From: Longicatena caecimuris
Lineage (GTDB): Bacteria > Bacillota_I > Bacilli_A > Erysipelotrichales > Erysipelotrichaceae
Direction of reading: 5' to 3'
Assembly (NCBI RefSeq): GCF_004341945.1
Contig: NZ_SMBP01000016.1
Location: 1 to 64,000 of the forward strand
Length of the DNA stretch: 64,000 nt
Shown here: in pieces, positions 1 through 64,000 of the stretch
How positions within the stretch are numbered: the stretch's first letter is position 1
Layout: each line of letters begins with the position of its first letter
The notes under the pieces: generated by a model
Database searches by the model: none
The model's input: only the letters and a program-made list of their open reading frames with translations
Told to the model about the DNA's origin: nothing
Made by a program: the position numbers and the translations under genes

Positions 1-92
1 GAGAGACACGCTTTGAAATTAAAACGAACCGCCGTATACGGAACCGTACGTACGGTGGTGTGAGAGGGTGATTTATTTCACCCTACTCGATT
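1..92 (+). mobile_element. 3' end of a group II intron (domains V and VI)
   Basis: The sequence folds as a canonical domain V. A nine-base helix (28-36 with 51-59) leads to an inner four-base-pair helix (37-40 with 45-48) closed by a GAAC tetraloop at 41-44, with a two-base CG bulge at 49-50. A domain VI-like hairpin follows (GGGTGA, loop, TCACCC, 66-83), and then the typical CTACTCGAT end, placing the 3' splice junction near 91-92. Bacterial group II introns with a reverse transcriptase ORF in domain IV end in this way, so the ORF and the rest of the ribozyme should lie to the left of the window. Only the tail is visible. Confidence 0.85.
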
Positions 93-270
93 GCCAATAA
101 GGTAACAGGCATGGTATAAGAGCAAGTTACATAAAAAGACGCTGCACATGTTTGCTAGAATAATAAAAATGTAAAATGGTTTAATTTTTTATAATGGACT
201 ATGAAATATCTTTCGCTTTTCATGATTTACCCTTGTCATATCGTATACATTGGTGAAGGGAAGTGATGTT

Positions 271-762
271 ATGGCTGAAAGAATTATCACATACCCATTG
301 CATGTCAATGCGATGCAATACCGTTATATATGTCATGAGGTACAACGAACACGACAGGTTTATTTGTATTTTCGCAACATGATCTTAAAAAATTATGAAA
401 AAGTCAAACAGCATCAATGCCAGCAGCTGTTAACAAAGGATGAAATAGCTATACAACTACATACGTATTTACAGAAATATGCTCCTATGATCACATGGTT
501 AGAAGAACAATCCATGGTAAAAGACTTATGGCAGTTTCGACTTGCATATACTACTGCTGAAAAGACTCCATCTACGTATTATCGCTGTGAAAATATCACG
601 AATACTTTATATTGGCGTCATCTAAATTTGCGTGCGCTCATTTATGATGTAGCCTACTGGCAATTAGAACCTATTCTTTTCCATTGGGAAATCATTGGCA
701 GCTGTTTGTGGTATCATAATGGACGTGTTTTCTTAAAACTTCATTTCCAAACATTGTTGTAA
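271..762 (+). CDS. Protein resembling only the N-terminal part of TnpB (IS200/IS605 OrfB)
   Basis: The protein has 163 residues from the ATG at 271, chosen because a GAAGGGA Shine-Dalgarno lies nine bases upstream; an earlier in-frame TTG at 250 has none. Residues 1-100 follow the pattern of a TnpB N-terminus: a short strand, an N-x-x-Q-x-x-x-I helix, a VYxYFRN(M)IL helix like the VYNxFLxxRI of TnpB, then helices around WLEEQ. The last 25 residues (EIIGSCLWYHNGRVFLKL) resemble the strand pair that precedes the RuvC domain. There is no RuvC domain, zinc ribbon or catalytic acid, so it cannot be a nuclease. It may be a truncated relic or a reused guide-RNA-binding piece. The family call rests on pattern recognition only, without an alignment. 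Confidence 0.4.
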   Translation: MAERIITYPLHVNAMQYRYICHEVQRTRQVYLYFRNMILKNYEKVKQHQCQQLLTKDEIAIQLHTYLQKYAPMITWLEEQSMVKDLWQFRLAYTTAEKTPSTYYRCENITNTLYWRHLNLRALIYDVAYWQLEPILFHWEIIGSCLWYHNGRVFLKLHFQTLL

Positions 763-888
763 ATGATTATAATATGGAAACGTCTACTATGGGGAATGAT
801 GAAAAGCTATTTGCAGACATGATTTCGTAAGGAATTTACATGTGTTTCATTGCAAAGTCATGGTATAATAGAAAACGAGGTGTAGCCT

Positions 889-1956
889 ATGAAAGTAAAA
901 AGAACTATATTTGTCCTTTCTCTTATCGTTTTATTTGTTTTTTGTCTGTGGAAGATGAATGAACATTATGATGAATTGGCAAGATATCCATATGAATTAA
1001 CAGATGAGCAACGTAACTTAGTGTTGGAACATTTTGATACAGAGGAAATTAATTACTTAGTAACGCAAAAAATTGAACCAAAAGAATTTCTTCCTTACAT
1101 AACAACAGAAGGCTTTGAATTAACAAATACGTTATGGTATGATACAGCTTACCATACACGGAAAGAAAGTAAGTCATACGTCGTTTCTTTTATTAACAAA
1201 TATCGCCAGCAAATGGAATATGGAACGTTAAAGGATATGTTAAGCAATTATTCTTATAATGTGCTGACTCGTTTCTTTGATGAAGGGGATGGTTTTGAGG
1301 ATGATGCAAAATTGATTGCGGATCCTAAAGATATCTTAACAACAATAGGCGATAAAGAAACATTATATATCTATGAACCTAATGATTTGGTTTCGATTAA
1401 TGATTTACCTCATGATTCTATCACGAATAGCAATGATGTTACAATTCGCAAAGAAGTTGTAAAACCACTTCATGAATTAGCCAAAGCCGCTAAAGAAATT
1501 AATCAAAAAACCTTTGGGGATATGGAAATCGTTGCCGGATATTTATCGTATGAAGATCAATTTCCTTTATATGATAAGGCTTTGACAAAATACAAGGACG
1601 AGGTGTTTTCTTATTGGGATTATCCAGGTCGTAATGAATACCAATTAGGATATACGATTCAATTAAAGCCAAAAGAAAAAGCGAAGACGAATAAAAAAGA
1701 TAAAGACAAAAATACTTCTTCAAAAGATACAAAGACAACGAAAGCACCGAGTGAAGAAGAACAAGAACAGGCGATTTGGTTAAAGGATAATGCTTATAAA
1801 TATGGTTTTATCGTTCGTTATCCTAAACAGGCTGATGATGTGACCAAGAAGAAATACCAGCCATATACATTACGTTATGTAGGAAAAGATTTAGCAAAGT
1901 ATATGCATGATAATAATAAGGTGTTAGAAGAAGTAAATGCTGATGATGTTTCTTAA
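889..1956 (+). CDS. Membrane-anchored M15B (VanY-like) peptidase homologue without zinc ligands
   Basis: This is a 355-residue protein with an uncleaved signal-anchor (residues 5-22) and an extracellular M15B D-alanyl-D-alanine carboxypeptidase fold. The fold is recognisable from VAGYLSYEDQ (about 215-224; SGYRSYExQ in active enzymes), PGRNEYQLGYTIQL (246-259; PGxSEHQTGLAxDI), WLKDNAYKYGFIVRYP (297-312) and QPYTLRYVG (324-332; EPWHxRYVG). All three zinc ligands are replaced: His by Tyr251, Asp by Gln258 and His by Thr327. The Arg of the GYRS motif is Leu and the catalytic Glu is Gln. A Lys/Thr-rich insert (about 261-290) interrupts the domain. Known M15B enzymes trim peptidoglycan stem peptides. 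I infer a pseudoenzyme that may bind peptidoglycan. The RBS GAGGTG fixes the start. Confidence 0.75.
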   Translation: MKVKRTIFVLSLIVLFVFCLWKMNEHYDELARYPYELTDEQRNLVLEHFDTEEINYLVTQKIEPKEFLPYITTEGFELTNTLWYDTAYHTRKESKSYVVSFINKYRQQMEYGTLKDMLSNYSYNVLTRFFDEGDGFEDDAKLIADPKDILTTIGDKETLYIYEPNDLVSINDLPHDSITNSNDVTIRKEVVKPLHELAKAAKEINQKTFGDMEIVAGYLSYEDQFPLYDKALTKYKDEVFSYWDYPGRNEYQLGYTIQLKPKEKAKTNKKDKDKNTSSKDTKTTKAPSEEEQEQAIWLKDNAYKYGFIVRYPKQADDVTKKKYQPYTLRYVGKDLAKYMHDNNKVLEEVNADDVS

Positions 1957-2101
1957 AAGATATCATTACGACATCTTTTAAATTTCTCATAAGTCATCAA
2001 GGGCAAAAGGCAAAATTGTATCTATGAAAAAATCAATCATATATAAGAGGCTATAATAGATAAGATTAAGCCTTTAGGATAAGAATACACCAGATGGAAG
2101 T

Positions 2102-2142
2102 GCACCTTCGTTCATTGGATATTGAATGAAGGTGCGCTTTTT
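2102..2142 (+). terminator. Rho-independent terminator
   Basis: GCACCTTC-G-TTCA (2102-2114) pairs with TGAA-T-GAAGGTGC (2123-2135), thirteen pairs including one G-T, followed by a T-run. A TATAAT hexamer at 2052-2057 without a good -35 lies in the same 305-base gap. The terminator could therefore end either the upstream gene or a short transcript of about 80 bases. Confidence 0.7.
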
Positions 2143-2261
2143 ATGAGATTTATGTATGCTAAGTACACGAATATGCATAGTTATTCCTTAGCTGGCCTTT
2201 CTTCAATTGAATGTTGGATAAGAATTTGATATAGTAAAGTTGTAAAAGGTAGGTAAATATC

Positions 2262-3074
2262 ATGATGAAAAAAAAGGGGAATTTAATCAAGCTGTTTCCT
2301 ATGATAGGTATGGTGATTATTGTTGCAGGTATGATTGTTAGTTTTCTAAAGATTGATAAGATACAATTGGAAATTAAAAGCGGAGATTTCGTTATTGTTT
2401 CTTATGAACTTGATAATGAGAAAAAGGAAATGAAAGCTATCGAAAATAAAAAAGAGGAACTTGCGGAAATTTTAAAAACACATAATATACAAGCAGAAAT
2501 TTTCACAATAGCTATACCTGATTTTACTGCTTATAAAACATATGGGAAGAATAATGTTTCACCATATTCAATACAGATAGCGGATGATTCATTTTTTAAT
2601 TATTATGGTATTAATAATCCTAAGGAATCTGTTTTATATCGTTATGATGATGAGGAATCTGGAAATCTCAATTTGGAATTTCTTAAAGACAAAGATAAGG
2701 CTGAATTTGAATCATTTCCAATAGAAGGTAAAGCCATTTTAGATAGAAACAAACTTCCTAAATTTGTTCCACAAAAATCTACGATACCGAGTGGTGATTA
2801 TATAACGATGCGTACGTTTGACATGCTAAAAAAGAAAGTAAACGTCATTCAAGACACACATATCAAAGATTATTATGTTTATATTAAATCTGCCAATACT
2901 GATCAAATAGCACAGTTACTAGATAAAGAGGAAAGGGTAGTTGTCAGTGATCAAATGTCGGAGTCTTCCATATTCAGTAATTGGTATAAATTTATGATTC
3001 TGGGAACCGTGTGTTTACTTGTACTGGCTGTTCTTGAAATTGTTATAATTGTCAAAAGAAAGAAAGTATCCTAA
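2262..3074 (+). CDS. Uncharacterised membrane protein with a large extracellular domain
   Basis: I do not recognise this 270-residue protein. It has a transmembrane helix near each end (about 11-30 and 243-264) and a roughly 210-residue, charged, probably extracytoplasmic domain between them, ending in a short basic cytoplasmic tail (VKRKKVS). The layout resembles the MacB/FtsX periplasmic domain of ABC permeases, but only two helices are present and no ATPase gene is adjacent, so this is not a firm assignment. The start at 2262 (or the next ATG at 2265) follows AAAGGTAGG. The gene stands alone, with about 280 bases on either side before its neighbours. Confidence 0.6.
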   Translation: MMKKKGNLIKLFPMIGMVIIVAGMIVSFLKIDKIQLEIKSGDFVIVSYELDNEKKEMKAIENKKEELAEILKTHNIQAEIFTIAIPDFTAYKTYGKNNVSPYSIQIADDSFFNYYGINNPKESVLYRYDDEESGNLNLEFLKDKDKAEFESFPIEGKAILDRNKLPKFVPQKSTIPSGDYITMRTFDMLKKKVNVIQDTHIKDYYVYIKSANTDQIAQLLDKEERVVVSDQMSESSIFSNWYKFMILGTVCLLVLAVLEIVIIVKRKKVS

Positions 3075-3355
3075 GTAGTATGATTTCATGATAAAGAAGA
3101 ATTAGACTTTAATTATATTACAAATATTGGGAGAATTTCGCAATGCGTAGTTCATGTTGCTGCTCAATAAACTTTTATATTATACGTTGTTTTCAAATTA
3201 GGGAATAAGTTCATTAAAAGAGCAAGAAACTATGGGTGATCGATCTATCTTTAGACGATTTACTACATAGTTTCTTATTGGATTCTTTTTATGAAAGTTC
3301 TATAAGCAGTTCTTATATAAAAAGGCAATACATAGAATATAGCAGAGGTGATCAA

Positions 3356-4324
3356 ATGCCGAAGTATAAGAAACCGCTGGCTTTTTTATTTGGAGCAATA
3401 GCGATGATCAGTTACCTGTCAATCCGCTATTTTCCAAGAACGGAAGATGCACAAACGGTGTTATCTGTACAAGATGAAAGTACACATATGCAAGTGTATC
3501 TAAAAGATCATGATCATAGTCTGGTACCTTTAAGCATTCCTGTAAGTGAAGAGATGAATGAAGAAGACAAATTACAGCTGATGGTATCCTATATGAGCGG
3601 TAAGCAAAATATCAAAGGTTTTTTACCTTTATTTACTAAAGAGTGTACGGTGAAAAAGGTGATGATTGCTAATGGCAAGGCCGTTATGGATTTTGATGAT
3701 AGTTTAAAAAACTATCAGAAAGAAGATGAACTACGTGTACTGGAATCGCTAACGTGGGGAGCCACCCAGTTTCATGATGTAGAACAACTGGAAATACGAT
3801 TGAATGGCGTAAAATTATCTAGTATGCCAAATGCGCAGACACCGATTCCCAATGTATTGAATCGCGGTATCGGTATTAATCATTTTGAAACAGCCACCAG
3901 TGCGTTGCATACTTCGGATAGTGTTACGGTATATTGCGCAAAGAAAATTGAAGGCCAGCAATTTTTGATACCGCGCAGTAAACGTGTGATGCATGCAAGT
4001 GACAGCATTAAAGAAGGGGTTTTACAAGTTATCAGCGATGTGAGTGCAAGCAGCGAATTATCACAACCACTATATCAGGACGATATTAAAATAAATAATT
4101 TTCAATTTTCTAATGGTACTTTGATCGTGGATATCAATAAAAATTTACTTTCTTCAGATAAAAGTGTAAAGGAAGATTTGTATGATTCTTTGATTTTATC
4201 ATTAAGCGCTTTAAGTGGAGTCGATAAAGTACAGGTAAAAGTAGATGGTGTCAGTGTGATGCCACAACAGCAGGAAAGTGCTGTTTCGGTATATGATCTA
4301 TCTTATAATGAAATAGCTTTTTAA
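3356..4324 (+). CDS. gerM: GerM-domain sporulation/germination protein
   Basis: The protein has 322 residues from the ATG at 3356, chosen for its GAGGTGA Shine-Dalgarno; the open frame begins 40 codons earlier without one. An N-terminal membrane anchor (about 8-25) is followed by two similar domains of about 110 residues (near 45-160 and 190-310). Each ends in a VKxxxIxNGKAVMDFDDSL-like or FQFSNGTLIVDINKNLL-like strand and a hydrophobic LSLSALxxVDKVQVKVDGV segment, which is the GerM repeat signature. In Bacillus subtilis GerM is an envelope lipoprotein needed for engulfment and the channel between mother cell and forespore. Here the anchor lacks a lipobox Cys. Its position near spoIIGA and sigE fits a sporulation role. 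Confidence 0.8.
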   Translation: MPKYKKPLAFLFGAIAMISYLSIRYFPRTEDAQTVLSVQDESTHMQVYLKDHDHSLVPLSIPVSEEMNEEDKLQLMVSYMSGKQNIKGFLPLFTKECTVKKVMIANGKAVMDFDDSLKNYQKEDELRVLESLTWGATQFHDVEQLEIRLNGVKLSSMPNAQTPIPNVLNRGIGINHFETATSALHTSDSVTVYCAKKIEGQQFLIPRSKRVMHASDSIKEGVLQVISDVSASSELSQPLYQDDIKINNFQFSNGTLIVDINKNLLSSDKSVKEDLYDSLILSLSALSGVDKVQVKVDGVSVMPQQQESAVSVYDLSYNEIAF

Positions 4325-4344
4325 TAAATATTAGGATAATCGCT

Positions 4345-4377
4345 AAAAGCCAGTCTTTTCCCATCAGGACTGGTTTT
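4345..4377 (+). terminator. Rho-independent terminator after gerM
   Basis: AAAAGCCAGTC pairs with GACTGGTTTT with one bulged G, and a T-run follows. It lies 20 bases after the gerM stop codon. Confidence 0.75.
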
Positions 4378-4481
4378 CATTTGGATATAGGTAAGGAATC
4401 AATTGTTATGTATTGACAACAAACATAAGAAAATATAGCATGAATATCATGTTTATGCTATACTAATAACAGGTGGTTAAG

Positions 4482-4967
4482 ATGAAAATTATCGTAGTAA
4501 GCGACAGTCATGGAAAACAGGGAATTCTGGAACAGATCGTTGAAAAACATCCGGATGCGGATGCCTACCTACATTGTGGTGATATTGAGGATTATGCGGA
4601 AAACTATCCGTCTTATATCGTCGTACAGGGGAATAACGATATTTATTATGATTATCCAGATGAACGTGTAATAACGGCTGGCAGTCATCGTATCTATATG
4701 ACACATGGTCATCATTTTTCTTATATCAAACGATTGGAACAAATGGCAGATACGGCAAAAGCAAAAGACTGTGATATCGTTTGCTACGGACACACGCATG
4801 TTGCTGCAGATGATGTCGTTCATGGGATACGTCTGATCAATCCCGGTTCTTTATGGAGAAGCCGTGATGGCAGAGGGCCATCCTATGCAATATTGACACT
4901 GCAAGAGGAACAGGTTGATGTGGAATTCATTTTTCTCCCACAGAAGAAAAGCAAGTTTTTCTGGTAA
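4482..4967 (+). CDS. YfcE/MJ0936-type metallophosphoesterase
   Basis: This is a 161-residue calcineurin-like phosphoesterase of the small YfcE family. The metal-binding motifs are all present: D8-x-H10 (VSDSHG), GD at 33-34 (HCGDIEDY), GNND (50-53), the THGHH motif (74-78) and GHTH near 105. The fold is complete at the usual length. Family members hydrolyse phosphodiesters with two metal ions and the physiological substrate is generally unknown. The ATG at 4482 is preferred over the GTG at 4473 because CAGGTGG is then correctly spaced. The gene stands alone, with a terminator upstream and the CofE-like gene 57 bases downstream. Confidence 0.9.
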   Translation: MKIIVVSDSHGKQGILEQIVEKHPDADAYLHCGDIEDYAENYPSYIVVQGNNDIYYDYPDERVITAGSHRIYMTHGHHFSYIKRLEQMADTAKAKDCDIVCYGHTHVAADDVVHGIRLINPGSLWRSRDGRGPSYAILTLQEEQVDVEFIFLPQKKSKFFW

Positions 4968-5024
4968 GGACCGTACATAGATACGGTTTTTGTGCGGAAT
5001 GCAAAGGAAAGGTATTAGGGTATT

Positions 5025-6215
5025 ATGGAAAGAAAAGTTGGAACTATTTCAAGAGGTGTCCGCTGTCCTATCATCCGTGAGGGTGACGATCTTGCAGGCA
5101 TCGTAGTAAACAGTGTGGTTGAGGCTGCACAGGCAGAAGGCTTCGCCCTTCGTGATCGTGATGTTGTGGCAATTACAGAATCAATCGTTGCCAGAGCACA
5201 AGGAAACTATGCATCAGTAGATGCCATTGCACAGGATGTCAAACAAAAACTGGGCGGTGAAACCATTGGGGTAATCTTCCCGATTCTTTCACGTAACCGT
5301 TTTGCTATTTGTTTGAAAGGTATTGCAAAAGGCGCTAAAAAAGTTGTCCTGATGTTAAGCTATCCAAGTGATGAGGTAGGTAATGAATTAGTAAGCCTGG
5401 ATCAGCTGGATGAAGCTGGTATTAACCCTTATAGTGATGTATTGTCACTTGAGAAATATCGTTCACTGTTTGGAGAAAATCCACATCCTTTTACAGGCAT
5501 TGATTATGTGGAATATTATGGTAATCTAATTCGTGAATGTGGTGCAGAGGTTGAAATCATCTTCTCTAATAACGCGAAAACAATTCTAAAGTATACCAAA
5601 AACGTATTAACATGTGATATCCATACGCGCGCTCGTACGAAACGCATCTTAAAGGCAAATGGTGCTGAACGTGTATGTGGGTTGGATGATATTATGACTT
5701 CCTCTATAGATGGTAGTGGATATAATACTTCCTATGGTCTTTTAGGCTCTAATAAATCAACAGAGGATATGGTTAAATTATTTCCACGTGAATGCCAGGA
5801 TCTAGTAGAAGATATCCAAAGTCAGCTGTTAAAGTTAACAGATAAACATATCGAAGTTATGGTTTATGGTGATGGAGCATTTAAAGATCCTGTTGGTAAG
5901 ATCTGGGAATTGGCTGATCCATGTGTTTCACCTGCATACACGGCAGGTCTTGAAGGAACACCAAATGAGTTGAAGCTGAAATATCTGGCGGATAATGATT
6001 TTGCGAACTTGAAAGGTGAAGCTTTACAGAAGGCAATCGAGGCGAAAATTAAAGAAAAAGATGATGACTTAAAAGGCGATATGGCATCACAGGGTACAAC
6101 GCCTAGAAGATTGACCGATTTGATTGGCTCTTTATGTGATTTGACGAGTGGATCTGGTGATAAAGGAACGCCAATCGTATTAGTACAAGGATATTTTGAT
6201 AATTTTACAAACTAA
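5025..6215 (+). CDS. CofE-like (F420-0:gamma-L-glutamyl ligase family) protein
   Basis: The 396-residue protein opens with the family signature: RGVRCPIIREGDDLAGIVV near 10-28, then RDRDVVAITESIVARAQGN near 44-62. CofE enzymes add glutamates to coenzyme F420-0 using GTP. This protein is clearly longer than archaeal CofE (about 250 residues), with a C-terminal extension containing a DDxxxDxASQG region. No other F420 gene occurs in the window, and spore-forming gut Firmicutes are not known to make F420, so glutamylation of another acceptor is likely. The start is the ATG at 5025 with an AAAGG-type site a little far upstream. A strong terminator follows. Confidence 0.7.
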   Translation: MERKVGTISRGVRCPIIREGDDLAGIVVNSVVEAAQAEGFALRDRDVVAITESIVARAQGNYASVDAIAQDVKQKLGGETIGVIFPILSRNRFAICLKGIAKGAKKVVLMLSYPSDEVGNELVSLDQLDEAGINPYSDVLSLEKYRSLFGENPHPFTGIDYVEYYGNLIRECGAEVEIIFSNNAKTILKYTKNVLTCDIHTRARTKRILKANGAERVCGLDDIMTSSIDGSGYNTSYGLLGSNKSTEDMVKLFPRECQDLVEDIQSQLLKLTDKHIEVMVYGDGAFKDPVGKIWELADPCVSPAYTAGLEGTPNELKLKYLADNDFANLKGEALQKAIEAKIKEKDDDLKGDMASQGTTPRRLTDLIGSLCDLTSGSGDKGTPIVLVQGYFDNFTN

Positions 6216-6242
6216 AAACGATGTTCTAATACTGTATATCAG

Positions 6243-6279
6243 GCATCTCTATTGTTAAAACAAGAGAGATGCTTTTTTT
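6243..6279 (+). terminator. Rho-independent terminator
   Basis: GCATCTCT (6243-6250) pairs with AGAGATGC (6265-6272) and is followed by seven Ts. It ends the CofE-like transcript. Confidence 0.9.
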
Positions 6280-6330
6280 AATGAGACATGTGTCACATTA
6301 AAGAAAACGGTTTTTACAGATAAAGCATTT

Positions 6331-6338
6331 CTCGACAA
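6331..6338 (-). promoter_or_regulatory. Possible Spo0A box upstream of spoIIGA
   Basis: On the minus strand the sequence reads TTGTCGAG, one mismatch from the 0A box TTGTCGAA, about 45 bases ahead of the spoIIGA start. In Bacillus the spoIIG operon is activated by Spo0A, which supports the call. A single near-match of this length is weak evidence, and I see no convincing -35/-10 pair. Confidence 0.3.
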
Positions 6339-6382
6339 CATGTGTACGCATGGATGACTATAATATGCATGAGGTGAGGATG

Positions 6383-7120
6383 ATGGAAAGCTATGTTGAG
6401 GTATCTTGGCTGAACGGTGTTTTGTTATTGTATCTATCGGCGCTTTTTGCTAGTTATGCTATGTTTCAGCCATTAAAAGATCTGCATCTTCTTTTTTATG
6501 CGGCTGTAATATCTATGCTGAGTGTCAGCTTGTGGCAAGATGGTAGTCTTTTCATCGTCATACTTGTTGAGCTTCTTTTTTTTCTAACCCTTTTTCGGTA
6601 TGCTAGAAAAACATATATAGTTGCTTTCTGTTTCCGTGTGCTTTGTATGCTGACAAGTTATGTCATTTATCAAGGCAGCTTTCATAATGGTTTTTGGTTT
6701 GTGCCCATTCAGGCATCAATCATACCCTGCTGGCTATTGTATTTGTTATTTCTATTTTTCTGTAAAAGTCGTTGGCGGATACGCTTTAGTGAAAAAAATT
6801 GCTTATATCCCTTGACGCTTTATGTAGGTAACAAACATTTTAAGGTTATTGGGTATTTGGATAGTGGAAATCTGCTTAGTCATGAGGGGATACCGGTTGT
6901 CTTTCTACAACGTCGTTATCTGTCATATTTTGTGGATGAACGCATACAATTAGTAGTAATGAAGACAGTTCAGGAAGAAAGCAGTTTACCGTGCTATACA
7001 TGTGAATTGAAGTTGCACGGTTGTCATAAAAGAAAGGTACTCGTACATCTGCAAGAAGATTTGAAACTGCCTATGCACAGTGAGTTGCTGTTAAATATGA
7101 AAGTGATGACGATGGGGTGA
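6383..7120 (+). CDS. spoIIGA: SpoIIGA, pro-sigma-E processing peptidase
   Basis: The protein has 245 residues when started at the ATG at 6383, which gives the GAGGTG site (6371-6376) normal spacing; upstream ATGs at 6380 and 6350 are poorer. The first half is hydrophobic, with about five membrane helices. The second half carries the aspartic-protease motif GYLDSGNLL (residues about 157-165), whose Asp is the catalytic residue of this family. SpoIIGA sits in the sporulation septum and removes the pro-sequence of sigma-E in the mother cell. It is shorter than the roughly 310-residue Bacillus protein, mostly at the C-terminus. Its stop codon lies six bases ahead of the sigE start, as expected for a coupled pair. 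Confidence 0.9.
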
Positions 7121-7125
7121 TGAGA

Positions 7126-7836
7126 ATGAAGAAATTTTGGACATTTTTAAAGTGGCTGTTTGGCAGTCGCGATGATTTACAAGTTTGGTATATCCAAGGC
7201 AGTGATGTTTTACCAAAGCCATTAGAGAAAGATGAAGAATTAGCAGCGCTGATTGCTTTGGAAAATGGTGATGAAGAAGCACGCAATAAGTTAATTGAAC
7301 ATAATTTACGCTTGGTCGTCTATATTGCGAAACGTTATGAAACCAATCCGATTTTTATGGAAGATCTCATCAGTATCGGCTCTATTGGTTTGATTAAGGC
7401 GGTCAATACATTTAAACGTGATAAAAATATTAAGCTGGTAACATATGCTTCCCGTTGTATTGAGAATGAAATTCTGATGTTTTTACGTAAGAAAAGTCGT
7501 CGTAAAGTGGAAGTAAGTTTTGATGAACCTTTAAATATTGATTATGATGGAAATGAATTGTTATTGTCTGATATATTAGGAACAGATGATGATATCGTTA
7601 CGAAAGAGTTTGAGAAGCAAGAAAATAAGCGTGAATTATTGGCGGCCATGGCAACCTTAAAAGACAGAGAACGTCAAATCTTGCAAATGCGGTATGGTAT
7701 TGAGCACGAAGAGTTAACACAGAAAGATATCGCGAAACGCTTGGGAATCTCTCAGTCTTATATCTCACGCTTGGAAAAACGGATCATTCAAAAATTAAAG
7801 GTACAGATGAAAAAGAATCATAGTATGCAAGAATAG
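7126..7836 (+). CDS. sigE: RNA polymerase sporulation sigma factor sigma-E
   Basis: The 236-residue sigma-70 family factor is started at the ATG at 7126 behind GGGGTG. The N-terminus ([13 protein letters not shown]) is a basic amphipathic pro-sequence, the part SpoIIGA would remove. It is followed by region 2 ([16 protein letters not shown], then [17 protein letters not shown]) and region 4 with the [26 protein letters not shown]. These match sigma-E closely. It directs early mother-cell transcription. The gene is coupled to spoIIGA and followed by a terminator at 7920. In Bacillus sigG follows directly; here it is displaced by more than 4 kb. Confidence 0.95.
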
Positions 7837-7919
7837 GGTAAGTAAAAGTAATCTGTAACCATACATGATCTAAATGGTTGCTATTTCCTTAATACTGTCA
7901 AAATTTATCATATTATGTT

Positions 7920-7949
7920 AGGGCTTTCCGCATAGGAAGCTCTTTTTTA
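7920..7949 (+). terminator. Rho-independent terminator after sigE
   Basis: AGGGCTTTCC pairs with GGAAGCTCT with one bulged T and one G-T, followed by six Ts. It separates the sigma-E operon from the epimerase/glycyl-radical operon. Confidence 0.8.
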
Positions 7950-7993
7950 ACTTAATCGAAGAATCATATCAGGTCACTAGTAAAATAAGAAAG

Positions 7994-8040
7994 TTTGAAT
8001 GATTCAAAATGATTCAAAAAGAATAAATATGAATAAATAT
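7994..8040 (+). repeat. Back-to-back 10-bp tandem duplications, candidate operator
   Basis: ATGATTCAAA is repeated exactly at 7999-8008 and 8009-8018, and GAATAAATAT is repeated exactly at 8021-8030 and 8031-8040. The first copy also completes a perfect inverted repeat, TTTGAATGATTCAAA (7994-8008). The period is one helical turn and the array ends two bases before the -35 hexamer of the next operon. This is the layout of a regulator binding on one face of the DNA. The regulator is unknown. Confidence 0.6.
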
Positions 8041-8042
8041 GA

Positions 8043-8071
8043 TTGACAAGCTACAACGTGAAGAATATAAT
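8043..8071 (+). promoter_or_regulatory. Sigma-A promoter of the epimerase/glycyl-radical operon
   Basis: TTGACA (8043-8048) and TATAAT (8066-8071) match consensus exactly and are separated by 17 bases. Transcription would start near 8078, about 25 bases before the first gene. Confidence 0.9.
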
Positions 8072-8103
8072 GAAAGCAAAGAAAAGGATGCAGGAGGATT
8101 GTT

Positions 8104-8853
8104 ATGAAAACTACAGATGAAAGAAAAAAAGCGTTGCTGGAAAGCTTTAAAAACGGATTAATCGTATCTTGTCAGGTACAAAAGGATGATCCTATTTATA
8201 CTGAGGATATCGTTGTAAAGATGGCAGAAGCTGCCAAATGGGCCGGTGCGGTCGGAATACGTGCAAATTCACCGGAACAAATCAAGGCCATCAAGGAAAA
8301 AGTTGATTTGCCAATGATTGGTTTATGGAAGATTTGGCATGAGGATACAGATGTTTTTATAACGCCAACTTTGGAAGCAGCAAAAGCGGTTTGGGAAGCT
8401 GGTGCTGAAATTATTGCTTTGGATTGTACAAAACAAATCACCCATGAAAAAACGATTGCTTGGGATTTGCTGGATATCGTGAAAAAGGAAATTCCCGAAG
8501 CTATTATCTTTGCGGATGTATCAAGTTATGAAGAGGCAGCACATGCGATTGCGCATGGTGCGGATATTGTTGCACCGACGTTATATGGCTATACCAAAGA
8601 AACTGCTCATATTGAAGGTGCTGATTACCGATTGTTTGCGAAGATGTGTCGTGATTTTAAGGATGATGTTTATATGATGATGGAAGGTCATCTGTATACA
8701 CCGGAAGATGCGATGAAGTGCATATATTTAGGAGCGCATGCCGTTGTTGTAGGAAGTGCAATCACACGTCCGCATTTGACTGCTAAGCGTTTCGTAGATT
8801 TGTTAGGTGGCTATCAGGATAATTGGAGAGAGGCTGAAAAAGCAAAACATTAA
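8104..8853 (+). CDS. Divergent N-acetylmannosamine-6-phosphate 2-epimerase (NanE) homologue
   Basis: This 249-residue TIM-barrel protein is of NanE type and usual NanE length. The Lys/Glu pair thought to carry out the epimerisation is kept: Lys76 in MIGLWKIW and Glu194 in MEGHLYTPEDA. The phosphate-side VGIRAN motif (50-55) is also kept. Several active-site neighbours differ from typical NanE: GLWKIWH replaces GLIKRDY, DCTKQ replaces DATKR, and EGHLYTPE replaces EGRINTPE. No sialic acid lyase, kinase or transporter is nearby. Instead the gene lies 16 bases ahead of a glycyl radical enzyme in the same transcript. I infer a 2-epimerase acting on a different sugar phosphate that feeds that enzyme. 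The RBS AGGAGG is strong. Confidence 0.75.
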   Translation: MKTTDERKKALLESFKNGLIVSCQVQKDDPIYTEDIVVKMAEAAKWAGAVGIRANSPEQIKAIKEKVDLPMIGLWKIWHEDTDVFITPTLEAAKAVWEAGAEIIALDCTKQITHEKTIAWDLLDIVKKEIPEAIIFADVSSYEEAAHAIAHGADIVAPTLYGYTKETAHIEGADYRLFAKMCRDFKDDVYMMMEGHLYTPEDAMKCIYLGAHAVVVGSAITRPHLTAKRFVDLLGGYQDNWREAEKAKH

Positions 8854-8869
8854 GATAGGAAGTGTGAAC

Positions 8870-11140
8870 ATGAAACACAAGATCAATATAGATGGGGCAC
8901 AGAATGTGGAAGTATCCAAACCGATTCCCTGTGAAAAGAGTATCGAAGAACAACTGAATATCATGGAAGCCTATACCAAAGCACATAAGGATAGCGTAGG
9001 ACTTGATAAGGCAGAAAGAGAAATTCGTTGTCTGTCTACCATTTTTCCGGTGTTGTTTCGCTCTCTTGAAGATGATGATTTAATTGCCGGCCGCTTAGAT
9101 TTTCTGCCTATTGGGTTTGGCAGTGTAACAAGTATAGGCGGTGTTGGTCATTATTGCGTATTTCATAAGCTAAGAGCATTTAAAGAACAATTAACGAATA
9201 CGGAAGATAAGAAACGCGTAGATGCTTTATACGACTATTGGCAAGAGCATGATGTCAAAGCTATTTATTGTCAGGATGTGTTGACAGATGATACAACAGG
9301 ACGTTTTATTGACTGCCATTATCCTTTTATGGCAACGGCTCGTTTAAGCGGCATGATGTTGAATTATAAACGCTTAATGCGTGAGGGGATCGAAGGATTA
9401 AAGAAAGATATTCGCCAACAAGGAGATAATACGTTTTTGCGTGCCAGTTATGAAGCGATGGAATTATTGCAGAAAGTAATCGACAAACAAATTGCATTGG
9501 TACAGGATGCCAAACAAAACGCAAGCAAACAACGCTTGCTGGATTTGCAACTAATGGAAGCCGATTTACGTTTTATTCGTGAGCAACCACCAACAACGTT
9601 TCATCAAAGTCTCCAGCTGTTTTGGATCTATGCATTATGTGCCGGTGTTATAAATTATGGACGTATGGATGATGTGCTGGGTCCTTATTTACAAAACGAT
9701 CTGGATGCAGGAAGACTTGATGAGGATGAGGCATATCGCTATCTGAAATCTTTATGGAAGATGATTGAAAATCGTCGTACGACGGTAAATGGACGTATCA
9801 TCGTCGGTGGTGTAGGACGTGAGCATCCTAAAGAAGCAGATACCCTTGCCCGTATTGCATTACGCGTTTGCCGTGATACACGATATGTAGAACCACAGTT
9901 TACATTACGCTTTTCTAAAGATACGCCAGTGGATATCATGGATATGGCATACGATTGTATCGGCAGTGGAGCTACGTATCCTACTTTGTATAATGATGAT
10001 GTGAATGTGCCGGCTGTCATGCATGCCATGCGCGTGGAAGAAGCAATTGCCCAGCAGTATGTACCTTTTGGCTGTGGTGAATATGTCATTCAAGGGAAAA
10101 GTGTGGGAACACCGAATACCTTGCTGAATCTGTTAAAACTATTGAATATAACTTTGAATAAAGGCATTGATCCTAACGATCAAAAATATAAAGCCGGACC
10201 TGTACACGTACCGCCTTGTGAAGAATTTAAAAGCTTTGATGATTTATACAATACCTATAAAGAAGTGTTGGATTATTATTTTGATTTAAGTGTCGATGCC
10301 CAACTGCACTCCTATGAAGTCATGAATCAAGAAGTGTCCTTCCTCTTTACATCAATTTTAATGGATGATTGTATTCATCGTAAGAAAGCGTTATTGGATG
10401 GTGGTGTAGAAATTTTAGGTGGTACAAATGAAACCTATGGCAATATCAATACCAGTGATGCCTTATATGCCATTAAAAAGTTGGTGTATGAGGAAGGAAA
10501 GTATACACTTGCTCAATTCCATGAGGCGCAGATGGCAGATTTTGATGGTTATGAGCATATTCGTAAGGAACTATTGCGGCAAGATAAATACGGCAATGAT
10601 GCAAAAGAATGTGATGCATTAGCAAATGATTTATATGAATATGTTGCAAAAGGCATTCGACAAAGAGGCATCCAAAAGGGACTGGGCTATTATTTAATCG
10701 TTATATCCAATAATCAAACGAATACCGATTGGGGACATCAAACATGGGCAAGTTTAGATGGACGTAAAGCCGGAGTGTTTATGAATCCGGCAAATAATCC
10801 GCAAGGTGGGGCTGCCAAGAATGGACCAACGGCTTGTTTAAATTCGTTAGCAAAATTTCAGGCAAAGTATCATGGAGGCAGTGTGCAGAATATCAAATTT
10901 ACCCCACGGATGTTTCGAGAAGATCGTGAAAAGATCAAAATGTTGTTTCAGACATATTTTGATAAAGGTGGCTGTCAGCTGATGGTAACGGTTGTGGATC
11001 ATGGTATCTTAGAGGATGCCCAAAAACATCCTGAGAAATACCCTGATTTGATCGTCCGTGTAGCAGGCTATAGTGCCGTATTTGTGAATTTGACGAAAGA
11101 TATTCAGGATGAATTATTAAGCAGGTGCTTATATGATTAG
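8870..11140 (+). CDS. Glycyl radical enzyme (PFL/dehydratase superfamily), substrate unknown
   Basis: The 756-residue enzyme starts at the ATG at 8870 (AGGAAG site); the open frame extends further upstream inside the preceding gene. It has the PFL-like barrel, a thiyl-radical Cys402 in FGCGEY with Glu404 two residues on, and the glycyl-radical loop RVAGYSAVF with Gly733 near the C-terminus. C-x-E is the arrangement of C-O/C-N lyases, dehydratases and decarboxylases; true pyruvate formate-lyase has adjacent Cys. GCGEY differs from the GCVE of glycerol, diol, choline and hydroxyproline enzymes. Pairing with a NanE-like epimerase suggests a sugar-phosphate substrate. A glycyl radical lyase acting on a 1,5-anhydrohexitol phosphate has been reported, but I cannot assign this protein to it. 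The activase gene overlaps its end. Confidence 0.9.
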   Translation: MKHKINIDGAQNVEVSKPIPCEKSIEEQLNIMEAYTKAHKDSVGLDKAEREIRCLSTIFPVLFRSLEDDDLIAGRLDFLPIGFGSVTSIGGVGHYCVFHKLRAFKEQLTNTEDKKRVDALYDYWQEHDVKAIYCQDVLTDDTTGRFIDCHYPFMATARLSGMMLNYKRLMREGIEGLKKDIRQQGDNTFLRASYEAMELLQKVIDKQIALVQDAKQNASKQRLLDLQLMEADLRFIREQPPTTFHQSLQLFWIYALCAGVINYGRMDDVLGPYLQNDLDAGRLDEDEAYRYLKSLWKMIENRRTTVNGRIIVGGVGREHPKEADTLARIALRVCRDTRYVEPQFTLRFSKDTPVDIMDMAYDCIGSGATYPTLYNDDVNVPAVMHAMRVEEAIAQQYVPFGCGEYVIQGKSVGTPNTLLNLLKLLNITLNKGIDPNDQKYKAGPVHVPPCEEFKSFDDLYNTYKEVLDYYFDLSVDAQLHSYEVMNQEVSFLFTSILMDDCIHRKKALLDGGVEILGGTNETYGNINTSDALYAIKKLVYEEGKYTLAQFHEAQMADFDGYEHIRKELLRQDKYGNDAKECDALANDLYEYVAKGIRQRGIQKGLGYYLIVISNNQTNTDWGHQTWASLDGRKAGVFMNPANNPQGGAAKNGPTACLNSLAKFQAKYHGGSVQNIKFTPRMFREDREKIKMLFQTYFDKGGCQLMVTVVDHGILEDAQKHPEKYPDLIVRVAGYSAVFVNLTKDIQDELLSRCLYD

Positions 11141-12029
11141 CGTTACCCATATTGAACGATTCGCTATTCATGATGGCCCTGGTATTCGTACAACGGTATT
11201 TTTAAAAGGCTGTACACTTTGTTGCCCATGGTGTGCAAATCCGGAAACACAAAGCAGTCAACCGGTACTTTTGCATGATATGCGTAAATGTGTAAGCTGC
11301 CATACATGTGAACAAAGCTGTCCACAAAAAGCTATTCATTTCCAAAAAGGAAGGTTTCACCACGATGCCCAAAGATGTAATGGTTGTCAAAGCTGTGTAG
11401 AAATGTGTTTACAAGATGCTTTGCAGCTGCGTGGAGAAGATATGGAAAGCGAGGCAATTCTTCATGAAGTCATGAAGGATAAGGATTATTATGATATGAG
11501 TCATGGCGGTGTGACGTTTAGTGGTGGTGAACCATTTGTACAAGTAACATCATTATGCGAAATATTACAAGAAGCGAAAGCATTAGGTCTGCATACAGCT
11601 GTGGAAACAACAGGAAATTATCCGTTGGCTGATTTGCAACGAGCAGAGCCATTTATTGACTTATTCCTGTATGACTTTAAACATCTGGACGACGCAAAAC
11701 TTCTGCAGTTCACGCATGGTAATGGACAACTGATAAAAACCAATTTGGCCTATCTGTTACATCAAGATGTTCATAAGGTCATCGTTCGTATGCCGATCAT
11801 CACCGGCTTTAATGATGAGGCATCTTTGGTTTATCAGGAACTTGACTATTTACATGCATTGGGTGTGCAGAGCGTGCATTTATTGCCCTATCATTCACTG
11901 GGAAAAAGCAAAGCTGAACAAATGGGAAAGCCATATGTTTTTCCTACCGAAATCATGGCGAATGAAGTATTAGAGCCTTATCGTGCCTATGCATTGGCAA
12001 AAGGTATGTATGCCCAAATAGGTGGATAA
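11133..12029 (+). CDS. Glycyl radical enzyme activase (radical SAM)
   Basis: This 298-residue activating enzyme overlaps the glycyl radical gene by eight bases and is clearly translated with it. The radical SAM motif CTLCCPWC (C-x3-C-x2-C, about residues 28-35) lies in the standard GPGIRTTVFLKGC context. Two ferredoxin-like clusters follow (CVSCHTCEQSCP and CNGCQSCVEMC, about 51-90), which is typical of activases for dehydratase- and decarboxylase-type enzymes and absent from the short PFL activase. The GGEPF motif is near 130. It uses S-adenosylmethionine to abstract hydrogen from Gly733 of the partner. The operon ends here with a terminator, so no downstream pathway gene is co-transcribed. 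Confidence 0.95.
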   Translation: MISVTHIERFAIHDGPGIRTTVFLKGCTLCCPWCANPETQSSQPVLLHDMRKCVSCHTCEQSCPQKAIHFQKGRFHHDAQRCNGCQSCVEMCLQDALQLRGEDMESEAILHEVMKDKDYYDMSHGGVTFSGGEPFVQVTSLCEILQEAKALGLHTAVETTGNYPLADLQRAEPFIDLFLYDFKHLDDAKLLQFTHGNGQLIKTNLAYLLHQDVHKVIVRMPIITGFNDEASLVYQELDYLHALGVQSVHLLPYHSLGKSKAEQMGKPYVFPTEIMANEVLEPYRAYALAKGMYAQIGG

Positions 12030-12092
12030 AAAAGTGCTACTTAGCATGATGAAATGAGCTTCAATATTCAGTAAAAGTAAAGAAACGAAAGC

Positions 12093-12132
12093 AAAGATTA
12101 ATTTCTGTATTGTACAGAGGTTAATCTTTTTT
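12093..12132 (+). terminator. Rho-independent terminator after the activase gene
   Basis: AAAGATTAA pairs with TTAATCTTT, with an inner CTGTA/TACAG helix, and six Ts follow. Confidence 0.85.
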
Positions 12133-12573
12133 ATTATTCTATACGTATACTACTCAATATCTTCTTTTACGGTTTGCTTGAATTCATTTACTATCTTACA
12201 TTCATCTTTATGACTATAAAATATCTCATTTTTTTATGATAAATTTCCATATTAGCGTGAAGTAGTACAGGATCTTTGGCTGATGAAAAGCACATAAAGC
12301 AACGACTACTTCACCCCAAACCCCTTTTTCATAAGCGATGCTGCTTTGTTACTAGCTGGTTATGATGACATACGTAGTGCTGTTGCATTTCTAACAATCT
12401 GTGCAGCATGTATAACGCATTTTTGCATAAACCTCACGGACCTCATGTTATCCCTTTTTTTGATTGTCAAGTCTTTTCTGTTTCCAATTACTTACAGTAG
12501 GATTCTGGCATAAGCAAATCTTGGCAAGGGAACACTTCTTGTATAGTCATTTAAGCAGGAAGGTGGAAGTTAC
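12133..12573. other. Gene-free gap between the glycyl-radical operon and sigG
   Basis: No coding sequence is convincing in these 440 bases. A perfect 10-bp inverted repeat, GTGAAGTAGT (12257-12266) and ACTACTTCAC (12305-12314), encloses 38 bases. It could be a hairpin, a binding site or a relic of an insertion. I find no clear forespore promoter for sigG, although one would be expected near the right end. Confidence 0.5.
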
Positions 12574-13353
12574 ATGAGTCGTTATAAAGTAGTAATCAGT
12601 GGTATTCATACGGCTGATTTAAAAGTATTAAGCAACGAGGAGATGAAAGAATTATTTAAAAAGTATCAAAGTGGGGATGAACAGGCAAAAGAGGATTTGA
12701 TACAGGGGAATTTAAAGTTGGTGTTGTCCATCGTTCAGCGTTTTTCAAATCGTTGCGAGAATATGGATGACTTATTTCAGGTTGGCTGTATTGGACTGGT
12801 GAAATCCATTGATAACTTTGATTTAAAACATGAAGTACGTTTTTCCACTTATGCAGTCCCTATGATCATGGGAGAGATCAAACGCTATCTGCGTGACAAT
12901 CAAGTAATTCGGGTATCACGGCATTTAAAGGATTTGGCCTATAAAGTTTTTCGCTTAAAAGAAGAGTATATCCATGAACATCAAAAAGAGCCAACGATTC
13001 ATTGGCTGGCTGAACAACTACAGGTCAAAGAAAAGGATGTTGTTGACGCATTAGATTCTACGCAAAGTGTCGTATCGATATTTGAACCTGTTTATAATTC
13101 GGATGGTGATGAGCTGTATCTATTGGATCAGATTAAGGATGACAAGGACGAAATTGAGCGTTTATCGAATTATATGACATTAAAAAAAAGCATGCGAAAC
13201 TTGAAGGGTAAAGAAAAGGATATTATTCAGAAACGCTATTATCAGGATAAGACACAAACAGAAATCGCCAATGAATTGGGTATTTCGCAGGCACAGGTAT
13301 CGCGTCTAGAAAAAAATGCGATTGCCTTACTTAAAAAAGAATTTGAAATCTAG
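12574..13353 (+). CDS. sigG: RNA polymerase sporulation sigma factor sigma-G
   Basis: The 259-residue sigma-70 family factor begins MSRYKVVISGI, the hallmark start of sigma-G. It contains region 2 (DDLFQVGCIGLVKSIDNFD and RFSTYAVPMIMGEIKRYLRDN), region 3 and a region 4 HTH ending GISQAQVSRLEKNAI. Overall identity to Bacillus sigma-G is plainly high. It drives late forespore transcription. AGGAAGGTGG precedes the start. The gene is followed 44 bases later by ylmC, as in Bacillus, but on its other side the usual neighbour sigE has been separated from it by the glycyl-radical operon. Confidence 0.95.
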   Translation: MSRYKVVISGIHTADLKVLSNEEMKELFKKYQSGDEQAKEDLIQGNLKLVLSIVQRFSNRCENMDDLFQVGCIGLVKSIDNFDLKHEVRFSTYAVPMIMGEIKRYLRDNQVIRVSRHLKDLAYKVFRLKEEYIHEHQKEPTIHWLAEQLQVKEKDVVDALDSTQSVVSIFEPVYNSDGDELYLLDQIKDDKDEIERLSNYMTLKKSMRNLKGKEKDIIQKRYYQDKTQTEIANELGISQAQVSRLEKNAIALLKKEFEI

Positions 13354-13397
13354 GCACCAAAATCGTTATTTCTCATATACTGATGGTAGGTGAGAAA

Positions 13398-13640
13398 ATG
13401 CGCTTTAGTGATATATGCAATAAACAGGTCATTAACATAGCAGATGGTTCTTTAGTTGGACTTGTTGTAGATCTTGGCTTTGACCCTTGTACCTATGAGA
13501 TTCATTCGTTGTTTGTTCAGCCTTTGCAGCCATTTGTTAAAAAGATGCTGCCGTGGTTTTTTAAATGTGAACAGATTCAGATCATGGTGAAAGAAATAGA
13601 AAACATAGAAGGTGATGTGATTCTTGTTCGCTTTTCATAA
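13398..13640 (+). CDS. ylmC: YlmC/YmxH family PRC-barrel sporulation protein
   Basis: The protein has 80 residues from the ATG at 13398 behind AGGTGAG. It is a single PRC-barrel domain (MRFSDICNKQVINIADGSLVG at the start, CEQIQIMVKEIENIEGDVILV at the end), matching YlmC/YmxH in length and pattern. These proteins are sporulation-associated, and a YlmC-type gene lies just downstream of sigG in Bacilli and Clostridia. The molecular function is not established. Its place after sigG supports the assignment. Confidence 0.8.
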   Translation: MRFSDICNKQVINIADGSLVGLVVDLGFDPCTYEIHSLFVQPLQPFVKKMLPWFFKCEQIQIMVKEIENIEGDVILVRFS

Positions 13641-13690
13641 AAAAGAGGATATAACCATAAATCGAAGATGTGGTTATGACCTCTTTTTTT
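13641..13690. terminator. Bidirectional terminator between ylmC and bcp
   Basis: AAAAGAGG and ATAACCA pair with TGGTTAT and CCTCTTTT, with A-runs on one side and T-runs on the other. It serves the two convergent genes. Confidence 0.9.
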
Positions 13691-13714
13691 GTTTGTTAGT
13701 CTTATTTTTGTTGG

Positions 13715-14194
13715 TTATTGCTCATTTGATAATTGCGCTAGATACTCTAGGATATCCTGTGCATTTGTTGCAGGATTTGCTTTTTCAAAGGTTTTGATGA
13801 TCGTGCCTTCTTCATCAATTACATAGGTACTGCGCGTAATGCCCATATAGGTTTTACCATATAGTTTTTTCTCTTTCCAGACATCATATGCTTCAATGAC
13901 TTTATGTTCCTCATCGGATAATAAAATGAAAGGCAAATCGTATTTCTCTTTAAAACGTAAATGCGAGCGTGAAGAATCCTTACTGATTCCGATAACAATA
14001 ATATCGTTTCTTTTATAAACATCATAAGCAGCTTTAAAGGCGCAGGCTTGCTTGCTGCATCCAGGGGTATTATCTTTTGGATAAAAGTATAATACAATTT
14101 TTTTTCCTTTAAAGGAATGAAGACTGATCAAATTGCCTTGTTCATCCGGCAGGGTAAAATCAATGGCCGTAGTTCCAATTTCTAACATCATCAT
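13715..14194 (-). CDS. bcp: Thioredoxin-dependent peroxiredoxin, Bcp/PrxQ type
   Basis: This 159-residue AhpC/TSA-fold protein carries DNTPGCSKQAC (about 41-51). It has the peroxidatic Cys and, five residues later, the resolving Cys that define the atypical 2-Cys Bcp group. It reduces hydrogen peroxide and organic hydroperoxides with thioredoxin. Three consecutive ATG codons could serve as the start; AAAGGA spacing slightly favours the second or third, so the first two residues are uncertain. The gene is monocistronic and convergent with ylmC. An oxidant-defence gene of this kind is usual in anaerobes. Confidence 0.93.
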   Translation of the reverse strand: MMMLEIGTTAIDFTLPDEQGNLISLHSFKGKKIVLYFYPKDNTPGCSKQACAFKAAYDVYKRNDIIVIGISKDSSRSHLRFKEKYDLPFILLSDEEHKVIEAYDVWKEKKLYGKTYMGITRSTYVIDEEGTIIKTFEKANPATNAQDILEYLAQLSNEQ

Positions 14195-14321
14195 ACATCC
14201 TTTCTCATCTCATAGTTTTATTATACGCGATAAATAAGAAGTGGAGCAATTAATTTGCATGAAAGATTGGCGAAACCAGGATATTAATGATACACTATAT
14301 CCAGTAAGAAAGTAGGTAGAA

Positions 14322-15194
14322 ATGATGAAATTAATTGCCTGTGATTTAGATGGCACCTTATTAGATGGCAACCATGGCTTATCGGATAAAAGTAAAGCAG
14401 TATTGCCCAAATTAGCAGAACAAGGCATTCAATTTATGGTGGCAACCGGAAGAATGGCACAAAGTGTTATTCCTATGTTTGAACACGTATTGCCAGATTG
14501 TGAGTATTTGCTGCTGAATGGGGCTTTGATTACGGATGCAAAGGGGAAAGCACTCTATGAAGTAACGATGAAAAAGGAGCATATCCGCTTGGTAGATGCC
14601 ATTTTTCAAAAGTATGATATTTGCTATCATATGTTTACCGGTATAGGAACGATCACCTCTGATGAAAAACGTTGTGTAAAAGCTTTTTTAGAGCATTTAC
14701 AACAGCAGGGATTGGATGAGGGGATTGCTATGAAAATGAAGGATGAATCAGGGTTTTGTCGCTATGCCAGAGAAGTAAAGGATATTTCTGCATTTTTGAG
14801 CGAAGAGATACCTGTATATAAGATGGAAGCTTTTGGCGGTTTATTGCAGAATTTAGAAAAAGCACGCAGTGAATTACAGGCATGTGAGGCGTTGCATGTG
14901 ACCAATTCGATAGAAGATAATATTGAAGTGACGCAAAAAACAGCCCAAAAAGGCATTGCACTTGCGGCTTTTTGTAAGGAAAAAGGCATTGCGAAAGAGG
15001 ATGTTTTGGTCATTGGGGATTCCTTGAATGATCTTAGTATGATTGAAGAATTTCCCAACAGTATTGCGATGAAGAACGGACATAGCTACATCCAAAAGGC
15101 AGCTGCTTATATCAGCCGTTATACAAATGAGGAAGATGGCGTTGCTGATATTTTGGAGCAGCTGTTGGAAACCTTGTCAATTCAAGAAAAGTAA
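14322..15194 (+). CDS. HAD superfamily Cof-type sugar phosphatase
   Basis: The 290-residue Cof/HAD-IIB phosphatase has motif I DLDGTLLD (residues 7-14), motif II VATGR, a C2 cap domain in the middle, the catalytic Lys before GIALAAFCKEKGI, and motif IV GDSLNDLSMIE (about 227-237). Family members dephosphorylate sugar phosphates and phosphorylated cofactors with low specificity. The adjacent LacI-type regulator, 34 bases downstream, suggests that both belong to carbohydrate handling. AAGTAGG precedes the start. Confidence 0.9.
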   Translation: MMKLIACDLDGTLLDGNHGLSDKSKAVLPKLAEQGIQFMVATGRMAQSVIPMFEHVLPDCEYLLLNGALITDAKGKALYEVTMKKEHIRLVDAIFQKYDICYHMFTGIGTITSDEKRCVKAFLEHLQQQGLDEGIAMKMKDESGFCRYAREVKDISAFLSEEIPVYKMEAFGGLLQNLEKARSELQACEALHVTNSIEDNIEVTQKTAQKGIALAAFCKEKGIAKEDVLVIGDSLNDLSMIEEFPNSIAMKNGHSYIQKAAAYISRYTNEEDGVADILEQLLETLSIQEK

Positions 15195-15228
15195 GGTAAA
15201 ATACCAATAGAAATGAAGTGAGGAAAAG

Positions 15229-16251
15229 ATGATGAAAAAAGCTACTCTTGCGGATGTGGCAGCTCTTGCTGAAGTATCAAAAGCTACTGTATCCCGTTAT
15301 TTAAAAGATGAAAACGTCAAAGAGGATATTGCGCTTCGCATTGCTAAAGCCATCGAAGAAACGGGCTATGTCGCAAAAGCTATGAAGAAAGCAGTCGAAG
15401 AAGAAGTAAAAATAGAAAAGAAAAAACGCGTCCTAAAAAAACAGAGCACTGTTAACAGAGGCTATCGTATCGCCTTATTGTGTGATCAGGTGATGTTGCC
15501 TAGAACACGTGAGATACTTGATGCGATCTGTAAGGAGCTATATACACAGGGATGTCTGCTGCAGGTATATTTCACACAGAATCGGGAAGATCTGGAAGAA
15601 ACGTATTTAACTTCCTGTATCGTCAATAATATGGATGCGATTCTTGTAATGAGCTGTTCCAGTGTTGAATTTATTCAAAAACAGATGCGAACAACGGCGA
15701 TTCCAATCATTTATTTGTGTGCGAAAGGGGAAGGAATTACTAGTGTTACTATCCCTGAAACACAGGCTGCTGAAGTGTTAGGCAAGTATCTGATGCAGAA
15801 GCAGCATTTGATGATTCGCTACCTGGGTAGTAATGTACAGTTGGCCAACTTACATATGGAAGGTATAAAAGAGGCTTATCGTGAAGTGAAGCAACCACAC
15901 GATTTTGCGGTTAAGATCAGTGATGGCAGCTATTTGGATACTTATGCCAGAATTAAGGAATTATTTGCCGAACAACTCGATTTATTGATTTTGCAGGATG
16001 ATGCTTTGGCGATTCCTTTTGCTAAGTATGTGCAAGAATATCATATTAGCGTTCCTCAGAATGTTTCTGTGGTTAGCTTTGGCGGTCAGGACCTTACGCG
16101 TATCATGAGTCCAGTCATGACCAGTGTGGTATATGATTATCACGTATTTGCACAGGATGTTTTTGCGGCAGTACAAGCGCTGATTGAAAAAAAAGCGATA
16201 CCTCAACAAAAGAATATGTTTTACCTTCAAGAAGGAGACAGTGTGCGATAA
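15229..16251 (+). CDS. LacI family transcriptional regulator
   Basis: The 340-residue regulator has an N-terminal LacI HTH (ATLADVAALAEVSKATVSRYLK, residues 4-25) and hinge, then a periplasmic-binding-protein-like effector domain from about 75 to the end. An unusually long Lys-rich linker (about 45-70, VKIEKKKRVLKK) separates them. The effector domain is divergent (Asp/Gln-rich), so I cannot name the sugar. It is probably co-transcribed with the HAD phosphatase and followed by a bidirectional terminator. A GCAAGCGCTTGC palindrome at 49108 has the shape of a LacI-family site, but nothing links it to this protein. Confidence 0.88.
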   Translation: MMKKATLADVAALAEVSKATVSRYLKDENVKEDIALRIAKAIEETGYVAKAMKKAVEEEVKIEKKKRVLKKQSTVNRGYRIALLCDQVMLPRTREILDAICKELYTQGCLLQVYFTQNREDLEETYLTSCIVNNMDAILVMSCSSVEFIQKQMRTTAIPIIYLCAKGEGITSVTIPETQAAEVLGKYLMQKQHLMIRYLGSNVQLANLHMEGIKEAYREVKQPHDFAVKISDGSYLDTYARIKELFAEQLDLLILQDDALAIPFAKYVQEYHISVPQNVSVVSFGGQDLTRIMSPVMTSVVYDYHVFAQDVFAAVQALIEKKAIPQQKNMFYLQEGDSVR

Positions 16252-16306
16252 CTTTTTATAAACAGCATGAATGCTTATCGTAAGACTAAATGTTCTATAG
16301 CAATAG

Positions 16307-16360
16307 AAAAAGCCATCTATATACGTTTACAGTAAAGTAAACAGTAGAATGGCTTTTTTT
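16307..16360. terminator. Bidirectional terminator
   Basis: AAAAGCCAT pairs with ATGGCTTTT, with an inner GTTTAC/GTAAAC helix and runs of A and T on either side. It separates the LacI gene from the convergent kinase gene. Confidence 0.85.
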
Positions 16361-17202
16361 TATTGATAAGCTTTCCATTTGTTAATAACGTTATTATAGC
16401 CTTGTGCTTTAGCTTTTGCTATGTGCATATAAACAGGATCTTGACGACTTTCAAACATCATTAAGGCCCAATGACACCATAACACATCTTCAAATGCTTC
16501 AAAGCATAACAAATCCTTACGCAGCTGATCGTCCATGGTATCAAAATAAACAGCATAAAAGCGTTCGCGCAACGTTTCATCTTGGATGTTATTTTCACTT
16601 AAAAAGGACATGACATCAAATAAAGGGTCGTTATCAGCGGCATATTCATAATCGATGAGATAAGTTTTAGCGGGCGTAAAAAGAATGTTGCCACTTACCC
16701 AATCATTATGACATAACACCTGCGTACGTTTCATGTGCTGCAGCTCTTTAATGAGATCATTTAACATAGGAAATGCAAAGGGCTGGTGTTTAACGTGACG
16801 AGCATATTGTACATAACGTCCAATGGGGTCAAAGGAAACACCAATGGTGGTGTGCAATCCATGAAATCGTTTCATTAGGGCGGCCACACGTTCTATCTTA
16901 TCCTCATATATGCATTCTTCATAGGTTACCACATCTTTTAAATAACGGGTAACTTTATAGCCACTGACTTCATCATAATATATGGTATCTACATCAATGT
17001 CACTATCTTTTAATGCTTGTAAAGCAAGTGTTTCATGATGGCGGTCAACAATGTTTGCGGCATCGGCAAAAGGGATACGTAAAACATATTCTTCACCATC
17101 CAATGTTAACAGGTAGTTTTTATTTGTTAAGCCTTTCTGCATGTCTTTGAGTTGTAAATCAGGGTCAAAAAACAATGCGTCGAGGAAATTATTATCTTTC
17201 AC
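16360..17202 (-). CDS. LicA-like choline/aminoglycoside phosphotransferase family kinase
   Basis: The protein has 280 residues from the GTG at 17202, chosen because AGGTGATT sits just upstream; an ATG at 17223 has no site. The kinase fold shows GLTNKNYLL (nucleotide loop), the catalytic CHNDWVSGNILF (HxD-x4-N) and the metal-binding LIDYEYAADNDPLFDV. These motifs match the LicA/choline kinase branch. In other Firmicutes LicA activates choline for teichoic acid decoration. No licC or licD partner is nearby, so another small amino-alcohol or sugar may be the substrate. Confidence 0.75.
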   Translation of the reverse strand: MKDNNFLDALFFDPDLQLKDMQKGLTNKNYLLTLDGEEYVLRIPFADAANIVDRHHETLALQALKDSDIDVDTIYYDEVSGYKVTRYLKDVVTYEECIYEDKIERVAALMKRFHGLHTTIGVSFDPIGRYVQYARHVKHQPFAFPMLNDLIKELQHMKRTQVLCHNDWVSGNILFTPAKTYLIDYEYAADNDPLFDVMSFLSENNIQDETLRERFYAVYFDTMDDQLRKDLLCFEAFEDVLWCHWALMMFESRQDPVYMHIAKAKAQGYNNVINKWKAYQ

Positions 17203-17274
17203 AGGAATCACCTGTATAATCATAGCATATTTACGTGAAATTTGTTAAAATAAGTAGACGAAGAAGGTGGATAT

Positions 17275-19533
17275 GTGAAAAAAACATTGCTTACAACCTG
17301 TAATGCAAAATATATACATAAAAATTTGGCATTGCGATGGCTGTATGTGGCATGTGAACATCGCGAGGATGTGCTTTTAAAAGAATATGTCATCAAGGAT
17401 GATCCGTTACACATTGTACAAGATATTTTATCTATGCAGGTGGAAGTCGTCTGTTTCAGCTGTTATATTTGGAATATCGAAATCATCAAAGCTGTCATAC
17501 GATTATTAAAGGAAACAAAGCCTGACTTGCATATTCTTGTTGGCGGTCCAGAAGTGAGTTATGAGTCTTATGATTTGCTTGAGCAAGGCGTAGATGCCAT
17601 CAGCATCGGAGAAGGTGAAAAAAGCGTCTGGGAATATATAGCAATGCTGGAAGAAGAAAGTCCTCATGAGGTAGAGGGAATTTATACAAAGGCATTTCCC
17701 AATAAAAACTATCAACGCGTTGCATTGTCGTGGTTGGAAACATTAGCGAATCCATATTTTTTAGCTATGGATAGCCAGCAGATGGCAAATCGTTATTTCT
17801 ATTTGGAAACGAGTCGTGGTTGCCCCTATGGCTGTAGCTATTGTTTAAGCTCTGCGGATCGTTGTGTCCGTATGTTTTCAATCGACTATGTTATGGAGAT
17901 TCTTAAACAAATCGCCAATAGTGATGTCAAGCAGGTTAAGCTTTTAGATCGTACCTTTAATGCCGATCCTAAACGAGCTTTGCGTATTGCACGTTATATC
18001 AATCAAAATTGTAAGAATCAGATTTTTCAATTTGAAGTGGTTGCAGAAACATTAAGTGAAGAGTTATTGGAATTTTTCACCAAAGAAGCAGATGTAACAA
18101 GATTTCGCTTTGAAATCGGTGTCCAATCGTTTCATGCGAAAACTTTACAGAGCGTAGGACGTATCCAAAACAATGAACGTTTGCATCAAGTCATTAAACG
18201 AATGCGTGAAGCCGGCTGTATTCTGCATGTGGACTTGATTGCCGGCTTGCCTTATGAAGATTTGCCAACCTTTCGACAAAGTTTTAATATGTTGTTTGCC
18301 TTACAGGCAAGCGAGGTACAGTTGGGCATCTTAAAGTTGTTAAAGGGTACCAAGTTAAAAAAGGAAAGTTCTTCTTATGGATTACAGGCCCAAACAACAG
18401 CACCTTATGATGTTGTGGCTACTTCATGGCTGAGTACAAAAGAATTGAAACAGTTGCATGCCTGTGGCGAAGCTGTAGAAAAGTTTTGGAATAGCGGCAT
18501 CGCCAAAGATAGTATACAAGCAATCTTAGAGCTAGGCTGGTATCAAAATCCTTTTGATTTATTCATGGCATTAGGTGAACAATATCAAAAACTATCGCAT
18601 CCTTATCAGCCACATGAACTGTTTTCCTGTTTTTATCCAATTTTACAACAGTCCAAACAAGCGGTTGATGCTGTCTTGCTACGATCTTATTATAAACGCT
18701 TTAAACAGAAACCACATCGCTTTACAGATTGTTGGATCACGCAAGAAGAAAAGAAAAACCTCTTATCCTTTGCCTTTTGTAAAGGTATCGCAAATCAAAA
18801 GGAATTATTTTGTTATGGCTTAGTTGATGTTGGTTATGATCATGGACAGTTTGGCTATCAACTGATCTTGTACAATGCGCGACAAACCTTGCCAAGACGT
18901 TGGTTTATGAATAAAGAACTTACTTATATAAAGGAGCTGAAAGATATGAAAGAAATGATGATTGCGACAAGCAACGCTCATAAAGTCGAAGAATTTAAGG
19001 CGATGTTAGAGCCATTGGGGTATCACATCAAAAGTTTGTTGGATCTTAACGAGCCTATTGATATTGAAGAAACCGGGACGACCTTTCAGGAAAATGCTTT
19101 GATAAAAGCAAAAGCCATCTATGAGCAATACCACATTGCTGTAATTGCCGATGACAGTGGTCTGGCTGTGAATGCCATGCATGGAGAACCAGGTGTTTAC
19201 AGTGCCCGTTTCATGGGAAGGGATACTTCTTATGATGTTAAGAATCAATATATTATTGATCAATGTAAACATGTTGCAGATAAAGGCTGTCAATTTGTCT
19301 GTGCGATTGCCTATGTTGATGAAGATGGGAAAGAGCAAGTATTTACCGGGATCGTTGAAGGTTTGGTGGCTGATCATATGGAAGGGGCAAAAGGTTTTGG
19401 CTACGATCCGATTTTTTATTATCCACCATATCAGACAACATTGGCGAATGTATCTGAAGAAAAAAAGAATGCCGTTTCTCATCGCGGCCGTGCTTTAGCA
19501 CAATTGCTTGCTTATCTGGAAGGAGATAATTAA
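17275..19533 (+). CDS. Fusion of a B12-binding radical SAM protein (DUF4080 type) with RdgB
   Basis: This is one open frame of 752 residues from the GTG at 17275 (GAAGGTGG site). Residues about 1-130 form a B12-binding Rossmann domain (VGGPEVSYESYDLL, ISIGEGE). Residues about 170-370 form a radical SAM domain with CPYGCSYC (C-x3-C-x2-C) in TSRGCPYGCSYCLSS. About 370-555 is the DUF4080-type C-terminal part. From Met558 the frame continues without a stop into a full-length RdgB. These are normally separate proteins. An intact AAGGAG plus ATG lies at the joint, so RdgB may also be made alone. The radical SAM substrate is unknown. A lost stop codon by mutation or a sequencing error both remain possible. 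Confidence 0.85.
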   Translation: MKKTLLTTCNAKYIHKNLALRWLYVACEHREDVLLKEYVIKDDPLHIVQDILSMQVEVVCFSCYIWNIEIIKAVIRLLKETKPDLHILVGGPEVSYESYDLLEQGVDAISIGEGEKSVWEYIAMLEEESPHEVEGIYTKAFPNKNYQRVALSWLETLANPYFLAMDSQQMANRYFYLETSRGCPYGCSYCLSSADRCVRMFSIDYVMEILKQIANSDVKQVKLLDRTFNADPKRALRIARYINQNCKNQIFQFEVVAETLSEELLEFFTKEADVTRFRFEIGVQSFHAKTLQSVGRIQNNERLHQVIKRMREAGCILHVDLIAGLPYEDLPTFRQSFNMLFALQASEVQLGILKLLKGTKLKKESSSYGLQAQTTAPYDVVATSWLSTKELKQLHACGEAVEKFWNSGIAKDSIQAILELGWYQNPFDLFMALGEQYQKLSHPYQPHELFSCFYPILQQSKQAVDAVLLRSYYKRFKQKPHRFTDCWITQEEKKNLLSFAFCKGIANQKELFCYGLVDVGYDHGQFGYQLILYNARQTLPRRWFMNKELTYIKELKDMKEMMIATSNAHKVEEFKAMLEPLGYHIKSLLDLNEPIDIEETGTTFQENALIKAKAIYEQYHIAVIADDSGLAVNAMHGEPGVYSARFMGRDTSYDVKNQYIIDQCKHVADKGCQFVCAIAYVDEDGKEQVFTGIVEGLVADHMEGAKGFGYDPIFYYPPYQTTLANVSEEKKNAVSHRGRALAQLLAYLEGDN
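18946..19533 (+). CDS. rdgB: XTP/dITP diphosphatase RdgB (internal start within the fusion frame)
   Basis: This portion of 195 residues, beginning at the ATG at 18946, is a complete Ham1/RdgB protein: ATSNAHKVEEF (nucleotide-binding TxNxxK), EETGTTFQENALIKA, DDSGLAVNAMHGEPGVYSAR and GFGYDPIF, at normal family length. It hydrolyses deaminated purine nucleoside triphosphates to the monophosphate and pyrophosphate. The AAGGAG at 18931-18936, nine bases ahead of the ATG, argues for independent initiation even though the upstream frame reads through. trmL follows one base after the stop. Confidence 0.85.
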   Translation: MKEMMIATSNAHKVEEFKAMLEPLGYHIKSLLDLNEPIDIEETGTTFQENALIKAKAIYEQYHIAVIADDSGLAVNAMHGEPGVYSARFMGRDTSYDVKNQYIIDQCKHVADKGCQFVCAIAYVDEDGKEQVFTGIVEGLVADHMEGAKGFGYDPIFYYPPYQTTLANVSEEKKNAVSHRGRALAQLLAYLEGDN

Positions 19534-19534
19534 T

Positions 19535-20044
19535 ATGCTGCACTTAGTTTTATATGAACCGGAAATTCCGCAGAACACTGGGAATATGATGCGCACCTGT
19601 ATGGCTACCAATACCAAACTTCACCTGATACAGCCCCTTGGCTTTTCTTTGGATGAAGCCCATTTACGCAGAGCAGGCATGGATTATATGAAGGAATTGG
19701 ATTATCGCTTATATGAAAATTGGGACGACTTCACGAAACAGAATCCTAGTAATAACTATTATTATATGACCCGTTATGGCAAACAGGCGCCTAGCCAGAT
19801 TGATTTTACACAATGTGAAGGCGATATTTATTTAGTATTAGGTAAGGAGAGTACAGGAATTCCAAAAGCGATTTTAGCCAAACAATTGGATCATTGTATG
19901 CGACTGCCTATGGTGGCCAATGCGCGAAGCCTTAATTTAAGCAACTGTGCCGCCATTATCATATATGAAGTGTTGCGTCAGCTGGATTATCCAGGATTAA
20001 GCCCGGTGGAGGTTATTAAGGGAGAGGACTGGCTGAGTCAGTAA
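19535..20044 (+). CDS. trmL: tRNA (cytidine(34)-2'-O)-methyltransferase TrmL
   Basis: The 169-residue SPOUT methyltransferase matches TrmL at full length: LVLYEPEIPQNTGNMMRTC at the start, then LVLGKESTGIP (motif 2) and MRLPMVANARSLNLSNCAAIIIYE (motif 3, trefoil knot). It methylates the wobble ribose of tRNA-Leu. The ATG at 19535 has an AAGGAG site inside the end of rdgB and starts one base after its stop. The next gene overlaps its stop codon by one base, so the three form one transcription unit. Confidence 0.95.
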   Translation: MLHLVLYEPEIPQNTGNMMRTCMATNTKLHLIQPLGFSLDEAHLRRAGMDYMKELDYRLYENWDDFTKQNPSNNYYYMTRYGKQAPSQIDFTQCEGDIYLVLGKESTGIPKAILAKQLDHCMRLPMVANARSLNLSNCAAIIIYEVLRQLDYPGLSPVEVIKGEDWLSQ

Positions 20045-20622
20045 TGGAATGGCTGGATCATTTTGTGGATACAAGAAAAAAACGATATCATCTGTTTTTT
20101 CTTATACTCCTTTGTTTGCTGTTGCTTTTAGTATTACCTTATGTGTATATCAGTGTGCGGTTGTTATCTTTGCAATCGTATGATGCACTTTATGCTATGT
20201 TGGATGATCCCATGCTATCTTATACGTATCTTTCCAGGCTAGTCCTAGAATTAATATCGCTTGCCAATATGTCCATTCTGCGCATTCTAGGATGCATGTT
20301 ATCCTGTGTGCAACCGTTAGAAATACTAGTACTTCTCATGCTGATAATAGGTTTTCCCATTTTAGAACGAAAAAAAATAACCGGCATCACTTTGTTGGTA
20401 CTAATCATGGAAATCTGCGTCATGTTTGGGTGTGTCATGTTGGGACTTCGGGCATCTTCACTTGCGCAAGCTATTCTTTATATACGAATGTTGGGAGCTT
20501 TTCTCCTTGTAGGTAGTATTTTGATAACAGGGGTTTTGTTTTATCATTTATATCGACGCATCCTTTATTATCGTCATGCGTTAAGTTATCTTTGCATTGA
20601 AGAAAAAGAACATACGGCATAA
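20044..20622 (+). CDS. Uncharacterised five-helix membrane protein
   Basis: The protein has 192 residues beginning on the last base of the trmL stop codon. It shows about five hydrophobic segments (near 17-40, 55-80, 95-112, 117-140 and 147-168) and a short charged C-terminus. I recognise no family. Translation is probably coupled to trmL, since no separate Shine-Dalgarno with good spacing is visible. A terminator closes the unit. Confidence 0.7.
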   Translation: MEWLDHFVDTRKKRYHLFFLILLCLLLLLVLPYVYISVRLLSLQSYDALYAMLDDPMLSYTYLSRLVLELISLANMSILRILGCMLSCVQPLEILVLLMLIIGFPILERKKITGITLLVLIMEICVMFGCVMLGLRASSLAQAILYIRMLGAFLLVGSILITGVLFYHLYRRILYYRHALSYLCIEEKEHTA

Positions 20623-20645
20623 ATCGTTAGCCATATGTTCTTTTT
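20608..20645. terminator. Terminator between convergent genes
   Basis: GAACATA and GGC pair with GCC and TATGTTC with one internal mismatch, flanked by an A-run and a T-run. Confidence 0.8.
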
Positions 20646-20647
20646 GC

Positions 20648-20893
20648 TTAGAATTCTTTTAGATTACGTAGGTTGGTCGATTTGTCTCCATCGTTGACGC
20701 CACGGATATGACGTGCACCATCACGGCCGGTAAAAGGCAGGGCATTTTCAATCATACCTTGTTCAACAGCCTCTAATGCCTGTTCGTAATCGTAAACATT
20801 GCCATTTTCGTCTTTAAACTCACTTAAGGTTCCATCAGAGTTACGACGGGCAGCTACGAAACGTGTTCTTTCACTGTTTTTTGATTTTTTCAT
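20648..20893 (-). CDS. DUF3892-type small protein
   Basis: The 81-residue hydrophilic protein has the layout of DUF3892: a basic start, TRFVAARRNSDGTLSEFKDENGNVYDYEQALEAVEQG, and a C-terminal G-x-x-x-IRGVNDGDKSTNLRNL, close to the family's yIRs-pDG-NNLdnL ending. The function of the family is unknown. AGGAGGT precedes the ATG at 20893, and a TATAAT lies on the minus strand at 20936-20941. The gene stands alone. Confidence 0.7.
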   Translation of the reverse strand: MKKSKNSERTRFVAARRNSDGTLSEFKDENGNVYDYEQALEAVEQGMIENALPFTGRDGARHIRGVNDGDKSTNLRNLKEF

Positions 20894-21132
20894 TTTTACT
20901 TACCTCCTGTCATTATTGTGAGCCTCACATGTCGAATTATACTGGAAATAACCTTGAGAAAAACTGGAAACGATAGCGTTTTGACTATGGTTTTCCCTAT
21001 ATAAGTTCTTCACCTTTCAAAAAGGCAAACATGTTTCTAGATTAGCGGTACCATAAAAAGATAAAATGTGGTTATCGCAAAGAAAATAAAAGAGAAAGAT
21101 AGGCGAATTCCTAAGGAAAACAGGCATTGTGA

Positions 21133-21197
21133 TTGAATTTTTTTAAATTTACGCTATAATAGTTACCATAGTAAGAGGATGTTCCATGCCTCTTACC
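21133..21197 (+). promoter_or_regulatory. Promoter and 5' hairpin upstream of the CNNM/CorC-type gene
   Basis: TTGAAT (21133-21138) and TATAAT (21155-21160) are 16 bases apart. About ten bases downstream, GTAAGAGG and CCTCTTAC (about 21172-21197) can form an 8-bp hairpin at the 5' end of the transcript. I see no known riboswitch class. The rest of the 357-base gap from 20894 shows nothing further. Confidence 0.6.
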
Positions 21198-21250
21198 TCT
21201 TATACTTAAGAGCAAATGCGAATCGACATTACAATAGGGAGTGGTTATAC

Positions 21251-22531
21251 TTGGACGGATCGCGAATATGCCTCATGATTGCATTAGTGGCTTTGATTGC
21301 TTTATCAGCTATTTTCTCATCTACGGAAACTGCATATTCCAGTGTGAATATGATACGTTTGAAACAGATGGCGAAAAGCGGCAATAAAAAAGCCAAAACA
21401 GCTTATACTATTTCTAAGAACTTTACAGCGGTGATCACTACAATCTTAATTGGAAACAATGTAGTGAACATTTTAGCTACTTCATTGGCTACAGCATTAT
21501 TGACCGATATCTTTGGCACCAGCGGTGTTGCTTTGGCAACGGCTGTGATGACTATTCTGATTTTAGTGTTTGGCGAAATTGCCCCTAAAATCGTAGCAAA
21601 GGCAAAGGCAGAATCCTTTGTGCTCTTGGTTGCGAAACCATTATCGGTAATGGTGACGATCTTTCGCCCGATTTCTTTTGTGGTTGAATCTTTGGAAGGA
21701 CATTGGGAAAAGAAGATGGACATTGAGAATGTTACAGCTACGGAAGATGAACTGCTGGAAATCGTTTCAACGATTGAGCAGGAAGGAGTTCTGGAACAGG
21801 AAGAGCGTGAATTGATCGAAAGTGTCATCGAATTTGATGATAAAAATGTTCGTGATATCATGGTGCCGAAAGATCAGGTTGTCTTCTTGTATGATAATGC
21901 AACTTATGAGCAGTTAAAAGCGGTGCTGAAGGATCATAAATTATCACGATTACCGGTGATTTCTTATGAGACCTTAGAGGTCGTGGGAATCTTACGCGTT
22001 CGTGATGTTTTAGATGCCTTATTAGAAGAGCGGGAAATCGTCATAAAAGATATGATGCAGGAACCAATCTTTGTCACTCAACGTAAAAAACTGCCGGATG
22101 TATTAGAAAATATTCAAAAGTCACGAGAGCATATGGCAATCGTTGAAGAATCACAAACATCCCATGTATATGTTGGTATTGTAACGTTGGAAGATGTCTT
22201 GGAAGAATTGGTTGGAGAAATCTACGATGAATATGACCCTTTGCCAAATCATGTAGTGGAAATTGGACATCACACATTCGTGATTGATGGGAAAGTAAAT
22301 TTGATCGATTTCTTCGATAAATATGTCGATGATCAGGATGCCCCAATCACCAAGGCCAGAAGTTTTGCGGCTTGGATATATGAATTAAATGCGCATCGCA
22401 AGGTACGCAAAGGTCGTGAACTTGAATTTGAAAATCTTGAGATCAAGGTACTGGATACCAAGGATGGCATGGCTGCCAGACTTGAGTTACAGATAAAGTC
22501 ATTAAATGATGACGATGAATTGCTAGACTAG
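21251..22531 (+). CDS. CNNM/CorC-type transporter with CBS domains (hemolysin family)
   Basis: The protein has 426 residues if started at the TTG at 21251, which has GGGAGTGG seven bases upstream and gives the usual DGSRI-(hydrophobic) start; earlier in-frame codons lack a site. It comprises a DUF21/CNNM membrane domain with IFSSTETAYSS and about four helices, a CBS pair around VRDIMVPKDQVVFL to VVGILRVRDVLDAL and VYVGIVTLEDVLEELVGEIYDE, and a C-terminal CorC/HlyC domain. Family members are linked to Mg2+ or other cation efflux. ridA follows 13 bases later and is probably co-transcribed. Confidence 0.88.
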   Translation: MDGSRICLMIALVALIALSAIFSSTETAYSSVNMIRLKQMAKSGNKKAKTAYTISKNFTAVITTILIGNNVVNILATSLATALLTDIFGTSGVALATAVMTILILVFGEIAPKIVAKAKAESFVLLVAKPLSVMVTIFRPISFVVESLEGHWEKKMDIENVTATEDELLEIVSTIEQEGVLEQEERELIESVIEFDDKNVRDIMVPKDQVVFLYDNATYEQLKAVLKDHKLSRLPVISYETLEVVGILRVRDVLDALLEEREIVIKDMMQEPIFVTQRKKLPDVLENIQKSREHMAIVEESQTSHVYVGIVTLEDVLEELVGEIYDEYDPLPNHVVEIGHHTFVIDGKVNLIDFFDKYVDDQDAPITKARSFAAWIYELNAHRKVRKGRELEFENLEIKVLDTKDGMAARLELQIKSLNDDDELLD

Positions 22532-22544
22532 GAGGTTACATAGC

Positions 22545-23015
22545 ATGAATATCTTTTTAAAAGCATTTAAGCCAGAAACGGCTCCAAAAGCATTAGGACC
22601 TTATTCTCCAGCGGTAAAGTTGGGTGATTTCGTTTATTTATCAGGACAAATTCCTTTGAATCCAGAAACCGGTGAAGTCGAAGGTACTACTATTGAAGAA
22701 CAGACACATCAGGTTATGAAGAATATTAAGGCTGTTTTAAATGATATGGGACTTGATTATAAACATATCGTGAAAACAACGATTTTTGTCAGTGATCTAA
22801 ATGATTTTGATAAGCTGAATGAAGTGTATGGTTCATACTTAGAAGAACCATATCCAGCAAGAAGCTGTGTACAAGTAGCACGTCTGCCTAAGGATGTAAA
22901 ATTAGAAATTGAATGTATCGTAATTGATACTTTGGTTTATGAACAGCAGTTGGCAGCGCAGCAAAGCGGATGCTCAAGCTGTGGCGGTGGCTGTGATGGA
23001 GGCTGCTGCGACTAG
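22545..23015 (+). CDS. ridA: RidA family deaminase with a Cys-rich C-terminal tail
   Basis: Residues 1-128 are a standard RidA (Rid/YER057c/UK114) protein: APKALGPYSPAVKLGDFVYLSGQIP, then PARSCVQVARLPKDVKLEIECI with the catalytic Arg. RidA hydrolyses reactive enamine/imine intermediates released by PLP enzymes. The remaining 28 residues are an extension ending GCSSCGGGCDGGCCD, with five Cys and many Gly within 15 residues, which is unusual for the family. It could bind metal or be thiol-modified. AGGAGGT precedes the start, and a terminator follows. Confidence 0.9.
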   Translation: MNIFLKAFKPETAPKALGPYSPAVKLGDFVYLSGQIPLNPETGEVEGTTIEEQTHQVMKNIKAVLNDMGLDYKHIVKTTIFVSDLNDFDKLNEVYGSYLEEPYPARSCVQVARLPKDVKLEIECIVIDTLVYEQQLAAQQSGCSSCGGGCDGGCCD

Positions 23016-23054
23016 TTGCTAGATGTCGTATCATATAGGTATTGTAAACATTAG

Positions 23055-23092
23055 GAAATCTTGATTTTTGAAGGATCAAGATTTCTTTTTTT
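23055..23092 (+). terminator. Rho-independent terminator after ridA
   Basis: An 11-bp perfect stem, GAAATCTTGAT with ATCAAGATTTC, followed by seven Ts. Confidence 0.93.
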
Positions 23093-23135
23093 ACATATCA
23101 AAATTTAACCATATTCGATAATTTTTAAAGATGTT

Positions 23136-23152
23136 TTTGATAAACTATCAAA
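23136..23152 (+). promoter_or_regulatory. Inverted repeat upstream of the comK-like gene
   Basis: TTTGATA-AAC-TATCAAA is a perfect 7-bp inverted repeat that overlaps a possible -35 (TTGATA) placed 15 bases from TATAAT. It is a candidate operator; no regulator can be named. Confidence 0.35.
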
Positions 23153-23217
23153 GAATTTATAATTTCCCAATTCCTTTTGAAAGCTATGTTATGTTATAAG
23201 TTAAAAGGAGGGAAAAC

Positions 23218-23634
23218 ATGCTGTTAGCAATGTATCAAAAGAAAGAAATGACAGTGTTATTAAAGGAACATGGGAAGTACTGTATTGTGAAAAAACCTGT
23301 GTTATCTTTGCTAGAGGAAGCTTGTCTGTTTTATGGCAGTACGCTGCAAGGACGTACAATAGCCGCGAAAAAAATTTTACAGATTCACCAAAAGGTTCCC
23401 ATTTTAGTGTCAGAGAAAAAGGAAACCCTCTGGTTTCCGACTGTTTCCGCTACGCGGGATGACTGTATCTGGATTCATGCCAATGAGGTAGTATCTTATC
23501 ATGCAAAAGGGAAAAGGACACAGGTGATTTTTCGCAGTAAGGATGAAATAGAACTAGCGATTGCCTATCGGACAATACAAAGACAAATGCGACGATGTGA
23601 GCAATTGCGAATGTATCTTCGTGCTCATGAGTGA
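23218..23634 (+). CDS. comK: ComK family competence transcription factor
   Basis: The 138-residue protein shows the ComK domain pattern in order: LLEEACLFYGSTLQGRTIAAKKI, QKVPILVSEKKETLWFPTVSATRDDCIWIHANEV, then an HxKGKRTQVIFRSKDEIELAIAYRTIQRQMRRCEQLR tail. In Bacillus ComK binds paired AT boxes and switches on DNA-uptake genes. The length is somewhat short of Bacillus ComK but covers the conserved core. AAAAGGAGG precedes the ATG. No other competence gene lies in the window, so whether it controls uptake here is unknown. rmuC follows and may share its transcript. Confidence 0.8.
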   Translation: MLLAMYQKKEMTVLLKEHGKYCIVKKPVLSLLEEACLFYGSTLQGRTIAAKKILQIHQKVPILVSEKKETLWFPTVSATRDDCIWIHANEVVSYHAKGKRTQVIFRSKDEIELAIAYRTIQRQMRRCEQLRMYLRAHE

Positions 23635-23702
23635 ACACATCTTCCATGCGCAAATACGAAGATATCTGTTATAATAATAGACGTAAAAAAAGGATGATGA
23701 AT

Positions 23703-24791
23703 ATGGAAATCTTATTTGGTATCTTATTAGGTGCTTTTTTGATCTTATGTATCGCTTTTTTTCTCTTTCGCCAATCACCGAAAGAAACTTTGCGTGTTAA
23801 AGAAGTGCTAATGGAAAATGAAAAGCATCAGCAAGAAGCACTGTTTCAGATGCAACAATCGATGCAGCAACAAATGCAACGTCTTCAGTTATCCATGCAA
23901 AGAGAGCTTGCCCAATGGAAGGAGGCAACTAGCGAACATTTGTATGTTATGGAAAAGCATGTGAATACGACGGTGCAACATGGCTATGAGAATACAAGTA
24001 AAGTATTTTCGCAGGTGATGGAACAGATGGGGAAGCTGGATGAAGGGCAGCGAAATTTAAAAGAGCTATCGTTATCAATCAACGATATTCAACGTGTTTT
24101 AACGGATAAAAAGACACGTGGTATTTTTGGTGAAATAGAACTATATTCATTGCTTGAAACAGCAATGGGAGTGAATACATCACGCTATGCAAAACAGTAT
24201 AAATTAAGCAATGGAGCAATTGCAGATGCTGTTTTGTTTGGCAAAGAACCACTGCACATGATTTGTATTGATTCAAAATTTCCTTTAGAAAACTACAATC
24301 GTATCATGTCAGCACAGACGAAGGAAGAACAGCAGAAGTATCATACTATATTTGTCAATGATGTGAAAAAACACATTAAAGCAATTGCACAAAAATATAT
24401 TTTGCCACAAGAAACGGCGGATTTTGCGTATTTGTTTCTTCCTGCTGAAGCTGTTTTTGCGTATTTATATGCACAATGTGATGAGGTTGTGAACTATTCT
24501 TATCAGGAAAAGGTGTATATGGTATCTCCTACCACACTGATGGCATACATCACGGCAATCAAAGCAATTTATTTAGGTGTCGAACGCAATGAGAATCTGG
24601 CACAAATGCAAAAAGAACTACAGAAATTAGAGATGGAGTTTGAACGTTTTGCAAAGCGTTATCAGAATGTGCAAAGTGATTTTGATAAGTGTTATCAGGA
24701 TATGCGCTTGTTGTCTATCACAGCAAATAAGTTGCATATGCGTTTTCAAGAAATACAGGCAGTAGAGTTAACAAAAAAGGATACAGCGTAA
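23703..24791 (+). CDS. rmuC: DNA recombination protein RmuC
   Basis: The 362-residue protein is started at the ATG at 23703, where AAAAAAAGG is well placed and the N-terminus becomes the usual membrane anchor (MEILFGILLGAFLILC). A long coiled coil (about 30-140, rich in Gln and Met) leads to the RmuC nuclease-like domain: TRGIFGEIELYSLLE, NGAIADAVLFG, CIDSKFPLENYNRI and PTTLMAYITAI. RmuC limits inversions and other rearrangements, probably by cutting DNA structures. A terminator follows. Confidence 0.92.
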   Translation: MEILFGILLGAFLILCIAFFLFRQSPKETLRVKEVLMENEKHQQEALFQMQQSMQQQMQRLQLSMQRELAQWKEATSEHLYVMEKHVNTTVQHGYENTSKVFSQVMEQMGKLDEGQRNLKELSLSINDIQRVLTDKKTRGIFGEIELYSLLETAMGVNTSRYAKQYKLSNGAIADAVLFGKEPLHMICIDSKFPLENYNRIMSAQTKEEQQKYHTIFVNDVKKHIKAIAQKYILPQETADFAYLFLPAEAVFAYLYAQCDEVVNYSYQEKVYMVSPTTLMAYITAIKAIYLGVERNENLAQMQKELQKLEMEFERFAKRYQNVQSDFDKCYQDMRLLSITANKLHMRFQEIQAVELTKKDTA

Positions 24792-24819
24792 ATACACTTT
24801 TATCTATATCATGATAAAG

Positions 24820-24867
24820 AAGATTGAAAGCTATTTATGAAGCATAGCATTTCAATCTCCTTTTTTT
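24820..24867 (+). terminator. Rho-independent terminator after rmuC
   Basis: AGATTGAA and GCTAT pair with ATAGC and TTCAATCT, followed by seven Ts. It faces the convergent asparagine synthetase gene. Confidence 0.85.
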
Positions 24868-24919
24868 CTGCGTTATGATGAAGCACAACTCATAATATCA
24901 CAATTACAATCATGCATGT

Positions 24920-26593
24920 TTACTTTTCAATCTTAATGTTGTAATCACGGATCCAGCAATCAATCTGATAAAGATAGGCAAGTAATTGTGGACCACTCAT
25001 TAATTGTCCATACCATGGCAGTTGAAAAGAAGCCCCTTTCGTAGCTATCAATTCTTTTAGATGCGCATCGTCTAAAAGCTCATGTAAAGCAGAAGTAGAG
25101 TCTTTATAACGTTCCATCAGCATCTTTGCGACAATATCAGCATATTGCGGATTATGTGTTTTCGGGAAAGGATTCTTTTTGCGCCAACATACTTCTTCAG
25201 GTAATTCATTTGCAAAGGCTTTTCGCAAGATGCCTTTTTCCTGCCCATGATAGAATTTCATCTGCCAAGGGATATTATATACGTATTCAAGCAAGGCGAC
25301 ATTTGCAAAAGGAGCACGAATCGTTAAGTTGGCACGATCACCTTCGCATACTTGACGTGTGACAAGAGTCTGCATGAACCATTTTAAACAAAGTTGTGTG
25401 TGGCGACGAGCACGTCGATCATCTTCACTGTCAGTATCCAGGTATCGGATATCACGAATACTATCTTCATATTGTTGTTGTATATAAGCCTCATAACCCA
25501 ATTGTTTTATATCATCCTTTAACAGTTCTATGCGCTGTGGGGTAGAACGTAACCAAGGAAAGGTTGGCAAATCTTTTAATTCATCACGATAAAACCAAGG
25601 ATAACCGCCAAAAATTTCATCACTGCATTCTCCGCTTAGAATGACAGCTTCCTTTTGGGCAACCTGCTGACACAGCCAAAGCAATGAAGCATCCACATCC
25701 GCCATGCCGGGATGATTTCTGGCTAACATACTTTCTTCTAGGGTATCTGCTAATGTTTGTTGTTTGAGCATCAGCCAATGATGTGTACAAGGATAGCGTT
25801 CTAGCATTTGATTGATAAAGGCGTTGTCCATGGAAACCTGATACATGTTGCTTTTAAAATTTTTTGCATTTCCTTCATAATCCAAAGAATACGTATGCCA
25901 TTCTTTCTCTTTTGCACAAACAGCTGTAATAATACTACTATCTAAACCACCAGATAAAAAAGATGCCTTACAATGATGCATTTGTTGTTGTATAGAATGA
26001 CATAAGAGATCATGCACTTTTAACGTAGTCGTTTCCATATCATCATGATGCTCGATGGTGGGTAGCTTATAGTATGTCTTAACTTTGATATCCCCATTAT
26101 GGATGCGTAAAAATGAACCCATGGGCAATGAAGCAACATTGGCAAATAATGTTTTATCCATTGATAAGCTCGGACCAAAGGAAAATAGCTCTAAAATACC
26201 GTGACTATTCAAGATACGCGGTTGTTGACTGGCTTCTAGCAAAGCATCTATACGATTGGATAGCCAGATGGTATCGTTTGTCTTACTATAAAATAACGGA
26301 GATAATCCTAAGGGGTCTTTTGCGGCAAAAACATCTTTGCCACTACTGATAACAAAGGAATAGGCTCCTTCTAATTCCAACATGGCATCTTCGCCCCAAC
26401 GTTGATAAGCAAAAAAGACAATATCTTCCAGACGCTCCTGCAGAGGATAGGCTTCCTTTAATAATTGATAGATACTTTGCGCATTATATATTTCTCCTTG
26501 AACGATTACTTCATAAGCTTTATTTTGATATAAGATGAGTTTAGCCGCATCACTATGCGTATGTTGCTGTATCTTCATGACATAAGATTTCAT
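24920..26593 (-). CDS. Asparagine synthetase B homologue lacking the glutaminase nucleophile region
   Basis: The synthetase half is intact: the PP-loop SGGLDSS (214-220), LSGECSDEIFGGYPWF (about 324-339) and the C-terminal helical region. The N-terminal half keeps VQGEIYNAQSIYQLL and ARDxLGxxPLFY-like segments. It begins at the point where AsnB is normally 40 to 50 residues into the chain, so Cys1 (the MCG start), the RGPD segment and the HRRLSI segment are missing. GAAAGGAAGG precedes the ATG at 26593, and the upstream sequence shows no coding remnant in any frame, so this looks like the true start. I infer an ammonia-dependent synthetase or a related ligase. The substrate is otherwise aspartate by homology. 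Confidence 0.8.
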   Translation of the reverse strand: MKSYVMKIQQHTHSDAAKLILYQNKAYEVIVQGEIYNAQSIYQLLKEAYPLQERLEDIVFFAYQRWGEDAMLELEGAYSFVISSGKDVFAAKDPLGLSPLFYSKTNDTIWLSNRIDALLEASQQPRILNSHGILELFSFGPSLSMDKTLFANVASLPMGSFLRIHNGDIKVKTYYKLPTIEHHDDMETTTLKVHDLLCHSIQQQMHHCKASFLSGGLDSSIITAVCAKEKEWHTYSLDYEGNAKNFKSNMYQVSMDNAFINQMLERYPCTHHWLMLKQQTLADTLEESMLARNHPGMADVDASLLWLCQQVAQKEAVILSGECSDEIFGGYPWFYRDELKDLPTFPWLRSTPQRIELLKDDIKQLGYEAYIQQQYEDSIRDIRYLDTDSEDDRRARRHTQLCLKWFMQTLVTRQVCEGDRANLTIRAPFANVALLEYVYNIPWQMKFYHGQEKGILRKAFANELPEEVCWRKKNPFPKTHNPQYADIVAKMLMERYKDSTSALHELLDDAHLKELIATKGASFQLPWYGQLMSGPQLLAYLYQIDCWIRDYNIKIEK

Positions 26594-26730
26594 GATATCC
26601 TTCCTTTCATCTTAGTGTATGTCATTTTCTCAAAAAGTAGTATGAAATGTTTGTAATTGCATGAAAGCATAACAAAAAAGATAACGCAAATGTAAGAATT
26701 TTCGATGATGGGAAGAGTAAAAATTATCAT

Positions 26731-26770
26731 TTCGACAAAGTCTTGCATCCATGTAAAAAGATAGTATAAT
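26731..26770 (+). promoter_or_regulatory. Promoter of yitT with an exact Spo0A-box match
   Basis: TTGCAT (26743-26748) and TATAAT (26765-26770) are 16 bases apart. TTCGACAA at 26731-26738 is an exact reverse complement of the 0A box TTGTCGAA and ends four bases before the -35, a position suited to control by Spo0A. Eight-base matches occur by chance in a window of this size, so the promoter is firm and the box is tentative. Confidence 0.55.
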
Positions 26771-26803
26771 AAGCGTGGTAAAGAGTAGGGAGCAGGAGTT
26801 TAT

Positions 26804-27667
26804 ATGAGTATACAAACAAAATATAAAGATTTGGTCACGATTGGCTGTGTGATCATCGGTTCATTACTTTGTGCTGTTAATATTAATACATTCATCAGCG
26901 CAGGAGGATTATTTCCAGGTGGCTTTACCGGCTTGACTGTTTTGATACAGCGAAGTTTTGAAAAATATGCAGGCATCAGCGTATCATATTCCCTTGTCAA
27001 TTTCACCTTGAATGCTATACCCGCCTATATTGGCTATAAAACCGTTGGGAAAAAGTTCACGTTTTATTCATGTGTCATGATCATCCTTACCGGTGTATTC
27101 GTTGAAATTTTACCAACGACGAATATCACGGAGGATATTTTGCTTATTACGATATTTGGTGGAATTTTACAGGGAGTAGCATTAGGAATTGCGCTTCGTG
27201 GTAATGCCAGCAGTGGGGGAACGGATTTTATTGCAATGTGGATATCACAAAAGACGCATCAGCCAGCATGGAATTATATCCTGGGTATGAATGCTGTGAT
27301 GCTGATTGTTGCAGGGTATTTATTTGGATGGGATAAAGCATTATATTCCATCATATTCCAATTCTGCTCAACGCAGATTATAAATACGGTACACAAGCGT
27401 TATAAAAAAATGACCGTTTTTATCGTAACCAGTGATCCGGATATCGTTATTGAGGAAATTCAGAACACCACGCATCATGGCGTGACACGTTTTGAAGGAA
27501 TCGGTACATACTATGGACAACCGCGTACGATGTTATATACTGTCGTTGATAGTATGGAGGTAAAGGGTTTGGTAAATCGTATCCGTGAAATTGATCGTAC
27601 CAGTTTTGTCAATGTAACAAAAACGGAATACGTCGAAGGAAAATTCTATCAGACACCAATTGAATAA
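26804..27667 (+). CDS. YitT family membrane protein
   Basis: The 287-residue protein has five or six N-terminal membrane helices (DUF161), with the signature AVNINTFISAGGLFPGGFTGL and a second half-repeat GIALRGNASSGGTDFIAMWIS. These are followed by a cytoplasmic DUF2179 domain (about 205-285, MTVFIVTSDPDIVIEEI). It is full length. The transported substrate is not established for the family. AGCAGGAG precedes the ATG. A terminator follows. Confidence 0.93.
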   Translation: MSIQTKYKDLVTIGCVIIGSLLCAVNINTFISAGGLFPGGFTGLTVLIQRSFEKYAGISVSYSLVNFTLNAIPAYIGYKTVGKKFTFYSCVMIILTGVFVEILPTTNITEDILLITIFGGILQGVALGIALRGNASSGGTDFIAMWISQKTHQPAWNYILGMNAVMLIVAGYLFGWDKALYSIIFQFCSTQIINTVHKRYKKMTVFIVTSDPDIVIEEIQNTTHHGVTRFEGIGTYYGQPRTMLYTVVDSMEVKGLVNRIREIDRTSFVNVTKTEYVEGKFYQTPIE

Positions 27668-27671
27668 AAAC

Positions 27672-27719
27672 AAAGAATTTCAAAATTATGGTCTTTATGC
27701 CAACTTGGAATTCTTTTTT
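27672..27719 (+). terminator. Rho-independent terminator after yitT
   Basis: AAAGAATTTCAA pairs with TTGGAATTCTTT with one mismatch, followed by six Ts. Confidence 0.85.
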
Positions 27720-27998
27720 CGTTATTTATATAAGCACTTTGTAGTATTTCGATTTCCAAACGCGATATCTTCGCTTCATGTGTTAACTTACTCGTGACAT
27801 GTAGAAAAGCAGCAGAGGAAATCGTTATCTGTTTCATAGTGTAAAAAGTTCCTTAAAACAAGTAAGAAAGCCTAAAAGAAAGAGCCTATTTCATGAATTG
27901 TGATGTAAATGTGATTTAAAATATAAAAAGACTTCTGTTATTAATAAATATGTATTATAATATAAGAACATGAAGACACTAGATAAAGTGAGGTTGCT

Positions 27999-30488
27999 AT
28001 GAAGAAAAAACATTACATTGTCAGTATGATGGCTGTTATCTTTTTATACCTTCTGGGAATTGGCAATTTTCATGGTGCCTTACAAGCAAATAATCAAAAA
28101 ACGCAACATGCGAGTACTAAGATAATTAAAATAGGCTTTCCTATTCAAGAAGGCTTAAGTATGAAAGATGAAAAAGGAAATTATACAGGCTATATGTATG
28201 ATTACTTAAAAGAACTTTCTCAATATACCGGATGGGAATATGAATTTATTGAAAGTAAAAGCGATGATGTAGACACACAAATATCAGAATTGCTAGATAA
28301 ATTAAACAAGGGTGAAATTGATATGCTTGGCAGTATGCGTCGTAGTGATGAACTTGCAAAGCTGTATGATTATCCGACCGAAAGTTATGGCTACGCTTAT
28401 AATGTATTAGCTGTGAATAAAGATAATGACTGGCTAGATTCCTATACGCTAGCAAATGGCAAAGAGATTACCATTGCTTTACAGAAAAAGGCAGAAATTA
28501 GAAATGGCCAATTAAAAGAATATGTAAAAACCAATGGCCTAAAAGTGAACTATAAGTATTATAACAACGGTACTGCGCAGATGGAAGCTGTAAAGAAAGG
28601 GGAAGCAGATGCTTTATTAAGTGTGGATATCGCCTTAGCCAGTGATTTTCGGGTTATTGCACGTTTTTCACCGGACCCTATGTATTTTGCAGTAGCCAAG
28701 GGGAAAACAAAGATTGTCCATGATTTAAATAAAGGAATGGAAGAGCTAAATGAAATAAACCCAACGTTAAAGCAAACACTCTATACGAAATATTTTGAAG
28801 AAAAACTGGATCATGTTATTCTGACGCAGCAGGAAAAGGATTACATTAGAAAGGCAAAAACGTTTCATGTGATGATTATGAGCAATCAAGCTCCTGTTCA
28901 ATATGTTAAAGGTAATAAGGCAACGGGAACGGCGATTGATATACTAGAAGACATCAAGGAAGAAACCGGGTTGCAGTTCTCATATGAGTTTGTAGACAAC
29001 TATCATGAATATGAAGAACGTATGTTGCATCATGAAATTGATATCTTGGCCTCAATCAATTATGATTATTCCTTAAACTATATAAACACGATGAGCGTGA
29101 CGAACGCGTATTTAAAGGCACCATTGCAGATTGTTTTACAAAAGAATACAGATTTAAATGCTTTAGACAATAAAAAATTGGCGATACGCAAAGAATTATC
29201 TTCAATCTTAAAAAGCCGCATTGATCCACACAATGTTATCTATGCGAACTCTACACAAGACTGTTTAAAAGCTGTTCATGATGGGGAAGCAGATTATATG
29301 ATTGATTCTTCTTATGCCATCAGCTACTATATGAATCAGCTGGGATATCGATCTATGATCAGTGTTGCCGATGTAAAAGGAGATATGTTAAATTATAGCT
29401 TTGGTGTAGTGGATGGAAATGATCATATGCTAGTCGGTATTTTGAATAAATGCATACGCAATTTGAAAGAAGAAGATATTAATACCTATATATATCAGCA
29501 TTCACTAGATAAAGCGACCTTTACTTTGCGGGATTATATTCAGCAGCATATTATTGAAAGCATGGTGATAACGCTGTTGATCATCATTTGTATTGTTGCT
29601 GTTTTCAGTTATTTTTATCATCGCCAATTGAAAATGAAACGCCAGATTGAAGTAGAAAACAATCGCTATCGGATGCTAAGCAAGATCACACAAGAGATAA
29701 TTTTTGAATATGACTATGAAAAAGATATTTTAAAGCTAGGGGATAAGCATAATTTCTTAGCTGAAACAAATGAAATTGAGAATTACGCAAAAGATATTTC
29801 ATCAGACAAGAAAAAGGATGAATCTTCTTTATTCCAATGCATTATGGAAATGAAAGACACGGATCGTGAAGTTTTGATACAGTTAGCTAACAAGGAAGTG
29901 CGTTGGTTTCATGTCGTAATGAAGGTGGTTTATGACATGGATAGACCGGTGTATGCCATCGGTCGTGCTGTTGATATTCAAGAAGAAAAAACAGAACGTG
30001 AAAATCTGGAAAAAAAGAGTATGATGGATGCGCTGACTTCTGTTTATAATACAGCAGCTTTTAAAAAGAAAATACAATTGGAATTAGTGCGTGATAAAGG
30101 CATGTATGCGTTTGGTGTTTTAGATATTGATTATTTTAAAGAGGTCAATGATGAATTTGGTCATTTCATAGGAGATCAAGTGTTGATCCATTGCGCAGAT
30201 GTCATGCAGAAAGCATTTGGGGAAAAGGCATTGATAGGAAGATTAGGTGGCGATGAATTTGCTGTTTTCCTGATGGCACCACAAGATGAAAATGCGGTAG
30301 CGAGTGGTTGTGCAAGATTACAAAAAGCTCTGCAGACGACAATCGAAGGACTGCCCAATATCACCTTGAGTATGGGCTTTGTTATGACGAAGGATGTTTG
30401 TGATTATAACATTCTGTATCAAAAAGCAGATAAGGTTTTATATGAGGTGAAAGCAGCCGGAAGAAATGCATATTTCATAAAATCATAA
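27999..30488 (+). CDS. Diguanylate cyclase with two extracellular solute-binding domains
   Basis: The 829-residue sensor has, in order, a signal-anchor (about 5-22), two tandem SBP_bac_3-type domains (about 45-265 and 285-500), a membrane helix (about 520-540), a PAS-like segment (about 555-670) and a GGDEF domain (about 675-829) with intact GGDEF at 750-754. It should make cyclic di-GMP from two GTP in response to an extracellular ligand, probably an amino acid or similar small molecule by analogy with other SBP_bac_3 sensors. The inhibitory RxxD site upstream of GGDEF is absent (Gly and Ala at those positions), so product feedback is unlikely. No EAL domain is present. The gene is monocistronic. 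Confidence 0.92.
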   Translation: MKKKHYIVSMMAVIFLYLLGIGNFHGALQANNQKTQHASTKIIKIGFPIQEGLSMKDEKGNYTGYMYDYLKELSQYTGWEYEFIESKSDDVDTQISELLDKLNKGEIDMLGSMRRSDELAKLYDYPTESYGYAYNVLAVNKDNDWLDSYTLANGKEITIALQKKAEIRNGQLKEYVKTNGLKVNYKYYNNGTAQMEAVKKGEADALLSVDIALASDFRVIARFSPDPMYFAVAKGKTKIVHDLNKGMEELNEINPTLKQTLYTKYFEEKLDHVILTQQEKDYIRKAKTFHVMIMSNQAPVQYVKGNKATGTAIDILEDIKEETGLQFSYEFVDNYHEYEERMLHHEIDILASINYDYSLNYINTMSVTNAYLKAPLQIVLQKNTDLNALDNKKLAIRKELSSILKSRIDPHNVIYANSTQDCLKAVHDGEADYMIDSSYAISYYMNQLGYRSMISVADVKGDMLNYSFGVVDGNDHMLVGILNKCIRNLKEEDINTYIYQHSLDKATFTLRDYIQQHIIESMVITLLIIICIVAVFSYFYHRQLKMKRQIEVENNRYRMLSKITQEIIFEYDYEKDILKLGDKHNFLAETNEIENYAKDISSDKKKDESSLFQCIMEMKDTDREVLIQLANKEVRWFHVVMKVVYDMDRPVYAIGRAVDIQEEKTERENLEKKSMMDALTSVYNTAAFKKKIQLELVRDKGMYAFGVLDIDYFKEVNDEFGHFIGDQVLIHCADVMQKAFGEKALIGRLGGDEFAVFLMAPQDENAVASGCARLQKALQTTIEGLPNITLSMGFVMTKDVCDYNILYQKADKVLYEVKAAGRNAYFIKS

Positions 30489-30530
30489 ATTAGATTGCTG
30501 AGTTTATGCTATGGAAGAAGATTAAAAAGA

Positions 30531-30561
30531 AAAGATTTCATTGATGGTGAAATCTTTTTTA
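30531..30561 (+). terminator. Rho-independent terminator after the diguanylate cyclase
   Basis: An 11-bp perfect stem, AAAAGATTTCA with TGAAATCTTTT, running into Ts. Confidence 0.93.
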
Positions 30562-30689
30562 TCATGTGACACATGGGATAGAATTAGGTGGTGAAAAGAC
30601 CACTGTAGGGACGTTAATAAAACCTTGAAGAAAAGAGATCGAGTATCGTTACTAGACCAGTAGCAATGAAAGCATAGTTTTGTATGAAT

Positions 30690-30753
30690 TCAACCGTCGT
30701 ATACGTTTTTACGTACGATGATGTAAGAGGTCGAAAACTTGATCGTTTTCGAT
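30690..30753 (+). mobile_element. Decayed group II intron 3' end (domain V/VI remnant)
   Basis: ACCGTCGTA (30693-30701) and TACGATGAT (30714-30722) form the outer helix of a domain V with one mismatch. The next bases, GTAAGAGG, parallel GTGAGAGG of the intron tail at the left edge of the window. A hairpin CGAAAAC/GTTTTCG and CGATTG follow, like domain VI and the 3' junction. The inner helix has lost two bases and its GAAC loop is now Ts, so the ribozyme should be dead. No reverse transcriptase lies upstream, only about 130 bases after the previous gene's terminator. The remnant ends a dozen bases from the convergent PAP2 stop codon. Confidence 0.65.
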
Positions 30754-30765
30754 TGTTGTTCTTAT

Positions 30766-31431
30766 CTATGAGAATAGGATGCGTAAGGGGGTTTTCATAA
30801 AGTATTTTTGCCAATTTGTATGATAGGTGACATAGTATAATAAACTGCTTAAGGCGAAGCCTAAGATAACATCAATAAAACTATGTTGTTTTAATACCAT
30901 GGTAGAAATACAAATGAATACGCTTATTATAAGGCAAGCACTTTTCACAAGAAAAGGATGCTGAAACAGATGGCTGCGACAGACGACAAAACAGATTGCT
31001 ATCGTGCTTGCGACATGGATGGAAGGACAAACATTGGTCGGTGTATCTATTTGTTGTAGTAATCGTGCGATGTCTGCTAACCAATTTGTATGTGTGATAT
31101 TTACACGTAAATCTAATCCATTGGGTAAAATCATATAAATAAACAGACAAATGCTCATACCGGTAAACATCATAAAACAAAGCTCAAGAAATTCTTTTCG
31201 TGAATGAAAAAGAAAATAACCAAGCGATATTGCTAATAAAGGAAACCAGGTAAAATAAGGAATGACGAAGCTTTCATGAAAAGGAATCATATCATCGATA
31301 AAACAGTGAATATAATATTTCGGAACGACAAAAGTTTCTAAGAGTTCAAAGATTATCAGATATGGAATAAAATAAAAAAGGGCATAGGAATAAGGATGAT
31401 CATGTAGCCAACTTTTGATGGATCGCATCAT
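30766..31431 (-). CDS. PAP2 family membrane phosphatase
   Basis: The 221-residue protein has about six membrane helices. The PAP2 motifs are CPSIHVAS (about 142-149, PSxH) and KQHSFIDVILG (about 189-199, with the catalytic His and Asp). The first KxxxxxxRP motif is weak. Members dephosphorylate lipid phosphates such as phosphatidate or undecaprenyl pyrophosphate. GGAGGT precedes the ATG at 31431. The 3' end abuts the decayed group II intron, which may have altered the last residues. Confidence 0.82.
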   Translation of the reverse strand: MMRSIKSWLHDHPYSYALFYFIPYLIIFELLETFVVPKYYIHCFIDDMIPFHESFVIPYFTWFPLLAISLGYFLFHSRKEFLELCFMMFTGMSICLFIYMILPNGLDLRVNITHTNWLADIARLLQQIDTPTNVCPSIHVASTIAICFVVCRSHLFQHPFLVKSACLIISVFICISTMVLKQHSFIDVILGFALSSLLYYVTYHTNWQKYFMKTPLRILFS

Positions 31432-31590
31432 GAAATACCTCCTTCGTAATGTGTTTATTATATAAAAATTTATCTAAGATTACAATACACTAAAATAGAT
31501 CATAGGTCATTTGTTTTTACGATTTTGTTTTTCAATTTGTCAATTCATGTTAAAATATTTCATAGAGAATATAAGAAAGGAATGTATGAA

Positions 31591-32511
31591 ATGCTTTGGT
31601 TGTGGATCGGATGTGGCATAATGATGATATTGTTGGTAGCTGCCTATTGTTTAGGTAGATATTTTTTCCAACGGGCATTTGATGCAAAGAGTGATAAATC
31701 TGATATTATCCAAAATGCTTCACATAGGAAAAAGAAACCAGAAGATCTATGGTTTGAGCAAGAAGTTTCACATATTGATGTACAAATCAAAAGTCATGAT
31801 GATTTAACGTTACAAGGAACAATCATCAGAAATCACAAAACAAAATGGGTCGTTTTGGTGCATGGATATATGGGGTGCAAAAAAGATCTTATACCGGCAG
31901 CGAAACGCTTTTATGATATGGGATGTTCCGTGTTATTGATTGATTTGCGTGGGCATGGGAAAAGTGAAGGAACTGTCATTGGTTTTGGAGCATTGGATCA
32001 TTTAGATATTCACGCATGGTGCAAATACTTAACACAGCAATATCACGCTACCGATATTGCTTTATATGGTGTAAGTATGGGAGCTGCCAGTGTCATGATG
32101 TGTGCTGATGAAACCAATGGATGTGTTAAAGTCATCATCGAAGATTGTGGTTTTACTTCTTTACGCGAACAGTTAACCCATCAATTAAGAAAAATGTTGC
32201 CTCACGTACCGCCTTGTATACCGCTTTTTTGTTTATCTTTATGTTTAAGAGCAAAAGCCGGTTATACATTAAAACAGGCATGTCCTATGGATCATGTGGC
32301 ACAGGCAAAGGTTCCTATGCTGTTTCTGCATGGCGAACGTGATAATTTTATTCCCATTACGATGATGGAACAATTAGCAAAAAGTTGTCCTACTTTGCAT
32401 CATGTTGTACGTTTACCAAAGGGAAGACATGCCAATAGTTCTTTATTAGAACCACATCTTTATTGGGAAGAGGTAGTATCATTTTTAAATAAGATTCAAT
32501 TTCTTCCATAG
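31591..32511 (+). CDS. Membrane-anchored alpha/beta hydrolase
   Basis: The 306-residue protein is started at the ATG at 31591 with GAAAGGA nine bases upstream. An N-terminal helix (about 1-24) anchors an alpha/beta hydrolase domain with the oxyanion segment VLVHGYMGCKKD, nucleophile elbow YGVSMGAAS, acid in HGERDNF and His in KGRHANS. It resembles the YqkD/BAAT-like hydrolases of Firmicutes. The substrate is unknown. The gene is convergent with the LysR gene and shares its terminator. Confidence 0.85.
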   Translation: MLWLWIGCGIMMILLVAAYCLGRYFFQRAFDAKSDKSDIIQNASHRKKKPEDLWFEQEVSHIDVQIKSHDDLTLQGTIIRNHKTKWVVLVHGYMGCKKDLIPAAKRFYDMGCSVLLIDLRGHGKSEGTVIGFGALDHLDIHAWCKYLTQQYHATDIALYGVSMGAASVMMCADETNGCVKVIIEDCGFTSLREQLTHQLRKMLPHVPPCIPLFCLSLCLRAKAGYTLKQACPMDHVAQAKVPMLFLHGERDNFIPITMMEQLAKSCPTLHHVVRLPKGRHANSSLLEPHLYWEEVVSFLNKIQFLP

Positions 32512-32514
32512 CAT

Positions 32515-32581
32515 AAAAGCTTTTTATGAGGGCTTACTTGTCTTTAACTTGCATCATCCAAGTAACTCATAAAAAGCTTTT
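32515..32581. terminator. Bidirectional terminator
   Basis: A 16-bp perfect stem, AAAAGCTTTTTATGAG with CTCATAAAAAGCTTTT, around an inner TTACTTG/CAAGTAA helix. It overlaps the last bases of the convergent LysR gene. Confidence 0.92.
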
Positions 32582-33467
32582 AATTTTTAATTACTTCTTC
32601 TATTGTTTGAATCATTGCCTGCATCTGTGATGTTAGCCACTTATTACGATGATAAAACACCTGTTGCCATACCTGAAGATGATAATCGTGTGGCGTCAGT
32701 ATTTTTAAAACACCTTTCTGTAATTCCTCTTCTACACTAAAGCGGGGAAGAAAGGAGATTGCGAGGCCTTGTTTTACCATATCTACAAGAAAGGCAGTAT
32801 TGCCGATTTCTAAAAATGGTTTTACGGTTAGTCCCATTCGGGCAGCCTGTTGCTGCAAAGCATAGCGATAACTGGCATCTTGTTCCGTAAGCATTAATTT
32901 TTCTGATAAGATATCAGCTAAGGTTATTGTTTTCTTTTGACATAAGGGATGATCGTAACGGGCAACAAATAAAACATCAGATGGATATTCTAAAACTTTG
33001 ATCCATGCCCCATCTTGCAGCTGTTGATCCATTAAATATACCAAATCAACCTGATTATGATTCATATAATCCAGTAATTGATCGATCGAAGCTGTTTCAA
33101 TACGTAAGGAAACACCGGGATAGTGTTCATGAAACAATTTACAGATGACAGGAAATATAGAAGAGCAAATACTCTCTATCATTCCTATACGTAATGTTCC
33201 GGTGAGCTGTGTTTGCGTTTTCATGGCGTTGCAGGCAGCATCTTTTGCTTGCAAGATTTCATTGGCATGGAGCAGAAATAATTCTCCTTGGGCTGTTAAA
33301 GATACGTGACGAGGAAAACGTTCAAATAAATGGGTTTGCAATTCTTCTTCCAGTTGTTGTATCTGAATTGTTATCGCTGCTTGTGTGTAGCCTAGAGCTT
33401 GCGCTGCTTTTGAAAAGCTTTCTAATTGTGCGGCTGTTACAAAGGTCTTAAGATGCTTGAATTCCAT
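32580..33467 (-). CDS. LysR family transcriptional regulator
   Basis: The 295-residue regulator has an N-terminal winged HTH (FVTAAQLESFSKAAQALGYTQAAITIQIQQLEEEL, about 9-43) and an effector-binding domain to the end. It is divergent from the CyuA-like cysteine desulfidase gene with only 108 bases between them, the usual arrangement for a LysR regulator and its target. I infer control of cysteine breakdown, perhaps sensing a sulfur metabolite as CysL/CysB relatives do. The shared intergenic region is very A+T-rich and holds several T-N11-A matches, none decisive. GGAGG precedes the ATG at 33467. Confidence 0.92.
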   Translation of the reverse strand: MEFKHLKTFVTAAQLESFSKAAQALGYTQAAITIQIQQLEEELQTHLFERFPRHVSLTAQGELFLLHANEILQAKDAACNAMKTQTQLTGTLRIGMIESICSSIFPVICKLFHEHYPGVSLRIETASIDQLLDYMNHNQVDLVYLMDQQLQDGAWIKVLEYPSDVLFVARYDHPLCQKKTITLADILSEKLMLTEQDASYRYALQQQAARMGLTVKPFLEIGNTAFLVDMVKQGLAISFLPRFSVEEELQKGVLKILTPHDYHLQVWQQVFYHRNKWLTSQMQAMIQTIEEVIKN

Positions 33468-33575
33468 ATGTCCTCCATAAAAAATATTTAATTGAAGTAT
33501 AAAATATATAAATTATTACTATATGTAAAGACATGATATACTAAGTATATAGGAAAGTCAACAAGGAGTAGGGAT

Positions 33576-34847
33576 ATGCGAAAAGAAGACAGTATGTATC
33601 AAAAATATATTAATATTCTAAAAACAGAATTGGTACCGGCCATGGGATGTACAGAGCCAATAGCAATCGCTTATGCGGCAGCACTTGCCCAAAAAACTTT
33701 ACAGGAAGATGTGAAACATGTTGAAATATATGCAAGTGGCAATATCATCAAAAATGTTAAAAGTGTAACAGTACCAAATACCAATGGACGAAAGGGCATC
33801 TTAGCGGCAGCAGCCATCGGTATTTGCGCCGGAGATCCAGATAAAAAATTACAGGTAATTTCTAAGGTCAAAACAGAGGATATTCAAAAAATGGAAAAAT
33901 TTCTGGATACTGTAGATATGCAGCTTCATCGTATCCAGAGTGGCTGTGCTTTGGAACTTATTGTAAAGGTATTTAGCGAGGAACATCATGCACTTGTACA
34001 TATACGTAATACACATGCGAATGTTGTTCTCATCAAACATGATGAAGCAATTATTTATCAAAAAGAAGATGAACTGCAACAAGAAACCGGTTATTCTTTA
34101 CAGATGAAACAAATCTATGATTTCGCAATGTCAGTTGATGTTAAAGATGTAGAAGAAATCTTAGAACGTCAAATTGCGTATAATGAGGCTATTGCCAATG
34201 AAGGTTTGCGGGGGAATTATGGGGCAGGTATTGGAAATGTATTATTACATACATATGGAACTGCGGTAGAGGTTAAAGCTAGAGCAATGGCGGCAGCTGG
34301 CAGTGATGCGCGTATGAGTGGCTGTGAACTTCCGGTCATCATCAATTCAGGGAGTGGAAATCAGGGAATGACTGCTTCTTTACCTGTTTTGGTTTATGCT
34401 AAGGAATTGCATAGCTCACATGAACAATTGATGCGTGCCTTGATCATAAGTAATCTGACAACGCTTTATCAAAAACAATTTATTGGGCGTTTATCGGCTT
34501 ATTGCGGTGCTGTCAGTGCCGGAGCTGGTGCTGGAGCTGGTATTACATATTTACGTGGTGGTGATTATGAGCATATTTGTCATACGATCGTAAATGCTTT
34601 GGCAATTACGAGTGGAATGCTTTGTGATGGAGCTAAACCAAGCTGTGCTGCGAAGATAGCTTCAGCAGTAGATGCCGGAATCCTAGGGTATGCAATGTAT
34701 AAAGAAGGAAAACAATTTTATCGCGGAGAGGGCATTGTGGGTGACTCTATCGAAAAGACCATGGAAGGCATCGGTCAACTAGCACGCGATGGCATGAAAG
34801 AATGCGATGATGAAATTATCCGTTTGATGATTCAATCCATATCATAG
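33576..34847 (+). CDS. CyuA-like L-cysteine desulfidase (UPF0597)
   Basis: The 423-residue protein is of the UPF0597/CyuA (YhaM) family, related to iron-sulfur serine dehydratases. Cys24 lies in MGCTEPIAIAYA near the start. Further Cys are in MSGCELPVIINSGSGNQG (about 248-265) and DGAKPSCAAK (about 352-361), which together can ligate the [4Fe-4S] cluster. The enzyme splits cysteine into pyruvate, ammonia and sulfide. The start at 33576 follows AAGGAG; a second ATG six codons on is possible. It is divergent from the LysR gene. Sulfide production would be the visible phenotype. Confidence 0.85.
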   Translation: MRKEDSMYQKYINILKTELVPAMGCTEPIAIAYAAALAQKTLQEDVKHVEIYASGNIIKNVKSVTVPNTNGRKGILAAAAIGICAGDPDKKLQVISKVKTEDIQKMEKFLDTVDMQLHRIQSGCALELIVKVFSEEHHALVHIRNTHANVVLIKHDEAIIYQKEDELQQETGYSLQMKQIYDFAMSVDVKDVEEILERQIAYNEAIANEGLRGNYGAGIGNVLLHTYGTAVEVKARAMAAAGSDARMSGCELPVIINSGSGNQGMTASLPVLVYAKELHSSHEQLMRALIISNLTTLYQKQFIGRLSAYCGAVSAGAGAGAGITYLRGGDYEHICHTIVNALAITSGMLCDGAKPSCAAKIASAVDAGILGYAMYKEGKQFYRGEGIVGDSIEKTMEGIGQLARDGMKECDDEIIRLMIQSIS

Positions 34848-34936
34848 GGCATATTACATACTACATTAGACGATCATAAGCACGATGGTATATGGGATAC
34901 ATATATTATTTTCTATGTGCTAAAGATTTCATAAAG

Positions 34937-35004
34937 GAAAAGTCTTTTAAAAATAAGGAACACGGATTAAAGCCAGCAGGGTACTTATATTATAGAGACT
35001 TTTC
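34937..35004 (+). terminator. Possible terminator after the cysteine desulfidase gene
   Basis: GAAAAGTCT pairs with AGACTTTTC across a 50-base loop, followed by Ts. The large loop makes it weak. Confidence 0.35.
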
Positions 35005-35015
35005 TTTTCTATAAC

Positions 35016-36074
35016 TTATCTTTTATCTGATTCTTTTGTTATGGCTTTTTGCGCTTTTAGTTCCTGAATATTAATATCGGGAGTGACTATCGTATAAATA
35101 CCACACAGAATGGTGTTGGTATAAAAGGTGATAACTCGCCATAACAACATCATAGCAGCTGCATTGACTTTACCAACGATAGGAGTAAAGATGAGTGCAA
35201 ATGTTGTTTCTGCTACACCGTGTTTGCCGTAGATTGGCAAGGAAGATAAAATGAGATCGACAAAGAAAGAGGCACTGAAAAACAAGGGGATATCATATAG
35301 ACTGACTTCTATATGCAAGGCAATTGCGATTAAGATAGGCAGCGAATGGCGTAGTATTAAACGTAATGTATTTACTAGATGGATGCGCAATAGCAGTTTT
35401 CGATCTTGTACATATAAAATATTCACTGCTTGTAAAGATTTGCAAAATCGTTCCAGTTTTATTTCGATTGAAGCAGTCGTAACATGAAGGTTTAGCTTTT
35501 TCATAAACCAGAGCAATATCTGTATGAGAAGATGCTGCAAAAAGGGCCAAAAGAAAAGCAGCGATACAGCTATGAGCGGTATAAAACCAATCAGAAAACC
35601 GATAAAGGCAAAGGGGATTTCTTTCATAAACTGATTCACCAAAAAATCATAATTGATAGCGATGGCGAATGCAGCAAGTAATAAATAAGATATCTGATAA
35701 AGCAGCTGATCCATGACCAAGATAGAGCAAGCAACATCTGCTTTAAGTTTTTTCATCTTGAACATGACCATTTGTGCTGCTTTAGCAAACGCAGAGGCAC
35801 TGACATTCATCAGAAACAAAGAAACAAGACCATTAGAAATGCCATTGTATAAACGATAATCATCTTGTGCTTTATGTCCTAACATACCAATGATGACACC
35901 GCCTAATATGCAAGTAATAAAACTTACCGTGATCAGTAAGAGTGAATGGTAGAAATCGAGGTTTTGCAGTAATTGTAAAATATCTTGCAAATCATCTTTT
36001 AAAGTAAGATACAACATGCTGATGACAAATAGAGTCAAGATCAGAATTTTTATAACTTGCTGATGTTTCTTCAT
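35016..36074 (-). CDS. UPF0104/MprF-flippase-type membrane protein
   Basis: The protein has 352 residues from the ATG at 36074, where AGAGGAAG is well placed. It has eight or so membrane helices with the signature of the lysylphosphatidylglycerol synthase transmembrane family (GxxxxxLxxxxxxxSxSAFAKAAQMVMFKM, then SLPIYGKHGVAETTFALIF). It contains no synthase domain. In MprF this membrane part flips aminoacylated lipids; stand-alone versions have no settled substrate. The two uncharacterised genes upstream on the same strand end 88 bases before it, so the three may form one transcript. Confidence 0.82.
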   Translation of the reverse strand: MKKHQQVIKILILTLFVISMLYLTLKDDLQDILQLLQNLDFYHSLLLITVSFITCILGGVIIGMLGHKAQDDYRLYNGISNGLVSLFLMNVSASAFAKAAQMVMFKMKKLKADVACSILVMDQLLYQISYLLLAAFAIAINYDFLVNQFMKEIPFAFIGFLIGFIPLIAVSLLFFWPFLQHLLIQILLWFMKKLNLHVTTASIEIKLERFCKSLQAVNILYVQDRKLLLRIHLVNTLRLILRHSLPILIAIALHIEVSLYDIPLFFSASFFVDLILSSLPIYGKHGVAETTFALIFTPIVGKVNAAAMMLLWRVITFYTNTILCGIYTIVTPDINIQELKAQKAITKESDKR

Positions 36075-36162
36075 AGTACTTCCTCTTTTTTCATTAGGAT
36101 ACACCTTTTTCATAATAAGAGCTAGTAATATAACGATTCTTTAGACAATAACAGGCAATTGT

Positions 36163-37428
36163 TCAGTATTGTAATTTGATAGAATTCATCCATTGTTCAA
36201 GAATATGCTGTTGTTTTTTCGACAATGTTGATAGGACCATATGTAAAGCTTCTTCCCAATCTGCACTTACTGGCAACAGCAAAAGTTCATCAAGTGTTAC
36301 CGAAGCGGTAAAGACAAATTGCTCAGCATAATGATGGCGCAAGAAGATGGCGAAATCCATAGGAGTATACGATTGAAATAATACCGTTAATTCTTCCAAA
36401 GAAAAGATATAACTATCCCAAATCTCGATCATATCTTGGAAATTATGCAAATGCGTTCGAAAATAATGTATTTTTTCAGTAGTCGAAGTCATAGCAGATA
36501 AGACTTCTTGATGGTGTGTGAATTCACTATTTAAACAAGCGGTCATTACTTGTAAGGTATATTGTTTTGGCGTGTTATCCTCAAAAATAAAAAGTTCTGC
36601 ATGGTTTTCCATATCGTTTTGCAGTCGTTGTTTTAGAATAGGAAAATAGGCATACACATACGCATATACATCCTCGTCAAGATATGGCTGTAAGCTTAGA
36701 TACATTTGTTGCAAAAGCTCCTGTGGTCGCATTATGGATAACCTTTTATTAAAAGCATCAAGAGCAGCAGCATCCAGCTGAACTCCATAAGATTGTTTCA
36801 GGTATACATGTAACAATACTTGAGGCAATAAGACTTCCACCAGATTCTGATTTAGTTCAAACAAAGAAACGTGTCGCTGCATTTGATAAAGCTTATAAAT
36901 CATCGGAAGTTCTTGATAAAAAGGTTTCAGAAAGGCTACTTCATAAGATAGTTGTTCCAGATAATGAGAAATTAAATCAATTCCCTGTAAATGATACATT
37001 GCATGCTCCAAAGGCAAACCATCTAGCAATGGATAATCGATATCTTCTTTTTCAAAAGCATACAACAAAGGAGCATAAGGCGATGATAAACGTTTGAGAT
37101 AGGTTGGAAAAAAATCGGTAAGGAGATAACGCAGACGTTCATTTGGGTACCATTCGGCATAGAGCTGGACTTTTGCTAAGCGGTGTTTGCAAGCATGGCA
37201 TAAAAGCTCTAACTGTTGTAAACCATGAACATAACGTTTTTTTAAAGATGCATCACCTGTGGCATGATGAGCTATATAAGTAATGCTGATAAGCATATCG
37301 TTTGCTACGTGACGAGGAACACAGCTACTGTTATGGTGTGTATAAAGCTGAATCAAATGTTTAAGTAACTCCAGACGCTCTTGTTGCTGGTCGCTGCTCT
37401 TTTTTTGTGTTTGTATGTTAGAGCTCAT
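36163..37428 (-). CDS. Uncharacterised DUF6179-like protein
   Basis: The 421-residue, soluble, largely helical protein shows no membrane segment and no catalytic motif I can name. The pattern in the first half (SITYIAHHATGDASLKKRYVHGLQQL, YPNERLRYLLTDFFPTYLKRLSSPYAPL, EDIDYPLLDGL, GIDLISHYLEQLSYEVAFL) resembles DUF6179, and the gene before it resembles DUF6323; the two families are found side by side in Clostridia. The start at 37428 gives a four-base ATGA overlap with the upstream stop; the open frame begins nine codons earlier. The function is unknown. Confidence 0.65.
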   Translation of the reverse strand: MSSNIQTQKKSSDQQQERLELLKHLIQLYTHHNSSCVPRHVANDMLISITYIAHHATGDASLKKRYVHGLQQLELLCHACKHRLAKVQLYAEWYPNERLRYLLTDFFPTYLKRLSSPYAPLLYAFEKEDIDYPLLDGLPLEHAMYHLQGIDLISHYLEQLSYEVAFLKPFYQELPMIYKLYQMQRHVSLFELNQNLVEVLLPQVLLHVYLKQSYGVQLDAAALDAFNKRLSIMRPQELLQQMYLSLQPYLDEDVYAYVYAYFPILKQRLQNDMENHAELFIFEDNTPKQYTLQVMTACLNSEFTHHQEVLSAMTSTTEKIHYFRTHLHNFQDMIEIWDSYIFSLEELTVLFQSYTPMDFAIFLRHHYAEQFVFTASVTLDELLLLPVSADWEEALHMVLSTLSKKQQHILEQWMNSIKLQY

Positions 37429-37814
37429 TTTCGTATTTTTAGCTGTTTGCAGCACCGTTTTATAAGGACTTTATCAAATGTTCCATATTGCATATGAAAG
37501 GTAAGCAGGGTATGCAGTATGGTGGCATCATTCACTTGCCAGGAAAACAAAGAGCGTAATTGATAATAGGAAAATATGGCATCATGAAGCATGGGTAAAT
37601 ATCGTGTTGCATCTGCATAAGGGGAGGCAGCCAGCGCTTTTATCAGCTCATATAAGATGTGATAGTCACTCTCTACCAAGTCAAAAGCGCTACAAGCATG
37701 CTGCACACTTTGTTTTAAGGCTGTCATATCTTCTGCACGCAGATGGTATCCATAAGATTGAAGTTGTTGATTGAGCGTTTGATTGACGGATAAAGCTTGA
37801 GATGTCGTATGCAT
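37425..37814 (-). CDS. Uncharacterised DUF6323-like protein
   Basis: The 129-residue soluble helical protein has the layout GYHLRAEDMTAL, FDLVESDYHILYELIKALAASPYADATRYLPMLHDAIFSYYQLRSLFSWQVNDATILHTL and ends at YGTFDKV. This fits DUF6323, the usual partner of DUF6179. The last four bases overlap the next gene, so the two products are probably made together and may form a complex. GAAAGGAAG precedes the ATG at 37814. Nothing in the neighbourhood fixes a function. Confidence 0.65.
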   Translation of the reverse strand: MHTTSQALSVNQTLNQQLQSYGYHLRAEDMTALKQSVQHACSAFDLVESDYHILYELIKALAASPYADATRYLPMLHDAIFSYYQLRSLFSWQVNDATILHTLLTFHMQYGTFDKVLIKRCCKQLKIRK

Positions 37815-37873
37815 CGATGATCACTTCCTTTCATGTAAAGAGTTTTATCACAAATAGGAAGCGAGGTATAGTC

Positions 37874-37968
37874 TTGAAAAAATGATGAATTTATGGTATT
37901 ATATGAATACAAATAAGAGAAAAAAATCTTTAAACTATATGTCGATGGTGTTGAAACATCATTTTTTT
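37874..37968 (+). ncRNA. Candidate short transcript: promoter and terminator with no ORF
   Basis: TTGAAA (37874-37879) and TATTAT (37897-37902), 17 bases apart, form a good sigma-A promoter. About 35 bases after the expected start, ATGGTG (37945-37950) pairs with CATCAT (37957-37962) and runs into seven Ts. The resulting RNA would be about 60 bases and codes for nothing recognisable. It lies antiparallel to both neighbouring genes. It may be a small RNA, or the promoter match may be fortuitous in A+T-rich DNA. Confidence 0.4.
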
Positions 37969-38040
37969 ATTTTATCGGGATGAAAAGAGCAGATACAGGG
38001 ATTGAAGAAAGGGCATAAACAAGTCTCAATACAGTATTTA

Positions 38041-38058
38041 ATCATACGAACGTATGAT
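38041..38058. repeat. Perfect 18-bp palindrome
   Basis: ATCATACG-AA-CGTATGAT is a perfect 8-bp inverted repeat around AA. It lies past the end of the thiolase gene and before its terminator in transcription terms. Palindromes of this shape are common TetR/FadR-type operators, but no promoter is adjacent on this side. Confidence 0.4.
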
Positions 38059-38070
38059 AGAAGTACATAC

Positions 38071-38102
38071 AAAAAAAACATCGGTAAATACACCGATGTT
38101 TT
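38071..38102 (-). terminator. Terminator of the thiolase gene
   Basis: On the minus strand, AACATCGGT pairs with ACCGATGTT and leads into a run of eight Ts, ten bases after the thiolase stop codon. Confidence 0.92.
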
Positions 38103-38112
38103 GCGTTATTTC

Positions 38113-39318
38113 TTAAGGACGTTTTACGATAACAGCAGTACCCTGTCCGCCACCGATACACAGAGATGCTAAACCAACTTTTGCATCACGTTTGATCATT
38201 TCGTGGATCAATGTTACTAAGATACGGTTACCAGATGCACCTACTGGATGACCCAGTGCAATGGCACCACCATTTACGTTTGTCTTGTTCATGAATTCTT
38301 CGCGATCGATACCGTGTTCTTCCACTAATTCATGGATAACACCTAAACTCTGTGCTGCGAATGCTTCATTCAGTTCGACTAATTCAATATCCTGCAGTTT
38401 CAGACCTGCATAGTTCAATGCATGACGAATTGCTGGAGTAGGACCTAAGCCCATAGTCAATGGATCTACACCACCTTGGCCGATACCGATAACTTCACAA
38501 ATTGGTGTTAAGTTATATTTTGCTACAGCATCTTCACTAGCTAATAATACAAAGCTTGCACCATCATTGATACCAGATGCATTAGCAGCTGTTACAGTAC
38601 CATCTTTAATGAAAGCTGGGCGAAGTTTTGCCATTTTTTCAGGAGTAGATTTACGGTTAGGATGTTCGTCAGTATCAAAGATCACAGTTTCTTTTCTCAG
38701 TTTTACTTCTACTGGAACGATTTCATCTTTGAAACGTCCGCTATCAACAGCAGCTATTGCTTTCTGTTGAGATGCATAACCGAATTCATCTTGCATTTCA
38801 CGAGTGATGTTATATTTTTTCGCAATATTTTCTGCGGTAACACCCATGTGAATACCATTCATAGCATCAGTTAATGCGTCGTAGATCATATGGTCCGTAC
38901 ATTTGAAATCTCCCATTTTGTTTCCTGTACGAGTGTTTGCAGGAATTAGGTAAGGAGCACCTGACATGCTTTCTACACCACCAGCAACAACGATATCATT
39001 GAAGCCAGTCTGGATAGACATAACACCTTCCATTACGGTACGTAAACCGGAACCACATACCATGTTAACGGAATGTGAACAAACAGATTCAGGAATACCA
39101 GCAGCCAATGCAACCTGACGGCCGATGTTCTGCCCCAATCCTGCACTTAATACGTTACCACACAGCAGTTCATCAACATTTTCAGGGGCAACGTGTGCGT
39201 CTTCCAGTAATGCTTTGACAACAGTAGCACCTAAATCAACTGGTTTAACTGTTGTTAAAGAACCCAGAAAACTACCGATTGCACTACGTTTAGCGCTAAC
39301 AACATAAGTTTTTTTCAT
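38113..39318 (-). CDS. thlA: Acetyl-CoA acetyltransferase (thiolase)
   Basis: The 401-residue biosynthetic-type thiolase is started at MKKTYVVSAKRSAIG (39318, AGGTAGAG site); the open frame runs 31 codons further without a site. The acylated Cys88 lies in SVNMVCGSG, the GGAIALGHPVGASG His loop is near 350, and the second Cys is in SLCIGGGQGTA near 386. It condenses two acetyl-CoA to acetoacetyl-CoA, the first step of butyrate formation. The next steps are encoded on the opposite strand starting 575 bases away. A strong promoter with an adjacent Rex-like site suggests shared redox control. Confidence 0.93.
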   Translation of the reverse strand: MKKTYVVSAKRSAIGSFLGSLTTVKPVDLGATVVKALLEDAHVAPENVDELLCGNVLSAGLGQNIGRQVALAAGIPESVCSHSVNMVCGSGLRTVMEGVMSIQTGFNDIVVAGGVESMSGAPYLIPANTRTGNKMGDFKCTDHMIYDALTDAMNGIHMGVTAENIAKKYNITREMQDEFGYASQQKAIAAVDSGRFKDEIVPVEVKLRKETVIFDTDEHPNRKSTPEKMAKLRPAFIKDGTVTAANASGINDGASFVLLASEDAVAKYNLTPICEVIGIGQGGVDPLTMGLGPTPAIRHALNYAGLKLQDIELVELNEAFAAQSLGVIHELVEEHGIDREEFMNKTNVNGGAIALGHPVGASGNRILVTLIHEMIKRDAKVGLASLCIGGGQGTAVIVKRP

Positions 39319-39382
39319 TTTCTCTACCTGTCTTTCTTTTTCGAAACCTTTCTTGATATGAATACTAACTTCATACATGAAT

Positions 39383-39411
39383 ATGATACCGAAAAAGGAT
39401 ACAGATGTCAA
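39383..39411 (-). promoter_or_regulatory. Sigma-A promoter of the thiolase gene
   Basis: On the minus strand, TTGACA (39411-39406) and TATCAT (39388-39383) are separated by 17 bases, giving a transcript start near 39376, about 58 bases before the gene. Confidence 0.88.
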
Positions 39412-39415
39412 CAGC

Positions 39416-39433
39416 TTGTGAAAAAATTAATAA
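39416..39433. promoter_or_regulatory. Near-consensus Rex operator at the thiolase promoter
   Basis: TTGTGAA-AAAA-TTAATAA fits the Rex pattern TTGTKAA-N4-TTAACAA with one mismatch in the right half. It lies five bases upstream of the thiolase -35 hexamer. Together with the perfect site at 39724 it suggests that both divergent butyrate units answer to the same redox repressor. Confidence 0.55.
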
Positions 39434-39723
39434 GTTCTGTATGCATACTTTTGGGTGTTGTAAGTTTAGGATGTTGTCCCTTTATAAGTAGGAGGAAACG
39501 TTATCATTTTGATGCATCTTGACTACAATACTAAGAATTCCCAAAAAAGATTAGATTCAAAGCATAAGCATTTAACTAAAGTGTACATCAAGAGCCAAGG
39601 ATATGACCTACTTATACAAGATTTTTTCTTTTCATGAATAGAAAGGGATGGTAAGCAGGAAAGGTAAGGATAATACAGGAAGAAAGGGTGCTAATGAAAC
39701 GGGTTTTTTGTTTCTGTTAAAAC

Positions 39724-39741
39724 TTGTTAAAATTTTAACAA
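39724..39741. promoter_or_regulatory. Perfect Rex operator at the bcd promoter
   Basis: TTGTTAA-AATT-TTAACAA is an exact 18-bp palindrome and an exact match to the clostridial Rex consensus TTGTTAA-N4-TTAACAA. It ends five bases before the -35 hexamer. Rex represses fermentation genes when NADH is low and leaves DNA when NADH rises, so bcd and the following genes should be induced under reducing conditions. The rex gene itself is not in the window. Confidence 0.88.
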
Positions 39742-39746
39742 TTGTG

Positions 39747-39775
39747 TTGACGAAAGGAAAAAAGAGGGATAAAAT
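39747..39775 (+). promoter_or_regulatory. Sigma-A promoter of the bcd-etf-hbd operon
   Basis: TTGACG (39747-39752) and TAAAAT (39770-39775) are 17 bases apart, giving a leader of about 110 bases before bcd. A TATATACATTATTTATATATAGG segment in the leader has no obvious function. The left part of the gap (39434-39723) shows no other feature. Confidence 0.82.
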
Positions 39776-39893
39776 TATATATGGATTATGGCTCCCGAAA
39801 CGCCGGGATACCGCCTGTTATATACATTATTTATATATAGGCGCATGTAAGAATCCTATTAGTTCAAGAACATTCAAGGAGAGGAGAACACTT

Positions 39894-41033
39894 ATGGACT
39901 TCATGTTAACAGAACAACACAAAATGATGAAGAAACTATTCGCTGAGTTTGCTGAAAAAGATGTCAAACCTCTTGCAGCAGAAGTCGACGAAGACGAACG
40001 TTTCCCACGTGAAAACGTTGAAAAAATGAGAGAGTGCAAAATGCTCGGTATTCCATTCCCAAGAGAATACGGCGGAGCAGGTGCAGATTACCTGAGCTAC
40101 ATTCTGGCAGTTGAAGAACTGAGCAAGAAATGTGGTACTACAGGTGTTGTATTATCTGCCCATACTTCTCTGGGAACTTGGCCAATTTTTGCATTTGGTA
40201 CAGAAGAACAGAAAAACCGTTATCTGCCTGATTTATGTACAGGTAAGAAACTGGCTGCTTTCGGTTTAACAGAACCAAATGCCGGTACGGATGCTGCTGG
40301 TCAGCAGACAACTGCTGTAAAAGATGGCGATGATTATATCTTAAATGGTACAAAGATCTTTATTACAAACGCTGGTGAAGCTGATGTATATGTAATCTTT
40401 GCGATGACTGACAAGTCTAAGGGAACACATGGTATTTCTGCCTTTATCGTAGAAAAAGGTATGCCAGGATTTACAGTAGGACAGCACGAAAAGAAATTAG
40501 GTATTCGTGGTAGTGCTACTAGTGAATTGATCTTTAACAATGTGCGTTTAAGCAAAGATCAGCTGTTAGGTCAAGAAGGTAAAGGCTTCAAGATTGCCAT
40601 GATGACACTGGATGGCGGACGTATCGGTATCGCTGCACAGGCATTAGGTATTGCTCAGGGTGCAATTGATGAAGTTGTTCCTTATGTGAAATCACGTAAA
40701 CAGTTCGGTCGCCCTATTTCTAAATTCCAGAACACACAGTTCCAGTTGGCTGATATGCAGGTAAAAACAGATGCAGCTCGTCTGTTAGTTTATCAGGCTG
40801 CGATGGCTAAAGAAAACGGACAGCCTTACACATACTTAGCTGCTGAAGCAAAATTATTTGCTGCTGAAGTTGCCATGGAAGTTACGACAAAAGCAATCCA
40901 GCTGATGGGTGGATATGGTTATACACGTGATTATCCAGTAGAAAGAATGTTCCGTGATGCAAAAATTACGGAAATCTACGAAGGTACTTCTGAAGTACAG
41001 CGTATGGTTATTTCTGGACAGATGTTGAAATAA
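39894..41033 (+). CDS. bcd: Butyryl-CoA dehydrogenase
   Basis: The 379-residue acyl-CoA dehydrogenase is started at MDFMLTEQHKMMKKLFAEFA (39894, AAGGAGAGGAG site); the frame stays open 82 codons upstream across the promoter and cannot be coding there. FAD and substrate motifs are present (AFGLTEPNAGTDA, FITNAGEADVYVIFA, QFGRPISKFQ), and the catalytic Glu is in EIYEGTSEVQRM near the end. With EtfAB it reduces crotonyl-CoA to butyryl-CoA, and in anaerobes the complex bifurcates electrons to ferredoxin. It is the first gene of the Rex-controlled operon. Confidence 0.95.
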   Translation: MDFMLTEQHKMMKKLFAEFAEKDVKPLAAEVDEDERFPRENVEKMRECKMLGIPFPREYGGAGADYLSYILAVEELSKKCGTTGVVLSAHTSLGTWPIFAFGTEEQKNRYLPDLCTGKKLAAFGLTEPNAGTDAAGQQTTAVKDGDDYILNGTKIFITNAGEADVYVIFAMTDKSKGTHGISAFIVEKGMPGFTVGQHEKKLGIRGSATSELIFNNVRLSKDQLLGQEGKGFKIAMMTLDGGRIGIAAQALGIAQGAIDEVVPYVKSRKQFGRPISKFQNTQFQLADMQVKTDAARLLVYQAAMAKENGQPYTYLAAEAKLFAAEVAMEVTTKAIQLMGGYGYTRDYPVERMFRDAKITEIYEGTSEVQRMVISGQMLK

Positions 41034-41054
41034 TAAAAGGAAAGGAAGAAGATC

Positions 41055-41843
41055 ATGAAAATTATCGTTCTTGTAAAACAGGTACCGGATTCAACTGAAA
41101 TCCGTGTCGATAAGGTAACAGGTACTCTGATTCGTGCTGGTGTACCAAGTATCATCAACCCAGATGATTTAGCTGGTGTTGAAGAAGCATTGAAAATTAA
41201 AGAGGCAACAGGTGCTCATGTAACGGTTATCTCTATGGGACCTCCTCAGGCAAGCGGCATGCTGAAAGAACTGTATGGCCGTGGTGTTGATGAATGTATT
41301 TTGATTACTGACCGTGCTTTTGCCGGTGCGGATACATGTGCTACTTCTAGTACATTGGCTGCTGCCATTGAAAAAGTTGGTTATGACTTGATCATCGGCG
41401 GACGTCAGGCAATTGATGGTGATACTGCACAGGTTGGTCCTCAGACAGCAGAACGTCTGGATATTCCTCAGGTTACTTACGTGGATAAGATCATGGAAGT
41501 AAATGATAAGAGTGTTACAGTTCGTAAGTCATTAGAAGATACTGAAGAAATTATTGAAGCTAAGCTTCCATGTCTGTTAACAACATTAAGTGGAATGAAC
41601 ACTCCTCGTTACATGAACTGTAATGATATCGTTGATTCCTTCAGCAAAGAAGTGAAGATCATGACCTTTGCTGATTTGGATATCCCTGCTGAAAAAGTAG
41701 GTTTGGCAGGTTCTCCTACTAAGGTTCACCATACATTTACAAAAGATGTTACGGCTGAAACGGAAACTTACGATATGCCAGCAGCTGATGCAGCAAAACT
41801 GATTGCTAAAACACTGAAAGAAAAGCAGATCATTACGAAATAG
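41055..41843 (+). CDS. etfB: Electron transfer flavoprotein beta subunit
   Basis: The 262-residue EtfB begins MKIIVLVKQVPDSTEIRVD and contains the family signature (LIIGGRQAIDGDTAQVGPQTAERLDIPQVTYV) and nucleotide-binding segments. With EtfA it forms the electron-bifurcating partner of Bcd, taking electrons from NADH. It starts 21 bases after bcd and 12 bases before etfA, all in one operon. AAGGAAGAAG precedes the ATG. Confidence 0.96.
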   Translation: MKIIVLVKQVPDSTEIRVDKVTGTLIRAGVPSIINPDDLAGVEEALKIKEATGAHVTVISMGPPQASGMLKELYGRGVDECILITDRAFAGADTCATSSTLAAAIEKVGYDLIIGGRQAIDGDTAQVGPQTAERLDIPQVTYVDKIMEVNDKSVTVRKSLEDTEEIIEAKLPCLLTTLSGMNTPRYMNCNDIVDSFSKEVKIMTFADLDIPAEKVGLAGSPTKVHHTFTKDVTAETETYDMPAADAAKLIAKTLKEKQIITK

Positions 41844-41855
41844 GAGGAGAAAACA

Positions 41856-42884
41856 ATGGCTAAATTTGAAGGATACAAAGATATTTACGTATTCGTTGAA
41901 CAGAGAAATGGTGAAATTGCCAACGTCGGATACGAATTAATTTCTGAAGCTAGAAAATTGGTAGCATCAATTCCTCAGATGGGATTCCAGGTTGTTGGTG
42001 TTCTGTTAGGACACAACGTAACGGATAAAGCAAACGATGTTATCGCACATGGTGCTGATAAAGTAATCGTTGCAGATCATGAATTACTGGAAGGCTACTC
42101 TACACAATTCTATGCTGATACATTAACACAGATTATCGAAACATATAAACCAGACAGTTTCTTAACTGGTGCTACGGTATTAGGCCGTGACTTAGCTCCA
42201 AGAGTTGCTGCTCGTTTGAATGCAGGTTTGACTGCTGATGCTACAAAGATTGAAATCGATCAAGAAAAAGTTGCGGATGGTGAAGCATTGCTGTTAGTTA
42301 CACGTCCTACTTTCGGTGGTAACCTGTTTGGTACAATCGTTTGCCCAGACACTCGTCCACAGATGGCAACGATTCGTCCAAACGTATTCAGCATGGATCC
42401 AGTAGATACTACAAGAACTGGTGAAGTTGTTGCCTTTACACCTGACTTCAAAGACACTGACGCAAAAGTTGTTGTTAAAGAAGTGATTGCTAAGGTTGTG
42501 GAAGGTATCGATATTACAAAATGCGATATCTTAGTAGGTGCCGGTCGTGGTGCTGAAGATTGCTTAGACATGGTAGAAGCAGTTGCAGAAGAATTAGGCG
42601 GTGCAATGTGTGCTAGCCGTGCCGTTGTTGATGATGGTTTTGCATCAAAAGACATTCAGGTAGGCCAGACGGGTAAGACCGTACGTCCTTCTCTGTACAT
42701 CGCATGTGGTATTTCTGGTGCTTGTCAGCATGTTGCCGGTATGGAAAAATCAGATATGATCATCGCTATCAACCGTGATCCACAGGCTGAAATCTTCTCT
42801 ATCGCAAACATGGGCTTCATCGGTGATGTAAAAGAAATCTTACCTCTTCTGAAAGAAGAAATCATCGCTGCGAAAAAAGCATAA
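41856..42884 (+). CDS. etfA: Electron transfer flavoprotein alpha subunit
   Basis: The 342-residue EtfA carries the C-terminal FAD signature GQTGKTVRPSLYIACGISGACQH(V)AGM followed by INRDPQAEIFSIANMGFIGD. These are the residues that hold FAD between the subunits. The N-terminal part matches EtfB in fold. AGGAGG precedes the ATG. An 87-base gap to hbd contains only a possible weak hairpin, so read-through is expected. Confidence 0.96.
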   Translation: MAKFEGYKDIYVFVEQRNGEIANVGYELISEARKLVASIPQMGFQVVGVLLGHNVTDKANDVIAHGADKVIVADHELLEGYSTQFYADTLTQIIETYKPDSFLTGATVLGRDLAPRVAARLNAGLTADATKIEIDQEKVADGEALLLVTRPTFGGNLFGTIVCPDTRPQMATIRPNVFSMDPVDTTRTGEVVAFTPDFKDTDAKVVVKEVIAKVVEGIDITKCDILVGAGRGAEDCLDMVEAVAEELGGAMCASRAVVDDGFASKDIQVGQTGKTVRPSLYIACGISGACQHVAGMEKSDMIIAINRDPQAEIFSIANMGFIGDVKEILPLLKEEIIAAKKA

Positions 42885-42971
42885 TTAAAATCATACGCAG
42901 AAGGTGGATAGGAAAATATTTCTATCCCCTCTGTTATATGAGATAAAAAAGGTAAAAAGGAGATAATGAAC

Positions 42972-43811
42972 ATGAAAAAAGTTGGTGTAATCGGCGCTGG
43001 AACAATGGGCCAGGGCATTGCAAACGCATTTGCTACAAATGGTTATGATGTAACTGTATGTGACATTAAGCTTGAATGGGCACAGGGCGGAATCGACAAG
43101 ATCGGTAAAAAGTTAGACAAATTGGTAACCAGAGAAAAAATGACAGCTGATAAAGCTGCTGAAATCAAAGGTAACCTGAAGGCTGGCGAATACAAAGATT
43201 TAGCTGATTGCGACTTAGTAGTAGAAGCTGTTCTGGAAATCATGGAAACAAAGAAAGAACTGTTCTCTACATTGGATGAAATCTGTAAAGAATCTTGTAT
43301 CTTTGGTACAAACACATCTTCTTTATCAGTAACAGAAATTGCAAAAGGTATCAAACACCCAGTAATCGGTATGCATTTCTTCAACCCAGCAGATCGTATG
43401 AAACTGGTTGAAGTTATCTCTGGTATCAATACTCCAGTAGAAACAAAAGAGGCTATCATCGAAATTTCTAAATCTTTAGGAAAGACTCCTGTTGAAGTTG
43501 CAGAAGGTCCTGGATTCGTTGTTAACCGTATCTTGATTCCTATGATCAATGAAGCAGCTACGATCCTGCAGGAAGGCATTGCTTCTGTAGAAGATATCGA
43601 TACTGCTATGAAACTGGGAGCTAATCATCCTATGGGACCTTTAGCTTTAGGTGACTTGATCGGTTTGGATATCGTAGTAGCTATCATGGACGTATTGTTC
43701 AATGAAACTCACGATTCTAAATATCGTTGCTGTACACTGTTGAGAAAAATGGTACGTGGAGGCAAATTGGGTCAGAAGACTGGTGTAGGATTCTACGACT
43801 ATACAAAATAA
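42972..43811 (+). CDS. hbd: 3-hydroxybutyryl-CoA dehydrogenase
   Basis: The protein has 279 residues from the ATG at 42972, for which AAAGGAG has correct spacing; the ATG at 42966 is too close. The N-terminal Rossmann motif GVIGAGTMGQGIANAFA (5-21), catalytic GMHFFNPADRMKLVEV and PGFVVNRILIPMINEA are all present. It reduces acetoacetyl-CoA to 3-hydroxybutyryl-CoA with NAD(P)H. A terminator hairpin follows directly, which should lower expression of crt relative to hbd. Confidence 0.96.
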   Translation: MKKVGVIGAGTMGQGIANAFATNGYDVTVCDIKLEWAQGGIDKIGKKLDKLVTREKMTADKAAEIKGNLKAGEYKDLADCDLVVEAVLEIMETKKELFSTLDEICKESCIFGTNTSSLSVTEIAKGIKHPVIGMHFFNPADRMKLVEVISGINTPVETKEAIIEISKSLGKTPVEVAEGPGFVVNRILIPMINEAATILQEGIASVEDIDTAMKLGANHPMGPLALGDLIGLDIVVAIMDVLFNETHDSKYRCCTLLRKMVRGGKLGQKTGVGFYDYTK

Positions 43812-43833
43812 GTTCGAAACGTATGATAAAGCG

Positions 43834-43883
43834 AGTGAATCTATAATTTCTATATCCATTGAAATTGTGGATTCACTTTTTTA
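43834..43883 (+). terminator. Terminator between hbd and crt
   Basis: AGTGAATC pairs with GATTCACT, with an inner TATAATTTC/GAAATTGTG helix, followed by six Ts. It stands inside what is otherwise a contiguous pathway operon. No new promoter is obvious before crt, so it may be a partial terminator that sets gene ratios. Confidence 0.88.
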
Positions 43884-43902
43884 AGAAAGCGAGGATATAA
43901 AC

Positions 43903-44682
43903 ATGGAAACTATTTTAGTAAACTATGAAGGACATGTGGCTACCATTACCATTAATCGTCCAAAAGCATTGAATGCATTAAGTACACAGGTATTAACTGA
44001 ATTGAATGAAGCTTTAAATGAAGTTGAAGCTAACAAAGATGTTTATGCGTTAATCATCACAGGTGCTGGTGAAAAATCTTTCGTTGCAGGTGCTGATATC
44101 GCGGAAATGAAAGAAAAGAACGTTGAAGAAGCTGCTGCTTACGGTAAATTCGGTAATGAAGTATTCCGTCGCATCGAAGCTTTCCGTTGTCCAGTTATTG
44201 CGGCAGTGAATGGCTTTGCTCTTGGTGGTGGCTGTGAATTGGCTATGAGCTGTGACATTCGTTTAGCAAGCGAAAATGCTGTTTTCGGTCAGCCAGAAGT
44301 TGGTTTGGGTATTACTCCAGGCTTTGGTGGTACACAGCGTTTAGCACGTATCGTTGGCGTTGGCATTGCCAAAGAAATGATTTATACAGCAAGAAATATC
44401 AAAGCTCCTCGTGCTGCTGAAATCGGTTTGGTAAACAAAATTGTTCCTGCTGAAGAATTGATGGCTACAGCAATGAAGATGGCGAAAGGTATTGCCGCAA
44501 ATGCACCAATCGCTGTTGCAAATTCTAAGAAAGCTATCAATAATGGTTTACAGACGGATATCGATGGTGGTATCGCTATTGAAGTGGAAGAATTCTCTAA
44601 CTGCTTCGCTACTGAAGATCAGACATATGGTATGACTTGTTTCTTGGAAAAAGTAAAAGAAAAAACATTCTCTAACAAATAA
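43903..44682 (+). CDS. crt: 3-hydroxybutyryl-CoA dehydratase (crotonase)
   Basis: The 259-residue enoyl-CoA hydratase family protein has the oxyanion-hole segments SFVAGADIAEM and NGFALGGGCELAMSCD, and the catalytic Glu pair in FGQPEVGLGITPGFGGTQRLAR. It dehydrates 3-hydroxybutyryl-CoA to crotonyl-CoA, the substrate of Bcd. It sits after the internal terminator and is followed by another hairpin before the CoA-transferase gene. GCGAGGA precedes the ATG. Confidence 0.95.
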   Translation: METILVNYEGHVATITINRPKALNALSTQVLTELNEALNEVEANKDVYALIITGAGEKSFVAGADIAEMKEKNVEEAAAYGKFGNEVFRRIEAFRCPVIAAVNGFALGGGCELAMSCDIRLASENAVFGQPEVGLGITPGFGGTQRLARIVGVGIAKEMIYTARNIKAPRAAEIGLVNKIVPAEELMATAMKMAKGIAANAPIAVANSKKAINNGLQTDIDGGIAIEVEEFSNCFATEDQTYGMTCFLEKVKEKTFSNK

Positions 44683-44695
44683 TAATGCATCTTCA

Positions 44696-44723
44696 AAAAG
44701 CGTATCTCTTGGTATACGCTTTT
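44696..44723 (+). terminator. Hairpin terminator after crt
   Basis: A 10-bp perfect stem, AAAAGCGTAT with ATACGCTTTT. Its T-run is short, so termination may be partial. Confidence 0.6.
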
Positions 44724-44764
44724 CCTTGTGGTAAAGTAAAACCATGAGAGATACAAAGGAGGTT

Positions 44765-46321
44765 ATGAAGTTGAGTAAAGTTATTAGTCTTGAACAGGCA
44801 GTTTCCATGATTCCAGATGGTGCCAATATCGGTATCGGTGGTTTTATCGGCTGCGGTCATCCTCAGGAATTTTCTGTAGGAATTGAAGAAGCTTTTCTAA
44901 AAAGTGGTCATCCACGTGATCTTACCATCATGTTCTCCGCCGGTATCGGTGATGGAACAGATAAGCTTGGCTTGAATAAGTTGGGACATGAAGGTTTGTT
45001 AAAACGTATCATTGGTGGTCATTGGGGATTGATTCCTAAGCTACAGAAGTTGGTATTTGAAAATAAGGTAGAAGGGTATAACTTACCTTTAGGTACGATT
45101 TCTTTGATGTTCCGTGATATTGCTGGACATCGTCCTGGTACCTTCACAAAGATTGGTTTAAAGACATTCGTTGACCCTCGTATCGAAGGGGCTAAGATGA
45201 ATGAACGCTCAAAAGATGACTTAGTAGAATTGGTAAATCTGCATGGAGAAGAATGGCTGCTTTATAAGTCTTTCCCATTGAATGTTGCCTTGATTCGTGC
45301 GACATATTGTGATGAAGATGGAAATGCAACGATGGAGAAAGAAGCGGCAACCTTGGATTCCCTTTCAATTGCACAGGCTGCGAAAAATTCCGGTGGTATT
45401 GTTTTACTACAGGTAGAAAAAGTTGTGCAAAATGGAACCTTAGATCCACGTAAGGTAAAGATTCCTGGTATTTATGTTGATGGCATCGTAGTTTCTCGTC
45501 CTGAGAATCATATGCAGACGTATGCAGAACAATATAATCCTGCATTAAGCGGTGAAATTAAAGTGCCGGTGGATTCTATTCCTCCTATGGCTTTAAATGA
45601 ACGTAAAGTCATCTGCCGTCGTGCAGCAATGGAGTTAGATCCTGAATGTGTTATTAATTTAGGTATTGGTATGCCGGAAGGAATCGCCAATGTCGCAAAT
45701 GAAGAAGGATTACCAGGATTGAAACTAACAGTAGAAGCCGGTGGTATTGGCGGTGTACCAAATGCTGGTACGGCGTTTGGTACTTGTACGAATCCAGATG
45801 CAATCATCGATCAGCCATATCAGTTTGACTTCTATGATGGCGGTGGCTTAGGACAGGCATTCTTAGGTCTTGCGGAATGTGATAAAGATGGCAATATCAA
45901 CGTATCTCGCTTTGGACCAAAGATTGCCGGATGCGGTGGTTTCATCAATATTACGCAGACATCTCCGGTAGTTGTATACTGTGGTACTTTTACAGCCGGT
46001 GGATTAAAGGTAGCTGTGGAAAATGGTGAATTAAAGATTCTGCAGGAAGGACGCATTAAGAAATTTAAAGAAAATGTGGAACAGATTACTTTCTCTGCAG
46101 AGTATGCAAAAGATACTGGACAAAAGGTTGTGTACATTACAGAACGTGCTGTCTTTGAATTGCTAGACGGTGTTTTAACCTTAACGGAAATCGCTCCTGG
46201 AGTTGATTTGGAAAAAGATGTATTGGCGCATATGGAATTCAAACCTACGATTGCTAAAGATCTGAAACTTATGGATGCACGTCTATTCAAAGATGAAATC
46301 ATGGGTCTGAAAAAAGATTAA
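44765..46321 (+). CDS. Acyl-CoA:acetate/3-ketoacid CoA-transferase (fused alpha-beta)
   Basis: The protein has 518 residues from the ATG at 44765 (AAGGAGG site), preferred over 44744. Both CoA-transferase halves are in one chain: alpha with IGIGGFIGCGHPQE near the start, and beta with VINLGIGMPEGIANVANEEG and LTVEAGGIGGVPNAG, which should contain the Glu that forms the CoA thioester. The C-terminal segment (YDGGGLGQAFLGLAECDKDGNINVSRFG) matches the YdiF/propionate CoA-transferase branch. By position it should swap CoA between butyryl-CoA and acetate, ending the butyrate route. No butyrate kinase is present. Confidence 0.9.
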   Translation: MKLSKVISLEQAVSMIPDGANIGIGGFIGCGHPQEFSVGIEEAFLKSGHPRDLTIMFSAGIGDGTDKLGLNKLGHEGLLKRIIGGHWGLIPKLQKLVFENKVEGYNLPLGTISLMFRDIAGHRPGTFTKIGLKTFVDPRIEGAKMNERSKDDLVELVNLHGEEWLLYKSFPLNVALIRATYCDEDGNATMEKEAATLDSLSIAQAAKNSGGIVLLQVEKVVQNGTLDPRKVKIPGIYVDGIVVSRPENHMQTYAEQYNPALSGEIKVPVDSIPPMALNERKVICRRAAMELDPECVINLGIGMPEGIANVANEEGLPGLKLTVEAGGIGGVPNAGTAFGTCTNPDAIIDQPYQFDFYDGGGLGQAFLGLAECDKDGNINVSRFGPKIAGCGGFINITQTSPVVVYCGTFTAGGLKVAVENGELKILQEGRIKKFKENVEQITFSAEYAKDTGQKVVYITERAVFELLDGVLTLTEIAPGVDLEKDVLAHMEFKPTIAKDLKLMDARLFKDEIMGLKKD

Positions 46322-46330
46322 AGAAATTCA

Positions 46331-46357
46331 GAAAGGTGCTCTTGTTGCACCTTTTTC
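46331..46357 (+). terminator. Rho-independent terminator after the CoA-transferase gene
   Basis: An 8-bp perfect stem, AAAGGTGC with GCACCTTT, followed by Ts. Confidence 0.9.
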
Positions 46358-46419
46358 CATTTTTCTACCGATTTTTCCATATTACTATTCATAATTTATT
46401 ATTTTGTTATACTGAATAT

Positions 46420-46686
46420 GCAATATAAAGCATATCACATGAAAGAATCATGTTGATATAGAGAATCTTATCATACGGTGAGTGTAGACCATTGGTCATA
46501 GAGATTGATCGTAAGATGAGATTCAGGCTGATTACAGGGCTATCAAATGCATTCATGTTGGTGGTTATCGTTGGTAAGTAGCAGGTGAAGTTGTATGGTA
46601 GTAGTATATAATGCGCGAAATACCTGTAAATCAGCACAAGAGAAATGCAGTGATGAAAAGAAAACATCAGCTGCATTTCTTTTTTA
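46420..46686 (+). ncRNA. Candidate structured RNA with its own promoter and terminator
   Basis: An extended -10 (TG-T-TATACT, 46405-46413) precedes about 265 non-coding bases. Visible helices are: P1, 46432-46442 with 46448-46459 (11 bp, one bulge); P2, 46463-46477 with 46510-46524 (14 of 15 pairs), enclosing a GACC-ATT-GGTC hairpin at 46487-46497; P3, 46527-46538 with 46623-46635 (12 bp, one bulge), a long-range helix; and a terminator, 46641-46655 with 46665-46680, followed by Ts. I match it to no class I know: it shows no T-box motif and no glycine, lysine, SAM, TPP or c-di-GMP riboswitch core. A separate TATAAT at 46699-46704 before the aldolase gene means it could be a stand-alone RNA or a leader. 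Confidence 0.55.
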
Positions 46687-46729
46687 TGTAATTTGTATTA
46701 TAATGATTCCATGATGAGGAGTGAAATAT

Positions 46730-47752
46730 ATGTATAGTTTTTGTAATGATTATAGCGAAGGCGCAATCCCTATGATTATGGAGCGTCTGCAGGAATTTAA
46801 TAAGAAACAAAATCCAGGTTATGGAATGGATGAAATTTGTGATAAAGCAAGAGAAAAAATTCAAGAAGTACTGCAATGTCCTACGTGTGACATCCATTTT
46901 TTAGTTGGAGGAACACAAGCAAATTTAACTGTTATTGCCAGTGCATTACGTCCTTATGAAGCAGTTATGGCAGCCGATAGTGGTCATATCAATGTGCATG
47001 AAACAGGGGCTATTGAAGCAAGCGGACATAAGGTAGTCATTGTTGACAGTGCGGATGGCAAAGTCAGTGTGGAAGGAATTTATGAGGAAGTCAGACGCCA
47101 TTGTGATGAGCATATGGTCAAGCCCAAAATGGTTTATATTTCAGATGCAACGGAGCTAGGCAGTGTGTATCGAAAAGCAGAACTACAGGCTTTGCGCAAG
47201 ACATGTGATGCGTTGGGATTATATCTGTTTATGGATGGTGCTCGTTTAGGGTGTGCTCTGACAGCAAGTGATAACGATGTAAGCTTTGCTGATTTATGCA
47301 AATATATTGATGTCTTTTCCATTGGTGGTACTAAAAATGGTGCGTTATTCGGAGAAGCTGTCGTTATTGTGAATGAACAGTTGAAAAAAGATTTTCGCTA
47401 TATGATAAAACAACGTGGCGGTATGCTTGCGAAAGGTTGGTTATTGGGGCTACAGTTTTTATCCTTATTTGAAGACGATCAGTATAGAAAGATTGCGGCT
47501 CATGCGAATGCGATGGCACAAAAATTACAAACAGCATTTGTTGATTGTGGGTATTCATTATTTGCCAAATCATCCACGAATCAGATATTTGTCATTTTAC
47601 CGAACGAGGTTATCAAAAAATTAGAAAAAGAATATGCGTTTCAGTTTTGGGAAAAGGTAGATGCTACACATACAGCAATGCGTTTTGTCACGAGTTGGGC
47701 GACACCTGAAGCAGTAATCGATGAATTTATCACATATCTAAAGCAAATTTAA
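46730..47752 (+). CDS. ltaE: Threonine aldolase family PLP enzyme
   Basis: The 340-residue fold-type I PLP enzyme is of the low-specificity L-threonine aldolase family: YSFCNDYSEGAIPMIMERL at the start, then ADSGHINVHETGA, the Asp-containing LYLFMDGARLGCAL, and the Schiff-base Lys in FSIGGTKNGALFGEA. It splits L-threonine or allo-threonine into glycine and acetaldehyde. The ATG at 46730 follows GAGGA; the GTG at 46721 is an alternative. It has its own TATAAT and lies just after the structured non-coding region. Confidence 0.9.
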   Translation: MYSFCNDYSEGAIPMIMERLQEFNKKQNPGYGMDEICDKAREKIQEVLQCPTCDIHFLVGGTQANLTVIASALRPYEAVMAADSGHINVHETGAIEASGHKVVIVDSADGKVSVEGIYEEVRRHCDEHMVKPKMVYISDATELGSVYRKAELQALRKTCDALGLYLFMDGARLGCALTASDNDVSFADLCKYIDVFSIGGTKNGALFGEAVVIVNEQLKKDFRYMIKQRGGMLAKGWLLGLQFLSLFEDDQYRKIAAHANAMAQKLQTAFVDCGYSLFAKSSTNQIFVILPNEVIKKLEKEYAFQFWEKVDATHTAMRFVTSWATPEAVIDEFITYLKQI

Positions 47753-47772
47753 GAAACAAAATCTGAGATGTT

Positions 47773-47813
47773 AGGGCGCCTTAGCAAGCAATATAATATG
47801 AGGTGCTCTTTTT
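47773..47813 (+). terminator. Rho-independent terminator after ltaE
   Basis: AGGGCGCCT pairs with AGGTGCTCT (two G-T pairs), followed by five Ts. Confidence 0.7.
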
Positions 47814-47963
47814 ATTGCTGACAGTACCTAACAAATGACAGAACTATGTCATTTCGTATGTGCATACTGTTTGCTGAGGTATATCAAGGACATCTTGCTC
47901 TTGGCTTTTTGATTCGCTTTAACAGTGCAATATTCACGTGATTAGGGCTTAAGGAAGATGCCG

Positions 47964-49055
47964 TTATTGTTTTAGAATACTTCTTGGAATCCAGCCCATT
48001 ATTCCATGACTTTTAACTAACGCATAATGCTCATACAAAGAAATAATTTTAACTGTTTCACCTTGGCGTACGGGCAGTAAATAATTGGTATAATTTTCAG
48101 CACTAAAGTTGCCGTTTTCTTCATATAAAAAGGCTTTTGGTATCCACAATCGACGTCCTGTGGCTATTTGTTGACAATATGCTTGGTTTTTCTCTTCTTT
48201 CAAAACATGTACGGCACGTTCATGCCAGGTAATATAAATACTGTCTTTTTGCTTCGGTGTATAATTGGACAAAATTATTCCTTCTGGTAAATCATCACAA
48301 TGGGCAAAGCTAAATTGTCCATGATGCAGAATGAGCGCATTTAATTGCCCTGCGCGTTTTACTGCATTGCCTCCATCTATAGCAATGATATGTTTTCTTT
48401 GATCAATTTGAGGATTAAAATCACAAATGGTAGAGCAATATTCACTTACCGGTATATGTCCGACGATGACGTATTTATGAAATGCTATGTTTTTTAAGAA
48501 AAAACGATCATGCCTCATTATGTCACGCATCTCATTTCCATAGGTTTGCTCATTTAGAATAGCTGCATGGGCAAAGATATAGTCTTGTGTTTCAATAACA
48601 TGAGGTAAATCGGCGATGAAGGTTAATTCTTTACGAAAAGTGGACTTTAGTTTTCGTGCCAATCGTACCATATCTGTATCTTTTGTGATTTTTTCGTGCA
48701 TACAAGCAGCCATTTCATGTATAAGACTGTTTTGGCGTTGGCATAAAACTTCATGTAAAAAATCCAATCGATATTCATATAAGATATTTTTACAAACAAA
48801 ATCACAATTGCCAAGCATTAAGTGAACATGTGAATCTTGTGATAATTTCATTAAATAGGATAAAGTTTCCATGTTCTGTTGCCCTTTTTCTAATAAATCA
48901 CCAACTAAAAATAATTCATCAAGAGTACTATCAAATTGTATTTGCTTAAGCAATTTTTGAAAGATATGTAAATTAGCATGTATATCACTGATTGCAATAA
49001 TACGTCTGTTTGATGGGATGGATATGGATTTGGCACAGATGGAACGATCAATCAT
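47964..49055 (-). CDS. PPP-type metallophosphatase with a C-terminal SH3-like domain
   Basis: The 363-residue protein has an N-terminal calcineurin-like domain with the serine/threonine phosphatase signature: SDIHAN (about 23-28), VGDLLEKGQQN, LGNCDF, AHAAI and VVGHIP. Residues from about 285 to the end look like one or two SH3-type segments (GRRLWIPKAFL, LLPVRQGETVKIISLYEHYALVKSHGIMGWIPRSIL), usually used to bind peptides or cell wall. There is no signal peptide. Dephosphorylation of a protein is plausible but unproven. AAAGGAG precedes the ATG at 49055. Confidence 0.8.
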   Translation of the reverse strand: MIDRSICAKSISIPSNRRIIAISDIHANLHIFQKLLKQIQFDSTLDELFLVGDLLEKGQQNMETLSYLMKLSQDSHVHLMLGNCDFVCKNILYEYRLDFLHEVLCQRQNSLIHEMAACMHEKITKDTDMVRLARKLKSTFRKELTFIADLPHVIETQDYIFAHAAILNEQTYGNEMRDIMRHDRFFLKNIAFHKYVIVGHIPVSEYCSTICDFNPQIDQRKHIIAIDGGNAVKRAGQLNALILHHGQFSFAHCDDLPEGIILSNYTPKQKDSIYITWHERAVHVLKEEKNQAYCQQIATGRRLWIPKAFLYEENGNFSAENYTNYLLPVRQGETVKIISLYEHYALVKSHGIMGWIPRSILKQ

Positions 49056-49107
49056 AAACAGTCTCCTTTTTGTTACTCATTATAGAAAAGATCTTTACCT
49101 TTTGCAA

Positions 49108-49119
49108 GCAAGCGCTTGC
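49108..49119. promoter_or_regulatory. LacI-family-type palindrome
   Basis: GCAAGCGCTTGC is a perfect 12-bp palindrome with the CG centre of LacI/CcpA operators. It lies 53 bases upstream of the phosphatase start on the minus strand, within its likely promoter. The outer bases do not fit the cre consensus fully, so the regulator is open. Confidence 0.35.
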
Positions 49120-49253
49120 CAAGCAGCATGAAAAGTTGTACTCTTAAATTCAGAAGGAGTTTGGGAACCTGTTAGCAGTATTATGCACCATTCTGTGTTT
49201 CTTATAAGAATTCTGTAAAACGTTTGACATATTATGAACATTTTCTAGTGACT

Positions 49254-49490
49254 ATGATTAGTTTTACATGGATTGGTGATTTAGAAACAGATACAACATT
49301 TGATTATCGTAAACTTCTAAATATCGAATGAATTTTCTTTGCAAGCAATGATGTGAAGATGTTACAACAAGCACCTTATGGTTGCGAAGGGTAAATGTCT
49401 TACTAAGATAAAGATTTGACAGATTTAATAACAAAAAGCAATGATGAAGATGGTATTGCAATTGCTTTACGCCATTTTGGCTAGATAGGA
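49254..49490 (+). pseudogene. Decayed gene fragment with three in-frame stops
   Basis: One frame reads as protein for 78 codons, broken by TGA at 49329, TAA at 49392 and TAA at 49404. The pieces are MISFTWIGDLETDTTFDYRK and five more codons, then IFFASNDVKMLQQAPYGCEG, a short piece, and DKDLTDLITKSNDEDGIAIA with five more codons to a TAG. Composition is protein-like throughout and other frames are not. I do not recognise the parent family. It occupies most of the 442-base gap before the RRNPP-type regulator. Confidence 0.4.
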
Positions 49491-49497
49491 TGAAATT

Positions 49498-50736
49498 ATG
49501 GAAAAGATAAGCGGAGCTTTGTTGCGATATTATCGCATGCAGCAAAATCTATCACAGGAAGGCTTGTGCAAAGGCATCTGTGTAGTGAGCTATTTATCAA
49601 AGATTGAACAAGGGAAAGTAGATGCCAGTGAAGATATTTTGCAGGCGCTTTTTGCACGTTTACAAATCCACTATCATGGTGATGCGCGATTTCTATCAGA
49701 AATGAAACAGTTGTTTGCCTCCTTTTGGGAAGCTTTGGATTTTAATGAACCCCTTGAAGAGCATGCGCTAAAAATAAGGGCTCATGAAAAGGAACTTCTT
49801 TATAGCCCACTTGTCATAGAATATCGTTTGTTTCAAATTTATGATAAGATCATGAGGATAGAAGAAACAGAAAGTAGCGAGGTTTTACTGCATTCTTTAC
49901 AAGAAATAAAAGTATATGAAAATTATATGGATGAGCTGCAGTTATATCGCTATCACCTATTATATGATCATTATCCAGATGCGCAGATACGGTTGCATCA
50001 TGTTCGTCTTGCAGGGTACTATCGAAAAACGGCCGAACAGGAAATAGCATTGGGGATGGCATATATAAATATGGGAGATTACATTGAAGCATGTGAGTAT
50101 TTGCAAAAAGCCTATGCGATGGCGAGTGAAGATGGAGATGCCAAACGGATGATCACCGCAGCCATCTTAATCGGTAATTGTTATTCCTGTCAGAATGTGG
50201 AAGGTCTGATGTTAAAATATTATCAAAAGGCAGAACATCTGGCTCGCCAGTTGAAAGATACGAATACGTTAAAAGAACTTGCTTATAATATTGGTTCCAC
50301 ATATCTGGAATGGAAACAGTACGATTTGGCAAAAGAAAAATTATTGTTTTCAAAAGATTTAGAAGAAGATCGCTTAGGAAAGGTATTGATTGCTCATAAA
50401 TTGGCATTGTTATATATTGAGATAGATGAGGCACAAGAAGGGAAACACTATATAGAAATGATGGAAGAAGCACTTGATGAAAAGATGCCGCTTATCTACC
50501 ATAAGATGTTAACTTTTATTAAACTACGTTATCGAGAAAATTATTTAGATGATCCTAACTACTATCAGGTGCTCATGGATATTTATGAACAAGACACACA
50601 TACCTATTTTGGGTATCGTTTATTTCATTCTCGATACTTGCTTGAAGTATATACGCATCAGCGACGCTATAAAGAGGCGTATCTTCTTCTACAGGAAATA
50701 CAAAATCACAATTTTCCTAAAAAATATGGAATTTGA
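49498..50736 (+). CDS. RRNPP-type regulator: XRE HTH with TPR repeats
   Basis: The 412-residue protein has an N-terminal XRE helix-turn-helix (about 8-60, LLRYYRMQQNLSQEGLCKGICVVSYLSKIEQGK). The rest is helical repeats of TPR type (for example EIALGMAYINMGDYIEACEYLQKAYAMA and NTLKELAYNIGSTYLEWKQYDLAKEKLL). This is the plan of Rgg/PlcR/Rap-like sensors that bind short secreted peptides. No obvious propeptide gene is visible nearby. The MFS gene begins 95 bases downstream on the same strand and is a likely target or partner. Confidence 0.8.
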   Translation: MEKISGALLRYYRMQQNLSQEGLCKGICVVSYLSKIEQGKVDASEDILQALFARLQIHYHGDARFLSEMKQLFASFWEALDFNEPLEEHALKIRAHEKELLYSPLVIEYRLFQIYDKIMRIEETESSEVLLHSLQEIKVYENYMDELQLYRYHLLYDHYPDAQIRLHHVRLAGYYRKTAEQEIALGMAYINMGDYIEACEYLQKAYAMASEDGDAKRMITAAILIGNCYSCQNVEGLMLKYYQKAEHLARQLKDTNTLKELAYNIGSTYLEWKQYDLAKEKLLFSKDLEEDRLGKVLIAHKLALLYIEIDEAQEGKHYIEMMEEALDEKMPLIYHKMLTFIKLRYRENYLDDPNYYQVLMDIYEQDTHTYFGYRLFHSRYLLEVYTHQRRYKEAYLLLQEIQNHNFPKKYGI

Positions 50737-50831
50737 CGCTTAAAGTCTTTGATATAATGCAAATTTTCACAAAACAAGGGGATAGAAAATCTTCTTGTTT
50801 TTTAATATACTTAATGCAAGGGAGGTGTAAC

Positions 50832-52055
50832 ATGAAAAAAACATTATGGAGCCGTGATTTTACAATTATAACCATAGGAACCTTAATCAGTGCCATTGGT
50901 GGTACTGCTATGAGTTTTGCTTTTTCACTGGTTGTATTTGATAATACGGATAGTACGATGCTGACAGGTATATTTACCGGTTTATCTATGATACCGGCAA
51001 TCTTAATACCTATCATTGCAGCACCTTTTGTTGATACATGTGAACGGAAAAAGGTAATTGTTCGATTAGATGCTTTCAATGGCATTTGCTATCTGTTATT
51101 TGCCTGGTATCTGTCAAATTATGACTTTTCTTACACGATCTATTTGTTATATGCATTATTGATAACATCTACTGGAAGTATTTATCAGTTGGCATATGCA
51201 TCGCTATATCCTGATTTGATACCAAAGGGATTTATGCAGAAAGGTTACTCTATTTCCAGTATGATATATCCTAGTGTCACCGCATTGATCACACCGATTG
51301 CCAGTATGATTTATGTGCATTATGGGGTAGCGATGATCTGCTTAGGAGAGGGTATCTTGTTGTTAATGGCAAGTTATGCAGAGCATCATATTGCTTTTCA
51401 AGAGAAAGAATTGAAGAAAATGAGCTTTTCTTTTTCAGGATATCGAGAAGAGATGATGGAAGGATTTCATTATTTAAAGAAAGAAAAGGGGATACGCAGT
51501 ATCTATGCGTATATGTCTGTTACAAATGCGAATGCCGAGGCAGTGAACATGATGTCTATGGCATTGTTCCAATCTTCTTCTGTGCTGACAACAACAATGT
51601 ATGCATTCTTAACTACAGCAGAAACGGCCGGTCGTATGTTGGGAAGTATCTTTCATTATTTTGTTCGTATTCCTGATCATGTGCGTTATAAAATAGCCGT
51701 CAGCGTTTATGCAAGCTATGAGGCCATGGATATGATCTTATTGTTTATTGCATATCCCTTAATGATCCTTAATCGCTTTATCTGTGGCTTTCTGGGTGTG
51801 AATAGTATGAATATTCGAGAAGCTAGCACCCAAAATTATATCCCATCGCATATGCGTGCAAGAGTAAATGGCTTATTTAATGTATTGGTTTCCCTCCTTT
51901 GCATGTGTTCACGTTTTCTTGCCGGTGCGATGGGGGAATTCATTGAGTACCCATATGTAGCTGCTTGCTTTTCCATGATTGGCTTATTAGCTGTTGAGCT
52001 GGTAATCGTACGTAATAAGAAACATGTACAGCCAATTTATAATCAACATTTATAA
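50832..52055 (+). CDS. MFS efflux-type transporter
   Basis: The protein has 407 residues from the ATG at 50832 behind GGGAGGTG; the open frame starts 33 codons earlier inside the leader. Twelve hydrophobic segments are visible, and DTCERKKVIVRLD after the second matches the cytoplasmic loop of major facilitator drug/macrolide exporters (MefA-like branch). The substrate is unknown. It is sandwiched between the RRNPP-type regulator and a methyltransferase gene, all co-directional, which suggests an inducible export or resistance unit. Confidence 0.85.
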   Translation: MKKTLWSRDFTIITIGTLISAIGGTAMSFAFSLVVFDNTDSTMLTGIFTGLSMIPAILIPIIAAPFVDTCERKKVIVRLDAFNGICYLLFAWYLSNYDFSYTIYLLYALLITSTGSIYQLAYASLYPDLIPKGFMQKGYSISSMIYPSVTALITPIASMIYVHYGVAMICLGEGILLLMASYAEHHIAFQEKELKKMSFSFSGYREEMMEGFHYLKKEKGIRSIYAYMSVTNANAEAVNMMSMALFQSSSVLTTTMYAFLTTAETAGRMLGSIFHYFVRIPDHVRYKIAVSVYASYEAMDMILLFIAYPLMILNRFICGFLGVNSMNIREASTQNYIPSHMRARVNGLFNVLVSLLCMCSRFLAGAMGEFIEYPYVAACFSMIGLLAVELVIVRNKKHVQPIYNQHL

Positions 52056-52078
52056 TTAATAGAAAGAAGGTATGTTGG

Positions 52079-52705
52079 ATGTTAGATGAGAAAGGTTTTG
52101 ACACATGGTCTAAGAGCTATGATGCCTCCGTAAAGCAAAGCGATGAAAATCACCAGTATCCCTTTGCCGGTTATGAAAAGGTGCTGGATGCAATCAAGCA
52201 AGAAGTGTTAAGAAAACCAAAACCGACTATTTTGGATATTGGATTTGGTACGGCAGTTTTGACAAAACAATTGTACGATCATGGCTGCCTTGTGTATGGC
52301 GTGGATTTTTCAAAGCGCATGCTTGCGTTTGCACAGGAAAAAATGCCTGAGGCAAAATTGTTACAAGCGGATTTTACAGAAGGCTTGCCCGCTATGCTCA
52401 AAGAGCAAAAATATGACATTATTTTATCGACCTATGCGATACATCATTTAGAGGATGCTAAGAAAGTGAGTTTCCTAAACGATTTATTGCAATTATTAAA
52501 GCCTGAAGGTAAGATCTTACTTGGTGATGTGATGTTTGCACATGAAGATCAGTTATTAGATTGTAAACGGCATGCGAAAGATGCTTGGGATGAGGATGAA
52601 TGCTATCTTGTTGTAGATAAGCTGCCTGCGTTTCCTAAAACAAATATGAATTTTTATCCTATTTCATTTTGTGCAGGTATATTAGAAATATCGAAAACCA
52701 AATAA
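52079..52705 (+). CDS. Class I SAM-dependent methyltransferase
   Basis: The 208-residue methyltransferase has motif I LDIGFGTAVLTKQL (about 55-68), motif II YGVDFSKRMLAFAQEK, an acidic LLQADF, and DIILSTYAIHHLEDAKK. It matches the YrrT-like group of small-molecule methyltransferases. The substrate cannot be told from sequence. It starts 23 bases after the MFS gene and is closed by a bidirectional terminator. Confidence 0.88.
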   Translation: MLDEKGFDTWSKSYDASVKQSDENHQYPFAGYEKVLDAIKQEVLRKPKPTILDIGFGTAVLTKQLYDHGCLVYGVDFSKRMLAFAQEKMPEAKLLQADFTEGLPAMLKEQKYDIILSTYAIHHLEDAKKVSFLNDLLQLLKPEGKILLGDVMFAHEDQLLDCKRHAKDAWDEDECYLVVDKLPAFPKTNMNFYPISFCAGILEISKTK

Positions 52706-52706
52706 A

Positions 52707-52745
52707 AAAGTAATTGTTCCTATAAGAAGGGGAGCAATTACTTTT
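52707..52745. terminator. Bidirectional terminator
   Basis: AAAAGTAATTGTTCC pairs with GGAGCAATTACTTTT with one G-T pair. It lies between the convergent methyltransferase and esterase genes. Confidence 0.92.
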
Positions 52746-52748
52746 ACT

Positions 52749-53501
52749 TTAAGGGAATAAAAAATTGATAAAAACCGGTAATTCTTTTTCCCAGCTAGCT
52801 TCATTATGTTTGCCTTTGACGACTAAATTGGGAAAAACTTCTACATTTTGTGCAAGCAGTTGCCGAATGATTTCTAAATTGGCAGCTGACAGTTTCGCTA
52901 GTTGCATTTTAGAGCGAACTTCTTCACTGCCCCAGGAAAGATATACATGGGTATCAGCATGCAAATGATCTTTCAGCTCTTGTCGAATGTCTGCCATGAC
53001 ACCATATAAAAAGCAAGATAAGCAAGCTGCTTTTGAAAAAATATCATTGTGATGCAGGATAGTATATAGAGCCATCAAGCCTCCCATGGAACTTCCGCCG
53101 ATTGCCGTATAACGACGACCTGTTTTAGTTCGATATCTTAGATCAATCCAAGGCTTTAAATCCGACACGACCCATTCCATAAGTGCTTTGCCACGGCCAT
53201 GGATATGACCGACATAGCGATCATCAAAATCATAAGGAGAAAATTCCTCTAAACGCTGATTACCTTCATGATTGCATTCAATTCCTACAACGATCACCGG
53301 TATTTCATGCGTATCAAAATAGGTTTCCATGCCCCAGCTTTTGCCAAATGTGGCATCTTCATCATGAAACAAGTTATGACCATCATACATATAGAAAACG
53401 GGATATTTTTGTTTGTTGTTCTCATATCCTACAGGCAGATAAACATGAAGGGTGCGCATTGTCTGAAAGCAGGGAATATAAATATCTTCCTTTCTAACCA
53501 T
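52749..53501 (-). CDS. Putative esterase (IroE/enterochelin esterase-like alpha/beta hydrolase)
   Basis: The 250-residue protein of the putative esterase family (PF00756 type) has RTLHVYLPVGYENNKQKYPVFYMYDGHNLF at the start, the nucleophile elbow IGGSSMGGLMA near 135, and a C-terminal GKHNEASWEKELPVFINFL with the catalytic His. It has no signal peptide. Relatives hydrolyse siderophore, acyl-sugar or S-formylglutathione-type esters. Nothing nearby points to siderophores. GAGGTG precedes the ATG at 53501. Confidence 0.85.
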   Translation of the reverse strand: MVRKEDIYIPCFQTMRTLHVYLPVGYENNKQKYPVFYMYDGHNLFHDEDATFGKSWGMETYFDTHEIPVIVVGIECNHEGNQRLEEFSPYDFDDRYVGHIHGRGKALMEWVVSDLKPWIDLRYRTKTGRRYTAIGGSSMGGLMALYTILHHNDIFSKAACLSCFLYGVMADIRQELKDHLHADTHVYLSWGSEEVRSKMQLAKLSAANLEIIRQLLAQNVEVFPNLVVKGKHNEASWEKELPVFINFLFP

Positions 53502-53590
53502 CCCAAATCACCTCACGAGTGTTATTATATCATATCCGTCAAGTAAATAAGTTAATCTTCTGTTATAATTAAAGAAAGGAGATGGTGTTT

Positions 53591-54253
53591 ATGTTTCTCT
53601 TTCTTTATGTAAGTGTTATTATGTTCATCCTATATTATATTTATATGCCGCATATGAACAGTTTTACAACACTTGGTTGGAAAAGTGTCTCATCCCTTGG
53701 TTTTGTTATTTTAGGAGCTTATCTTTTTTCTTTAGCTCCAGCAGTTTCATATCGCCAATATCTTTTGCTTGGCTTACTATTAGGTGCTATCGGTGATGTA
53801 TTTCTTGCGCTTCCTTATTGCTATCCAAAATTCGAAAAGCAATATTTTCTAGGTGGCTTAACAGCATTTTTATTCGGTCATCTCGCATATATTGCTGCTT
53901 TGTATCATACTACCTTGCCTATTACTATCCTTTTGGCCGTAATAGCAATTACGGTTGACTGCATAATGATTGGGTGGTTGCAACAACGTGTTGATTTTCA
54001 AGGTATGACTGGTGCCGTTATGCTATATGCATCCATTATTATGTTTATGGAATTACAGGCATTGACATGGCTTTTTTCTGGCTCCTTTGGCTTGGTGTTA
54101 AATTTAGGTTCTCTTTGTTTTGTCCTTTCTGATTTGATTCTGGTTTTCATTATATTTGGTAATGCCGATCGTCCGGCCGTGGTAAAAGCTAATTTATCTT
54201 TTTATTATTTCGCACAAATGGCTATTTTGACAACGATGATGTTGAGCAAATGA
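53591..54253 (+). CDS. YhhN/TMEM86 (lysoplasmalogenase) family membrane protein
   Basis: The protein has 220 residues from the ATG at 53591, which gives AAGGAG nine-base spacing; the ATG at 53582 touches the site. Eight hydrophobic helices carry the family pattern (LLGLLLGAIGDVFLALP, FLGGLTAFLFGHLAYIAAL and FVLSDLILVF). Animal TMEM86B cleaves the vinyl-ether bond of lysoplasmalogens. Some anaerobic Firmicutes contain plasmalogens, so the same chemistry is plausible here, but bacterial members are mostly untested. Confidence 0.83.
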   Translation: MFLFLYVSVIMFILYYIYMPHMNSFTTLGWKSVSSLGFVILGAYLFSLAPAVSYRQYLLLGLLLGAIGDVFLALPYCYPKFEKQYFLGGLTAFLFGHLAYIAALYHTTLPITILLAVIAITVDCIMIGWLQQRVDFQGMTGAVMLYASIIMFMELQALTWLFSGSFGLVLNLGSLCFVLSDLILVFIIFGNADRPAVVKANLSFYYFAQMAILTTMMLSK

Positions 54254-54308
54254 ATAGCAAGGTGAAAAGTTGTTATGCTATAGTACTAATAGAAAAGGAG
54301 CAATCTAT

Positions 54309-54569
54309 ATGAAACATGTAAAGATGATGTATTTGAAAAGCTGTCCTTATTGTAAGCAAGCGTTTGCTATGGTGGATGAGCTAAAACAATTGCATAAAGA
54401 ATATCAAGATATTGAAATAGAAACCATTGAAGAAAATGATGAACCTGAAAAAACGAAAGGATTGGATTATTGGTATGTTCCTACCTATTTTGTCGAAGGT
54501 GAAAAATTACTTGAAGGAATACCAACCAAAGCAAAGATTGAGGCGGTTTTAAAAGCTGCCTTAGCATAA
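54309..54569 (+). CDS. Glutaredoxin-like thiol-disulfide protein
   Basis: The protein has 86 residues from the ATG at 54309 (AAAAGGAG site). It has a thioredoxin/glutaredoxin fold with CPYC near 12-15 and the cis-Pro in WYVPTYFVEGEKL. It is a small dithiol oxidoreductase of the group found in anaerobes without glutathione, so the electron donor is unclear. The gene is compact and has its own terminator. Confidence 0.88.
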   Translation: MKHVKMMYLKSCPYCKQAFAMVDELKQLHKEYQDIEIETIEENDEPEKTKGLDYWYVPTYFVEGEKLLEGIPTKAKIEAVLKAALA

Positions 54570-54576
54570 AACTTAA

Positions 54577-54605
54577 GAAGGTCACGGAATGTGTCCTTTT
54601 TTGTT
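54577..54605 (+). terminator. Rho-independent terminator
   Basis: AAGGTCAC pairs with GTGTCCTT with one mismatch, followed by six Ts. Confidence 0.6.
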
Positions 54606-54651
54606 GCTGAGGCAATAACACTATGATATCATATAAAAAATGAGGTAGCTT

Positions 54652-55083
54652 ATGGAAGATGATGTAACAACAAAACGTATCATACACGGTGTATTCGGTG
54701 GTATTATTGTGCTTTGTATAAGTGTGATAGCCTTACTTTTGATATATGGGAAGCAGGCAAACTATCAGATTTATTTGCAAGCCAAAGCAATCAGCCTGCA
54801 TGGCAGTATTGGTGATACAATTCCATATCAGGATATCATCAATGTTGTGTATTATGATAAAACACCCACACAGGTGCATAAACAAGGTGCTGGTATGGAA
54901 ACGCAAAAGCTTGTTTGTGCAGATGCGAAACTGGAGAATCGAAAAGTAAGAGCCTATGTATATAAAGAAACACAAGGCTATATTGTTATAAAAACTAAGA
55001 ATAGGCAATATATTGTGAATGATGAAACGAATGCTTTAACTAAGCAGTTGTATCAGAATTTACAAACTCGTATCCCAAAATAG
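54652..55083 (+). CDS. Uncharacterised single-helix membrane protein
   Basis: The 143-residue protein has one N-terminal membrane helix (about 12-33) and a beta-rich C-terminal domain (LHGSIGDTIPYQDIINVVYY to IKTKNRQYIVNDETNALTKQLY). This suggests a PH-like or DUF-type domain outside or beneath the membrane. I recognise no family. GAGGTAGC precedes the ATG. The next small membrane gene starts 12 bases later. Confidence 0.65.
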   Translation: MEDDVTTKRIIHGVFGGIIVLCISVIALLLIYGKQANYQIYLQAKAISLHGSIGDTIPYQDIINVVYYDKTPTQVHKQGAGMETQKLVCADAKLENRKVRAYVYKETQGYIVIKTKNRQYIVNDETNALTKQLYQNLQTRIPK

Positions 55084-55095
55084 AAAGAAGGGAAT

Positions 55096-55410
55096 ATGAT
55101 GGCATTTATGATTTGGATGTTCATCGCAGTTTGTTTTCTTTTGCTTGGCGTTTATTGCTTTCATGCGAAGAAGGCTGTGCGATTTTGGGCCAATGATGAG
55201 GAAGCAATCGTTGTAAAGAATATACGAGCGTATAATAAGGCGATGGGCAAGTTATGGACATGGGCAGGTATTTTCTTTGGTTTGTTGGAATTGCCTTTCG
55301 TATTGAAACAAAATTCGCCCTTAAGCATTGTATCAATACTTGGCTGTTTACCATGGGTGATCGTCGTTATGTTGTGGGGAATGCGAATTGAAGATAAATA
55401 TCGCCAATAG
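55096..55410 (+). CDS. Uncharacterised small membrane protein
   Basis: The 104-residue protein has three hydrophobic segments (about 3-22, 52-70 and 76-95) and the internal segment FWANDEEAIVVKNIRAYNKAMGKLWTWAGIFF, a layout seen in many small Firmicute membrane proteins of unknown function. It is paired with the preceding gene and probably co-translated (AAGAAGGG before the ATG). Confidence 0.65.
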   Translation: MMAFMIWMFIAVCFLLLGVYCFHAKKAVRFWANDEEAIVVKNIRAYNKAMGKLWTWAGIFFGLLELPFVLKQNSPLSIVSILGCLPWVIVVMLWGMRIEDKYRQ

Positions 55411-55424
55411 GTACTAAGAGCGGC

Positions 55425-55463
55425 AAAAAAGGCATATCCTATGATGGACATGCCCTTTTTTAG
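55425..55463. terminator. Bidirectional terminator
   Basis: AAAAAAGGCATATCC pairs with GGACATGCCCTTTTTT with two imperfect positions. It separates convergent genes and overlaps the ATP-grasp stop codon. Confidence 0.78.
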
Positions 55464-56650
55464 ATATTGATTTCAGAGCAGTAGGCAAAGAATTGACGTA
55501 TTTCTTCTTCTGATGGAAAGCGAGCAACGATAACTTCATCGCCCATACCTTCTGCAAGAGCTTTTGGCAACCGCTTGATCATAAGGATATTATCGCCATA
55601 TTTATGCTGAATTTCCTGTGTTGAATGGGCATATTCCAAATTATCTCTACGGCCGATGAACCCACTGGAATATTTACGATGTTGCACATGCTCAATCTTA
55701 TCATGCACAATCATATCTGCCCATAATTGATAGACGTTACTGTCATTCGCATAATTGATCATATCTGGTAAAAAGCCCCCAGGAGGTCGCATATTTACTT
55801 CTAATCCTAAGATATCACCTTTTTTACCGACACCTTCTTTATCTTCATTTAAACGGAAGAATTCAAAATGAAAGAAACGGCTACGTGTATTAAAGGCTTT
55901 CACAGTTCGTAAGCCGGCATCTAAGATATCTTCAGGGATATTCATATAAGAATAGCAGCCTATGGTTTTTTGTTCATTCACAGAATCCATGATGCTGTCA
56001 GTATATTGATGACTGGTCATAAACAAGACCTTTTTATGACTATCGGTGATCCCATCAAATGAGAAACTTTCACCATTGATGTATTCCTCCATGATCATCT
56101 TAACCATTCGCGGATGTTTGAAATAAGTTTCTAGTTCTTCTTGATTGCGGATCTTGCGAGTATCACTGCTGCCTACTCCTATATCCGGCTTGATGACGAT
56201 TGGATAGCCCACTTCTTGAATGAATTCTAAGGCGTTTTCCAAAGTCGATACGATGCAATAGCGTGCGGTAGGTAACTGGGCTTTTTGATAGAACGTTTTC
56301 ATGCGCGATTTGCTTTGGAAATCATCCATATGTGAAAAAGTTAGGCCATTGGCGATATTAAAGTCCATACGCAGACGGGCATCTTGGCGTAACCAGTATT
56401 CATTGTTCGATTCGATCCAGTCGATTTTTCCATATTTAAACGTATAAAAGGCAACGGCACGCAACATTTCGTCATAGTTTTCCATCGAATCCACTTTATA
56501 ATATTCATTAATGGAATTCTTTAGATTGGTGGATAAAGATTCATAAGGAGCATCTGCAATTGCCAGTACATTAACACCATTGTTTTTCAGTCCCTGACAG
56601 AACAGCCAATAACTTTCAGGGAAGTGGGGAGATATAAAGATAAAATTCAT
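55460..56650 (-). CDS. ATP-grasp domain ligase, substrate unknown
   Basis: The protein has 396 residues from the ATG at 56650 (GGAGGCG site); the frame is open 13 codons further up. An N-terminal pre-ATP-grasp domain (MNFIFISPHFPESYWLFCQGL) leads to the ATP-grasp core: YPIVIKPDIGVGSSDTRKI, MEEYINGESFSFDGI and LGLEVNMRPPGGF with the metal-binding Glu and Asn. Such proteins join a carboxylate to an amine or thiol. It is divergent from the arginine operon, with the T-box promoter lying between, but whether its substrate is an amino acid is unknown. Confidence 0.82.
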   Translation of the reverse strand: MNFIFISPHFPESYWLFCQGLKNNGVNVLAIADAPYESLSTNLKNSINEYYKVDSMENYDEMLRAVAFYTFKYGKIDWIESNNEYWLRQDARLRMDFNIANGLTFSHMDDFQSKSRMKTFYQKAQLPTARYCIVSTLENALEFIQEVGYPIVIKPDIGVGSSDTRKIRNQEELETYFKHPRMVKMIMEEYINGESFSFDGITDSHKKVLFMTSHQYTDSIMDSVNEQKTIGCYSYMNIPEDILDAGLRTVKAFNTRSRFFHFEFFRLNEDKEGVGKKGDILGLEVNMRPPGGFLPDMINYANDSNVYQLWADMIVHDKIEHVQHRKYSSGFIGRRDNLEYAHSTQEIQHKYGDNILMIKRLPKALAEGMGDEVIVARFPSEEEIRQFFAYCSEINI

Positions 56651-56803
56651 AATAACGCCTCCAATCAAGAATGGTTTCTTCTTTTTCATTTTACTTTATT
56701 TAGGGGGAAAAGTCAAAATGGCCATTGCCATGAAAAAAAGTAAATAATGCGTCATAATAATGAAATAAATTTACAATTAAATGTAAAAAGATTCAAAAAA
56801 TGA

Positions 56804-56832
56804 TTGACAAGATGTTTTCACAAGCGTAAAAT
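56804..56832 (+). promoter_or_regulatory. Sigma-A promoter of the arginine operon
   Basis: TTGACA (56804-56809) and TAAAAT (56827-56832) are 17 bases apart, placing the transcript start near 56839, directly before the T-box leader. Confidence 0.9.
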
Positions 56833-56838
56833 AAAGCC

Positions 56839-57069
56839 ATAAATCGTTGAACAGGAGAAGTAATGATAAGGGAACTGCAAAGCGAGCAGGGATGGTGGAA
56901 GCCTGTTAGGGAACTTATGATGAACACGCACCTGGAAGAGTCTGTGGGAAATGGTAGTATCACAGAACGCATATTTCGGCGTTACGAAAGAGGAATCATT
57001 GGGGATGTACCGATGATTACCGGAGTGGTACCGTGTGTAAGCGCCTCTGGAGCAATCCAGAGATTTTTT
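56839..57069 (+). ncRNA. T-box leader RNA, arginine specificity likely
   Basis: Stem I features are visible in order: AGTAATGA (AGTA/GA motif, about 56859), GCGAGCAGGGATGGTGGAAGCC (distal loop pair, about 56881-56902), and the specifier region TGAACACGCACC, where CGC at 56927-56929 is a likely arginine codon. The T-box itself is GGAGTGGTACCGTGTG at 57022-57036, whose TGGT part contacts the tRNA acceptor end. The terminator CTCTGG-AGCAAT-CCAGAG plus Ts is at 57045-57069. Uncharged tRNA-Arg should stabilise the antiterminator and let the polymerase into argG. A 74-codon open frame across this region is an artefact of the RNA sequence. Confidence 0.92.
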
Positions 57070-57101
57070 TGTATAGGAAGACTATAAGAGGTGAAAAGAT
57101 T

Positions 57102-57143
57102 ATGGAAAGAGTGAAACGACGATGCCGGCAGTATAGAGAATAA
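57102..57143 (+). CDS. Arg-rich leader peptide ahead of argG
   Basis: A 13-residue frame, MERVKRRCRQYRE, has five Arg codons (AGA, CGA, CGA, CGG, AGA) and is preceded by AAGAGGTG eight bases upstream. It lies after the T-box terminator and 48 bases before argG. Arg-rich short frames in the leader of an arginine operon are the mark of attenuation or stalling control. No further hairpin is obvious in the purine-rich stretch behind it, so it may act on argG translation. The chance of five Arg in 13 codons at this spot is low, but translation is unproven. Confidence 0.55.
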   Translation: MERVKRRCRQYRE

Positions 57144-57191
57144 GGATAAAGAATAAGAAAGAAAAAGAAAGAGAAAAGTGAGGATAAGATT

Positions 57192-58418
57192 ATGAAAAAA
57201 GAAGATATTAAGAAAGTCGTATTAGCATATTCCGGAGGTTTAGATACCTCTATCATTATTCCTTGGTTAAAGGAAAACTATAACAACTGTGAGGTTATCG
57301 CGGTATCTGCTGATGTAGGACAAGGTACAGAACTTGACGGTCTGGAAGAAAAAGCCATCAAAACAGGTGCCAGCAAGCTGTATATCTTGGATTTAAAGGA
57401 TGAATTTGTTGAGGATTACATCTATCCATGTTTAAAAGCAAATGCTGTTTATGAAGATGTGTATTTGTTAGGGACAGCCTTTGCCAGACCGTTGATTGGT
57501 AAAAAACTGGTAGAAATTGCTCAGCAAGAAGGAGCCGATGCCATCTGTCATGGTTGTACGGGAAAAGGTAATGATCAGGTTCGTTTTGAATTGGCAATTA
57601 AAGCTTTTGCCCCAGAGATGCCAATCATTGCCCCATGGAGAACATGGGAGCTGAAATCAAGAGATGATGAAATCGACTATGCACAAGCCCATCAAATACC
57701 ATTAAAAATAAACAGAGAAACCAATTATTCAAAAGATAAAAACCTCTGGCATTTATCACATGAAGGCTTAGATCTGGAAGATCCGCAGAATGAGCCAAAA
57801 TATGATGAAATCTTAGAAATGGGAGTAACTCCTGAACAGGCACCGGATACCCCAACCTATATCACCCTAACTTTTGAATCAGGTATTCCAACGGCATTGA
57901 ATGGTGAAAAACTAGGCGGTCAAGCAATGGTAACAAAGTTAAATGAAATTGGCGGTGCAAATGGTATCGGTTTGATCGATATGGTAGAAAATCGATTGGT
58001 GGGTATGAAATCACGTGGTGTATATGAAACCCCGGGTGGAACGATTTTGTATAAAGCACATCAATTATTAGAAAGCATTACATTAGATAAAGAAACAATG
58101 CATTATAAACAAGGGGTAGCGATTAAGTTTGGGGAAATCTTATACAATGGTCAATGGTTTACGCCATTACGCGAAGCATTGAGCGCATTCGTGGATAAAG
58201 TAAGTGAAAATGTCAGTGGAGAAGTGAAGCTGAAATTATATAAAGGCAACATCACACCGGCAAGTATTACCAGTCCATATACCTTATATTCCGAACAGAT
58301 TGCCAGCTTTGGAGAAGATGATTCTTATGATCAAAATGATTCTGCCGGCTTCATCAATTTGTTTGGTTTGCCAATTAAGGTAGCAGCAATGCAAAAGAAA
58401 ACTTGGAATAAAAAATAG
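57192..58418 (+). CDS. argG: Argininosuccinate synthase
   Basis: The 408-residue ArgG has the ATP-binding [15 protein letters not shown] near the start, [14 protein letters not shown] and the citrulline/aspartate-binding segments, at full length. It joins citrulline and aspartate using ATP, the penultimate step of arginine synthesis. It is the first gene of argG-H-C-J-B-D, under T-box control. GTGAGGA precedes the ATG. The order differs from the argCJBD-first arrangement of Bacillus. Confidence 0.97.
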
Positions 58419-58434
58419 ATAGGAGAAAAAGCAT

Positions 58435-59814
58435 ATGAATGTATGGGATGCAAGATTTAAAAAGGCGGCAGATGCACGATTAAACGATTTCAATTCCAGT
58501 ATCTCTGTGGATCATCGCATGTACGCCCAAGATATCAAAGGCAGTTGTGCACACGCTATGATGTTAGCACATGAAGGAATTATTTCTTTAGAAGATAGCT
58601 TAAGTATCATAACGGGATTGACGCAAATACAAAAGGATATTGAAAGTGGAGTGCTTGCCATTGATGAAACAGCAGAAGATATTCATATGTTTATGGAAAG
58701 TGAACTAACCAAACGTATTCAGGATGCAGGAAAACGTCTGCATACCGCACGTTCACGTAATGATCAGGTTGCTCTTGATACCCGTATGTATGCGTTGGAT
58801 GAAACCGATAAGATCCTTACGGAAATCAAACAGTTTATCAACGTTCTCTTGGATAAAGCACAAGAAAATCTTGATACGATCATGCCTGGCTATACCCATT
58901 TGCAAAGAGCGCAGCCCATTACGTTTGCGCATCATCTGATGGCCTATGTTGAAATGCTGAAACGTGATTTACAGCGTTTGCAGGAAAGTAAGAAACGTAC
59001 GGCGATCCTTCCTTTAGGCAGCGGCGCTTTGGCAACTACAACGTATCCTATCAATCGAGAAATGGTAAAAGAACAATTGGATTTCGACAGTGTTTCTTTG
59101 AATAGCTTGGATGGTGTCAGTGATCGTGATTTCTGCATTGAAATAACAAGTGCTTTGGCAATGCTCATGATGCATTTATCACGATTGAGTGAAGAAATCA
59201 TCCTTTGGTGTTCTTGGGAATTCAAATTCATTGAATTAGATGATGCTTTTGCGACCGGTTCCAGCATCATGCCGCAAAAGAAAAATCCTGATGTCAGCGA
59301 ACTGGTGAGAGGAAAATGTGGACGTGTCTATGGCGATTTACAAACACTCTTAGTCATGATGAAAGGCTTGCCGCTTGCTTATAATAAGGACATGCAAGAG
59401 GATAAGGAAGCCTTGTTTGATGCAATTGATACCGCACACCTTTGTTTAACAACGATGATACCGATGTTGGAAAGTGCAAAAGTTTTAAAAGATAATATGC
59501 GAAAAGCAGCAGCAAAGGGATTTATCAATGCAACCGATTGTGCCGATTATTTAACCAAAAAAGGTATGCCATTTCGTGATGCCTATCGAATCATCGGTGC
59601 ATTGGTGAGCTATGCCCAAGATCATGACAAGACTTTAGAAACCATATCTTTAAACGAGTATCAACAATTTTCTGAACTATTTGAAGAAGATATTTATGAG
59701 GCAATTGCTTTAGAAACCTGTGTGCAGATGCGTAAGGTGATAGGAGGTCCGGCTCCGGAAATCGTAGAGGCGCATATCCAAAAGGTAAAAGAAGAGTTAG
59801 GAGCGATAGCATGA
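58435..59814 (+). CDS. argH: Argininosuccinate lyase
   Basis: The 459-residue fumarase/aspartase-superfamily protein has SRNDQVALDTRMY, GYTHLQRAQPITFAHHL with the catalytic His, and the mobile signature loop GSSIMPQKKNPDVSE. It splits argininosuccinate into arginine and fumarate. It begins 16 bases after argG and overlaps argC by four bases. AGGAGAA precedes the ATG. Confidence 0.97.
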   Translation: MNVWDARFKKAADARLNDFNSSISVDHRMYAQDIKGSCAHAMMLAHEGIISLEDSLSIITGLTQIQKDIESGVLAIDETAEDIHMFMESELTKRIQDAGKRLHTARSRNDQVALDTRMYALDETDKILTEIKQFINVLLDKAQENLDTIMPGYTHLQRAQPITFAHHLMAYVEMLKRDLQRLQESKKRTAILPLGSGALATTTYPINREMVKEQLDFDSVSLNSLDGVSDRDFCIEITSALAMLMMHLSRLSEEIILWCSWEFKFIELDDAFATGSSIMPQKKNPDVSELVRGKCGRVYGDLQTLLVMMKGLPLAYNKDMQEDKEALFDAIDTAHLCLTTMIPMLESAKVLKDNMRKAAAKGFINATDCADYLTKKGMPFRDAYRIIGALVSYAQDHDKTLETISLNEYQQFSELFEEDIYEAIALETCVQMRKVIGGPAPEIVEAHIQKVKEELGAIA

Positions 59815-60851
59815 AAAAAATAAGGGCAGGAGTTATTGGAGCCAGCGGTTATGCCGGTGCTGAGCTGGTAAGATTGTTATGGATGCATCCAGAGGTTGAA
59901 TTAGCAGGAATTAATTCAAAGAGCTATTTGGGGCAAAAGATTGCAGATCTATATCCAAGTTTTTATCAGATCATCGACTTACCATTTGAAGAGGAAGATA
60001 GTGTCATTGCAAAAAGCGATGTTGTATTCGCTTCACTGCCACATGGGTTAAGTGAGCCATTGGCAAAGAAATGTGATGCGCTAGGGAAAGTCTTTATTGA
60101 TTTAGGTGCTGATTTCCGTCTAGATAATGAAGCTGACTATCAAGAATGGTATCATTTGCAGTATCAAGAACCACAGCTTCATAAAAAGGCGGTATATGGC
60201 TTACCGGAGCTTTTTAGAGAGGATATCAAAACAGCTTCCATCATAGGAAATCCAGGCTGCTATCCTACCAGCATCGCATTAGCGTTAGCACCGCTAATGA
60301 AATTGGATATCATCCATGAACAGCATTTGATCATAGACAGCAAGTCAGGTACGACAGGTTCAGGAAAGGGATTGAGTGACAGCACCCATTTTCCTCGCCT
60401 GAATGAATCCTTTGCACCGTATAAGATTGGTGCCCATCGTCATACTCCGGAAATTGAACAAACGCTGGGCAAACTTTGTGGGAAAGATGTTTCCATTAGC
60501 TTTACACCGCATTTGTTGCCAATCAATCGTGGTATCGTATCAACAATCTATGCAGATGCTACAGATGAAATACATGTAGAAGAGCTGTATGCGCAGTATG
60601 TAAAGTTTTATGCAAATGAGCCATTTGTACGCGTATTGCCATTAGGAAAAACAGCGGATTTAAAATATATGAAATATACGAATTATTGTGATGTGTCTTT
60701 GCATATGGATGAACGTAACCAGCGTATCATTCTCGTATCTGCAATCGACAATATGGTAAAAGGAGCTGGAGGACAAGCAATCCAAAACATGAACATCCGT
60801 TTTGGTTATCCAGAAACCATGGGATTAAGCATGGTACCGGCATCTTTTTAA
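59811..60851 (+). CDS. argC: N-acetyl-gamma-glutamyl-phosphate reductase
   Basis: The 346-residue ArgC has the NADP-binding GVIGASGYAGAELVRLL at the start, the catalytic Cys in IGNPGCYPTSIALAL (about 147-161) and the His in GAHRHTPEIEQ. It reduces acetylglutamyl phosphate to the semialdehyde. The start overlaps the argH stop as ATGA, indicating coupling. Confidence 0.97.
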   Translation: MKKIRAGVIGASGYAGAELVRLLWMHPEVELAGINSKSYLGQKIADLYPSFYQIIDLPFEEEDSVIAKSDVVFASLPHGLSEPLAKKCDALGKVFIDLGADFRLDNEADYQEWYHLQYQEPQLHKKAVYGLPELFREDIKTASIIGNPGCYPTSIALALAPLMKLDIIHEQHLIIDSKSGTTGSGKGLSDSTHFPRLNESFAPYKIGAHRHTPEIEQTLGKLCGKDVSISFTPHLLPINRGIVSTIYADATDEIHVEELYAQYVKFYANEPFVRVLPLGKTADLKYMKYTNYCDVSLHMDERNQRIILVSAIDNMVKGAGGQAIQNMNIRFGYPETMGLSMVPASF

Positions 60852-60876
60852 ACAAAGAAGGGAAGAAGGAAACGAT

Positions 60877-62094
60877 ATGGCAAAGTTATGTGAGAATGGG
60901 ATTTGTACGCCGAAAGGATTTCAGGCTAGCGGTATCCATTGTGGCATCCGTAAGAATCGAACCAAAAAGGATCTGGCACTGATTTACAGTGAAGTGCCAT
61001 GCAATGCAGCGGCAACTTATACATTAAATAAGGTAAAAGGAGCACCGATTGCTGTTACCAAACAACATTTACAAGATGGAAAGGCACAGGCCATCATTTG
61101 TAATTCCGGTAATGCCAATACCTGTAATGCCAATGGGGTAGAAATAGCGACACAGATGTGTGCTTTATGTGCAGATGCACTTCAGTTAGCTAGTGAGGAT
61201 ATCATTGTGGCAAGTACCGGTGTCATTGGAGAACCATTAAGCATAGATCCTTTTGCGACACATATGGAAGAGCTGGTGACAAAACTTTCGTATGAAGGAG
61301 GCAGTGATGCTTGTGAAGGCATCATGACGACGGATACATTTAAAAAAGAATTTGCTGTGAGTTTTCTGCTTGATGGCAAAGAATGTCATATCGGCGGCAT
61401 GGCAAAGGGAAGTGGCATGATTCATCCCAATATGGCAACGATGTTAGCGTTTTTGACAAGTGATGTGGCCATTTCTTCAGAAATGTTAGATGAAGTTGTG
61501 CATGAAGTCGTAAACGATACCTTTAATATGGTCAGCGTGGATGGAGATACTTCGACAAACGATATGCTGTGCATGCTGGCAAATGGATTGGCTGGAAATG
61601 AAGTTATTCAGGAAAAAGACGCTGCTTATGCTGTATTTAAAGATGCCCTTATGGATATTTGTACGGAAATTTCTCGTCATATTGCAAAGGATGGAGAAGG
61701 TGCAAGCAAATTGTTAACCTGTCAGGTTGTTCATGGAAATGATACGATGACAGCAAAAAAAGTTGCAAAATCCGTTATTACAAGTTCGTTATTCAAAGCT
61801 GCCATGTTTGGTAAAGATGCCAACTGGGGCAGAATCTTATGTGCGATTGGCTATTGCGATGCGCAATTTGATATTAACTGCATTGATGTCACCTTACAAA
61901 GTGCTTATGGCAGTATGCCGGTCTGTGTGAATGGTGCCGGCTGTGGTTTTGATGAAGAAAGGGCAGTGAAACTATTAAGTGAAGATGAAATCATTATTTT
62001 TATCGATATGAAACAAGGGGATGCAAAAGCAACTGCCTGGGGTTGTGATCTGACTTATGACTATGTCAAGATCAATGGCGATTATCGTACGTAA
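60877..62094 (+). CDS. argJ: Bifunctional ornithine acetyltransferase/N-acetylglutamate synthase
   Basis: The 405-residue ArgJ is a self-cleaving Ntn-type enzyme with the cleavage site in KGSGMIHPNMATMLAFLTSD: the Ala-Thr bond, after which Thr becomes the nucleophile of the beta subunit. It recycles the acetyl group from acetylornithine to glutamate, and many members also use acetyl-CoA. This explains the absence of argA and argE here and implies the cyclic pathway. GAAGGGAAGAAGG precedes the ATG. Confidence 0.96.
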   Translation: MAKLCENGICTPKGFQASGIHCGIRKNRTKKDLALIYSEVPCNAAATYTLNKVKGAPIAVTKQHLQDGKAQAIICNSGNANTCNANGVEIATQMCALCADALQLASEDIIVASTGVIGEPLSIDPFATHMEELVTKLSYEGGSDACEGIMTTDTFKKEFAVSFLLDGKECHIGGMAKGSGMIHPNMATMLAFLTSDVAISSEMLDEVVHEVVNDTFNMVSVDGDTSTNDMLCMLANGLAGNEVIQEKDAAYAVFKDALMDICTEISRHIAKDGEGASKLLTCQVVHGNDTMTAKKVAKSVITSSLFKAAMFGKDANWGRILCAIGYCDAQFDINCIDVTLQSAYGSMPVCVNGAGCGFDEERAVKLLSEDEIIIFIDMKQGDAKATAWGCDLTYDYVKINGDYRT

Positions 62095-62108
62095 GAGGAG
62101 TGAATGCG

Positions 62109-62981
62109 ATGGAAATCAAAGCAGTACAAAAGGCGACGATCTTATCACAAGCCTTGCCATATATTCAAAAATATAATGGAAAAATTGTCGTTATTAAATA
62201 TGGCGGCAATGCGATGAAAAATGAAACGCTTAAGCAAAATGTGATGAGTGATGTGGTGTTGCTGTCAGAAATCGGTATTAAGGTCGTTTTGGTACATGGT
62301 GGTGGACCTGAAATCAATTATATGCTGGATAAAACCGGGAAAGAAAGCCATTTTGTAAATGGTTTACGCTATACCGATGAGGAAACCATGGAAGTAGTAC
62401 AGATGGTGTTAGCAGGAAAAACCAACAAAGATCTAGTATCCTTAATCAACCAAAAAGGTGCACGAGCAGTTGGTATTAGCGGGATGGATGCGCATATCAT
62501 TGAAGCTGTACCTTATCAGGCAAAAGGTGCAGATTTAGGATATGTGGGAGCAATTTCTAAAGTGGATGGCTCTTTGATCTTGGATGTTTTAGATAAGGGC
62601 TATATTCCTGTTGTTGCCAGTGTTGGCTGTGATAAAGAGGGACATTCTTATAATATTAATGCAGATACAGCAGCAGCAAGCATTGCGGCTGCCTTACATG
62701 CAGAAAATATGATTCTTGTCAGTGATATTCCCGGGGTGTTAAAAGATCCAAATGATGAAGCATCGTTGATCTCTTGTATCTATTTGGATGATATTCCTTA
62801 TTTACAGCAAAGTGGTGTCATCAGCGGAGGAATGATCCCGAAAGTGGAATGCTGTGCAAATGCGCTCCATGGATCGGTAGCAAAAGCAGTTATTATTGAT
62901 GGCAGAGTACCTCATTCCATCTTGATTGAAATGTTTTCAAAAGATGGTGCTGGTACGATGTTTCAACGGAAGGAGGTTTGA
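62109..62981 (+). CDS. argB: Acetylglutamate kinase
   Basis: The protein has 290 residues from the ATG at 62109 (GAGGAG site), preferred over the GTG at 62100. Amino acid kinase fold with VVIKYGGNAMKN, VLVHGGGPEINYML, NINADTAAASIAAAL and GGMIPKVECCANAL. It phosphorylates N-acetylglutamate and is the usual feedback point for arginine. It shares one base with the argD start codon. Confidence 0.97.
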   Translation: MEIKAVQKATILSQALPYIQKYNGKIVVIKYGGNAMKNETLKQNVMSDVVLLSEIGIKVVLVHGGGPEINYMLDKTGKESHFVNGLRYTDEETMEVVQMVLAGKTNKDLVSLINQKGARAVGISGMDAHIIEAVPYQAKGADLGYVGAISKVDGSLILDVLDKGYIPVVASVGCDKEGHSYNINADTAAASIAAALHAENMILVSDIPGVLKDPNDEASLISCIYLDDIPYLQQSGVISGGMIPKVECCANALHGSVAKAVIIDGRVPHSILIEMFSKDGAGTMFQRKEV

Positions 62982-64000
62982 TGCAGATGGATATCAAAGA
63001 GCAGGATCAAATGTACATTGCGCATACGTATCATCGTTTTGATGCGGTACTGACAAAAGGCAGTCACTGCATTGCGATGGATGCAGATGGAAAATCCTAT
63101 TTAGATATGACGGCTGGCATAGGTGTTAATGCGTTAGGCTATGCAGATAAAGAATGGGCGAAAGCTGTGAGTGAACAAGCAAATACATTGCCACACGTTT
63201 CCAATTTATATTATTCACAACCAGATGGTGATGTTGCCAAGATGTTATGTGAGCGAACCGGCTTTAAAAAAGTAATGTTTGCCAATTCCGGTGCAGAGGC
63301 TAATGAAGGTGCCATTAAGCTAGCTCGAAAATATTCCTATGATCATTATGGAAAAGAACGTTATGAAATCATTACCTTAGTAAACTCTTTTCATGGTCGT
63401 ACGATCACTACGTTAGCGGCAACCGGACAAGCTGCCTTTCATCAATATTTTGATCCATTTACACCAGGTTTCCTTCATGTCCCAGTCAATGATGAAGCTG
63501 CTTTAAAACAAGCGCTGAGTAAGCATACTTGTGCGATCATGATTGAACTAATCCAAGGAGAAGGCGGTGTCTTGCCTTTAGCGAAAGCATATGTGCAGAC
63601 AATTGCTAAGCTATGTAAACAACAGGATATTTTGTTGATCGTAGATGAAGTACAAACCGGTGTGGGACGCTGTGGTACTTTATATGCATATGAACAATAT
63701 GACATACAGCCTGATATTGTCACAACGGCAAAAGGATTAGGCAATGGTCTTCCGATTGGTGGGGTTTTAATGAATGAAAAACTGCAAGATACCTTTCATC
63801 CGGGAGATCATGGTACAACTTTTGGGGGTAATCCTATTGCTTGTGCTGGGGCAAGAGTTGTCTTACAGCGTCTAGATGCTGACTTTTTGCAAGAGGTTAT
63901 GGATAAGGGCGAGTATTTAAAACAGCAATTAGTAAGTCTTCCCCATATCAAGGCAGTCAATGGTCTGGGGTTGATGCGCGGTGCGGTGTTAGATGAACAT
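62981..64000 (+). CDS. argD: Acetylornithine aminotransferase (3' end outside the window)
   Basis: The first 340 codons of a class III aminotransferase are present: YLDMTAGIGVNALGY, FANSGAEANEGAIKLARKY, NSFHGRTITTLAATGQ, the PLP-contacting VDEVQTGVGRCG and the Schiff-base Lys in TTAKGLGNGLPIGG. The frame is still open at 64000, and the family is about 390-400 residues, so about 50-60 are missing. It transaminates acetylglutamate semialdehyde to acetylornithine. The start overlaps the argB stop (TGATG); an ATG at 62987 is an alternative with better site spacing. Confidence 0.95.
   Translation, partial: MQMDIKEQDQMYIAHTYHRFDAVLTKGSHCIAMDADGKSYLDMTAGIGVNALGYADKEWAKAVSEQANTLPHVSNLYYSQPDGDVAKMLCERTGFKKVMFANSGAEANEGAIKLARKYSYDHYGKERYEIITLVNSFHGRTITTLAATGQAAFHQYFDPFTPGFLHVPVNDEAALKQALSKHTCAIMIELIQGEGGVLPLAKAYVQTIAKLCKQQDILLIVDEVQTGVGRCGTLYAYEQYDIQPDIVTTAKGLGNGLPIGGVLMNEKLQDTFHPGDHGTTFGGNPIACAGARVVLQRLDADFLQEVMDKGEYLKQQLVSLPHIKAVNGLGLMRGAVLDEH

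Follow-up and report, generated by a model that had tools for sequence, protein, structure and literature searches.

In-frame CGA-CGA leader frames behind arginine T-boxes of argG and amino-acid transporter genes in Erysipelotrichales

Results

Structure of the argG leader

The window, 64,000 nucleotides of a Longicatena caecimuris contig (NZ_SMBP01000016.1, positions 1 to 64,000), contains an arg cluster headed by argG. The identity of argG follows from its match to NCBIfam PRK00509 (605.7 bits); the cluster continues with argH, argC, argJ, and argB-like frames, read from translations only. The parts of the argG leader are as follows.

56804..56832, + strand: sigma-70-type promoter-like site of the argG leader, TTGACA-17-TAAAAT (consensus scan, 11/12 matches)
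56838..57051, + strand: T-box leader with specifier CGC (Arg) (Rfam RF00230, 87.7 bits, E 1e-19)
57045..57070, + strand: intrinsic terminator of the T-box, stem 57045-57062 followed by a U-run (terminator scan, fold)
57087..57093, + strand: Shine-Dalgarno sequence AGAGGTG of the leader frame, 8 nt upstream of its ATG (sequence)
57102..57143, + strand: leader ORF MERVKRRCRQYRE (sequence; frame type conserved in 20 genera)
57117..57122, + strand: tandem CGA CGA, codons 6-7 of the leader ORF (in-frame pair in 86/89 distinct T-box leaders)
57180..57185, + strand: Shine-Dalgarno sequence GAGGAT of argG, predicted accessible (sequence; unpaired probability 0.81)
57192..58418, + strand: argG, argininosuccinate synthase, heading the arg cluster (Pfam, NCBIfam)

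The T-box spans RF00230 model positions 1-219, the full length of the model, and its score sits just below the family's gathering score of 93; a default Rfam scan misses it for this reason. RF00230 scores in the argG and transporter leaders of relatives range from 99.7 to 132.1 bits. The specifier triplet lies at the bases where the Rfam consensus reads UUC in the RF00230 alignment and, as an Arg codon, agrees with the regulated gene. A T-box with a CGC specifier and a terminator before argG had been proposed in an earlier sequence-only reading of this locus, and is borne out by the Rfam match and the terminator stem. The acceptor-end bulge (57025-57032) reads UGGU, and the genome's own tRNA-Arg(ACG) (L267 1501-1577) ends GCCA; this places a G-U at the position usually matching the discriminator, and some relatives have UGGC. 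At the left window edge, positions 27-91 match the end of a group II intron (RF00029, 45.7 bits).

Past the terminator, the leader ORF reads ATG GAA AGA GTG AAA CGA CGA TGC CGG CAG TAT AGA GAA TAA, and a gap of 48 nt separates its stop from the argG ATG. The same earlier reading had described this frame accurately, with its Shine-Dalgarno sequence, its five Arg among 13 codons, and its distance of 48 bases 5' of argG; the codon listing also agrees with its count of three CGA or CGG codons among the five.

A single tRNA for the specifier and the CGA codons

The tRNA-Arg genes of this genome have anticodons ACG, TCT, CCT, and CCG. Under standard decoding rules, CGU, CGC, and CGA are all decoded by the ACG (inosine) tRNA, CGA by this tRNA alone and through a weak I-A wobble pair. 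The T-box specifier is CGC in the window, and CGC or CGU in most of the relatives in which it is readable; because these triplets and CGA alike belong to the ACG tRNA, the T-box and the CGA codons of the leader frame read one tRNA. ArgR (PF01316) was not found in this genome.

CGA had earlier been put forward as a slow codon. It is indeed uncommon, at 4.4 per 1000 codons versus 17.2 for CGT; however, tandem CGA poses no impediment to translation in wild-type B. subtilis (PMC10454642), and stalling at the pair should consequently require undercharging of the tRNA.

Conservation of the CGA pair

The order, represented by 315 genomes, was scanned with a pattern of T-box, N30-60, ATG, N3-30, and CGACGA. 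This pattern matched in 81/315 genomes, which is a lower bound because the leader in the window exceeds the length that the pattern allows. The reversed pattern had no matches in the same 315 genomes, and substitution of TGGTGG for CGACGA left a match in 1/315; a CGBCGB control, which pools nine synonymous CGN pairs, matched in 10/309 genomes, many of these matches lying within genes.

Among 89 distinct leaders, CGACGA is in frame with a start backed by a ribosome site in 86, mostly at codons 3-6; when the start is picked by Shine-Dalgarno strength alone, the three frames receive 84/3/2 leaders. Spacings from the start to CGACGA are 3, 6, 9, 12, 15, 21, or 33 nt. The codon preceding the pair is variable (GTC, AAA, GAC, GAG, GGC, GAT, and others), and the codon following it encodes Arg in 42/86 and Cys in 13. 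The recurring plan is a terminator, a Shine-Dalgarno sequence, an ATG, a variable stretch of one to a few codons, the in-frame CGACGA, and an unconserved tail, as in the peptides MKVRRCSIET, MFENVRRCRNRL, MKKVRRSTSRS, MQEDRRCPQAADA, MKQRRRNQ, MRERRRKT, and MEGRRCKLD. Conservation concerns the CGA pair and does not extend to Arg-richness, the peptide sequence, or the position of the stop; the earlier suggestion that the Arg codons themselves should be conserved holds for the pair at codons 3-6 and fails for the overall Arg content. Additionally, Arg codons at the leader start are CGA in 48/69 cases among unselected argG leaders, as compared with 3/152 in argG itself and 77/639 in the genes of the window, which indicates a constraint on the codon, beyond the amino acid.

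Distribution among argG and transporter leaders

Upstream regions of argG were taken from 61/272 same-family genomes with an argG match, yielding 47 distinct T-box argG leaders picked regardless of motif. An in-frame CGA CGA within nine codons of a Shine-Dalgarno start is present in 24 of these 47, where dinucleotide shuffles of the same leaders predict 0.16; four further leaders keep a single in-frame CGA (28 observed vs 8.3 expected). About 40% of T-box argG leaders are without the frame, most of these being short leaders in which 48-85 nt follow the T-box. The frame depends on the T-box, occurring in 0/67 argG leaders without one.

In total, the 86 in-frame leaders span 20 genera: 29 are of the argG type, from 9 genera, and 57 are of the solute-binding-protein type, from 13 genera. 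All precede argG or an amino-acid transporter protein. Seven transporter proteins were examined, six of them SBP_bac_3 and one SBP_bac_5; in most SBP_bac_3 cases the Lys/Arg/Orn model TIGR01096 was the best or second match, at scores below its cut-off. The T-boxes of the transporter leaders were confirmed by Rfam. The short frame is not a chance occurrence, and very probably represents a selected, translated arginine leader.

The sequence-only reading had named loss of the frame or its Arg codons among relatives that keep the T-box as the outcome that would refute it; this check did not refute the proposal, as the frame recurs across these genera, although it is absent in the nearest relative of the window (G175). 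On the argG tree, presence of the frame requires about 7-10 changes, at least 5-6 of them forced by well-supported branches, and the frame has therefore been lost or gained several times. Beyond the order, no convincing case was found among 343 genomes of the same class. Two class-level pattern matches were rejected, one being coding sequence without a T-box and the other being a T-box followed by a normal coding frame that contains CGACGA. A plasmid search for the window leader returned no match.

The second Arg T-box of this genome (G000:C1:97049-97259; L197, L285) precedes a fused binding protein-permease gene and has no leader frame, so that in this species only argG has the second layer. 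In seven transporter leaders (L227, L231, L298, L300, L305, L308, L315), the CGA-CGA frame is stop-less and enters the gene in frame; the annotated starts of these transporter lipoproteins may be ambiguous.

Folding and spacing of the leader frames

Folding of the stretch between the ribosome site of the leader and the gene does not differ from that of shuffled sequences (median z 0.1, mean -0.15; 82 leaders), and the corresponding stretch of the window has almost no predicted structure (-3.3 kcal/mol, z -0.04). No alternative hairpins or terminator are predicted after the leader frame in these 82 leaders, and U5 runs are present in only 8. The z values near 0 and the few U5 runs argue against attenuation of the his/trp type. 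Among the folded leaders, the gene's Shine-Dalgarno sequence has a mean unpaired probability of 0.79; where both states were computed, this value is 0.80 for the free leader and 0.79 with a simulated stalled ribosome. Sequestration of the Shine-Dalgarno sequence as in ermC is likewise disfavored, as the gene's site is open with or without the simulated ribosome.

The leader start lies 10-31 nt past the U-run in nearly all leaders (median about 18). The distance from the CGA pair to the gene start is at least 48 nt, a figure that leaves out three miscalled gene starts (L314, L327, L328); a ribosome stalled at the pair therefore cannot cover the gene's ribosome site.

Discussion

Comparison with known systems

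The proposal of two-layer arginine sensing is well supported as anatomy by the conserved frames. The accompanying view that a T-box and a cognate peptide in series are unusual needs correction, since the B. subtilis anti-TRAP operon (Trp) precedes this case. In that operon (at, rtpA/yczA), uncharged tRNA-Trp is sensed in series by a T-box and by tRNA-dependent stalling of the ribosome (Chen and Yanofsky 2003, 2004, as cited in PMC11255114). As there, one leader combines a T-box with a short frame containing codons for the same tRNA: a ribosome-sited frame with cognate codons lies past the T-box terminator at 57102-57143 in the window and in 86/89 leaders overall. The second layer of anti-TRAP acts on translation via ribosome stalling, and that of the CGA-CGA frames would do the same. 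The two differ in that anti-TRAP concerns Trp and one operon, whereas the CGA-CGA frames concern Arg, occur order-wide, and serve two gene types. The anti-TRAP papers of Chen and Yanofsky reportedly place the leader stop next to the gene's ribosome site. The CGA-CGA leaders, unlike these, have a free stop position and a conserved pair near the start.

The S. aureus rbfL leader (PMC13009471) is, like the present frames, a short reading frame with Arg codons ahead of a gene in Bacillota mRNA, and it exerts translational control by the supply of charged tRNA-Arg, as the present frames would; unlike the CGA-CGA frames, rbfL has no T-box, uses AGA/AGG read by tRNA-Arg(UCU), and stalls ribosomes over the gene site, causing repression. 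Classic his/trp attenuators likewise place cognate codons in a short frame of the leader, but depend on alternative terminator/antiterminator hairpins downstream of the peptide, of which none are predicted here. In Erysipelotrichales, his operons have His leader peptides in place of T-boxes (PMC9413887). Lastly, in ermC-type 5' stabilizers (PMC3997798), a stall a few codons into a short leader frame protects the downstream mRNA, as may also occur here; the signal in that case is a macrolide, and here would be undercharged tRNA. No paper describing an arginine T-box with a leader peptide was found in the open-access literature. Tandem sensing by T-box and leader peptide is already known for Trp, and the recurrent, codon-specific Arg leader frame appears to be a new form of it.

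The same genome has a T-box with a TGG specifier (G000:C15:29721-29974; L284 222-475). Between it and a TrpX-like binding protein comes a frame that starts with GTG and holds two Trp codons (LKNAEEWRWC...), and in G084 (L391) the sequence MKEYDWWYRLKF is found at the position matching this frame. These Trp T-box frames may represent a tryptophan counterpart of the arginine arrangement.

Proposed mechanism

We interpret the leader ORF as a putative translated arginine frame in series behind an arginine T-box. In the T-box family, binding of the matching uncharged tRNA lets RNA polymerase pass the terminator. In the first layer, uncharged tRNA-Arg (anticodon ACG) would bind the CGC specifier and bring about terminator read-through. 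In the second, ribosomes would load at the strong site past the terminator and reach the two CGA codons, where undercharging of the ACG tRNA would cause them to stall within the first few codons. A ribosome stalled there would adjoin the terminator hairpin and shield the read-through mRNA on its 5' side; as 48 nt or more would separate it from the gene start, the gene's ribosome site would stay free. With ample arginine, ribosomes would run on and the 5' region would become exposed; in about half of the leaders, they would also cross the gene's own ribosome site. The net result would be expression dependent on persistently low charging of tRNA-Arg.

Starvation-dependent protection of the mRNA is favored as the second step because the stall would abut the terminator, the gene site stays free, and roadblocks stabilize Bacillota mRNA; where leader frame and gene site overlap, the stall would also hold leader ribosomes back from that site. 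Specifically, 5' roadblocks such as a stalled ribosome stabilize B. subtilis mRNA over long stretches, and the thrS/thrZ T-box leaders are cleaved just upstream of the terminator (PMC3997798). Points against this mechanism are the missing frame in G175 and at the genome's own second Arg T-box; additionally, the direction is opposite in S. aureus, where arginine limitation leads an Arg uORF to repress the gene it belongs to (PMC13009471). We assign the full mechanism, comprising the T-box and stall-dependent mRNA protection, a probability of roughly 0.45.

Alternative explanations

A rather unlikely, though the foremost, alternative is a release step similar to that of anti-TRAP: with ample charged tRNA, a terminating ribosome would cover the gene's site, and a starvation stall at CGA-CGA would free it. 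Series control by a T-box and leader-peptide stalling through tRNA-Trp is established for anti-TRAP (PMC11255114), and the stall site of the present frames precedes the gene's ribosome site in every case. The stop positions of 81 frames speak both ways. In 22 the stop overlaps the gene start and in 10 it falls within 20 nt (together 32/81), and 9 more frames enter the gene; however, in the other 40, including the window with its stop 48 nt upstream, it lies more than 20 nt upstream, a distance over which a terminating ribosome is unlikely to reach the gene's site. The stop position is, moreover, not conserved, with peptides ranging from 6 codons upward.

It is improbable that the frame is a repressive uORF like rbfL, in which a stall at rare Arg codons would lower expression of the gene, so that in severe starvation the T-box output would meet a brake or a band-pass filter. 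Such a system exists in another Bacillota species, as rbfL relies on rare Arg codons to sense arginine limitation and thereby closes off the rbf ribosome site (PMC13009471), and many of the present frames are translationally coupled to the gene, which 22 of them overlap. However, the rbfL stall covers the gene site, which the CGA pair is too distant to allow here, and there would be little physiological logic in braking biosynthesis when the cell is starved.

Less probable still is a role of CGACGA as an RNA or protein-binding element, for example by pairing with TCGTC in the 5' arm of the terminator or by binding a regulator. The identity of the motif at the nucleotide level and its fixed order after the terminator would fit such an element, and TCGTC, complementary to GACGA, is present in many terminators. 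The distance from start to motif, however, varies in whole codons (86/89), always behind a Shine-Dalgarno start, and the exceptions retain a single in-frame CGA. The motif is also transcribed after the terminator, too late for the T-box decision. The pairing version was rejected mainly on the whole-codon spacing, and also because the window terminator lacks TCGTC and the motif is nevertheless kept.

Neutral hitchhiking of a chance Arg-codon ORF between T-box and argG, which absence of the frame from G175 and many other argG leaders and the forced changes on the argG tree might suggest, is scarcely credible given the 24/47 leaders against an expected 0.16 and the recurrence of the frame across 20 genera, preceding unrelated transporter genes whose flanks are likewise unrelated.

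Implications

Tentatively, and with less assurance than for the mechanism itself, these leaders might constitute lineage-wide double tRNA sensors, in which each transcript that reads through an arginine T-box would also have to clear a CGA-CGA gate. They would probe the one tRNA first by RNA binding and then by CGA-CGA decoding, with the stall serving as a starvation-dependent 5' stabilizer and the pair selected for its weak I-A decoding.

The tandem of T-box and leader peptide was previously known for one tryptophan operon; an order of gut bacteria now shows a conserved, codon-specific arginine arrangement ahead of two gene types, in the present case in a genome where no ArgR was found. The arrangement supplies a simple sequence signature by which leader peptides missed in annotation could be spotted downstream of T-boxes. 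Strict use of CGA-CGA additionally raises a testable question, namely whether weak I-A decoding may serve bacteria as a tunable sensor of tRNA charging.
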